A stretch of DNA of 45,003 bases from Acidiferrobacterales bacterium (GTDB lineage: Bacteria > Pseudomonadota > Gammaproteobacteria > Acidiferrobacterales > Sulfurifustaceae). The stretch covers positions 1 through 45,003 of the forward strand of contig CAKKRZ010000020.1 in NCBI GenBank assembly GCA_919902925.1. Direction: 5' to 3'. Below the pieces are notes generated by a model. That model made no database searches. It saw only the letters and a list, made by a program, of their open reading frames with translations, and was not told the DNA's origin. Positions 1-45,003 of this stretch are shown piece after piece. The first letter of the stretch is position 1; every line of letters starts with the position of its first letter. The position numbers and the translations under genes are program-made.

Positions 1-2
1 CG

Positions 3-845
3 CTCACCGAGGCCGGGTACGTCGGCGAGGACGTCGAGAACATCATCCAGAAGCTCCTGCAGAAGTGCGACTACGACGTCGAGAAGGCGCAGAAGGGCAT
101 CGTCTACATCGACGAGATCGACAAGATCTCGCGCAAGAGCGAGAACCCGTCCATCACCCGCGACGTGTCGGGCGAGGGTGTGCAGCAGGCGCTGCTCAAG
201 CTGATCGAAGGCACGGTGGCCTCGGTCCCCCCGCAGGGCGGCCGCAAGCACCCGCAGCAGGAGTTCCTGCAGGTCGACACCCGCAATATCCTGTTTATCT
301 GCGGCGGCGCCTTCTCCGGCCTCGACAAGGTCATCCAGGGCCGCTCGGAAAAGGGCGGTATCGGCTTCAGCGCCCAGATCCGCAGCAAGGCCGATTCCCG
401 GCGCGCGTCCGAGTTGCTGCGCCAGGTCGAACCCGAGGATCTGATCAAGTACGGCCTGATCCCGGAGTTTGTCGGCCGTCTGCCGGTGATCGCCATCCTG
501 GAAGAGCTCGACGAAAAGGCGTTGATCACGATTCTCACTGAGCCCAAGAACGCCTTGATCAAGCAGTATCAGAAATTGATGAAGCTTGAGGGTGTCGAGC
601 TCGAGATCGGCACTGAGGCGCTGGCGGCGATCGCCAGCCGTGCCCTGGATCGCAAGACCGGCGCGCGTGGTCTGCGTTCCATCCTTGAGCGGGCCCTGCT
701 CGATATCATGTTCGAACTCCCGTCGATGGAGAATGTCGTCAAGGTTGTCATCGAGGAGAAGGTCATCCTCGAGGCTGCCCGGCCGCTGCTGATTTATGCC
801 GATGGCGACAGCCAGGGGTTGAAACGCATGACGGCCACTCCTTGA
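3..845 (+). CDS. clpX: ATP-dependent Clp protease ATP-binding subunit ClpX (5' truncated by window start)
   Basis: Frame 3 is open from base 3 ([20 protein letters not shown]...), continuing into [42 protein letters not shown]; immediately upstream of lon. Confidence 0.97.
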
Positions 846-873
846 GGGCCGCCATTGTACCGGTGGTCAGACA

Positions 874-902
874 AACCCCGCCTTTGGCGGGGTTTTTTGT
901 TT
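874..902 (+). terminator. Rho-independent terminator after clpX
   Basis: CCCCGCC-TTT-GGCGGGG stem followed by TTTTTTGTTTT. Confidence 0.85.
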
Positions 903-1035
903 TCAGCCGTGGGCGGAAATCGCGACTATGTTTAATGATTACCCGGACATAGAACGCCGAAATAGCCGTGGTAATTGAATTTGCGGACGTTTGGCCCCAC
1001 ACTCGACTCTGTACATTGGAATCAATGAATTGCCC

Positions 1036-3489
1036 ATGAGCCAGGAAACGATCGAACCCAAAGAACCCACCCTCATCGCCGGTAGCGAGGTCAATCTGCC
1101 CGTACTGCCGCTGCGTGACGTGGTGGTGTTCCCGTACATGGTCATCCCGCTGTTCGTTGGACGGCGCAAGTCGATTCGCGCGCTCGAACAGGCCATGGAG
1201 TCCAACAAGCAGATTATGCTCGTGGCGCAGAAGAGCGCCTCCGACGACGATCCGACGTCCGAGCATATCCACCGCATCGGTACCACCGCCACTATCCTGC
1301 AACTGCTCAAACTGCCGGACGGCACCGTCAAGGTGCTGGTGGAAGGCGAGCGTCGGGCGGCCATCAGCCAGTACACCGCGACCGATGAATATTTCCAGGC
1401 AGACGTCGCCCAGATGCAGGTCCCGGAAATCGACCCGAAAGAGGGCGAGGCACTGATGCGTTCAGTGCTCAGCGAGTTCGACCAGTACGTCAAGCTGAAC
1501 ATGAAGATCCCGCCGGAGATACTGACCTCGCTCTCCGGCGTTGACGACCCGGGCCGGCTGGCCGACACCGTCGCCGCGCATCTTTCGCTCAAGATCGACG
1601 ACAAGCAGAAGATCCTCGAAATCCAGGATACCCGCGAGCGGCTGGAGCACATCCTGTCGGTACTGGAAGGCGAAATCGACCTGTTGCAGGTCGAGAAGCG
1701 TATCCGCGGCCGCGTCAAGCGGCAGATGGAAAAGAGCCAGCGCGAGTACTACCTGAACGAACAGATGAAGGCCATCCAGAAGGAACTGGGTGAAATGGAA
1801 GAGGGCCCGAACGAGATTGAGGAACTTGAGAAGCGCATCAAGACGGCCGGCATGTCCAAGGAAGCGCGCGAAAAGGCCGTGGCCGAGCTCAAGAAGCTCA
1901 AGATGATGTCACCGATGTCGGCCGAGGCGACGGTGGTGCGCAACTATATCGACTGGCTGCTCAACGTGCCATGGAAGAAACGCAGCAAGGTCCAGAAGGA
2001 TCTGCGCAAGGCCGAGGAGATTCTCGAGCACGATCACTACGGGCTGGAAAAGGTCAAGGAACGCATCCTTGAATACCTGGCGGTCCAGCAGCGCGTCAAC
2101 AAGATCAAGGGCTCGATCCTGTGCCTGGTCGGTCCGCCGGGCGTTGGCAAGACCTCGCTCGGCCAGTCGATCGCGCGCGCCACCGGGCGCAAGTTCGTGC
2201 GCATGTCACTCGGCGGTGTGCGTGACGAGGCCGAGATTCGCGGCCATCGTCGCACCTACATCGGCTCGTTGCCCGGCAAGTTGGTCCAGAACATGGCCAA
2301 GGTCAAGACCAAGAACCCGTTGTTCATGCTCGATGAAGTCGACAAGATGTCCATGGACTTCCGCGGCGATCCCAGCTCGGCGCTGCTGGAGGTGCTGGAC
2401 CCGGAACAGAATCACACCTTCAGCGATCACTACCTCGAGGTCGATTACGATCTTTCCGAGGTCATGTTCGTGGCCACTGCCAACACCCTCAATATACCGG
2501 CGCCGTTACTCGACCGCATGGAAGTCATTCGTCTGTCCGGCTATACCGAAGACGAGAAGGTCAACATCGCGCTCAAGTATCTGGTCCCGAAACAGCTGAA
2601 ATATAACGGGCTTAAGGATGAAGAGATCGCCATCGGCGAGAAGGTGATCCGCGACATCATCCGCTACTACACCCGCGAAGCTGGTGTGCGCAACCTGGAG
2701 CGTGAAATCTCCAAGATCTGCCGCAAGGTCACCAAGCAGTTGTTGCTGGAGCCAGAGCAGAACGGGCGCAAGGTGACCCTGACCCAGAAACGCCTGGACA
2801 AGTACCTGGGCGTACAGCGTCACCGCTACGGCGTTGCCGAGGAAAAGAACCAGGTCGGCCAGGTGACCGGATTGGCCTGGACCGAAGTGGGCGGCGAACT
2901 GCTGACCATCGAGGCGGCGATCGTCGCCGGCAAGGGCAAGACCACTTATACCGGCAAGCTGGGCGATGTCATGCAGGAATCCATCCAGGCCGCCATGACC
3001 GTGGTCCGTTCGCGCGCCGCGCGCCTGGGGCTGGCCGCGGATTTCTACCAGCAGCACGATTTCCACGTGCACGTGCCCGAAGGCGCGACCCCCAAGGACG
3101 GTCCGAGCGCAGGTATCGCCATGTGCACGGCGATTGTTTCTTCCCTGACCCGTATCCCGGCGCGGGCCGAGGTGGCCATGACCGGTGAGATTACGCTGCG
3201 CGGCGAGGTTCTGCCCATCGGCGGTCTCAAGGAAAAGCTGCTCGCCGCTCACCGCGGCGGCATCAAGACCGTGCTGATTCCCGAGGAGAACCGCAAGGAC
3301 CTGGTAGACATCCCGAAGAACATCCGCGACGATCTCGACATCCGGCCGGTTCGCTGGATCGACCAGGTCCTGGAGGCGGCGCTGGAGCGCATGCCGGCGC
3401 CGGTCGAGGACAAGCCGGCCGCTGAATCCGAGGCGGCAGCCAAGCCCGCCGAGCCGCTCGACGTCAGCAAGAACGTCATCACGCATTAA
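1036..3489 (+). CDS. lon: Endopeptidase La (Lon protease)
   Basis: [11 protein letters not shown]...[23 protein letters not shown], Walker [16 protein letters not shown], catalytic [11 protein letters not shown] and [14 protein letters not shown]; in-frame ATG at 1036 preferred to 991. Confidence 0.97.
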
Positions 3490-3669
3490 GCCCGCCGTCC
3501 CTCGGCGGGTGATGGTGGCTTGCCATCGCCCATTCTGTTTCTTGACACGGCCACCGGGCCGGGCGTATATCTTTTCGCCAGCCCGGGCGTGTTGTCTTGT
3601 CGTATGCGTCCGGGCACCGGCCGTCCCGCAGAACACGTCTGTCTAACCGTTCCAGGGGGAGATGCACAC

Positions 3670-3942
3670 GTGAACAAATCTGAACTGATCGACCAGGTTG
3701 TCCTCAACGCAGAACTCAACAAAGCCACCGCCACGCGCGTCGTCGACGTTTTGCTTGACGTTATTTCCGAGCGGCTGCGACAGGGCGATACCGTGACCCT
3801 GTCCGGCTTTGGAACCTTCACGGTCAGCAGTCGCACGGCGCGCAATGGACGTAACCCGCGTACCGGCGAGATGATTGCCATCCCCGCCTCCAAAAGCCCT
3901 CGCTTCAAGGCTGGCAAAGGCCTGAAGGATGCCTTAAACTAG
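3670..3942 (+). CDS. hupB: DNA-binding protein HU (beta-type), GTG start
   Basis: (M)NKSELIDQVVLNAELNKATATRVVDVLLDVI...SGFGTFTVSSRTARNGRNPRTGE; GGGGGA ribosome-binding site; downstream of lon. Confidence 0.93.
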   Translation: MNKSELIDQVVLNAELNKATATRVVDVLLDVISERLRQGDTVTLSGFGTFTVSSRTARNGRNPRTGEMIAIPASKSPRFKAGKGLKDALN

Positions 3943-3988
3943 CGCGCCCTCAGAGGGGGTCGAGGCAGCCGCCTGACTTTCCTGCTGC

Positions 3989-4063
3989 GGGTGCTTAGCT
4001 CAGCGGTAGAGCGTCGCCTTTACAAGGCGAGGGTCGGGGGTTCGATCCCCTCAGCACCCACCA
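3989..4063 (+). tRNA. tRNA-Val (TAC)
   Basis: GGGTGCTTAGCTCAGCGGTAGAGC..., anticodon loop TTTACAA, GGTTCGATCCC T arm, encoded CCA. Confidence 0.95.
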
Positions 4064-4075
4064 TCGTAGGGACTT

Positions 4076-4152
4076 GGAGCGGTAGTTCAGTTGGTTAGAA
4101 TACCGGCCTGTCACGCCGGGGGTCGCGGGTTCGAGTCCCGTCCGCTCCGCCA
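4076..4152 (+). tRNA. tRNA-Asp (GTC)
   Basis: GGAGCGGTAGTTCAGTTGGTTAGAATACCGGCCTGTCACGCCGGGGGTCGCGGGTTCGAGTCCCGTCCGCTCCGCCA. Confidence 0.96.
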
Positions 4153-4263
4153 TTCATATCGAGCGAGGCAATCGGGAGAACCCGGTTGTCTCGTCTTGAT
4201 CGAGTGCACCCACTGGTCCGCTGCAATTGCTGCCTCGCGCCGGCCCCGGTAGAGTACCGGCCC

Positions 4264-6150
4264 ATGCTGAATACCATCCGCGAAAAAACCCAGGGCATCA
4301 TTGCCACCTTCATCCTCGTCCTGCTGGTCATTCCCTTTGCCCTGTGGGGCATCAATTCCTACTTCGAAGGCGGTCCCAGCAACACCGTGGCCAAGGTCGA
4401 TGGCACGGAAATATCCAAACAACGCTACCTGGAGGCGCTGGAACGCTACCGCGGACGGGTCGAGCCGGGGCGTTTCGAGAGCAGCGCTTTCAAGGAGCTG
4501 GTGTTGTCCGGCCTTATCGATCAGGCGCTGATGCTGCAGGATGTCAACGACGCCGGCTACCGCGTCTCTGATCAGCAGCTCACCCGCCTGGTTCATGAGA
4601 TTCCCGTCTTCCAGCGCAACGGTCGTTTCGATATGACGATGTTCACTCAGTTCCTGCGCCGCGAAGGCCTGAGCGAGCAGGCCTTTCTGGCGCAGTTGCG
4701 CGCCGACATCACCACGCGTCAGGCGCAGTCGGGCCTGGTGCAGACGGCGATTGTCACGGATGCCGAGGTCAACCGTCTGGCCCAGCTGCTGGCCCAGCGC
4801 CGCGAGGCCGGTTGGCTGCGCATCGCCCCGGAACCCCTGGCGGCGCGCGCGCGCGTGACCCCGGAGGATGTGAAGAAATTCTACGAATCCAAACCGGATC
4901 TGTTCAAGACACCTGAAGAGGTGCGCATCCAGTTCGTGCGCCTGTCGATCGAGGATCTCCGGCGGCGCCATCGGCCGACGGAGGCCGAGATCCTCAAGGC
5001 CTATCAGGACGACATCGGCCGCTACACCACCGCCGAGCAGCGGCGCGTGTCGCATATCCTGATTCCGTTGCCGGCCAACGCCGAGCCGGCGCAGGCGGAG
5101 AAAGCCGGTCAACAGGCCGAGGCGCTGCAGGCCCGGTTGAAGGCCGGTGCCGATTTTGCCGCCCTGGCACGCCAGCATTCCGGCGACAAGGCGACGGCCG
5201 CCCGCGGCGGAGAGCTGGGCGAAGTCAAACCGGGCAAGTTGCCGAAAATCCTGGAAGCGGCGGCACTGGCGCTCAAGCCGGGCGAAGTCAGCGACCCGAT
5301 CCAGACGCCGGCCGGGTTTCACCTGGTCAAGCTGACGTCACGCCCGTCCGTGCCCAAGCCGCTGGCGGCCGTGCGTGCGCAGGTGATCGAACAATTGCGC
5401 AAGCAATGGTCCGAGGAGCGGTTTGCGGAACTCGGGGAAAAGCTGCGCAATCTCGCCTATGAGAACCCGGACAGCCTGTCACCGGTTGCCAATACGCTTG
5501 AACTCGAAATCCAGCAGACTGGCTGGTTTACGCGCAGCGGCGGCCATGGCCTGGCCAGCCACCTCAAGGTCGTGGAAAACGCCTTCAGTCCGGAGTTGAT
5601 CGGCGGTGGGCGTAATAGTGAGGTCATCGAGGTCGATCGCCAGACGCTGGTCGCGATTCGCGTCATCGGTCATCGTCCGTCAACCCGGAAACCGCTGCAG
5701 CAGGTGCGCGCCGAGGTCGAACGTCTGCTGCGTCAACAGTCGGCCAATGAGGCCGCGCTGGCGCTGGCGCGTCAGTTGCTCAGTGAGTTGCGCCAGGGCG
5801 GCGATCCGCAGGCCCTGGCCCGCCGCCACGGTATCGAACTGGTTGCGGCCCGTGTCCTCAGCCGCGAAACACCGGGAAGGGTCGATCCTCGTCTGTTAGA
5901 GGTTGTTTTCCGGACCAGTCGGCCCGCAGGTGGCAAACCAACGTATGAGTTGGTGGAGAGTGGCAGCCAGGGGCCGCATATCGTGATCCTGCGTCAGGTG
6001 ATCGACGCCAGGCCGGAGCAACTCAGCGCGGATGTGCGCAAGAAGGTCCGCCGGCTGCTGGAAGAGCGCCGCGGCAACGGCTATTTCGAACACTACCGCG
6101 ACGGCCTGCGTCAGCAGGCCGACATCCGCATCCACAAGGAACGGTTGTAA
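4264..6150 (+). CDS. ppiD: SurA N-terminal/PPIase domain membrane chaperone PpiD
   Basis: MLNTIREKTQGIIATFILVLLVIPFALWGINSYF N-terminal anchor, parvulin motif RRVSHILIPLPANA...ADFAALARQHSGD, downstream of hupB. Confidence 0.92.
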   Translation: MLNTIREKTQGIIATFILVLLVIPFALWGINSYFEGGPSNTVAKVDGTEISKQRYLEALERYRGRVEPGRFESSAFKELVLSGLIDQALMLQDVNDAGYRVSDQQLTRLVHEIPVFQRNGRFDMTMFTQFLRREGLSEQAFLAQLRADITTRQAQSGLVQTAIVTDAEVNRLAQLLAQRREAGWLRIAPEPLAARARVTPEDVKKFYESKPDLFKTPEEVRIQFVRLSIEDLRRRHRPTEAEILKAYQDDIGRYTTAEQRRVSHILIPLPANAEPAQAEKAGQQAEALQARLKAGADFAALARQHSGDKATAARGGELGEVKPGKLPKILEAAALALKPGEVSDPIQTPAGFHLVKLTSRPSVPKPLAAVRAQVIEQLRKQWSEERFAELGEKLRNLAYENPDSLSPVANTLELEIQQTGWFTRSGGHGLASHLKVVENAFSPELIGGGRNSEVIEVDRQTLVAIRVIGHRPSTRKPLQQVRAEVERLLRQQSANEAALALARQLLSELRQGGDPQALARRHGIELVAARVLSRETPGRVDPRLLEVVFRTSRPAGGKPTYELVESGSQGPHIVILRQVIDARPEQLSADVRKKVRRLLEERRGNGYFEHYRDGLRQQADIRIHKERL

Positions 6151-6158
6151 CGCGCCGC

Positions 6159-6968
6159 CTACGGCGTTTTGACCAGCAGCTTCTGGTAGTTGAGCCCGAT
6201 GGCCACGGTATTGAACCCGCCATCTACGTAGGTGATCTCGCCGGTAACGCCGGAGGCGAGGTCCGAGCACAGGAACGCTCCCACGTTGCCGACTTCATCG
6301 ATGGTCACGCCGCGCTCCAGCGGCGACATCAGGTCGTTGTAGTCGAGCAGTTTCTTGAAGTCGCTGATGCCGGAAGCGGCCAGGGTGCGTATTGGGCCGG
6401 CCGAGATGCCGTTCACGCGGATGCCGTCCGGTCCCAGCGACTGGGCCAGGTAGCGCACGTTGGCCTCGAGGCTGGCCTTGGCCAGGCCCATGACGTTGTA
6501 GTTGGGGATGGCGCGGACCGCGCCGATGTAGGACAAGGTCAATAGCGCGCCGGCACGGCCCTGCATCATGCTGCGTCCGGCCTTGGCCAGGGCGGCAAAG
6601 CTGTAGGAGCTGATTTCGTGAGCCACGCGGAACCCCTCGCGAGTCACGACATCGATATAGGAGCCGGCCAGTTCCTCGCGCGGGGCAAAGGCCACGGAAT
6701 GAACGATGATGTCGAGCCCGTCCCAGAAATCATCCAGGCGCGAAAAGGTTTCGTCGATCTGGCTGTCGCTAGAGACATCGCAGGGCAGGCAGATGCTGGA
6801 GCCGGTCGCGGACGCCACTTTCTCCACCCGCTCCTTGAGCTTGTCGTTCTGGTAGGTGAAGGCGAGGGCGGCGCCCTCGCGGTGCATGGCCTTGGCGATG
6901 CCCCAGGCGATCGACCGTTCGCCGGCGACACCGACGATCAACGCCCGTTTGCCGTCCAGAAATCCCAT
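6159..6968 (-). CDS. fabI: Enoyl-[acyl-carrier-protein] reductase (NADH), FabI
   Basis: [33 protein letters not shown]..., [30 protein letters not shown]. Confidence 0.96.
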
Positions 6969-7109
6969 GCTCGTGTCTCCTCGTTATTCCGGTCCGTGGC
7001 CGCCGACGCGGCGGCACGGAGTCCGGTAAAGTAACGAAATTCACCGGCGCTGGAAAGGGGGTTGGTGCGTGCGAAATCGGGTATAGTGCCGTGATCGCGG
7101 CGGTCGCTC

Positions 7110-9311
7110 ATGCCCTCTCGCAGCCACCACACGAATCGCCGTCCATCCTTGCGTTTCCCGGCGCGGATGGCGACGGTATTGTTATTGGCAGTCCCGGTGG
7201 CGATTCACGCCGCCTGGAACGACCCCTATCCGGCACACGAGCAGGGCCAGAATATCCTCTACACGGCCTTTCGCGAGCGTCCCAAGCACCTGGACCCGGC
7301 CCGTTCCTACAGTTCCAACGAGTACGATTTCATCGCCCAGATCTACGAGCCGCCGTTCCAGTATCACTATCTCAAACGCCCTTTCCAGCTCGTCCCGCTG
7401 ACCGCCAGCGCCATGCCCGTGCCGGTCTATCTCGATCGTCAGGGTCGGCCACTGCCGGCCGGTGCGCCGGTCGCGAGCATCGCCTACAGCGTTTACACCA
7501 TCCGCATCCAGCCGGGCATCCGCTACCAGCCGCATCCCGCCTTCGCGCGCGATGATCGGGGTGTTCCACGCTATCACCAGCTAACGGCCGCCGAGCTGGC
7601 GCGCATTCACACGATCGGCGATTTCCCGCATTACGGTACACGCGAGTTGGTGGCCGCCGATTACGTCCACCAGATCAAGCGGCTGGCCCATCCGCGCCTG
7701 CATTCGCCGGTTCTGAGCGTCATGCAGGATTACGTCGTCGGTCTCAAGGACTATGCGGCGAACCTGCGCCGCGAGCATGCCCGGCTGAATCGCAAGGGCC
7801 GCGGCCCGGCCCTCGATCTGGAGCGCTATCCGCTGAAGGGCGTCGAGACGATCGATCGCTATACCTATCGTGTGACCATACACGGCAAGTACCCGCCACT
7901 GCTGTACTGGATGGCGATGCCGTTCTTTGCGCCGATGGCGCCCGAAGTCGACCGGTTTTTCAGCCAGCCCGGCCTGCGCGAACGCAACTTGACGCTCGAC
8001 TGGTATCCGGTCGGCACCGGACCCTACATGCTGACCGTGAACAACCCGAACCGGCAGATGGTGCTGGAGCGCAATCCCCACTATCGCGATGAGCGCTACC
8101 CGGCGCAAGGCGAGGCCGGTGACCGCCAGCGCGGCCTGCTGGCCGATGCCGGCCGGCGACTTCCCTTTATCGACCGCATCGTCTTCAGCCTGGAGAAAGA
8201 GAACATCCCCTACTGGAACAAGTTTCTGCAGGGTTACTACGACCGCTCGGTCGTACCCACGGAATCATTCGATCAGGCAGTGCGTTTCACCGGCAGCGGC
8301 GACACCGACATCAGCGACGACATGAAGGTCCGAGGCATCCATTTGCGAACCAGCGTGGCGACCTCTACCTATTACCTCGGCTTCAACATGCTCGATCCGG
8401 TGGTCGGCGGGAACAACGAACGAGCACGCAAGCTGCGCCGCGCCATTTCTATCGCCATCGACATCGAAGAGCAGATCTCGATCTTCCGCAATGGCCGTGG
8501 CATCGCTGCGCAAGGGCCGATCCCGCCGGGAATCTTCGGTTATCTACCGGGTTGCGCAGGCCTGAACCGCTATGTCTACCAATGCGTGCGTGACGCTCCG
8601 CAACGACGCTCATTGTCCGAGGCGCGGCGACTGCTGGCGGAAGCCGGCTATCCCGATGGATCCGATCGTCGTACCGGTAGGCCGCTGCTGATCTATTTCG
8701 ATACCCCGGCGACCGGCCCGGCCGAAAAGGCACGGTTTGACTGGTATGCCAAGCAACTCGCGCGCCTGAACATTCAGCTTGTGGTGCGCGCCACCGACTA
8801 CAACCGTTTCCAGGAAAAGATGCGCAAGGGTGACGCGCAGCTTTTCGAATGGGGCTGGAACGCCGATTACCCCGATCCGGAAAATTTCCTGTTCCTGCTG
8901 TACGGTCCCAACAAGAAGGTCGGTGGCGAGGGGGAGAATGCCTCGAACTATGACAATCCGGAGTTCAACCGGTTGTTCGAGCAACTCAAGAACCTGGATG
9001 ACAGTCCGCAGCGCCTGCACCTGATCGGGCAGGCCCTGGAGGTGGCGCGTCGCGACGCCCCGTGGATCTGGGGCGTGCACCCGCGCCAGTACACCCTCGA
9101 TCATGCCTGGCTGCACAACGCCAAGCCGCACCAGATGGCCAACAACACCCTCAAGTATCTGCGCCTCGACCCGGCTCTGCGCCGTGAACGCCGCGAGGCC
9201 TGGAACCGGCCGGTCCGGTGGCCGCTGGTGCTGGTGGGTGGCGTGCTGCTGGCCGGGTTGATACCGGCCGTGGTGCTCTATCGCCGGCGGGAACGGAGCA
9301 CAGCGGCATGA
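7110..9311 (+). CDS. Family 5 extracellular solute-binding protein of a peptide ABC importer, with C-terminal TM segment
   Basis: Signal-like N terminus; GTGPYMLTVNNPNRQMVLERNPHYRDE; LRRAISIAIDIEEQI; WGWNADYPDPENFLFLLYG; translationally overlaps the downstream permease. Confidence 0.9.
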   Translation: MPSRSHHTNRRPSLRFPARMATVLLLAVPVAIHAAWNDPYPAHEQGQNILYTAFRERPKHLDPARSYSSNEYDFIAQIYEPPFQYHYLKRPFQLVPLTASAMPVPVYLDRQGRPLPAGAPVASIAYSVYTIRIQPGIRYQPHPAFARDDRGVPRYHQLTAAELARIHTIGDFPHYGTRELVAADYVHQIKRLAHPRLHSPVLSVMQDYVVGLKDYAANLRREHARLNRKGRGPALDLERYPLKGVETIDRYTYRVTIHGKYPPLLYWMAMPFFAPMAPEVDRFFSQPGLRERNLTLDWYPVGTGPYMLTVNNPNRQMVLERNPHYRDERYPAQGEAGDRQRGLLADAGRRLPFIDRIVFSLEKENIPYWNKFLQGYYDRSVVPTESFDQAVRFTGSGDTDISDDMKVRGIHLRTSVATSTYYLGFNMLDPVVGGNNERARKLRRAISIAIDIEEQISIFRNGRGIAAQGPIPPGIFGYLPGCAGLNRYVYQCVRDAPQRRSLSEARRLLAEAGYPDGSDRRTGRPLLIYFDTPATGPAEKARFDWYAKQLARLNIQLVVRATDYNRFQEKMRKGDAQLFEWGWNADYPDPENFLFLLYGPNKKVGGEGENASNYDNPEFNRLFEQLKNLDDSPQRLHLIGQALEVARRDAPWIWGVHPRQYTLDHAWLHNAKPHQMANNTLKYLRLDPALRRERREAWNRPVRWPLVLVGGVLLAGLIPAVVLYRRRERSTAA

Positions 9312-10288
9312 TGGCCTATGTCCTGCGCCGTCTGCTGTACGCCATTCCGATCCTGATCGGAGTGAACCTGCTGACCTTCTGGCTGTTTTTTTTCGTCAAC
9401 AGCCCGGACGACATGGCGCGCATGCACCTGGGCATGAAGCGGGTGACACCGGCGGCGATTGCCCAATGGAAGGAAGCACGCGGTTTTGACAAACCGCTGC
9501 TTCTCAACCGCGAGGCGGCGGGTGTTGAAAAACTCACCGACACGATCTTCTTCCGTCATTCGCTGCGGCTCTTTGTCTTTGACTTCGGCCGCGCCGAGGA
9601 CAATCGCGACATCCGTCGCGAGATCGGTGAGCGCATGGGGCCCAGCCTGGCCATCGCGCTGCCGTCGTTTTTGGTCGGGCTGCTCACCTACGTCAGCTTC
9701 GCCCTGTTACTGGTCTTCTTCCGCGCCAGCTATGTGGATGTCTGGGGAGTGGTGCTGTGCGTGGTGCTCATGTCCATCTCCACCATGTTTTACGTGATCG
9801 GCGGCCAGTATCTGATCGGCAAGCTCTGGAGCCTGGTGCCGATCTCCGGTTACGGGGATGATGGTCCCGGCGCCATCCGCTTCCTGCTGCTGCCCATGGC
9901 GGTCGGTATCGCCGCCGCCGTCGGCCTGCGCACCCGCCTGTACCGGACTTTCTTCCTGGAGGAAATCAATAAGGACTACGTGCGCACCGCCCGCGCCAAG
10001 GGGCTGAACGAGTGGCGGGTGCTGTTCGTGCACGTGTTGCGCAATGCGCTGATTCCAATCCTGACCGGTGTGGTGGTGGTGATCCCGGCACTGTTCCTCG
10101 GCAGCCTGATCCTGGAATCGTTCTTCGGCATCCCGGGACTGGGCAGCTACACCATCGACGCCATTCATGCCCAGGATTTCTTCGTGGTGCGCGCCATGGT
10201 GTTCCTCGGCTCGGTGCTCTACATCGTCGGGCTCATTCTCACGGACATCAGCTACATGCTGGTCGATCCGCGCGTGCGTTTGTACTGA
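9308..10288 (+). CDS. ABC transporter permease (peptide; DppB/YejB-like)
   Basis: MMAYVLRRLLYAIPILIGVNLLTFWLFF; EEINKDYVRTARAKGLNEWRVLFVHVLRNALIPILT. Confidence 0.92.
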   Translation: MMAYVLRRLLYAIPILIGVNLLTFWLFFFVNSPDDMARMHLGMKRVTPAAIAQWKEARGFDKPLLLNREAAGVEKLTDTIFFRHSLRLFVFDFGRAEDNRDIRREIGERMGPSLAIALPSFLVGLLTYVSFALLLVFFRASYVDVWGVVLCVVLMSISTMFYVIGGQYLIGKLWSLVPISGYGDDGPGAIRFLLLPMAVGIAAAVGLRTRLYRTFFLEEINKDYVRTARAKGLNEWRVLFVHVLRNALIPILTGVVVVIPALFLGSLILESFFGIPGLGSYTIDAIHAQDFFVVRAMVFLGSVLYIVGLILTDISYMLVDPRVRLY

Positions 10289-10298
10289 GGCTATAGCC

Positions 10299-11684
10299 AT
10301 GGTGCCTCACATCCTCTGGACCGACGTACTGATCTACCTGTTGCTGGCGGTGATCGCCGGCTTTGCGGTGTATGCCTCGCGGCATGAGCATCTGCGCACG
10401 CCCTGGCGCCAAGTGACGCGCCGGCCGATGGCCATGGGCGCGCTGGTGGTGCTGCTGGCCTTCGTGGCCGTCGGTCTGCTCGATTCGGTCCACTACCGGC
10501 CGCGATTGCCGGGTTCCGCCACGCAGACCTCGTCGGAGGTGAGAAGCGCGCTGGACGCGCTGCTGTCGCCGCTCCGGCGCCGGACCGAAAAGACCTATTC
10601 GGCCCCGTTCGCAACCCACGCCCACGGTCGTGAGACGGTACTGCGGCCAGACGGCGCGCTCGCCCGGGCCTACCCGCGGCTGCTTCACGGCGGGGCACAC
10701 CTGACCGACGGCGAGAGCCGGCTTGCCGACATCCTCGTCAAGGTGGCAACGGCTACTGGCACGGTCTTGCTGTTGTGGTTGCCGCTGGCGGCCTGGGTGG
10801 CCTGGCGTCAGCGATCACCGGGTGATGGTTGGGCTGGCGGCTGGCAACGACTGTGGCGAGGTGAGAGTGAACTTCCCTGGCGCACCCTGCTGTTGACGCT
10901 GGTCGTGCTGCTGGCAGCGATCGCCAACCTGGCCTGGCTCTCGGCGTACTATCACGTCCTGGGCACCGATCAGGTCGGGCAGGACGTGCTGCTCAAGTCG
11001 CTCAAGAGCGTACGCACCGGGTTGGTGATCGGCACGCTGACGACGCTGGTGATGCTGCCGTTCGCGTTGTTCTTCGGCATCCTGGCGGGCTATGCGCGCG
11101 GCCTGATCGACGATGTCATTCAGTACGTCTACACCACGCTCAGCTCCATCCCGGATGTATTGCTGATCGCCGCCGGGGTGCTGAGTTTGCAAGTCTACAT
11201 GGCCCATCACCCGGAAACCTTCGACAACGTAACCACCCGGGCCGACTGGCGCCTGCTGTTCCTGTGCCTGATCCTTGGGCTCACCAGCTGGACCGGTCTG
11301 TGCCGCCTGTTGCGCGGTGAGGTTCTTAAGCTGCGCGAGGCCGATTATGTTTTGGCGGCGCGCTCGCTGGGCGCCAGCCACTTCGCCATCATGGCCCGGC
11401 ATCTGTTGCCCAACGTCATGCACATCGTGCTGATCGCCGTGGTGCTGGATTTCTCCGGACTGGTGCTGGCCGAGGCGGTGCTTTCCTACATCGGCGTCGG
11501 TGTCGATCCGACCATGGATTCCTGGGGCAACATGATCAACGGCGCGCGCCTGGAAATGGCGCGCGAGCCGATGGTGTGGTGGACGCTGGGCGCTGCCTTC
11601 CTGTTCATGTTCACGCTGGTGCTGGCCGCTAACCTGTTCGCCGATGCGGTGCGCGATGCCTTCGACCCGAGGTTGCGGCGATGA
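10299..11684 (+). CDS. ABC transporter permease (peptide; DppC/YejE-like)
   Basis: LKSVRTGLVIGTLTTLVMLPFALFFGILAGYARG; LREADYVLAARSLGASHFAIMARHLLPNVMHIVLI; SYIGVGVDPTMDSWGNMI. Confidence 0.9.
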   Translation: MVPHILWTDVLIYLLLAVIAGFAVYASRHEHLRTPWRQVTRRPMAMGALVVLLAFVAVGLLDSVHYRPRLPGSATQTSSEVRSALDALLSPLRRRTEKTYSAPFATHAHGRETVLRPDGALARAYPRLLHGGAHLTDGESRLADILVKVATATGTVLLLWLPLAAWVAWRQRSPGDGWAGGWQRLWRGESELPWRTLLLTLVVLLAAIANLAWLSAYYHVLGTDQVGQDVLLKSLKSVRTGLVIGTLTTLVMLPFALFFGILAGYARGLIDDVIQYVYTTLSSIPDVLLIAAGVLSLQVYMAHHPETFDNVTTRADWRLLFLCLILGLTSWTGLCRLLRGEVLKLREADYVLAARSLGASHFAIMARHLLPNVMHIVLIAVVLDFSGLVLAEAVLSYIGVGVDPTMDSWGNMINGARLEMAREPMVWWTLGAAFLFMFTLVLAANLFADAVRDAFDPRLRR

Positions 11685-13702
11685 CGACTCCGGTGGATCA
11701 GGCGATTCTGCGGGTGCGCGGTTTGCGGGCGGTTTTCGACACACCGGAAGGAGTCGTGCACGCCGTCGATGGCCTCGACCTCTCCGTCGCCCCGGGAATG
11801 ACGCTGGCGCTGGTCGGCGAATCCGGGAGCGGCAAGTCGGTCACGGCGTTGTCGTTGTTGCGACTGCTGCCGTCGCCGGCCGGACGGCTGGCGGGCGGGG
11901 AAGTGCAGGTCGCCGGCGTCGACCTGATGCGCCTGAGCGAGCGCCAGATGCGCACCTGGCGCGGCCGGCGCATGGCCATGATCTTCCAGGAGCCGCAGAG
12001 TTCTCTCAACCCGGTGATGACCGTCGGCGACCAGCTGCGTGAGGCGCTGGCCGGTGAGGATCGGCGCCTGCCGCCGGCCGCACGACTGCGCCGGCTGGTC
12101 GAACTGCTCAACGCCGTCGGCATCGCCGATCCGGAACATCGGCTCGACGAGTACCCGCACCAGCTTTCCGGCGGCATGAAACAGCGCGCCATGATCGCCA
12201 TGGCCCTGGCCGGGCGGCCGCAGGTGCTGATTGCCGATGAACCGACCACGGCGCTCGACGTCACCATCCAGGCGCAGATTCTGGATCTGCTGCAACGCTT
12301 GCAACGCGAGACCGGCCTGGCGATCCTGTTGATCACGCACGACCTCGGTGTGGTCGCCACCATCGCCGACGAGGTGGCGGTGATGTACGCCGGCGTGATC
12401 GTCGAACGGGCACCGCGGGCGACGTTCTTCGCCAGTCCGCGTCATCCCTATTCGCGCCAGCTGTTCCGCTCCTTGCCCGCGCGCGGCAAGCGCGGCGGAT
12501 CCCTTGAGACCATCCCGGGCATGGTCCCGTCGCTACGGCAGACATTCGCGGGTTGCCGTTTTGCCGACCGTTGTGAACATGTTGAGCCGCGCTGCCGGCA
12601 GCAGGAGCCGCCCTGGCTGACGATCGCGCCGACCGGTGTGCGCTGTCACCGCGCGAATGACCTTCCGCCCCTGACGATCAGCGAGCCCGTACCCGCGCAC
12701 CCGACGCCGTCGGCCGACACGGCGCCGTCCCCGCTGCCGCTGCTGGACGTCAGCGACCTGCACATGCACTTTCCGATCCGCCGCGGTGTCCTGCAACGGG
12801 CCGTGGGTTACGTACGGGCCGTGGATGGCGTGTCGCTGTCCATCGCCCGCGGCCGCACCCTGGCCCTGGTCGGTGAGTCGGGTTGTGGCAAGACCACGGC
12901 CGGCAAGGCCATCCTGCAATTGCTGCGTCCCACCCGCGGGCATGTCCGTTTTGACGGCTACGATCTGACGGCGCTGCGCGGCGAGTCCTTGCGCCTTCTG
13001 CGCCAGCACCTGCCCATTGTCTTCCAGGATCCGGTCGGCTCGCTGAACCCGCGTATGCCGGTCGGCGAGATCGTCGGCGAAGGTTTGTGCGTGGCCGGGG
13101 TACCGTGGCACGAGCGCCAGCGCCGGGTGGCGGAGTTGCTGGAGCAGGTCGGGCTGCCGGACGAGGCGATGCGGCGATATCCGCACGAGTTTTCCGGCGG
13201 TCAGCGTCAGCGCATCAGCATCGCCCGCGCCCTGGCGACGCAGCCGCGGTTGATTGTCTGCGATGAACCGACCAGCGCCCTGGACGTGTCGGTGCAGGCG
13301 CAGATACTGAACTTGCTGAAACAATTACAGGAACGGCAGGGGATCGCCTACCTGTTCATCACCCACAACATGGGAGTGGTCGAGTACCTGGCGCACGACG
13401 TGGCGGTCATGTACCTGGGCCGGATCGTCGAACAGGGACGCCTGGAAGAGGTCTTCGCCGCGCCGCGCCATCCCTATACCCAGGCGCTGCTATCGGCGGT
13501 GCCAGTGCTTAATGGCGAAGGTCCGGCGCGGATCATCCTGGGCGGAGATATCCCGAGCCCGAGCCGGCCGCCGTCCGGCTGCCATTTTCATCCGCGCTGC
13601 CCGATGGCCGGTGCGCGTTGCCGGCGGGAATATCCGGCGGAGTCGAGACTGACGGCCACGCACGTCGTGCGCTGCCATCTGTTGGGGAGTGGAACGGGCT
13701 AG
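11681..13702 (+). CDS. Tandem-domain peptide ABC transporter ATP-binding protein (YejF-like, two NBDs)
   Basis: Two Walker A motifs ([16 protein letters not shown]), two signature motifs ([16 protein letters not shown]), oligopeptide-type C-terminal [14 protein letters not shown]. Confidence 0.94.
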
Positions 13703-13713
13703 GGGGTGGCTTC

Positions 13714-15180
13714 TTAGGTACTGCCGCCGGGCTGGCCGTTGGGCCAGATCCGCAGGCGTTGTCCGAGCTTCAACGGGTCGTCTGTTTCCAGCAGGTTCCA
13801 TTCGCGCAGATCCTTGACCGCCACGCTGTAATGGCGGGAAATGCTCCACAGGGTGTCGCCGGCGCGCACCCGGTGAATGACCGGTTGTTTGGCATCGCGC
13901 ACCGCCACGGGAACGGCCTGCGGCTGGCGGCTGGCGTAGACGACGGGCGTGAGGATGCGGGTCGAGACCGGGATCAGCAGGCCCTGTCCCGGGCGCAGCA
14001 GGTTGGAATGCAGGTTGTTGGCGGTGCGCAGCAGATCGATCGCGACGCCGAAGCGGCGCGAGACCTCGTGCAGGGTATCGCCGCGCGCGACCACGTGATG
14101 GCGGTACTGAACGCGGTCGCTGGCCGGCAGCTTGTTGAGTCCTTCGATCAGGGCGTCTTTCTTGTCGGCCGGGACCAGCAGGTGGTGCGGGCCGTCCGGG
14201 GCGGTGGCCCAGCGCGTATAGCCCGGGTTGATGACCTGCAGGTCGGTGATCGGCATGTCGATCATCTTGGCGACCACGCCGAGATCGATTTGCGACCCGG
14301 TTTCGACCCTGGCGAAATACGGCTTGTTGGAGATGTGGGCGAGTGTGATGCCGTACTTCTCCGGGTTGGCGATGATATTCACCAGGGCCTGCAACTTGGG
14401 AACGTAGTTGATCGTCTCGCGCTTCAGTTTCAGGTGCACATAGTCGGTCGATTTTCCGCGCTGCTGGTTGTAGGCCATCATGCGCGCGATCTTGCCTTCG
14501 CCGGCGTTGTAGGCGGCCAGCGCCAGGTGCCAGTCGCCGTCGAATTCGCTGTAGAGTTTTTCCAGGTAATCCAGCGCCGCCTGGGTGGCCGCCAGCACGT
14601 CGCGGCGGCCGTCGTACCACCAGTTCATCTTCAGGCCGTACAGGCGGCCGGTCGGGGCGATGAACTGCCACAGGCCCGAGGCGCGTGCCCGCGACAGGGC
14701 GTAGGGCTGGTAGGCGCTCTCGATGGCCGGCAGCAGGGCCAGCTCGGTCGGCATGCCGCGGCGTTCGAGTTCCTCGACGATGTGATGCAGGTACAGGCGC
14801 GCGCGATCGTTCATGCGCGCGATGTATTCCGGGTTGCTGGCAAACCAGCGCTCGTGGACCGCCACCAGCGGGCTGTCGAGCTTCTTCATCGAGAAGCCGG
14901 CGCGGATGCGCGCCCAGACATCCGGCTGGTCGGCCGGGGCGATGCGTTCGGCCTGGCCGGCGTCTTTCGGGGCGTTGGTCTCGACAACCTTGGCCGCGGG
15001 CTTAGTCGCGGCGCCAGTTGCATCTGCGGTCGCTGCGCTCGCGGCCGGCACCGCCGCGCGCGGGACGACGCTTTCAGGGTTCGTGGGGGAGGTGGTAGCG
15101 CAACCGCCCAGGAGGAGAAGGGCGGTCAGGGATATCAGGATGGGCGGCCGCAGGACTGCGGTACTTCTTATCGTCTCCAT
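13714..15180 (-). CDS. mltD: Membrane-bound lytic murein transglycosylase D (SLT + two LysM, lipoprotein)
   Basis: Lipobox LLLGGCATT; ALLPAIESAYQPYALSRARASGLWQFIAPTGRLYGL; two LysM motifs (VVARGDTLHEVSRRFGV, HRVRAGDTLWSISRHYSV). Confidence 0.93.
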   Translation of the reverse strand: METIRSTAVLRPPILISLTALLLLGGCATTSPTNPESVVPRAAVPAASAATADATGAATKPAAKVVETNAPKDAGQAERIAPADQPDVWARIRAGFSMKKLDSPLVAVHERWFASNPEYIARMNDRARLYLHHIVEELERRGMPTELALLPAIESAYQPYALSRARASGLWQFIAPTGRLYGLKMNWWYDGRRDVLAATQAALDYLEKLYSEFDGDWHLALAAYNAGEGKIARMMAYNQQRGKSTDYVHLKLKRETINYVPKLQALVNIIANPEKYGITLAHISNKPYFARVETGSQIDLGVVAKMIDMPITDLQVINPGYTRWATAPDGPHHLLVPADKKDALIEGLNKLPASDRVQYRHHVVARGDTLHEVSRRFGVAIDLLRTANNLHSNLLRPGQGLLIPVSTRILTPVVYASRQPQAVPVAVRDAKQPVIHRVRAGDTLWSISRHYSVAVKDLREWNLLETDDPLKLGQRLRIWPNGQPGGST

Positions 15181-15224
15181 CTGCGGGTAATGGTAGGCGG
15201 GCCGGGGCCGAGCGTCAACCGGCC

Positions 15225-16001
15225 TTATCCCCGAAAGTCGTCCTTCCATCGGCGGATTACCGTGAATACTTCAAGCGCCGTCTCAAGTGTCCGCCCGGTG
15301 TGTCGCTCGGCCGCCTGTCGTACCGACGGCACGCTCGTGCGCAGGAACGGGTTAATGCGTTTCTCCAGGGCCAGTGTCGAGGGCAGCGTGGGCTGACCTC
15401 GGGCGCGAAGTTGCTGGACCGTCTGCTGGTGCACGCGTACATCGCGGTTGTCGGGTTCGACGACGGCGGCAAAGCGCAGGTTGGCGGCGGTGTATTCATG
15501 GCCGCAGTAGACGGCGGTGTCCTCCGGCAACGCGACCAGGCGCATTAGCGAAGCAAACATCTGCGCGGGTGTGCCTTCAAACAGGCGTCCACAGCCGGCC
15601 GAGAACAGCGTGTCGCCGCAGAACAGCAGGCCGTGACCGGAATAGGCGATGTGGCCACGCGTATGCCCGGGGATATCGAGCACGGAGAGTTGCAGCGACA
15701 GCGCCGGGATGTCGACGTGATCGCCGTCGCGCAACGAATGTTGGCAGTGCGGGATCGATTCCGCCGCCGGTCCGTAAACCGGCAAGGGGTAGCGTTCCAG
15801 CAGGCCTGCGACTCCGCCCACGTGATCGTTGTGGTGGTGCGTGCACAGGATCGCGACCGGCGTCAGCCGGTGCCGTTCCAGTGCCTCGATCACCGGTCCT
15901 TCATCGCCCGGATCGACAACGACGGCGCTATTCATTTTGCCGCCGACCACCAGCCAGATGTAGTTGTCCTCGAAGGCGGGGACGTGTAAAACAGTCGCCA
16001 T
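15225..16001 (-). CDS. gloB: Hydroxyacylglutathione hydrolase (glyoxalase II)
   Basis: MATVLHVPAFEDNYIWLV; THHHNDHVGGVAGL; GHTRGHIAY; YCGHEYTAANLRFA. Confidence 0.95.
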   Translation of the reverse strand: MATVLHVPAFEDNYIWLVVGGKMNSAVVVDPGDEGPVIEALERHRLTPVAILCTHHHNDHVGGVAGLLERYPLPVYGPAAESIPHCQHSLRDGDHVDIPALSLQLSVLDIPGHTRGHIAYSGHGLLFCGDTLFSAGCGRLFEGTPAQMFASLMRLVALPEDTAVYCGHEYTAANLRFAAVVEPDNRDVRVHQQTVQQLRARGQPTLPSTLALEKRINPFLRTSVPSVRQAAERHTGRTLETALEVFTVIRRWKDDFRG

Positions 16002-16035
16002 CGCGCCAGTCTGAGAGTCCGGGAGGGGGTCGTCA

Positions 16036-16815
16036 ATGCCAGAGGAGGTGCCGATCGATCGACGCGCGCTGCGCGCCTGGTTTGACACGCCGCTGGGTCG
16101 TTCACTGCAGGTGCACGAACTCCACCGCCTGCGTTCGGCGCTGCCGACGCTGTACGGTACCCTGGCGGTGCAGCTTGGGCGGCTGGGGCCGCTCGATCTC
16201 CTCGAGGCCTGTGTGGTGCCGACGCGCATCCTGGTCGGGGAAACCGTTGATGAAGCGGGCGCCTCGCTGCTGGCCCGTCCGGACGAAATTCCCCTGGCCA
16301 CCGGCAGCGTTGATCTGCTTTTGCTGCCCCATACCCTCGACTACTGTGAAGACCCGCATGGCGTGCTGCGTGAGGTGAACCGCGTGCTCTCGCCCGAAGG
16401 CCACGTGATCGTACTTGGCTTCAACCCCTGGAGCTGGTGGGGTCTGCGTCGTTTGTTCACACGCCGGCCGCGACCTGTGCCATGGTGCGGACAATTCCTC
16501 CCGCTCACCCGCATCAAGGACTGGCTGCGCCTTCTGGATTTCGATCTGGCTCAGGGCGGCATGATGTTTTACCGCCCGCCGATGCGTCGTGAATCGTTCA
16601 TGGATCGCCTGCGCTTTCTCGACAAGGCGGGTGACCGCTGGTGGCCGATGACGGCGGCGGTATATCTGCTGGTGGCCAGGAAGCGCGTGGTGGGCATGAC
16701 GCCGCTGCGCCCGGCCTGGAAGCTGGTCAGTGCCAAGGGTCGTGCCGCCCCGGAGGCCGCCACGCGCGCCGCCTTGTGGCGCACGCGCCCCCGCCGGGGG
16801 CGTGCGGTTGGATAA
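16036..16815 (+). CDS. Class I SAM-dependent methyltransferase
   Basis: [54 protein letters not shown]; conserved between gloB and rnhA. Confidence 0.87.
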
Positions 16816-17245
16816 GGTCGAGATCTATACCGACGGCGCCTGCCGCGGCAATCCGGGCCCGGGCGGTTGGGGCGCCATCCTGCGCGCCGGCACGAGTGAG
16901 AAGGAGCTGTGCGGCGCCGAGCGCGAGACCACCAACAACCGCATGGAGCTTATGGCCGCGATCATTGCGCTTGAATCGTTGAAACGCCCGTGCGAGGTCA
17001 CGCTCACCACCGACTCGCAATACGTGCGCAAGGGCATCACCGAGTGGATCGTCAACTGGAAACGGCGCGGCTGGAAGACCGCCGACAAGAAGCCGGTGAA
17101 GAACCAGGATTTATGGATGCGGCTTGAAGCGGCCACGCACACGCACAAGATTCACTGGAAGTGGATCAAGGGGCACAGCGGTCACGAAGAAAACGAGCGC
17201 GCCGATCAACTCGCCAACCGCGGTATCGATGAAGTGTTGGGCTAG
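16802..17245 (+). CDS. rnhA: Ribonuclease HI (GTG start)
   Basis: [65 protein letters not shown]. Confidence 0.96.
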
Positions 17246-17247
17246 GG

Positions 17248-17655
17248 ATGCGTCTGAACGGCAGAACAGTTCTGGCCTGGGTGGTCGTCCTCAATTTGGT
17301 GGCGAGCGCAATCCATTACTCTCACAACGCCATGTACTTCGATGCCTATCCGAACGAGCCCGTCTGGTTGTCGCCGGGACGAATCGATCTGTTGTGGTTT
17401 GTCATCAGCCCGATCGCCCTGGCCGGCTACTGGCTCTGGAGCCGGGGGCATGATATCGGCGGGCGTCTGCTGTTGGGCGGGTATGCACTGCTCGGACTCG
17501 GCGTGCTCGGGCACTACTGGCTGGCACCGCTCGCGGCCCATACGGCGGCGATGAATCTGACCATTGTGCTGGAAGCGCTGATGGCGCTGGTGTTGCTGGC
17601 GAGTATATTGATCCTCCGTCCTTGCGCACGCGCGCCGGCGGTTGCTCCTCCATGA
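17248..17655 (+). CDS. Hypothetical multi-pass membrane protein
   Basis: About four hydrophobic segments; start 2 nt after the rnhA stop and overlaps the next start (operon-like). Confidence 0.7.
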   Translation: MRLNGRTVLAWVVVLNLVASAIHYSHNAMYFDAYPNEPVWLSPGRIDLLWFVISPIALAGYWLWSRGHDIGGRLLLGGYALLGLGVLGHYWLAPLAAHTAAMNLTIVLEALMALVLLASILILRPCARAPAVAPP

Positions 17656-18257
17656 ATAAAATCCTCTGGATCATCGTGGCGCTGTGCCTGTGGGGCTCCG
17701 CCGCCGCGGCGTCGCCATACCGCGACGGCGACATCATCTTTCAGTCATCGCGTTCGTCACAGAGCCGCGCCGTGGAACTGGCGACACGCTCGCCCTATAG
17801 CCACATGGGCTTGATCTTCATGCTGCACGGACGCCCCTATGTGTATGAAGCCGCGGAGCGGGTCAAATTCACGCCGCTGGACCAATGGATCGCCCAGGGC
17901 GTCGCCGGTAAATACGTGGTCATGCGCCTGCGCGATGCCGACCGTGTCATCACCCCGACGGTGCAGCGGCGCCTGCTGGCCGTCGCCCGTCAGTACGAAG
18001 GGCGCCCCTACGATCTTTATTTCGAGTGGTCCGATCGGCGTATCTACTGCTCCGAACTGGTCTGGAAGGTCTACCGGCGCACACTGGGCCAGTCGATCGG
18101 CCAGCCGCAACGACTGCGCGAGTTCGACCTGTCGCATCCCCTGGTGCGGCACAAGATGCGCGAGCGTTACGGCAACCGGATGCCGCTCGACGAGGTCGTC
18201 ATCTCGCCGGCGGCGGTATATGCTTCCCCGTTACTCATCAAGATCGCGGAGCACTGA
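17652..18257 (+). CDS. YiiX/YebB-like permuted NlpC/P60 (papain-like) hydrolase, secreted
   Basis: Signal peptide MNKILWIIVALCLWGSAAAAS; YRDGDIIFQSSRSSQSRAVELATRSPYSHMGLIF (His) and YCSELVWKVY (Cys) motifs. Confidence 0.82.
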   Translation: MNKILWIIVALCLWGSAAAASPYRDGDIIFQSSRSSQSRAVELATRSPYSHMGLIFMLHGRPYVYEAAERVKFTPLDQWIAQGVAGKYVVMRLRDADRVITPTVQRRLLAVARQYEGRPYDLYFEWSDRRIYCSELVWKVYRRTLGQSIGQPQRLREFDLSHPLVRHKMRERYGNRMPLDEVVISPAAVYASPLLIKIAEH

Positions 18258-18261
18258 ACCC

Positions 18262-19005
18262 ATGAGCCAGCAACGCCAGATCATACTCGACACCGAAACC
18301 ACCGGACTGGAGCCGTCCGAGGGCCACCGCATTATCGAAATCGGCTGTGTCGAGCTGATCAACCGGCGCTTGACGGAGAACCGTTTTCATCAGTACGTCA
18401 ATCCCGATCGCGAGATCGACGCCGCGGCCTTCGAGGTGCATGGCATCAGCAGTGCCATGCTGGCCGACAAGCCGCGCTTTCGGGATGTGGCGGACGACTT
18501 GCTGGAGTTTGTGAAGGGGGCGGAAGTCATTATCCACAACGCCCCATTCGATGTCGGCTTCCTTAACCATGAATTCCGGCTGATCGCGCCGCCGGAGTCG
18601 CCCACCCGGCTGGAAGCGCACTGCACGGTCATCGATACCCTCAAGCTGGCGCGTACCATGCACCCCGGGCAGAAGAATGATCTGGATTCGCTGTGTCGGC
18701 GTTACGGTGTCGACAATTCCAACCGCAGCCTGCACGGGGCGCTGCTCGACGCCGAGATCCTGGCGGATGTTTACCTGGCCATGACCGGCGGACAGACCGG
18801 CCTGTTCGAGGAACTGCGCAACCCCGCCAGCGGAACCGGCGACCGGCTCGAGATCCGCCACCTCGACCCGCAACGCCCGCGTCTGCCGGTGCCGGCGCCG
18901 ACCGCCGCCGAACTGGCGGATCACGAGGCCTGGATGCGCGAAATCGATGAGAAAACCGGCGGTCGCTGCCTGTGGCGGCTGCTGGGCGCGACCCCGGAAG
19001 CCTGA
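18262..19005 (+). CDS. dnaQ: DNA polymerase III epsilon subunit (3'-5' exonuclease)
   Basis: MSQQRQIILDTETTGLEPSEGHRIIEIGCVELINRRLT; HNAPFDVGFLNHEF; LHGALLDAEILADVYL. Confidence 0.97.
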   Translation: MSQQRQIILDTETTGLEPSEGHRIIEIGCVELINRRLTENRFHQYVNPDREIDAAAFEVHGISSAMLADKPRFRDVADDLLEFVKGAEVIIHNAPFDVGFLNHEFRLIAPPESPTRLEAHCTVIDTLKLARTMHPGQKNDLDSLCRRYGVDNSNRSLHGALLDAEILADVYLAMTGGQTGLFEELRNPASGTGDRLEIRHLDPQRPRLPVPAPTAAELADHEAWMREIDEKTGGRCLWRLLGATPEA

Positions 19006-19082
19006 GTGTGCTAATCTGATTTTCAAGGGCGCTGACCCGATCCATCCCAACTCCACATCAACCTTTCCTGGACCGTATTCCC

Positions 19083-19494
19083 ATGACCCGAACCTTATCG
19101 ATCCGCCCCCTTGCCAGCGCTGCGGCGCTGCTCCTGTGTCTTGCCGTTGCACCCGCCGGCGCACAAACCCCCGCCCCCAATGGCGAGAATAACAAGGTGC
19201 CTTCAGAGCTGTTCATGCAGATCATGGCCACCTCGGCCCCCAAGCTGCTGTGCAATAACGAACAGTCGCCGTTGCGCCGCTGCCTCAAGCTCAACCTGGA
19301 GAAGTGCATGTCGGAGGTGAGCGCTGTCACCCCGGCCTGCGTCAAGAGAAGTACGGGCCGAAATGCCGCCGGTACTGGAGTCGAAAGAGCAGGGCGGACT
19401 CTACGGCGGCAAGCTGGGTCGCTGCATTGCCGGCAAGATCCTCAGCTCCAACCCGACTTACCTGCAGTTGGTTCAGAACTGTAACAACAACTAG
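19083..19494 (+). pseudogene. Small secreted Cys-containing protein, ORF split by an apparent +1 frameshift at ~19347
   Basis: Frame 3 N-terminal part (signal peptide MTRTLSIRPLASAAALLLCLAVAPAGAQ...CLKLNLEKCMSEVSAVTPACVK) continues in frame 1 as EVRAEMPPVLESKEQGGLYGGKLGRCIAGKILSSNPTYLQLVQNCNNN* if one A is skipped. Confidence 0.7.
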
Positions 19495-19620
19495 TTAGTT
19501 GCCCATCAGGATAGTTGTCCCGCTACCCCGGCAACCGCGAAACTCACTCACGGTTACCGGGATGCGGGTCAGTCTTGGATTACCCGGGGCTGAATGATGA
19601 TGGCCTGAGTGTTTCCCCCG

Positions 19621-20385
19621 ATGTCCTCCGCACTCGTCCGTGTCGCCTCGTTGTGCAAGCAGTTCGGTGACGTCCGCGCAGTCGATGACCTGAACTTCGA
19701 GGTCGCGGCCGGCCGTACCACGGCGCTGCTGGGTGGCAACGGTGCTGGCAAGACGACCACTCTCTCGTTGCTGCTCGGGTTGCTCAAGCCCAGCGCCGGG
19801 ACGATCACCCTGTTTGGCCTGGACATCGAACGTCACCGTTATCGCGTACTGCCCAGAATGAATTTCTCGTCGCCGTACGTCGACTTGCCGCGACGGTTGA
19901 CGGTACGCCAGAATCTCGCCATCTATGCGCGGCTGTACGGCATTCTCGATGTCCGCCGACGGATCGCCGTCCTGGCGGATGATCTGAAACTCGGTGAAAT
20001 TCTCGATCGTCCCTACGGCCAGCTGTCGGCCGGCCAGCGCACGCGGGTAGTGATCGCCAAATCGATGCTCAACGAGCCGGAACTGCTGCTGCTCGACGAA
20101 CCGACGGCGTCCCTCGATCCCGACACCGCCGACTATGTGCGCGGCCTGCTCGAGCAATACCGGAAACGAACCGGGGCCACGATCCTGCTGGCTTCGCACA
20201 ACATGTCCGAGGTCGAACGTCTGTGTGACGATGTCCTGATGTTGCGCCGCGGCCGCCTCGTCGATCGCGGCACGCCGGCGGAATTGCTGACCCGTTACGG
20301 TCGCCGCAACATGGAGGAAGTTTTCATCGACATCGCCCGCGAACGGCACATCGCCATCGGTCTGGATGACGGAGACTCGGCATGA
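19621..20385 (+). CDS. ABC-2 type exporter, ATP-binding protein
   Basis: GGNGAGKTTTLSLLLGLLKPSAG Walker A; LSAGQRTRVVIAKSMLNEPELLLLDEPTASLDP. Confidence 0.93.
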   Translation: MSSALVRVASLCKQFGDVRAVDDLNFEVAAGRTTALLGGNGAGKTTTLSLLLGLLKPSAGTITLFGLDIERHRYRVLPRMNFSSPYVDLPRRLTVRQNLAIYARLYGILDVRRRIAVLADDLKLGEILDRPYGQLSAGQRTRVVIAKSMLNEPELLLLDEPTASLDPDTADYVRGLLEQYRKRTGATILLASHNMSEVERLCDDVLMLRRGRLVDRGTPAELLTRYGRRNMEEVFIDIARERHIAIGLDDGDSA

Positions 20386-21209
20386 GTAGCGATCTTTACC
20401 GGGCTCAGGGCGCGGGTGCCTCGCTGCGCCGCATCGGCGCCTTGCTCATCCGTCATCTGTACCTGCTGCGCGGGTCGTGGCCGCGGGTGCTGGAGTTGAT
20501 GTACTGGCCGACGGTGCAGATGGTGCTGTGGGGTTTCATTACCCTGTTTCTGGTCAATCACAGTTCCTGGCTGGCGCAGGCCTCGGGTGTCTTGCTCACC
20601 GGCGTGCTGTTGTGGGACGTGTTGTTCCGCGGCCAGCTGGGCGTGTCGCTGGTGTTCATGGAAGAAATGTGGTCGCGCAACCTCGGCCACCTGTTTGTCA
20701 GCCCACTGCGAACGACGGAGCTGGCCGCGGCGCTCCTGTCCATGAGCCTGGTCCGCACCCTGATCGGCGTCGGTGGCGCGGCGCTGGTGGCGATTCCGCT
20801 GTTTCATTTTTCCGTGTTCGACATGGGGCTGCCGCTGCTGGCGTTCTTTGCCAATCTGATCGTCATGGGCTGGGCAATCGGTCTGGCCGTTTCGGGCATC
20901 GTGCTGCGCTACGGACTCGGTGCCGAGAGCATGGCCTGGATCGCCATCTTCGCCGTCCAACCCGTGAGCGGTGTGTATTACCCGATTGCGATCCTGCCGG
21001 AGTGGTTGCAGTGGGTCGCCTGGGCGCTGCCGTCCAGCCATGTGTTCGAGGGCATGCGCGCCGTGCTCATTGACCATCATTTCCGGTCGGACCTGCTGCT
21101 CAATGCCGCGTTGCTGAATCTGGTGTATCTGGCGGCGGGTCTGGCGGTGTTTCTGGCCTATTTCCGGATTGCCCGGGTTCGCGGGCAGCTGCTGCAAATC
21201 GGCGAGTAG
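20382..21209 (+). CDS. ABC-2 type exporter, permease
   Basis: Six-TM ABC-2 membrane protein; ALPSSHVFEGMRAVLIDHHF; 4-nt overlap with the ATPase gene. Confidence 0.9.
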   Translation: MSSDLYRAQGAGASLRRIGALLIRHLYLLRGSWPRVLELMYWPTVQMVLWGFITLFLVNHSSWLAQASGVLLTGVLLWDVLFRGQLGVSLVFMEEMWSRNLGHLFVSPLRTTELAAALLSMSLVRTLIGVGGAALVAIPLFHFSVFDMGLPLLAFFANLIVMGWAIGLAVSGIVLRYGLGAESMAWIAIFAVQPVSGVYYPIAILPEWLQWVAWALPSSHVFEGMRAVLIDHHFRSDLLLNAALLNLVYLAAGLAVFLAYFRIARVRGQLLQIGE

Positions 21210-21267
21210 TGACGGCCCGGACGCGCTTGGGTAAGCTTGTCGTTCGATAGCATCATTGAAGACCATC

Positions 21268-21495
21268 ATGCCCTATTTCGTGTTTCGCATTGCCGCCGAC
21301 CGACAGCACAGCCTGTTGGGCACCTACGAAAAGTATCCGGAGGCCAAGGCCGCCTGCCGCGACCTGCGCGCAAAGGAATCGCCCACTGATCCCACCGCCA
21401 TCCGCATGGCCTTCGCCAAGAGCGAATACGAGGCCAAGCGCCTGTTGAGCGAAAAGCGCACGCCGTCCAGTCCGCTCGAGGAGTGGGAAGCCTGA
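21268..21495 (+). CDS. Conserved-looking small hypothetical protein
   Basis: MPYFVFRIAADRQHSLLGTYEKYPEAKAACRDLRAKE...; overlaps the next ORF start. Confidence 0.7.
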   Translation: MPYFVFRIAADRQHSLLGTYEKYPEAKAACRDLRAKESPTDPTAIRMAFAKSEYEAKRLLSEKRTPSSPLEEWEA

Positions 21496-22448
21496 GCAAT
21501 CATCGCTCCCCGGGGCAGGATCGACCCGCGCCTTCCGATCGATTGAGCGACGAAGACCGCAAGAAGATCGCCGCCATCCAGATCCAGGCGGCCGATGTGC
21601 GCGACCAGCGCGAGCGCGACTATCCCCAGATCGGCACCGCCCCCCGTATCCTCGGGCGTGACTACAGGCCCGCGTGGAAGATCGTTCGCGACTGGTTGTT
21701 GCTCATCTTGTCGATCGGCGCAGTGATCTTTTTCCTGGTCTACGTTTATTTCACCGGCGTGGTGCTGGTGGTGACTGCCATCACCACGTTCTTCCCGCAA
21801 TTTCTGCTCATCGCTACCGTGGCGACGGCCGCTTTTTTTCTCTGGCGCCATTTTCGCAAGCCGCCCCTGGCGCGTGATCGGTTGCGGGCGGTCCAGAAAT
21901 TGATCGACAAACATGAATACCAGCTGGCGATGAAAGATCTGATCCCGATAGCCGAGCAAGGCCATCCGCCGGCGCAGATGTTACTGGCGTGGCTGTACGA
22001 AAATGCCCGTGGAACCGCGCGCGAACCGGCGTTGGCTTTCCGCTGGTATGAGGCGGCCGCGCAGCGCAACAACCCCGAGGCTCAGTGCGCGGCGGGCATG
22101 CGCTATGCCGATGGCGACGGGGTGAAGGTGGATTTCGGCAAAGCCATCGATTGGCTCAGCCGCGCCGCCGGCCAGGGGGTGGCCGAGGCCGCGCGCCGTC
22201 TCGGGCACCTGTACGAAACCGGCGGTGTGGGTTTCGCCGCAGATCGCGAGAAGGCGGTGGAGTGGTACTACCGGGCCGGTGCGCTGTTCCAGAAACGCGG
22301 CCAGCGCGAGGATGCACAGGCGCTGGTTGTGCACCTGCGGTCACTGGCGGCCGGCTATCCGGCCGTGCAGGCGATGGTGACTAAACTGGAAGTGACGCTG
22401 CGCGAAGGATCGCCGCATCCCACCGGCGACCAGTCCGGCACAGTTTAA
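21483..22448 (+). CDS. Sel1-repeat (TPR-like) membrane protein
   Basis: TM pair then Sel1 repeats: PPAQMLLAWLYENARGTAREPALAFRWYEAAAQRNNPEAQCAAGMRYADGDGVKVDFGKAIDWLSRAAGQGVAEAARRLGHLYE. Confidence 0.82.
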   Translation: MGSLSNHRSPGQDRPAPSDRLSDEDRKKIAAIQIQAADVRDQRERDYPQIGTAPRILGRDYRPAWKIVRDWLLLILSIGAVIFFLVYVYFTGVVLVVTAITTFFPQFLLIATVATAAFFLWRHFRKPPLARDRLRAVQKLIDKHEYQLAMKDLIPIAEQGHPPAQMLLAWLYENARGTAREPALAFRWYEAAAQRNNPEAQCAAGMRYADGDGVKVDFGKAIDWLSRAAGQGVAEAARRLGHLYETGGVGFAADREKAVEWYYRAGALFQKRGQREDAQALVVHLRSLAAGYPAVQAMVTKLEVTLREGSPHPTGDQSGTV

Positions 22449-22507
22449 CTGGCGGTGGCGAGTGGTACCGCAAATCACCGCCGCACTGACGGTGCTCGAG
22501 CAAGGAT

Positions 22508-22582
22508 TGGTGGGCGATGCAGGGCTTGAACCTGCGACCCCTGCCGTGTGAAGGCAGTGCTCTACCGCTGAGCTAATCGCCC
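22508..22582 (-). tRNA. tRNA-Val (CAC)
   Basis: Reverse complement GGGCGATTAGCTCAGCGGTAGAGCACTGCCTTCACACGGCAGGGGTCGCAGGTTCAAGCCCTGCATCGCCCACCA. Confidence 0.93.
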
Positions 22583-22821
22583 GGGTCTGGAAACAAGCGG
22601 CAGAGTTTACGGGCCGGCCCGATGTCGGTCAATTTTGTGAAGCCCAATCATGCCTTTGTCGGAACAAAGTTCATAAGACCAGCTTCGCTTCGTTCGTCCT
22701 GTCAATAATGAAGCCCTACTGCGCTGCGCTGCGTTCGTCCTGTCATAATAATACCGGCTGCTTTCGCCGGGCGTTTTCATTACCATAGCCGCCCCGATAC
22801 GTTCCAGGCCCTGTCTCCGGC

Positions 22822-24228
22822 ATGACTATCCGTACCCGCTTCGCCCCCAGTCCCACCGGCTACCTGCACATCGGCGGGGCGCGCACGGCGCTGTTTTCCT
22901 GGCTGTATGCCCGCAAGCATGGCGGCACGTTCATCCTGCGCATCGAGGATACCGACCTGGAGCGTTCCACCGCCGAATCGGTAGACGCCATCCTGCAAGG
23001 CATGACTTGGCTCGGCCTGGAATACGACGAGGGCCCGTTTTTCCAGACCCACCGTTTCCCGCGCTACAAAGAGATCCTCGATCGCCTGCTGGTCGAGGGC
23101 AAGGCCTACCGTTGTTATTGCACGAAAGAGCGGCTGGAGCAGTTGCGCGCCGAGCAGATGGCGCGCAAGGAGAAGCCGCGTTACGACGGCCGCTGTCGCG
23201 ATGGCGTGGCCAATCCGCCGAAAGACATTCCGCCGGTGATCCGTTTCCGAAATCCCCAGGAAGGCGCGGTGGTGGTCGACGATCAGGTGCGCGGTCGCGT
23301 GGTCTTCCAGAACACCGAACTCGACGACCTTATTATTGCCCGCTCGGATAGCACCCCGACCTACAATTTCACCGTGGTGGTGGATGACATGGACATGAAC
23401 ATCACCCATGTTATCCGCGGCGATGATCACCTGAACAACACCCCGCGCCAACTCAACATGCTGTTGGCGCTGGGCGTGCCCCCGCCGGTGTATGCCCATG
23501 TGCCGATGATCCTCGGCGCCGACGGTGCGCGCCTGTCGAAGCGCCACGGCGCCGTCAGTGTCATGCAGTACCGGGACGAGGGCTACCTGCCCGAGGCCCT
23601 GTTGAATTATCTGGTGCGTCTGGGCTGGTCGCACGGCGACCAGGAGATTTTCTCGATTGATGAAATGACCCGGCTGTTCGACATCGTCAACGTCAACAAT
23701 TCAGCGTCAACCTTCAACCCGGACAAGCTGCTGTGGCTGAACCAGCATTACCTGAAGTCCAGCGATCCCGCCCATGTCGCGCGGCACCTCAGCCATCATC
23801 TGGGCCAGCACCAGATCGATCCAAGCCAAGGTCCGCCCCTGACTGATGTCGTTATCTCCCAGCGCGAGCGCGCCAAAACCCTCGCCGAGATGGCGGCCGG
23901 CAGCGTGTTCTTTTACAAGGAGCCGGATGGCTACGACGAAAAAGATGCCAACGCCCATCTGAAACCCGCCATCGCCCCGGTCCTGGCCGATCTGCATGCC
24001 AGGCTCGAGGCCTTGCCGCTGTGGACGACCGAAGCCATCCACGAGGTCATCGCCGCCACGGCCACCGCCCACGATCTCAAACTCGGCAAGATTGCCCAGC
24101 CGGTGCGCGTGGCGCTGTGCGGCCGCGCGGTTTCTCCTCCCATCGACCAGACGTTGTTCCTGGTGGGCCGTGCTCGCGCGCTCCAGCGCATCGATCGGGC
24201 GCTGCTTTATCTGGGCGGAAAACCCTGA
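22822..24228 (+). CDS. gltX: Glutamyl-tRNA synthetase
   Basis: [59 protein letters not shown] (KMSKS-like). Confidence 0.97.
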
Positions 24229-24276
24229 TTTCTTGACCCTTGCGGGGTAGGGAGGGTAAAGTACCGCGCCTTTTCA

Positions 24277-24352
24277 GGGGCTATAGCTCAGCTGGGAGAG
24301 CGCATGCATGGCATGCATGAGGTCGCCGGTTCGATCCCGGCTAGCTCCACCA
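24277..24352 (+). tRNA. tRNA-Ala (GGC)
   Basis: GGGGCTATAGCTCAGCTGGGAGAGCGCATGCATGGCATGCATGAGGTCGCCGGTTCGATCCCGGCTAGCTCCACCA. Confidence 0.95.
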
Positions 24353-24490
24353 ATTCAATGGACTGAGGACTAAGTGCTGAGGACTAAGGTCCAGGTAGAA
24401 GGTTGGCTTAAGCGTGTCTCACCGCTTTTGTTTCCTGTCTTCTCTAAGTCACCTTTTCTCGGTCCACAGTCCTCAGTCATGATGTTTTTT

Positions 24491-24566
24491 GTCCCCATCG
24501 TCTAGAGGCCCAGGACACTGCCCTTTCACGGCAGCGACGGGGGTTCGAATCCCCCTGGGGACGCCA
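24491..24566 (+). tRNA. tRNA-Glu (TTC)
   Basis: GTCCCCATCGTCTAGAGGCCCAGGACACTGCCCTTTCACGGCAGCGACGGGGGTTCGAATCCCCCTGGGGACGCCA. Confidence 0.96.
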
Positions 24567-24609
24567 TTTATTTTTTTCCTTTTTCATGTCAGGGAGTCCG
24601 TCGCTTTAA

Positions 24610-24912
24610 ATGGATACCCGCATCTATCCCGGCATCGACAAGGACCGTTACGGCGGCATGACCGACATCGGCCGCATCATCCGCGATGCCTGGGTGTTCG
24701 GGCTGATTCCCGAAACCGAAACTGGCATCGGTTGGACGTACAGCCGGGTCGAGGCGCTCTACGATCAGGTGCATGCGCAGTGGATGAAACACGGCCACCT
24801 GGCCAGCTACCTGCCGCCGGAATTGAAGGAACGCCACGAACAGATTTATGCTGAGGCCGTGGCCCGCGCCCGCGTGCAGGGCTGGTCGGTCGAACTCGGT
24901 GACGACGACTGA
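24610..24912 (+). CDS. Conserved-looking hypothetical protein
   Basis: 100-aa ORF MDTRIYPGIDKDRYGGMTDIGRIIRDAWVFGLIPETETG...; codon usage consistent with neighbours. Confidence 0.75.
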   Translation: MDTRIYPGIDKDRYGGMTDIGRIIRDAWVFGLIPETETGIGWTYSRVEALYDQVHAQWMKHGHLASYLPPELKERHEQIYAEAVARARVQGWSVELGDDD

Positions 24913-24918
24913 GGGGCG

Positions 24919-25305
24919 ATGACGGCCGACGGCAAACCGAAGCCGTTGCTGGCGATCATCGAACTGGGTGGCTATCCCGACTTCCGGCCGGTCTACGAAC
25001 GTGCCGGCTATCTGCCGCAGGTCGTGATGTCGGTGCGCAAGGCGATGGCGGAAATTCGCCGCTCCGCGCCAGCGGCGGTCGTCTGCGAGTTCAATTTCCA
25101 GTCCGATTTTCGCGATCGCACCAGCACGCTGGAGTCGTTGCTGGCGGCGATCTCGCATCAGCCGGAAACGCGCGTGATTGTCTTCTACGATCGTGAGCAC
25201 GCCCATCATCTCGAGCGGCTGAAGGCGCGTTTCCCGCTGCACGCGGTCCTGCCTTATCCCATCGACGTCGTCGAGTTGGAGCGAGTGCTGTCGATCGGTC
25301 AGTAG
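24919..25305 (+). CDS. Hypothetical protein, receiver-like fold without obvious phospho-acceptor Asp
   Basis: PLLAIIELGGYPDFRPVY...AAVVCEFNFQSDFRDRTSTLESLLAAI...TRVIVFYDREHAHHLERL...HAVLPYPIDVVELERVL alternates like a beta/alpha receiver. Confidence 0.6.
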   Translation: MTADGKPKPLLAIIELGGYPDFRPVYERAGYLPQVVMSVRKAMAEIRRSAPAAVVCEFNFQSDFRDRTSTLESLLAAISHQPETRVIVFYDREHAHHLERLKARFPLHAVLPYPIDVVELERVLSIGQ

Positions 25306-25988
25306 GAACTACCCGACGAGCCGAACGGCGGCTGGCGACCCACCAGCCATTCGAGCATGGTCAGTTCATCGTCCGTGTGGTTGATCACCTTGGCTTTGAC
25401 AATCAATTTCTTACGACCGCTGCTGGCCGGGTAGATGTAGCGCGGGGCCTCGTGGTGTTTGGTGGTAATGGTTTCCGAAGTGTCGGGTTTGTCGGCCACC
25501 GCCAGCTGGGTGGTGCCGTAGCAGGTGCAGACAAAGGTCTTGTCCTTTTCAGCCTCGATGTAAAGACCGGTGCCGCGAATACCGATCACGGTCGTGGTCG
25601 TCAGGAAGCGACGCTCGGCCTTGTTGGGGGCGAAGACCGACAACAACTTGCCGGCCTTGAGGGTCAGGCGTTGGATCAGGGCCGGTTCGCCTTCCACGGT
25701 GAGTGTGGAATTTTCGCGCATCAGGTAGGCGTCGACGCCGACGACGAAGATCACGGTGCCGTCAGGGCCGGTGCGGATGGTGTCGCCGGGGTGTACCGGC
25801 ATGCGCAACTTGGCGGGCAGGCGGTTGATGAAGACCTGGCCGCTCAGGCGGTGCACGCCCTGGAACTCCGGTTTGGTGCCCATGGCCTGTGCCCAGCGGG
25901 CGGAGAGCAGGGCCGTCACGCCGGCGCCGCCGGCGGTCAGGCGCAGGAATTCGCGACGGGACAGGTGGCGGGGGGTCATGTTCGGCAT
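25299..25988 (-). CDS. FecR-domain protein with twin-arginine (Tat) signal
   Basis: MPNMTPRHLSRREFLRLTAGGAGVTALLSARWAQA signal; LRMPVHPGDTIRTGPDGTVIFVVGVDAYLMRENSTLTVEG...TTTVIGIRGTGLYIEAE. Confidence 0.85.
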   Translation of the reverse strand: MPNMTPRHLSRREFLRLTAGGAGVTALLSARWAQAMGTKPEFQGVHRLSGQVFINRLPAKLRMPVHPGDTIRTGPDGTVIFVVGVDAYLMRENSTLTVEGEPALIQRLTLKAGKLLSVFAPNKAERRFLTTTTVIGIRGTGLYIEAEKDKTFVCTCYGTTQLAVADKPDTSETITTKHHEAPRYIYPASSGRKKLIVKAKVINHTDDELTMLEWLVGRQPPFGSSGSSY

Positions 25989-26080
25989 GCTAGGGCTCCC
26001 GGTGTTCGCGGCTGTGAATTGCTTCACATCCGGTGACTTCATTATGATTCGTCCAATCAGCTTAGAAGGCAACCCTATTC

Positions 26081-28012
26081 TTGTCGAGCAGCGCAGACAC
26101 GCTGGGTGAGGGCGGGCCGTTTGCCCGCCGGCTTCCCGGATTTGTACCCAGGTCAGGTCAGCAGGAGATGGCGTCCAGGATCGAGGATGCGATCGCCCAC
26201 GGCGGTCGCCTGGTTGCCGAGTCGGGCACCGGCACCGGCAAGACCTTCGCCTATCTGGTGCCGGCATTGTTGTCGGGCCGCAAGACGCTGATCTCCACCG
26301 GCACCCGTCATCTGCAAGACCAGCTCTATCGCCGCGATCTGCCGGTGGTGCTGGAGGCCCTGCAGGTACCGGTGACCACGGCCCTGTTAAAAGGGCGCAG
26401 CAACTATCTGTGCCTGCACCGGCTGGAACGTCTGGAGGCGGACGGTGTCGGCTATCGCCTGGCCGGCCAGCTGGCCGGTGTCCGGAATTGGTCGCAACGC
26501 ACCCGCACCGGTGACATCGCCGAACTGGGCGAGCTGCCGGAGGATGCCGAGGTCTGGCCGCTGGTGACGTCGACCACCGACAATTGCCTGGGCAGCAAGT
26601 GTGGCTCCTACACTGACTGTCACGTGTTGCGGGCGCGGCGCGAGGCACTGGCCGCCGATCTGGTGGTGGTCAATCATCATCTCTTCTTCGCTGACCTGGC
26701 CCTGCGCGAGGAAGGCTTCGGCAGTTTGTTGCCCGGCGCCGAGGCGGTGATTTTCGACGAGGCCCATCAGTTGCCGGAGATCGCCTCGTTGTTCTTCAGC
26801 CAGTCGCTCACCAGCACCCAGCTTCGCGGTCTGGCCCGCGACGCGCGCCTGGAGCATGTGCGCGAGCAGAGCGGCATTGAGGCACTGCTGCCGGCCTGCG
26901 ACCGGATGGACAAGGCGGTATCGGATGTCCGTCTGGCCTTTGGCGATGATCCGCGCCGGGCGGCATGGGCGGCGCTCGACGGTTCGACGGAATTCCGCGC
27001 CGCCTGGACGACGCTGAATGAAGGCCTGCGTCACCTCTGTGCCGTGCTCGAACAGGCTGCGCCGCGCGGCGAGGGACTGGCCAGCTGTGCGCGTCGCGCC
27101 TCAAGTGTGCTTGACTGTTTGTTAAAGATTGGAGCGACGGCCTCCATGGAGATCGTCACCTGGTTCGAGACCAGCACGCGCGGGTTCGGTATTTATCTGA
27201 CTCCCCTCGACACCGCCACGCCGTTCCGCGCGCGCCTCGAAGCAGAAACGCGTGCTTGGGTTTTCACCTCCGCCACCCTGTCGGTGAGCGGCCGCTTTGA
27301 TCACTTCCAGGCCCAGCTCGGGCTGGAAGACGCCGATACCGGTATTTGGGAAAGCCCTTTCGATTACGCCGGCCAGTCGTTGCTTTACCTGCCGACCGGG
27401 CTGCCCGAACCTGCTTCGCCCGACTACGTGGCCGCCGTGGTCGATTGTGCCTGCGAAGTAATACAGGCGAGCCGCGGCCGCGCCTTCGTGCTTTTTACCA
27501 GCCACCGCGCCCTGCGCCAGGCGGCATCGCTCTTGGCCGGCCGCGTGCCTTACCCGTTACTGGTACAGGGACAGGCACCGCGCGGTCAATTGTTGGCCCG
27601 CTTCCGGGAGCTGGGCAACGCGGTGTTGCTGGGGACCGGCAGCTTCTGGGAGGGCGTCGATGTGCGCGGTGAAACATTGTCTTGCGTGATCATCGACAAG
27701 TTGCCCTTTGCCTCGCCGGACGATCCGGTGTTCCAGGCTCGGGCGGTGGCGATGGAGGAATCCGGCGGCAGTCCTTTCATGGACTTCCAGCTGCCCACGG
27801 CGGTGCTGGCGCTCAAGCAGGGCGCCGGGCGGCTGATCCGCGATACCACCGATCGGGGCGTGCTGGTGCTGTGTGATCCACGCCTGCTGGGCAAGGGCTA
27901 TGGACGGGCCTTTCTGGCCAGCCTGCCGCCCATGCCAAGAACCCGGGATATGGCCGAGGTGGCGGCTTTTTTCGGGAAGGCGGATGTGCCGACGCTCCTG
28001 GCCGAGGTGTGA
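26081..28012 (+). CDS. yoaA: ATP-dependent DNA helicase, YoaA/DinG-like (XPD-type with FeS cysteines)
   Basis: [31 protein letters not shown] Walker A; Cys cluster (YLCLHR...NCLGSKCGSYTDCHV); DEAH box FDEAHQLPEI; QGAGRLIRDTTDRGVLVLCDPR. Confidence 0.88.
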   Translation: MSSSADTLGEGGPFARRLPGFVPRSGQQEMASRIEDAIAHGGRLVAESGTGTGKTFAYLVPALLSGRKTLISTGTRHLQDQLYRRDLPVVLEALQVPVTTALLKGRSNYLCLHRLERLEADGVGYRLAGQLAGVRNWSQRTRTGDIAELGELPEDAEVWPLVTSTTDNCLGSKCGSYTDCHVLRARREALAADLVVVNHHLFFADLALREEGFGSLLPGAEAVIFDEAHQLPEIASLFFSQSLTSTQLRGLARDARLEHVREQSGIEALLPACDRMDKAVSDVRLAFGDDPRRAAWAALDGSTEFRAAWTTLNEGLRHLCAVLEQAAPRGEGLASCARRASSVLDCLLKIGATASMEIVTWFETSTRGFGIYLTPLDTATPFRARLEAETRAWVFTSATLSVSGRFDHFQAQLGLEDADTGIWESPFDYAGQSLLYLPTGLPEPASPDYVAAVVDCACEVIQASRGRAFVLFTSHRALRQAASLLAGRVPYPLLVQGQAPRGQLLARFRELGNAVLLGTGSFWEGVDVRGETLSCVIIDKLPFASPDDPVFQARAVAMEESGGSPFMDFQLPTAVLALKQGAGRLIRDTTDRGVLVLCDPRLLGKGYGRAFLASLPPMPRTRDMAEVAAFFGKADVPTLLAEV

Positions 28013-28081
28013 GAAACGGCCGGTGAGCGGCTATCCTTACGTATTCATACCCCCAACGTGTACTTTCACAGGAGCTCTCAC

Positions 28082-28708
28082 ATGTTCCCGCATTCCCCGA
28101 TTACAAGGCGTGTCCTGGCCATCGTCGGTCTGTCGCTCATGGCCGGCAGTGCACTGGCCAAGGACTTTAAGAGTGCGTTCGGTTATAGCGCCACGGTCCC
28201 TGATCATTGGCGAATCATGACCCGCGACGACGTTCAGGCCAACTCCGGACAGATCTCAAGTGACGCCAAGCGCGAGTTGAAGGATTTCAATCCGCAGACG
28301 GTCTCCGCCGTGCAACGGCAGATCGCGACCGGCAACGTCGAGGTGTTCTTCAACCTGAATACCTCCACCCACGACTTTGCCGACAACATCAACGTCATGC
28401 GTTCGAGCGGGCGGGTTCCAGTGTCTACCGCCGAAGGCCAACAGGCCTGCGCCGAGGCCAAGACCGGCTTGCCGGGGGTGATCGGCCGGCCGATCGATCT
28501 GCACGATTGCGGCTACCGCCAGATCAACGGCTTTCATGCGCTGTACATCAACATGACCGTCAGCGGGGCTCCCTACCGCAGCGCCCAGTACATGTTGCAG
28601 ATGAAGGACGGCCGGCATCTACTGTTCACGTTGACCGCCAAACACGGCGACTATCCGAAGCTCAAAAACGAGTTCGACGCCATCGTCAATTCCGTGCGGG
28701 TGCGCTGA
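28082..28708 (+). CDS. Hypothetical secreted protein
   Basis: Signal peptide MFPHSPITRRVLAIVGLSLMAGSALA; full-length ORF with host-like codon usage. Confidence 0.7.
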   Translation: MFPHSPITRRVLAIVGLSLMAGSALAKDFKSAFGYSATVPDHWRIMTRDDVQANSGQISSDAKRELKDFNPQTVSAVQRQIATGNVEVFFNLNTSTHDFADNINVMRSSGRVPVSTAEGQQACAEAKTGLPGVIGRPIDLHDCGYRQINGFHALYINMTVSGAPYRSAQYMLQMKDGRHLLFTLTAKHGDYPKLKNEFDAIVNSVRVR

Positions 28709-28738
28709 GCCATTGTCATTCGTGAACGCCACGCAGCG

Positions 28739-29251
28739 ATGAAACGCGAGCCGATCTGCACGCGTTGCGTGGCCAAGGGCCGCTGGGCGGTTTTTCTCGC
28801 CACCGGTTTCGGAGTCGGTACTGTACCGGTGGCGCCGGGCACCGTGGGCACGTTGCTGGCCGTGCCGATCTATCTTCTACTGTCGACCGCGAACCTGTTG
28901 CTGTATCTGGAGATACTGGTGGTGTTGCTGGTGGTCGGGCTGGTGGTCTGCCACACCGCCTCGGCGATCCTGGGCGACGATCACCCGGCCATCGTCTGGG
29001 ACGAGATTGTCGGTTTTCTCATCACCATGGCGGCGGCACCGGCCCACTGGGTGTGGCTGGTCGCCGGTTTTCTGTTGTTTCGCCTATTCGACATCTGGAA
29101 ACCTTTTCCCATCCGCCAGGTGCAGGACCGCTTGCACGGCGGCCCCGGCACCATGTTCGACGACGTCCTGGCCGGCGTTTACGCCTGGCTGTGTCTGCAG
29201 GGGCTGATCCTGTTGTCCGTGCGGTTCGACTGGACCCTGCCGGGGGGATAG
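28739..29251 (+). CDS. pgpA: Phosphatidylglycerophosphatase A
   Basis: FLATGFGVGTVPVAPGTVGTLLAVPIYLLL; DDHPAIVWDEIVGFLITM; KPFPIRQVQDRLHGGPGTMFDDVLAGVYA. Confidence 0.95.
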   Translation: MKREPICTRCVAKGRWAVFLATGFGVGTVPVAPGTVGTLLAVPIYLLLSTANLLLYLEILVVLLVVGLVVCHTASAILGDDHPAIVWDEIVGFLITMAAAPAHWVWLVAGFLLFRLFDIWKPFPIRQVQDRLHGGPGTMFDDVLAGVYAWLCLQGLILLSVRFDWTLPGG

Positions 29252-29406
29252 CAGGCTGCTGAAAAACGAGTTTCTCAGCAGCCTGCGGTGCGGTACATGG
29301 ACGTGCCGTCATTTTTCGAACACGTAAGTGTTTGAAAAATGGAGCGAGCCGCGGACATGTGCCGCGGCGAAGCGAGCTGAAAAAGTCCAGGAAGGACTTT
29401 TTCAGC
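29251..29406. repeat. Multi-hairpin MITE-like/bidirectional terminator element between convergent genes
   Basis: Perfect 12-bp stem GCAGGCTGCTGA/TCAGCAGCCTGC (29251-29286); 13-bp stem with one mismatch ATTTTTCGAACAC/GTGTTTGAAAAAT (29311-29340); perfect 13-bp stem GCTGAAAAAGTCC/GGACTTTTTCAGC (29376-29406); GCTGAAAAA...TTTTTCAGC near both ends. Confidence 0.75.
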
Positions 29407-29412
29407 ATCCAA

Positions 29413-29883
29413 CTAGACGTGCCGGCTGATGGGCCGGTGCGGTACGCCGGACATGAGCAGCCGGTACTGTTCGGTGCTCAGGTGCACCAGCTGTTCGTGA
29501 TCGCCGGCCTCGAAATAGATGTCGTCCGGCTCCAGCAGGCGGTCATCGAAGACACAGTCGAGACCGTAGGCATCGGCCAGCGGCGGGATCGCCCCGGGAT
29601 CGCAGTCGCTGAAGAGGGTGGTCAGCTCGGATTCGTCGACCATGACCAGATCGCGATGCGTGTGCTCGCGCAGAAGGTCGAGGTCGAGCCGGTGGGTGGC
29701 GGGTACGACGGCGAGCAGATAGCCGCGCCTGTCCTTGAGCACCACGCACTTGGCGAGGTTGTCGCCCGGGATGTGGGCGAGCTGTGCCGTGTGCATGCTG
29801 GTGGCGGTGCGCGGGTGCGGCAGGGTGTCGTAACGGACGCGATGGGAATCGAGGTACTGGCGTACGGATGGGGCCATGGACAT
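29413..29883 (-). CDS. YbaK/aminoacyl-tRNA deacylase (ProX-like) domain protein
   Basis: MSMAPSVRQYLDSHRVRYDTLPHPRTATSMHTAQLAHIPGDNLAKCVVLKDRRGYLLAVVPATHRLD. Confidence 0.87.
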   Translation of the reverse strand: MSMAPSVRQYLDSHRVRYDTLPHPRTATSMHTAQLAHIPGDNLAKCVVLKDRRGYLLAVVPATHRLDLDLLREHTHRDLVMVDESELTTLFSDCDPGAIPPLADAYGLDCVFDDRLLEPDDIYFEAGDHEQLVHLSTEQYRLLMSGVPHRPISRHV

Positions 29884-30155
29884 GGAAGCCTCCTTCCTCG
29901 TGCGAGGACTTGCCATCCGGACATACGCCGGTAACGGGAGCCCGCTGATCTGACCGACGCCCTTGGCCGGATGGACGGTTCGGATCTGCGTATTAAGGCA
30001 TATTTTTGCCGGGGACGACTTGATTTGCGTCAAACTATCCAGTCTGATGGGCGTGCAGTCACGCGCGATGGCCGAGGTTTGTCAACGAATGAGTGTGCCG
30101 GCGCGTTAATGGCAGGTGGTCCCGATCAACGTCTTTCCAACCGGAGTCATCCAGA

Positions 30156-30581
30156 ATGTTCAAGCGCGCATTGTCCGTTGTACTCGTAGTGACCCCCCTG
30201 CTGTTCGTGGCCCAGGTCCAGGCCGAGGATCCCCCGGCCGCCGAGCCCAAGAAGGGCGTCTGCAAGGAAGAGATCAAGAAGTTCTGTGCCGACGTCAAAC
30301 CCGGCGGTGGACGTGTCCATCAATGCCTGAACAAGCACGAGAACGAACTGTCCCAGGCCTGTCGTGATGCCCGTACCGCCGGCAAGGAAAAGGCCAAGCA
30401 ACGGGCCAAGGAAAGGCACGATGCCTGTGCGGGCGACGTCAAGAAGCTCTGCGCCGATGTCCAGCCGGGCGATGGCCGCATTCATGCCTGCCTCAAGAAG
30501 AACCGCGATCAGGTCAGCGAGGCTTGCCGTGCGACATTCCCGAAACGTGGCCCGGCCGGTGCTAAACCGGCTGAAGGTTAA
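30156..30581 (+). CDS. Secreted cysteine-rich (GLG1-type) repeat protein, two repeats
   Basis: Signal peptide MFKRALSVVLVVTPLLFVAQVQA; repeats VCKEEIKKFCADVKPGGGRVHQCLNKHENELSQACRDA and ACAGDVKKLCADVQPGDGRIHACLKKNRDQVSEACRAT. Confidence 0.85.
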   Translation: MFKRALSVVLVVTPLLFVAQVQAEDPPAAEPKKGVCKEEIKKFCADVKPGGGRVHQCLNKHENELSQACRDARTAGKEKAKQRAKERHDACAGDVKKLCADVQPGDGRIHACLKKNRDQVSEACRATFPKRGPAGAKPAEG

Positions 30582-30686
30582 TCCGCCGATCTCCGCCGTT
30601 CAGCGGTTTTTGCTCCACGACCCCGGCTGGCCTTGTGTCTGCCGGGGTTTTCTTGCGCCTGCTACATCCGATGCCGGATCCTGTGA

Positions 30687-31481
30687 ATGATGGATTACCT
30701 GCTGCTCTATCTGGCCGTCGGACTGTTTGCCGGTTTTGTGGCCGGACTGCTGGGGGTCGGCGGCGGGCTGATCATTGTGCCGGCGCTGGTGCTGGCCTTC
30801 CGTGCCCAAGGCATGGACGCGGCGGTGCTGGTGCATCTGGCCATCGGCACATCGCTCGCCACCATCATCGCCACCTCGATCTCGTCGATGTACGCCCATC
30901 ATCGGCATGGCGCCGTGCGCTGGCCGGTGTTCTGGCGCATGACGCCCGGTTTTGCGGTTGGTTCGCTGCTGGGCGCGTTGCTGGCCCGTGCCATTCCGGG
31001 CACCGGGTTGCGCACCATCTTCGGTGTCTTCGAACTGCTGGTGGCGGCACAGATGGCCTTGCAGTGGCGGGCCAGCGCCAAGCGCGATCTGCCGGGGACG
31101 GTGAACACGACACTGGTGGCGGGCGTCATTGGGTTTGTGTCGTCCGTGGTCGGGATCGGCGGTGGCACCATGACGGTGCCTTTCCTCACCTGGTGTCACG
31201 TCCACATCCGCCAGGCGGTGGCCACCTCGGCCGCCTGCGGCTTGCCAATCGCCATTGCCGGCGCCGTCGGTTTCACCCTGTTCGGTTGGCTGGACGGACG
31301 TTTGCCGGCCGGCTCGACCGGCTATGTTTACTGGCCGGCGCTGGCGGTGATCGCCGTGGCCAGCTTGGTCATGGCGCCCGTGGGCGCCTGGGCCGCGCAC
31401 CGGCTGCCCACGGAAATCTTGCGCAAGGTATTCGCGCTGTTGCTCGCCGTGCTCGGCGTGCGCATGCTCTGGTTCGGCTAA
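30687..31481 (+). CDS. Sulfite exporter TauE/SafE family (TSUP) membrane protein
   Basis: GLLGVGGGLIIVPALVLAF ... GVIGFVSSVVGIGGGTMTVPFLTWCHVHIRQAVATSAACGLPIAIAGA duplicated glycine motifs. Confidence 0.93.
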   Translation: MMDYLLLYLAVGLFAGFVAGLLGVGGGLIIVPALVLAFRAQGMDAAVLVHLAIGTSLATIIATSISSMYAHHRHGAVRWPVFWRMTPGFAVGSLLGALLARAIPGTGLRTIFGVFELLVAAQMALQWRASAKRDLPGTVNTTLVAGVIGFVSSVVGIGGGTMTVPFLTWCHVHIRQAVATSAACGLPIAIAGAVGFTLFGWLDGRLPAGSTGYVYWPALAVIAVASLVMAPVGAWAAHRLPTEILRKVFALLLAVLGVRMLWFG

Positions 31482-31487
31482 CCCGGT

Positions 31488-32138
31488 TCAGCGCCGGGCC
31501 GACGCGGGGCCGGCAGCTTTCTCGCGCTGTAGAACCTCTAACGCCTTGATGGCCGGCTGGAAGCCGAGGCTCGCGGACCGTTCCCACCACAGGCGCGCCT
31601 CGGCCATGTCGATGATCTCGCCTTCGCCCGCGGCGGCCAGCCAGCCGAGCCGGAACATGGAGGCCGGATCGCCCTTGATCGCGGCGAGCCGCCACCAGTG
31701 TTTGGCCTTGGCGTAATTGCGCTCCATGCCGCGACCCTCGTAGTTCATGACCCCGAGGTTGTAGATGGCGTCTGTGTTGCCCTGCTGCGCGGCCTGGCCC
31801 CACCAGTAAGCGGCGCGACGGTAGTCTTTTGGCAGCCCGGTACCGGAGGCATAGCCGCTGCCCACGTTGTATTGGGCGCGGGCATGACCGAGGAGGGCGG
31901 CTTCGTGCCAGTCGTGCATGGCGCGCTCGGGCTGGCCTTCCCGAAAGGCGCGCGAGCCGGCCAGATATAGCCGGTCGGCATGGGCCGAGTTGCTGTGATC
32001 GGTAACGAGTTCTGTATCGATGGCAGTCGTGGAGACGGGCACGGCGGAAACGGCGGCGATGAGGCTGGAGTTCGCCGCGAGCAACACGCCAGCGAGCACC
32101 ACCGCGGAAGACAAGCGAACGACCGATCGACTGACCAT
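31488..32138 (-). CDS. Secreted Sel1-repeat protein
   Basis: ARAQYNVGSGYASGTGLPKDYRRAAYWWGQAAQQGNTDAIYNLGVMNYEGRGMERNYAKAKHWWRLAAIKGDPASMFRLGWLA. Confidence 0.85.
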   Translation of the reverse strand: MVSRSVVRLSSAVVLAGVLLAANSSLIAAVSAVPVSTTAIDTELVTDHSNSAHADRLYLAGSRAFREGQPERAMHDWHEAALLGHARAQYNVGSGYASGTGLPKDYRRAAYWWGQAAQQGNTDAIYNLGVMNYEGRGMERNYAKAKHWWRLAAIKGDPASMFRLGWLAAAGEGEIIDMAEARLWWERSASLGFQPAIKALEVLQREKAAGPASARR

Positions 32139-32299
32139 GGTGGTCTCCTTATCGAGCTGATACAGCTGTCTATCCTGATATGTCCAATATTCATGCCATG
32201 TCTGTGTGATCGTTGCCGTCGGTGACGGGCGAGCATGGTTCGCGATCACCGCCGAACGGCAATTTCCCGCTGCCCGGCTCTTTTCTGTATTCTTGGCGG

Positions 32300-32809
32300 A
32301 TGACGCAAGACCCTCCCGATGATCAGGCCCTGGCCGCACTGGCTCAGTCAGTGGGCCGCGCGTTGCGGCAACACGGCGTCATGCTGGCCACGGCCGAGTC
32401 CTGCACCGGTGGCTGGGTGGCGCAGGTGGTTACCGGTGTCGCCGGCAGCTCCGAGTGGTTCGAGCGCGGGCTCATCGCCTACAGCAACACCGCCAAGCGC
32501 GAGCTCCTGGGGGTCAGCACCGATGTCCTGGTTCGCCAGGGCGCCGTCAGCGAAGCGACCGCCCGCGCCATGGCCGAAGGCGCCTGCGCCAGATCCCATG
32601 CCCAGGTGTCCATGGCTGTTACCGGCATCGCCGGACCTTCCGGCGGCAGCCCGGAAAAGCCGGTCGGCACCGTCTGTTTCGCCTGGAGCGGTCGCAAGCG
32701 CACGACCCTCAGCCTGACCGAGCGCTTTAGCGGCGATCGCGATGCCGTCCGCCGTCAAGCGGTGGCGAGGGCGCTGCAGGGCCTGCTCGAATTTCTCGAA
32801 TCACACTGA
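32300..32809 (+). CDS. pncC: CinA-family nicotinamide-nucleotide amidohydrolase (PncC)
   Basis: LATAESCTGGWVAQVVTGVAGSSEWFERGLIAYSNTAKRELLGV; AVTGIAGPSGGSPEKPVGTVCFAW; immediately upstream of recA. Confidence 0.95.
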   Translation: MTQDPPDDQALAALAQSVGRALRQHGVMLATAESCTGGWVAQVVTGVAGSSEWFERGLIAYSNTAKRELLGVSTDVLVRQGAVSEATARAMAEGACARSHAQVSMAVTGIAGPSGGSPEKPVGTVCFAWSGRKRTTLSLTERFSGDRDAVRRQAVARALQGLLEFLESH

Positions 32810-32924
32810 GTCCCTGGTATGGTCCGGGCCGTGCCGGGAGGCCGGTTAGGCCCGGCCGCCTATATATGGAATAATCCCGGCACGAATTCGCCGCGCGGCT
32901 CGTGCCGCTCCACAGGAGACGACA

Positions 32925-33971
<1,047 letters not shown>

Positions 33972-33994
33972 GCAGTCGCTGACGGAGACGGGGC

Positions 33995-34465
33995 CTGAGA
34001 AAGACCGGCGAAGAACTTACGTCAGCCGAGGCGCGAAAAATCGCGCTGAAACTCCTCGCACGCCGCGAACATACACGCAGCGAGATGCGTGAGAAGTTGA
34101 CGGTCAGAGGTTGCCCGACTGTCGTGGCTGAAGAGGTGGTCAGCCGGCTGGAGGCCGAACGGTTGCTGTCCGAAGACCGGTTTGCCGAAAGTTATGTGCA
34201 GGCGCGGCGGCGGCGCGGATACGGCCCGGTGCGCATTCGCGAAGAGTTGAGCCGGCGCGGGGTGGACGACGACACCATCGCACGCTGGCTCGATGCCGGC
34301 AGCCGCGACTGGCTGGAGGAACTGCGCCGGGTGCGGCGCAAAAAATTTGGGGCATCAGTGCCGGGGGATTACCGAGAACGCGCCCGACAGGCGCGTTTTT
34401 TACAATACCGGGGCTTCCCGGCAGAACAAATAAGACAGATATTGAGCAATCGCGACCATGAATAG
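33995..34465 (+). CDS. recX: Regulatory protein RecX (probable non-canonical CTG start; first ATG is 34085)
   Basis: Frame-2 peptide [35 protein letters not shown]...[41 protein letters not shown] 7 nt before CTG. Confidence 0.85.
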
Positions 34466-37088
34466 CGCGCGAACCACCGCCATGAGCAGCAGCGACATCC
34501 GTTCAGCCTTTCTTGATTACTTCAAGCGTCAAGGCCATGCCATCGTGCCTTCCAGCTCGCTGGTGCCGGCCAACGACCCGACGCTGCTGTTCACCAACGC
34601 CGGCATGGTGCAGTTCAAGGACGTGTTCATCGGCACGGAAAGGCGCGATTACCAGCGCGCCGCGTCCAGCCAGCGCTGCGTGCGCGCCGGCGGCAAGCAC
34701 AATGATCTCGAAAACGTCGGCTACACCGCCCGTCATCACACCTTCTTCGAGATGCTCGGCAACTTCAGCTTCGGCGATTATTTCAAGCGCGAAGCGATCC
34801 GCTATGCCTGGGAGTTCCTGACCGTGGAGATGAAGCTGGCGCCCGCGCGGCTGTGGGTGACGGTGTACAGGGACGATGACGAAGCCGCCGACATCTGGCT
34901 GAACGAGATCAAGGTTGATCCGAAACGGTTCGGGCGCCTGGGCGAGTCCAGCAACTTCTGGTCGATGGGTGATACCGGTCCTTGTGGGCCCTGTACCGAA
35001 ATTTTTTACGACCACGGGCCGCACGTGCCCGGCGGCCCTCCCGGCTCACCGGATGAGGATGGCGACCGCTATGTCGAGATCTGGAATCTCGTGTTCATGC
35101 AATTCAACCGCGACGGCAGCGGCAAGCTGACTCCATTGCCCAAGCCCTCGGTCGATACCGGCATGGGTCTGGAGCGCCTGGTCGCGGTCATGCAGGGTGT
35201 ACACAGTAATTACCAGATCGACCTGTTCCAGAAACTGATCCATTCAGCTGCCGAGATCATTGGCGCCAGCGAACGTCAGAGCCACTCGCTGAACGTGGTG
35301 GCCGATCATATCCGTGCCGCCGCCTTTCTGATCGTCGACGGCGTGCTGCCCTCCAACGAAGGACGCGGTTATGTGCTGCGGCGTATCATCCGCCGCGCCA
35401 TCCGCCACGGCCACAAACTCGGCGCCCGGGACAGTTTTTTCTACCGGCTGGTCGATCCGCTCATTGCCGAGATGGGCGCAGCCTACCCGGAACTGCGCCG
35501 CCTGCGTGACCGGATCGTGGATGCCCTGCGCGCGGAAGAGGAGCGCTTCGCCGAGACCCTGGAGCAGGGCCTGCGCATCCTCGACCAGGACCTTGCCGCC
35601 CTGCGTGGTGATACCATCGCCGGTGAGACCGCGTTCAAGTTGTACGACACTTACGGATTTCCGATCGATCTCACGCGCGACGTGGCCATGGAGAGAAACC
35701 TCAAGGTCGACATGGCCGGTTTTGAGCGCGAGATGAACAAGCAACGCGAACGCGCGCGCGCCGCCAGCCGCTTCGACGTCGATTACAACGCCGCCATCTC
35801 GCTGAACCACGGTTCGGTCTTCAGCGGCTACGACCAGGCGGAGGATCGTGCCCGTGTCACCGAACTTTACCGGGACCTCAAGGATTCCGCGGACAGCCTC
35901 CAGGAGAACGATCTGGGTATCGTGGTACTGGACCGTACGCCGTTCTATGCGGAATCCGGTGGCCAGGCGGGTGATCGCGGCATCCTGACCACTAAATCCG
36001 GCCGGTTTGACGTCCAGGATACGCGTAAACATCCGTCCGGCGCTTTTCTGCACATCGGTCGCGTCGAGACAGGATCGATCCGCCAGGGCGAGGAGATCAA
36101 CGCGCAGATTGACAATGACGAGCGTCAGCGCACCCGCCTGAACCATTCCGCCACCCACCTGCTGCACGCGGCCTTGCGAAAAGTGCTGGGGCCACACGTG
36201 GGCCAGAAAGGCTCGCTGGTCCGCGCCGCCGACCTGCGTTTTGATTTTTCGCATCCCAAGCCGGTGTCGCCGAATGAACTGCAACGCATCGAAGCCCTGG
36301 TCAACGAACAGGTGCGCGCCAACCATGACGTCGAAACCAAGGTCATGAAGCTCGACGATGCCGTGGCCAGCGGCGCCATGGCGTTGTTCGGTGAGAAGTA
36401 CGACAACCAGGTACGGGTGCTGCGCATGAGTGATTTCTCGGTCGAACTTTGCGGTGGCACACATGTGCGGCGTACGGGCGACATCGGTTTTTTCAAGATC
36501 GTCAGCGAAGGCGGTGTGGCCGCCGGTGTTCGCCGTATCGAGGCGGTGACCGGGCAGGGCGCATTGGAGTGGATGCACTTGCACCTCGAGGAACCGCTGA
36601 TCAATGCCTGCCGAATGCTCAAGACAGACCGCGCCCAACTGGCCGACAAGGCTCAGCAACTGGTGGACCGCGTAAAACACCTGGAAAAGGAACGTGACCA
36701 GGCCAAAGGCCAGATGGCCAGCGCCGTGGGTGACGATCTGGCTGGCCGTGCGCAGGAGATTGGCGGCATTCAGGTGCTGGTGGCCCGGATCGACGGGGCC
36801 GATGCCAAGACCTTGCGCGATACACTCGATCAGCTCAAAAACAAGCTCAAGACCGCGGCAGTGCTGTTGGCCTCAGTGGTCGATGGCAAGGTGTCCCTGG
36901 TGGCCGGCGTAACCCCGGATGCGACCGGGCGGCTCAAGGCCGGCGACCTCGTCAACGTGGTCGCCCAGCAGGTGGGCGGCAAGGGTGGCGGACGCCCGGA
37001 CATGGCCCAGGCTGGCGGTACCGACCCGGGCGCGCTGGATGCCGCGCTGGCGTCGGTGCCGGATTGGGTCCGCGAGCGTCTTCGGTAA
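34458..37088 (+). CDS. alaS: Alanyl-tRNA synthetase (start may be ATG 34482)
   Basis: [91 protein letters not shown]. Confidence 0.97.
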
Positions 37089-37164
37089 CAGTTTACTCGC
37101 CAGCTAAAAGCCGGTTAAATCGCGCCCTTCGAGTGGCCACGGCTGCCCATTATTCACTGCTTCC

Positions 37165-38385
37165 ATGGCCCTGATTGTTCAAAAATACGGCGGTACCTCT
37201 GTGGCGAGCCCGGAGCGCATCCAGGCGGTCGCGGAGCGCGTCCAGCGTTTCCGCGGCCAGGGACACCAGATAGTGGTGGTCGTCTCCGCCATGAGTGGCG
37301 AGACCGATCGCCTGATCAAGCTCGGCAAGGCCGTCAACGCCGATGCCCCGGCGCGCGAGATGGACGTGCTGATCTCCACCGGCGAGCAGGTCACCATCGC
37401 CCTGCTGGCCATGGCGTTGGAGAAGATCGGTTGCCCGGCGCGCTCCTATACCGGCTACCAGGTTCACATCCGTACCGACAACGTCTACGGCAAGGCCCGC
37501 ATCCAGCAGATCGACGAAACCCGCATCCGCCAGGATCTGGACCTGGGCCGGGTGGTGGTCGTGGCCGGTTTTCAGGGTGTCGACGACGACGGCAACATCA
37601 CCACCCTCGGTCGCGGCGGTTCCGATACCACCGGCGTGGCGCTGGCCGCCGCCCTCAAGGCGGACGAGTGCCAGATCTATACCGACGTCGATGGGGTCTA
37701 CACCACCGACCCGCGCGTGGTGCCGCAGGCGCATCGTCTGGACCGTATCACCTTCGAGGAGATGCTGGAGATGGCCTCGCTCGGATCGAAGGTCCTTCAG
37801 CTCCGCTCGGTCGAATTCGCCGGCAAGTACCGGGTGCCGTTGCGTGTGCTGTCGTCCTTCGCGGAAGGACCGGGCACGCTGATTACCTATGAGGAAAGCA
37901 ACATGGAACAACCGCTGATTTCAGGAATCGCCTTCACGCGTGACGAGGCCAAGCTGACGGTGCGCGGCGTGCCCGATCGGCCCGGCATCGCCTACCACAT
38001 CCTCGATGAAATCGCCAAGGCCAACATCAATGTCGACATGATCGTGCAGAACGTCGGCCTCGACGGCACAACCGACTTCAGCTTCACCATCGCGCGCGGC
38101 GACTTCAAGAAGGCCACCCAGGTCGTGCAGGCTCTGGCGAAGGAACTCAAGGCGCGCCAGGTCGTCGGCGATGACAACGTAGTTAAGATTTCGGTGGTCG
38201 GCGTCGGCATGCGTTCGCACGCCGGTATCGCCAGCCGGATGTTCAAGGCGCTGGCCGACGAGGGCATCAACATCCAGATGATCTCGACCTCGGAGATCAA
38301 GATTTCGGTGGTCGTCGAAGAGAAATATCTGGAACTCGGCGTGCGGGCACTGCACAACGTTTTCGGCCTCGACCAGACTGCCTGA
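37165..38385 (+). CDS. lysC: Aspartate kinase
   Basis: [62 protein letters not shown]; two ACT domains. Confidence 0.96.
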
Positions 38386-38742
38386 TCGGCCCGTGAGGCC
38401 TTGGCCCACCGCGGCCCCTTCTGGTGGCCCGGTTCCTCGCCGTACTGGCACGGAAGCTGCAACTAGTCATGTCAGCAAGGATAACCGGCCGGAACCAGTA
38501 GTCGGTATCTCTAATAGAATCAGATAGTTATATATCCATGGCTGTTGCCGTTAAGAGTCAGGGGACGGGGAAAAGGTACGCCGGGCGGCAGCGGTTTATG
38601 TCAGTCCGACGGAAAACGCCAGTACGGGGAACGACGTGGTCCGACCCCGGGCGGAATGGACGGAGCGGTCAGCCAGGATGGGTGACTGAGGGTACAAGGA
38701 ATTCGGGACGTGTTACGGAGCAAGGGTTAGGAGAACCGCTCA

Positions 38743-38943
38743 ATGCTTATTCTGACGAGACGAGTTGGTGAGACGCTGAATATCGGCGACGATGTTCAGG
38801 TGACGGTGCTGGGAATCAAGGGCAACCAGGTGCGCATCGGCGTGAATGCGCCCAAGGAAGTGCCGGTGCACCGCGAAGAAATCTACGAACGCATCAAGAA
38901 AGAGAAGGAAGACGCGGCCGTCGGCAACGTGGCGGCCAAGTAG
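38743..38943 (+). CDS. csrA: Carbon storage regulator CsrA
   Basis: [56 protein letters not shown] ribosome-binding site. Confidence 0.98.
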
Positions 38944-39008
38944 GCCGCGCCTGCCATTTTTGCTTTACCTCCCTCCGGTCTGCGGGTATTCTTGCCCGCC
39001 TCCTGACC

Positions 39009-39099
39009 GGAGAGATGGCCGAGTGGTCGAAGGCGCGCCCCTGCTAAGGGCGTATACGCCAAAAGCGTATCGAGGGTTCGAATCCCTCTCTCTCCGCCA
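39009..39099 (+). tRNA. tRNA-Ser (GCT)
   Basis: GGAGAGATGGCCGAGTGGTCGAAGGCGCGCCCCTGCTAAGGGCGTATACGCCAAAAGCGTATCGAGGGTTCGAATCCCTCTCTCTCCGCCA with class II variable arm. Confidence 0.96.
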
Positions 39100-39147
39100 A
39101 TTCCTAAACCGAGGGCCCTGGGGTTTCAGGGTCCTCGGTTTAGGAAT
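39100..39147 (+). terminator. Long hairpin immediately after tRNA-Ser
   Basis: ATTCCTAAACCGAGG ... CCTCGGTTTAGGAAT perfect 15-bp stem with inner CCCTG/CAGGG; no strong T-run. Confidence 0.6.
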
Positions 39148-39323
39148 AGCGGGTAAGTGGATTCGGACCCGAGAAGAGGGTGAGAATCCTGATGTCCAGG
39201 ATGGACAAATGCCGTGGAGCACAGGATGTGCGAGAGCGGCCTCTCTCTCCGCCAGTTTTACCTGTGCTGCGCCTCCTCTCCTTTTTTTCGTCATTTCTCG
39301 GATATAATCCGCACCCTCTGTAC

Positions 39324-39400
39324 GCGCCCGTAGCTCAGCTGGATAGAGTACCTGGCTACGAACCAGGCGGTCGGCGGTTCGACTCCGTCCGGGCGCGCCA
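39324..39400 (+). tRNA. tRNA-Arg (ACG)
   Basis: GCGCCCGTAGCTCAGCTGGATAGAGTACCTGGCTACGAACCAGGCGGTCGGCGGTTCGACTCCGTCCGGGCGCGCCA. Confidence 0.96.
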
Positions 39401-39407
39401 AATACCA

Positions 39408-39431
39408 AGCCCGCGTCAGCGGGCTTTTTTT
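39408..39431 (+). terminator. Rho-independent terminator after tRNA-Arg
   Basis: AGCCCGC-GTCA-GCGGGCT followed by TTTTTT. Confidence 0.9.
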
Positions 39432-39743
39432 CGTCCGGAGAGACCAGACTCGCGACGCAGCTCATCTTCCGGGTCGTGTGGTATGTGAGGCCCTTATACC
39501 TACACTTGGCACGAGCCTGATTGTTGCGTCTGGTAAAGTAGGGTAGTGTGATCGCCCCTGAAGCACCCCTATATCAATCAAGATTTAATTCAGGAAGTTG
39601 TGATTCAGGGTGGATCTCGAGTTTGTTAAAAGTACCATCAAACCCTGAACCTTGGCATATTCTGTTTTGACCCAAGGATGTTCCAGATGGGCAGTGATGC
39701 AAAAAAACTGACTACTGATTTTTTATCACCTAGGAGAAAACCA

Positions 39744-40184
39744 ATGGCATACGTTACCCGTATCGGTATGGCGGTGAGCGCTGTTGCGCTTTGTTTGGTT
39801 GCGAACACAGGATTGGCTGATAATCACGATGAGAACAAGAAGGTTGGTGGCAAGGACAAGATGATGATGGGCGGTAAGGAAGGTGGCAAAGATAAGATGA
39901 TGATGGGCGCCAAAGAAGGCGGTAAGGACAAGCTCATGATGGGTGGCAAGGAAGGCGGCAAGGACAAGATGATGATGGGCGGTAAGGAAGGCGGGAAGGA
40001 CAAGATGAAAATGATGGGCAAAGATGGTGGTAAGGACAAGTTAATGATGGGCGGCAAGGAAGGCGGCAAAGACAAACTCATGATGGGTGGCAAGGAAGGT
40101 GGGAAGGACAAGCTCATGATGGGCGGCAAGGAAGGCGGTAAGGACAAGATGCAGGTTCCGGCTCCGGGAACGATGGGTCGCTAA
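39744..40184 (+). CDS. Secreted Met/Lys/Gly-rich tandem 12-aa repeat protein
   Basis: AGGAG RBS; Sec signal MAYVTRIGMAVSAVALCLVANTGLA; then eight units GGKDK(M/L)MMGGKE plus a partial unit. Confidence 0.88.
   Translation: MAYVTRIGMAVSAVALCLVANTGLADNHDENKKVGGKDKMMMGGKEGGKDKMMMGAKEGGKDKLMMGGKEGGKDKMMMGGKEGGKDKMKMMGKDGGKDKLMMGGKEGGKDKLMMGGKEGGKDKLMMGGKEGGKDKMQVPAPGTMGR
39846..40151 (+). repeat. 36-bp tandem coding repeat (8 full units + partial)
   Basis: Units start every 36 nt from 39846 (GGKDKMMMGGKE, GGKDKMMMGAKE, GGKDKLMMGGKE, GGKDKMMMGGKE, GGKDKMKMMGKD, then three GGKDKLMMGGKE). Confidence 0.95.
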
Positions 40185-40197
40185 CCAACACTGCCGG

Positions 40198-40225
40198 CCG
40201 GGGCTGGAGCCAACTCCAGCCCCGG
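40198..40225 (+). terminator. Strong GC hairpin after the repeat-protein gene (terminator/attenuator-like, no T-run)
   Basis: CCGGGGCTGGAG-CCAA-CTCCAGCCCCGG, perfect 12-bp stem. Confidence 0.65.
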
Positions 40226-40290
40226 TAACGGTTTGGCTCTCAAGTTTTACTGATCTCGCGTTACGCCAGGAGTTCACGGACCGGCCACCC

Positions 40291-40815
40291 ATGCGTTACG
40301 TTCGCGCCTTGTTGTGGGTGTTGGCCTCTCTGTTCTTGGTGTGGCACAGCCTGGTGTTGGTGGTGACACCGGCGCCGCCTTCGTATTTGCAGAAGATTTT
40401 CCAGGATCTTTCCTGGCCCTATGTGCGGTTTTTTCAGCTCGAAAGTGGCTGGGGTTTCTTCGCCCCGGAGCCGGTGCGAGGCAAGCAGCTGCGGTATGTC
40501 GTGCTCGATGCCCGCAATCGCCGGCAGGAATACCGGTTGACGGAATCCCTCCAGAGGCTCAGCCCTTCCTATCTCCGCTACACGACCCTTTACGGGAACA
40601 TCCACCCGGGCCGCCCCGGTTTAATGAAGAGTGCCGCGCGGTACTTGTGCCGGCGTCACGTCGGCGATTCGCCACGCTCGATCACATTTATCGTCAGGCA
40701 TCAGCTGTTGATTACGCCGGAGGAGTATGAGGCCGGCAAACGCTCGTTGACGCAGGAATTTATCCGCACCGAGACACTCCAGCCGATTTCCTGTTCGTCC
40801 CCCGCTAACGTATGA
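40291..40815 (+). CDS. N-terminally membrane-anchored hypothetical protein, DUF5819-like
   Basis: TM segment ALLWVLASLFLVWHSLVLVV; SGWGFFAPEPVRGKQLRYVVLDARN resembles proteins encoded next to HTTM genes; 4-nt overlap with the next CDS. Confidence 0.65.
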   Translation: MRYVRALLWVLASLFLVWHSLVLVVTPAPPSYLQKIFQDLSWPYVRFFQLESGWGFFAPEPVRGKQLRYVVLDARNRRQEYRLTESLQRLSPSYLRYTTLYGNIHPGRPGLMKSAARYLCRRHVGDSPRSITFIVRHQLLITPEEYEAGKRSLTQEFIRTETLQPISCSSPANV

Positions 40816-42104
40816 ATTGGCTGAACATCTGGAAGCGCGTCTGGTTCCGTGCGGAAACGACCACGCCGCTTGAGGTTGTTCGCATCGGCGTGGCTATCGC
40901 AACGCTGATTCTGTATGGATCGATCTGGTCCGAATTACCGGCATTGTATGGGAACGAAGGCTGGGTTAGCCGCGAGGCCCTGAGCCCCTGGGCGGACAAT
41001 CCCTGGACGCAGTCGCTGCTTTTCCACTTCACCACTCCCGGATATCTCTGGGCGATCTATCTTGTTCTGTTGCTATCGGCCACCGCTCTCTTATTGGGCT
41101 GGCGGACGCGCTGGGTGAAATGGTTGGTCCTGATCGCCCATGTATCGATGCTCGCCCGCAACCCGCACATTTATTACGGTGTGGACGGCATCCTGGCGAG
41201 CTTGTTGCTGATCCTGTGCCTCGCGCCCATCGGCCAATCGTTGAGCCTGGACAGCGTGCGGCGGCAACGCCGTGCCCGCCATCAGGACTTGGCGTCGTTG
41301 CCGATGGCAATGACCAATGTCTGGGGGTTCGCCTGCCTGCGGCTGATCCAGATACAAATGGCTGTCTTTTATTTCTATGCCGGCGTGGAAAAGGTCCAGG
41401 GCGTCAGCTGGTGGCACGGCTCGGCACTCTGGATCGCGCTCAACAATCAGGAGTACGCCAACATCCCGATCGGCTGGATGGCCGAGCATGTCTGGACGGT
41501 GAACGTGCTGAGCTACTACACCATTCTGATCGAGCTGGCCTATCCGTTCCTGATCTGGGGTCGGTCGACGCGACCGTATCTTCTGGTCATGGCCATACTG
41601 TTGCATGTCGGCATCGCTGTCATGATGGGGTTATATATTTTCTCGTTCGTCATGATTGTGGGCCATCTGGCCTTCCTGCGTCATGAATGGCTGGCCGATT
41701 GGGGTCGACGCTGGAAGTCTCGGGTCGGACCCATGGAAATGATTTACGATGGCAACTGCGGATTTTGCAAACGTTCCTTGGCCTGGCTGCTGGCATTCGA
41801 TGGGCTGGGACAGATTTCGGTTCGAGACTACCGGCGCGATCCGTCACCGGTTGTTTCCAGTGAGCTGGTCGACAAGGCGCTCTATGTTGTCATGCCCGAT
41901 GGCCGGAACCATCCCGGGTTCGACGCCTATCGGCATGTCGTGCTCCGCGTCCCGGGCCTGTGGTGGCTGGTGCCGTTGTTCTATATCCCCGTGCTCAGCC
42001 GCACCGTGGGTCGCCGGACGTACAACTGGGTCGCCACGCATCGGCACGAAATATCGGCCTGTGGCACACAAACGGCTTGCAGTACCGATCGCGGCGAAAG
42101 CTAA
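40812..42104 (+). CDS. HTTM-domain (vitamin K-dependent gamma-carboxylase-like) membrane protein fused to a C-terminal DCC/DUF393 thioredoxin-like domain
   Basis: HTTM-type RWVKWLVLIAHVSMLARNPHIYYGVDGILASLLLILCLAPIGQSLSLD and FYFYAGVEKVQGVSWWHGSALWIALN; DCC motif MEMIYDGNCGFCKRSLAWLLAFDGLGQISVRDYR. Confidence 0.85.
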   Translation: MNWLNIWKRVWFRAETTTPLEVVRIGVAIATLILYGSIWSELPALYGNEGWVSREALSPWADNPWTQSLLFHFTTPGYLWAIYLVLLLSATALLLGWRTRWVKWLVLIAHVSMLARNPHIYYGVDGILASLLLILCLAPIGQSLSLDSVRRQRRARHQDLASLPMAMTNVWGFACLRLIQIQMAVFYFYAGVEKVQGVSWWHGSALWIALNNQEYANIPIGWMAEHVWTVNVLSYYTILIELAYPFLIWGRSTRPYLLVMAILLHVGIAVMMGLYIFSFVMIVGHLAFLRHEWLADWGRRWKSRVGPMEMIYDGNCGFCKRSLAWLLAFDGLGQISVRDYRRDPSPVVSSELVDKALYVVMPDGRNHPGFDAYRHVVLRVPGLWWLVPLFYIPVLSRTVGRRTYNWVATHRHEISACGTQTACSTDRGES

Positions 42105-42114
42105 GGATATTTGG

Positions 42115-42154
42115 GGTCTCCCATTCCTCACGCGCCTCCGTGCAATGGGAGACC
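42115..42154 (+). terminator. Hairpin after HTTM-DCC gene (terminator-like)
   Basis: GGTCTCCCATT ... AATGGGAGACC perfect 11-bp inverted repeat, 18-nt loop. Confidence 0.5.
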
Positions 42155-42391
42155 TGATGCTTCTCTCTATCAGCAATCCCTGAAATTGAAGTACTACCTG
42201 AGCATTCCGGCGCTAAGCCATTGTCAGGCTGTCACCCCGGGATTCGGTGATATCCGTCAACAGTCCTGGTTCCCGCCGGCTGTGAGTGATCTGTGCGGAC
42301 TGATCTGGCAATCTGCTTGCCATCGAAGCATGTTTCGGGAATGATCCCGGGCGTAAACAATAACCACGGATGGGGTTAGGGGACGATCACC

Positions 42392-45003
42392 ATGTTCTTT
42401 CGAATGCACCCACGCTTGCGGCTATTGGCCGCAGTTGCCAAACCGCGTTCTTCTATTATTCTGCTCCGCAAATTGATCTCTGCGGGTGTGTTGATTGCTG
42501 CGGTGCTGGTGTATTCACCATCATCGGAGGCTGATAATCGTTACACGATCTGGCGCTGGAATGGTTCTGTTGTTGAATACGTCAGTGGTACACAGGCGGA
42601 CGTACTCACTTCTGCCACGGACTGGGCCATAAAAACCGCTGAGGCAAATGTCGCTTTTCTGACGGGATGCAGTTACGCTAATTTTAGGTGCTATGTTTAC
42701 ACGATCGCGACCCCGGTAAGCTGTATATGGGGCGATGCAGGCACAATTGCGTGTTATACGTCGTATGACATACTCGATGTGAGTAGTGGTAGTGTCTACA
42801 ACATTGGTAACTCGCGCTTTACCAGCATTAGCTATTTTGGCGTTAATCATTCCCACAACAACCCCACCGTCGACAAAAACGCCGGCCCCCAGCAATGCGC
42901 CTACGGCAATCCCTGCAATCCCGCCAACGGCAACAAATACCAGGTCGAATCCGACTTCCGTGCGGGTAACGGATTACCTGCGATTACCCGTGCCTTCAAC
43001 AGCAGCTTGGTCCCCACCCAAAATTACGGCTGGGGCGTGGGTTGGTCCGGCGGTGAAATCCCGCGGCTGGAGATCGACGCCAATACCGTTACGGCCAGAA
43101 ATGGTTTAGGCCGAGGCGAAACATTCAATTGCACCGCTTCTCCCTGCGCCGGCAATGCCGATACCCACCTCACGCTGACCAAAGATGCGTCCGGTTACAC
43201 GCTGGCGATGCGCGACGGTCAGCGCGAAACCTACGACGTCAACGGTCGGCTGCTGACCCAGACGACGGCATCGGGCCAGACGACCACGTACACCTACGAT
43301 GCGGACGGTCGCCTCGCCACGATCAAAGGGCCCCACGGCCACACCCTGACTTATGCCTGGGATCCCGCGAGCGCCACGATCAAGAGCATCACGCTGCCGG
43401 ACAACACGACCATCGCCTACGGCTACACCATTGCCGGAGCCGGTCGCAACCTCACCAAGGTCACCCACCCCGACAACACCGCCCGCCTCTACCACTACGA
43501 GAACACCGCGTTCCCGAATCATTTAACTGGCATCTCCCTCGACAACGGCGCCGGCCAAGTACGTCGCCTCTCGACCTACGCCTACGACAGTACCGGCCGT
43601 GCCGTCCTCACCCAGCACGCCGACACCGGTGCGGGCCCGCAGGAGAAGTACAGCTTCACCTACAACTCCGCCACCCAGACCACCGTCACCGATGGCGCCG
43701 GCACGCAAGAGGTCCTGACCTTCGCCGAGACCCTCGGCGTCAAGAACCTCGTTTCCAAAGCCTGGCCCGACGGCAAGACCCTCACCCAGACCTTCGACGC
43801 CAACAACAACCTGACCTGCAAAAAGGATGAAGAGGACCGGGTTACCACCTACACCTACAACGCTGCCAACCAACGCACGAGCATGACCGAAGGGCAGGGC
43901 GGCACCTGCGCCGCGCCGACCGCGACGGCGGCCACCCGCACCTCCACCTATCAGTACGTCTCGACCACCCTCGACGCCCCGACGGTGATCGAATCCCCGT
44001 CCGTGGCTTCTGGTCAGGTGCGCCGCACCACGCTCACCTACGGCGACACCCGCTTCCCGACCCTGCCCACGGCCATCACCCAGAGCGGCTTCACGCCCTC
44101 GGGCTCTGCTGTCTCGCGCGCCGTCGGCCTCACCTACAACGCCTCCGGCCAGGTCGTGTCTCTGGATGGTCCGCGCACGGACGTCAACGACACCACCACC
44201 TTTACCTATTACGAATGCACCACCGGTGGCGCCTGCGGCCAGTTGAAGACCATTACCAACGCCCTGAACCAGACCACCACCTATAACACCTACGACGCCC
44301 ACGGCCGGGTCACGGAGATGACCGACCCCAATGGCCTGAAGACCGCCTACGCCTACGACTTACGAGGCCGGGTGCTCTCGGTCACCCAAACCCCCTCGGG
44401 CGGCACGGCCCGCACCACCCAGTATGCCTACGACGACAACGGCAACGTCACCGAGGTCACCGACCCCACAGGCCGCAAGCTCACCTACACCTACGACAAT
44501 GCCCAGTACCTCCGGACCGTCACCGACAACCTCGGCAACAAGGTCAGTTACAGCTACGACCTGCGCGGCAACCGCACCAAGGAAGAAGTCACCGATTCAA
44601 GTAACACCCTCGTGCGCACGATCGAGACCGCCTACGACCTCCGCAACCGGGTAAGCCAGATCAACACCGGCGGTTCCCTCACCACCCTCGTGCACGACGC
44701 CATCGGCAACCTGACCAAAACCACGCCCCCGAACCAGCAGGGCCAGGCCACGCCCAAGTCCACCATCCACACCTACGATGCCCTCAACCGCCTCACCCAG
44801 ACCCTCGACACCCTGGGCGGCACCACCACGCTCGCCCACACGCCGATCGACGCGCCCCAATCCGTCACCGCCCCGAACGCGGCCAATACCACCTACACGC
44901 ACGACGATCTCGGCCGGCGCCTCTCCGAAACCTCCCCCGACCGCGGCGCCACCGCCTACACCCACGACCCGGCCGGCAATGTCCTGACCCTCACCGACGC
45001 CCG
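42392..45003 (+). CDS. Rhs/YD-repeat protein, 3' truncated by window end
   Basis: Frame 2 is open from ATG 42392 to the window end; hydrophobic N-terminal segment; CAYGNPCNPANGNKYQVESDFRAGNGLPAITRAFNS; many YD repeats (TYTYDADGRLATIKGPHGHTLTY, YAYDDNGNVTEVTDPTGRKLTYTYDNAQYLRTVTDNLGN). Confidence 0.93.
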   Translation, partial: MFFRMHPRLRLLAAVAKPRSSIILLRKLISAGVLIAAVLVYSPSSEADNRYTIWRWNGSVVEYVSGTQADVLTSATDWAIKTAEANVAFLTGCSYANFRCYVYTIATPVSCIWGDAGTIACYTSYDILDVSSGSVYNIGNSRFTSISYFGVNHSHNNPTVDKNAGPQQCAYGNPCNPANGNKYQVESDFRAGNGLPAITRAFNSSLVPTQNYGWGVGWSGGEIPRLEIDANTVTARNGLGRGETFNCTASPCAGNADTHLTLTKDASGYTLAMRDGQRETYDVNGRLLTQTTASGQTTTYTYDADGRLATIKGPHGHTLTYAWDPASATIKSITLPDNTTIAYGYTIAGAGRNLTKVTHPDNTARLYHYENTAFPNHLTGISLDNGAGQVRRLSTYAYDSTGRAVLTQHADTGAGPQEKYSFTYNSATQTTVTDGAGTQEVLTFAETLGVKNLVSKAWPDGKTLTQTFDANNNLTCKKDEEDRVTTYTYNAANQRTSMTEGQGGTCAAPTATAATRTSTYQYVSTTLDAPTVIESPSVASGQVRRTTLTYGDTRFPTLPTAITQSGFTPSGSAVSRAVGLTYNASGQVVSLDGPRTDVNDTTTFTYYECTTGGACGQLKTITNALNQTTTYNTYDAHGRVTEMTDPNGLKTAYAYDLRGRVLSVTQTPSGGTARTTQYAYDDNGNVTEVTDPTGRKLTYTYDNAQYLRTVTDNLGNKVSYSYDLRGNRTKEEVTDSSNTLVRTIETAYDLRNRVSQINTGGSLTTLVHDAIGNLTKTTPPNQQGQATPKSTIHTYDALNRLTQTLDTLGGTTTLAHTPIDAPQSVTAPNAANTTYTHDDLGRRLSETSPDRGATAYTHDPAGNVLTLTDA

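Follow-up and report, generated by a model that had tools for sequence, protein, structure and literature searches.

A predicted exported methionine-rich repeat protein from an Acidiferrobacterales genome, a one-off among the genomes searched, with MrpX and BcrX as possible analogues

Introduction

In Brucella melitensis, the MXKDX-class protein BcrX, reported to be homologous to MrpX of Azospira, has been proposed to act as a hypochlorite sink, and its gene is cotranscribed with an MsrPQ system of which BcrX is the proposed substrate (PMC8315932). MrpX of Azospira suillum is itself presented in PMC8315932 as a hypochlorite scavenger, a Met-rich envelope peptide that is serviced by MsrPQ/YedYZ; PMC4623255 and PMC5748585 are also cited for the comparison of MXKDX proteins, MrpX and MsrPQ. 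In the SdpABC toxin operon, the secreted precursor has a C-terminal hydrophobic domain, and SdpC processing needs both SdpA and SdpB (PMC6818787). The metal-binding proteins SilE and PcoE depend on ten conserved His together with MxxH/HxxM motifs, and Ag(I) or Cu(I) is coordinated by Met in other envelope proteins (PMC5008109).

Here, we describe P0001, the product of a repeat gene in a 45,003-nucleotide stretch of DNA (the window) from an Acidiferrobacterales bacterium of the Sulfurifustaceae. P0001 is a curious orphan for which a reasonable analogue exists: the facts of its sequence are firm, and every functional step is one that we infer.

Results

The P0001 gene (39744..40184, + strand, stop codon included) encodes 146 residues, with exact coordinates, frame and stop. 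As read from the sequence, a Shine-Dalgarno AGGAG (39732..39736, +) precedes the ATG at 39744, and the first 25 codons (39744..39818, +) specify a probable Sec signal peptide that would be cleaved after LA at residue 25 and has no acceptable lipobox; P0001 is thus predicted to be exported, in line with the initial annotation. Eight 12-residue units, GGKDK(M/L)MMGGKE and variants, occupy 39846..40133 (+) and are followed by a partial ninth unit, GGKDKM (40134..40151, +), and a closing QVPAPGTMGR tail. Tandem Repeats Finder places a repeat of period 36 at 39849-40151, with 8.4 copies, 79% matches and a score of 375, in agreement with the eight near-identical units and a partial one described before, a copy number that may have been reduced by collapse in the assembly since the source bin is fragmented, with 200 contigs and 87.6% completeness.

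The mature chain of 121 residues contains 34 Gly (28%), 29 Lys (24%), 22 Met (18%), 12 Asp, 8 Glu and one His, with Gly, Lys and Glu together making up 59%, and has a pI of 9.65 and a GRAVY of -1.24. It is free of aromatics, as stated previously, and also of Cys, a claim that is right for the mature chain and wrong for the signal peptide, in which the single Cys sits. Each unit carries two or three Met, not the two to four first counted, and three Lys (four in unit 5), matching the earlier estimate of about three. MM is found at unit positions 7-8 in seven of the eight units, and position 6 is Leu in place of Met in four of the eight, which indicates that this position is held as hydrophobic and not as Met.

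The P0001 repeat is coding and conserved as protein, far beyond chance. Between units, pN is 0.082 and pS 0.674 in the coding frame, giving a pN/pS of 0.12 (0.07 when the odd unit 5 is left out), a ratio that informs on past selection and not on present function because the units are compared inside one gene. Third positions vary in 11 of the 12 codon columns, first positions in two and second positions in three. pN/pS exceeds 4.5 in every other frame but the codon-registered antisense one, whose 0.24 reflects the sense signal. Most differences between units are silent, so the repeat is of old origin and maintained at the protein level; with those sites close to saturation, recent slippage did not produce the array. 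The initial annotation had proposed both points. The same pattern argues against the neutral minisatellite that it had raised as a counter-explanation.

No match to P0001 was obtained in 96 relatives, in plasmids or in viral contigs. The 369 class genomes searched yielded no more than four matches, all weak and unrelated, in low-complexity or housekeeping stretches (a FliH-like repeat, an aconitase and an alanyl-tRNA synthetase among them), and these were rejected, as was the sole hit of exact 8-residue peptide patterns in 85,462 species, a chance match to the FtsH stretch KDKLMMGGRER. Absence of homologues, which the initial annotation had named, together with a missing transcript, as a refuting outcome, is what we found throughout these sets, although repeats of this kind are poorly detected by BLAST and short patterns, so that diverged versions may be missed. 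The repeat design appears to be a one-off among the genomes searched.

The initial annotation had likened P0001 to the MXKDX class while noting a different period and motif. This difference was upheld, since P0001 gave no match at E <= 10 to the MXKDX model (TIGR02953, cut-off 41 bits), on which a hand-written MXKDX-style sequence, used as the positive control, scored 85.4 bits; the accompanying description of the class as being of unknown function does not wholly hold, given the work on BcrX (PMC8315932). A tblastn search of plasmids for MXKDX relatives returned none, with low-complexity filtering as the likely cause.

A genuine msrPQ operon is present in the source genome, with MsrP scoring 483 bits against NF003767 (cut-off 207) and MsrQ 177 bits against NF003831 (cut-off 130). 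It lies on contig C119 and the P0001 gene on C20, so the two are not adjacent; no Met-rich gene was seen beside msrPQ on C119, and the immediate neighbours of P0001 are unrelated to Msr. An NrsF (DUF1109) anti-sigma gene was not found in the 87.6%-complete genome. Upstream of P0001, no GTAAC-type ECF16 -35 element was seen by eye. A promoter scan found nothing on the + strand.

Downstream on the same strand lie P0002 (40291..40815, +; 174 residues) and P0003 (40812..42104, +; 430 residues), the start of the latter overlapping the stop of the former. P0002 has an N-terminal hydrophobic segment and a WGFFAPEP motif, and it gave no Pfam match at E <= 10, DUF5819 (PF19136) included, and no NCBIfam match; we call it DUF5819-like by motif and gene order. 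The corresponding motif, W-x-x-[FY]-A-P-x-P, is invariant in our alignment and common, at a shared position, to P0002 and three PF19136 members. P0003 carries, by Pfam, an HTTM domain (PF05090; 61.2 bits, cut-off 27.7) and a DCC1-like thiol-disulfide oxidoreductase domain (PF04134) with the sequence CGFC. In a profile search, the HTTM domain matches the solved human vitamin K-dependent carboxylase (E 2.7e-11). K194 of P0003, invariant in eight of eight aligned HTTM proteins, aligns with the GVKK lysine pair of that enzyme, the site of its catalytic lysine.

None of the other 56 genomes in the order has P0003; its clear orthologues come from three members of the class outside the order (L013, L020 and L014). 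The HTTM-DCC proteins of L013 and L020 are 44% and 51% identical to P0003; in both genomes the orthologous pair has no small secreted gene beside it and P0001 has no match, while the L014 locus stops at a contig edge. Whether P0002 and P0003 belong to the same functional unit as P0001 is uncertain. A GC-rich hairpin of 12 bp with a CCAA loop and without a T-tract lies between P0001 and the pair (40198..40225, +), possibly as an mRNA stabiliser or partial terminator, and would permit higher expression of P0001 than of the downstream genes, whether P0001 is a methionine sink or a substrate of the pair.

The locus occupies a family-wide variable slot, whose conserved left edge is a tRNA-Arg (acg) gene (39324..39400, +) detected by ARAGORN and Rfam; in the Rfam search at the P0001 locus, a tRNA was the sole match. 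The upstream order csrA-tRNA-Ser-tRNA-Arg is kept in the family genomes with readable loci. The genes after tRNA-Arg differ between nearly all family genomes read (loci L053-L067), and the P0001 gene is absent from this site in every one of them. With a GC of 0.52-0.58 against about 0.62 for the backbone, the slot is somewhat AT-richer, and its GC3 differs modestly. Its content was perhaps acquired; an integration-site search found no repeat of the tRNA-Arg 3' end, which leaves insertion at the tRNA unproven. Directly after the HTTM-DCC gene, in the same slot, an open reading frame (42392-45003, +) runs off the end of the window. Its product, of at least 870 residues, carries a hydrophobic segment at the N-terminus, a DUF6531 domain and RHS repeats matched in eight stretches (PF05593, E 6e-52), and its C-terminus lies beyond the window.

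A small secreted protein encoded just before DUF5819 and HTTM genes was observed on a Bacillus thuringiensis and a Virgibacillus plasmid, and a Hymenobacter plasmid has a matching layout with an unannotated second gene; a Streptomyces plasmid has no small secreted gene before its HTTM locus. The Bacillus and Virgibacillus secreted proteins contain Trp/Ala/Gly-rich hydrophobic segments, which P0001 lacks. DUF5819-HTTM-DCC on the Virgibacillus plasmid (L071) is directly preceded by two secreted proteins (1877-2182 and 2430-2735) that are nearly identical, about 101 residues long and without Pfam match, each with such a segment. On the B. thuringiensis plasmid pKBT62n2 (L070, 1-5290), genes for a ThiF-family adenylyltransferase, an S8 peptidase, a small secreted protein, DUF5819 and HTTM-DCC lie close together, with a TasA-family gene near by; this group is possibly an unstudied peptide-maturation cassette.

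Discussion

We tentatively propose, as the best of the readings considered and one that could well be right without yet being probable, that P0001 protects the cell envelope as a sacrificial methionine sink, working like MrpX and BcrX. As an exported, low-complexity and highly charged protein, P0001 would reside in the envelope or periplasm and might be induced by stress; hypochlorous acid or other oxidants would convert its 22 Met to methionine sulfoxide, which would spare the other proteins of the envelope, and the MsrPQ encoded in this genome would reduce the sulfoxides back. Such a role is suggested by analogy, through a small, Met-rich protein with a predicted signal peptide in a genome with MsrPQ, and by the strong conservation of the peptide while its silent sites changed nearly to saturation. 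Against it stand the lack of a match to the MXKDX model, the Leu that replaces Met at position 6 in half of the units and the neighbours without relation to Msr. Because the genomic signature of MrpX and BcrX systems is missing here, we say that P0001 works like MrpX and stop short of classing it with them.

That P0001 is instead a secreted substrate or precursor of the DUF5819-like/HTTM-DCC pair, with its units modified or its chain processed in an SdpABC-like manner, is the main rival reading and doubtful, even though this idea, already raised in the initial annotation, draws on several observations. P0001 and the pair lie on one strand in the gene order of the B. thuringiensis and Virgibacillus plasmids, with the Hymenobacter layout alike, P0002 carries the invariant motif, the HTTM domain matches the human carboxylase with K194 on the GVKK pair, and SdpC processing offers a precedent in its need for SdpA and SdpB (PMC6818787); given the conserved lysine, an example of the chemistry would be carboxylation of Glu in each Gly/Lys/Glu unit. 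Positional support for a substrate therefore exists and is inconsistent, as the arrangement recurs in distant plasmids and not beside the two closer pairs of L013 and L020. Further points against it are that P0003 reaches only 49 bits on the SdpB model (TIGR04033, cut-off 178.4), that P0001 has neither a hydrophobic segment after the signal peptide nor a mature Cys, unlike SdpC and YitM, and that it lies about 106 nt from the pair, with a strong hairpin in between. A more specific version, in which a relative of the vitamin K carboxylase, joined to a CxxC thiol-disulfide domain, modifies Glu or Met in every unit of a dedicated multivalent substrate, yielding a new tandem-repeat, ribosomally made envelope product, is very unlikely.

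Two other explanations turn on the composition of the chain. P0001 might soak up Cu(I)/Ag(I) in the periplasm through clustered Met thioethers, like SilE and PcoE, a role that its MMM clusters at 12-residue spacing and the Met coordination of these ions in other envelope proteins would favour; however, a mature chain with a single His and without Cys weakens this reading, no MxxH/HxxM motif of the SilE/PcoE kind is present (PMC5008109) and no copper or silver genes were found among the adjacent genes examined, so that we consider it improbable. We give similarly little credence to a structural or protective polyampholyte (in a surface matrix, under stress or on desiccation), in which charge and Gly spacing would matter and Met would not. 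The high Gly+Lys+Glu content, basic pI, low GRAVY and Leu at position 6 in half of the units agree with it, whereas the MM pair held at positions 7-8 does not. A single-sequence AlphaFold model with one 10-residue strand per unit would also agree, but its mean pLDDT is 67, other models fall to 42 and Foldseek returned nothing below E 0.26; this model was set aside for its low confidence and lack of a fold match.

Should P0001 prove to be an oxidant sink, peptides with this function can evolve independently from unrelated repeats and escape MXKDX models; they would best be sought by generic criteria, namely a signal peptide, more than 15% Met and a tandem repeat rich in Lys and Asp. Should it prove to be a substrate of the HTTM-DCC pair, mass spectrometry could read bacterial HTTM chemistry directly from its regular layout.

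Among the systems compared, bufferins and other Cys-modified MNIO RiPP precursors need Cys, and this reading was rejected because mature P0001 has none; no MNIO gene was found among the adjacent genes. The locus shares its gene order, a DUF5819-like motif and an HTTM membrane protein with the SdpABC and DUF5819-HTTM cassettes, whereas P0001 is a hydrophilic repeat throughout, without their hydrophobic segment. Like SilE and PcoE, it is small and predicted to be exported, with many potential thioether ligands, but it is nearly without His. It resembles the MXKDX proteins in joining a signal peptide to a Met/Lys/Asp repeat, although with a period of 12 and not 5. Finally, although its 12-residue Gly-rich unit is not MXKDX and it adjoins neither msrPQ nor an ECF16 sigma/NrsF pair, P0001 is like MrpX and BcrX in being small, repetitive, predicted to be exported and rich in Met, Lys and Asp, in a genome that encodes MsrPQ.
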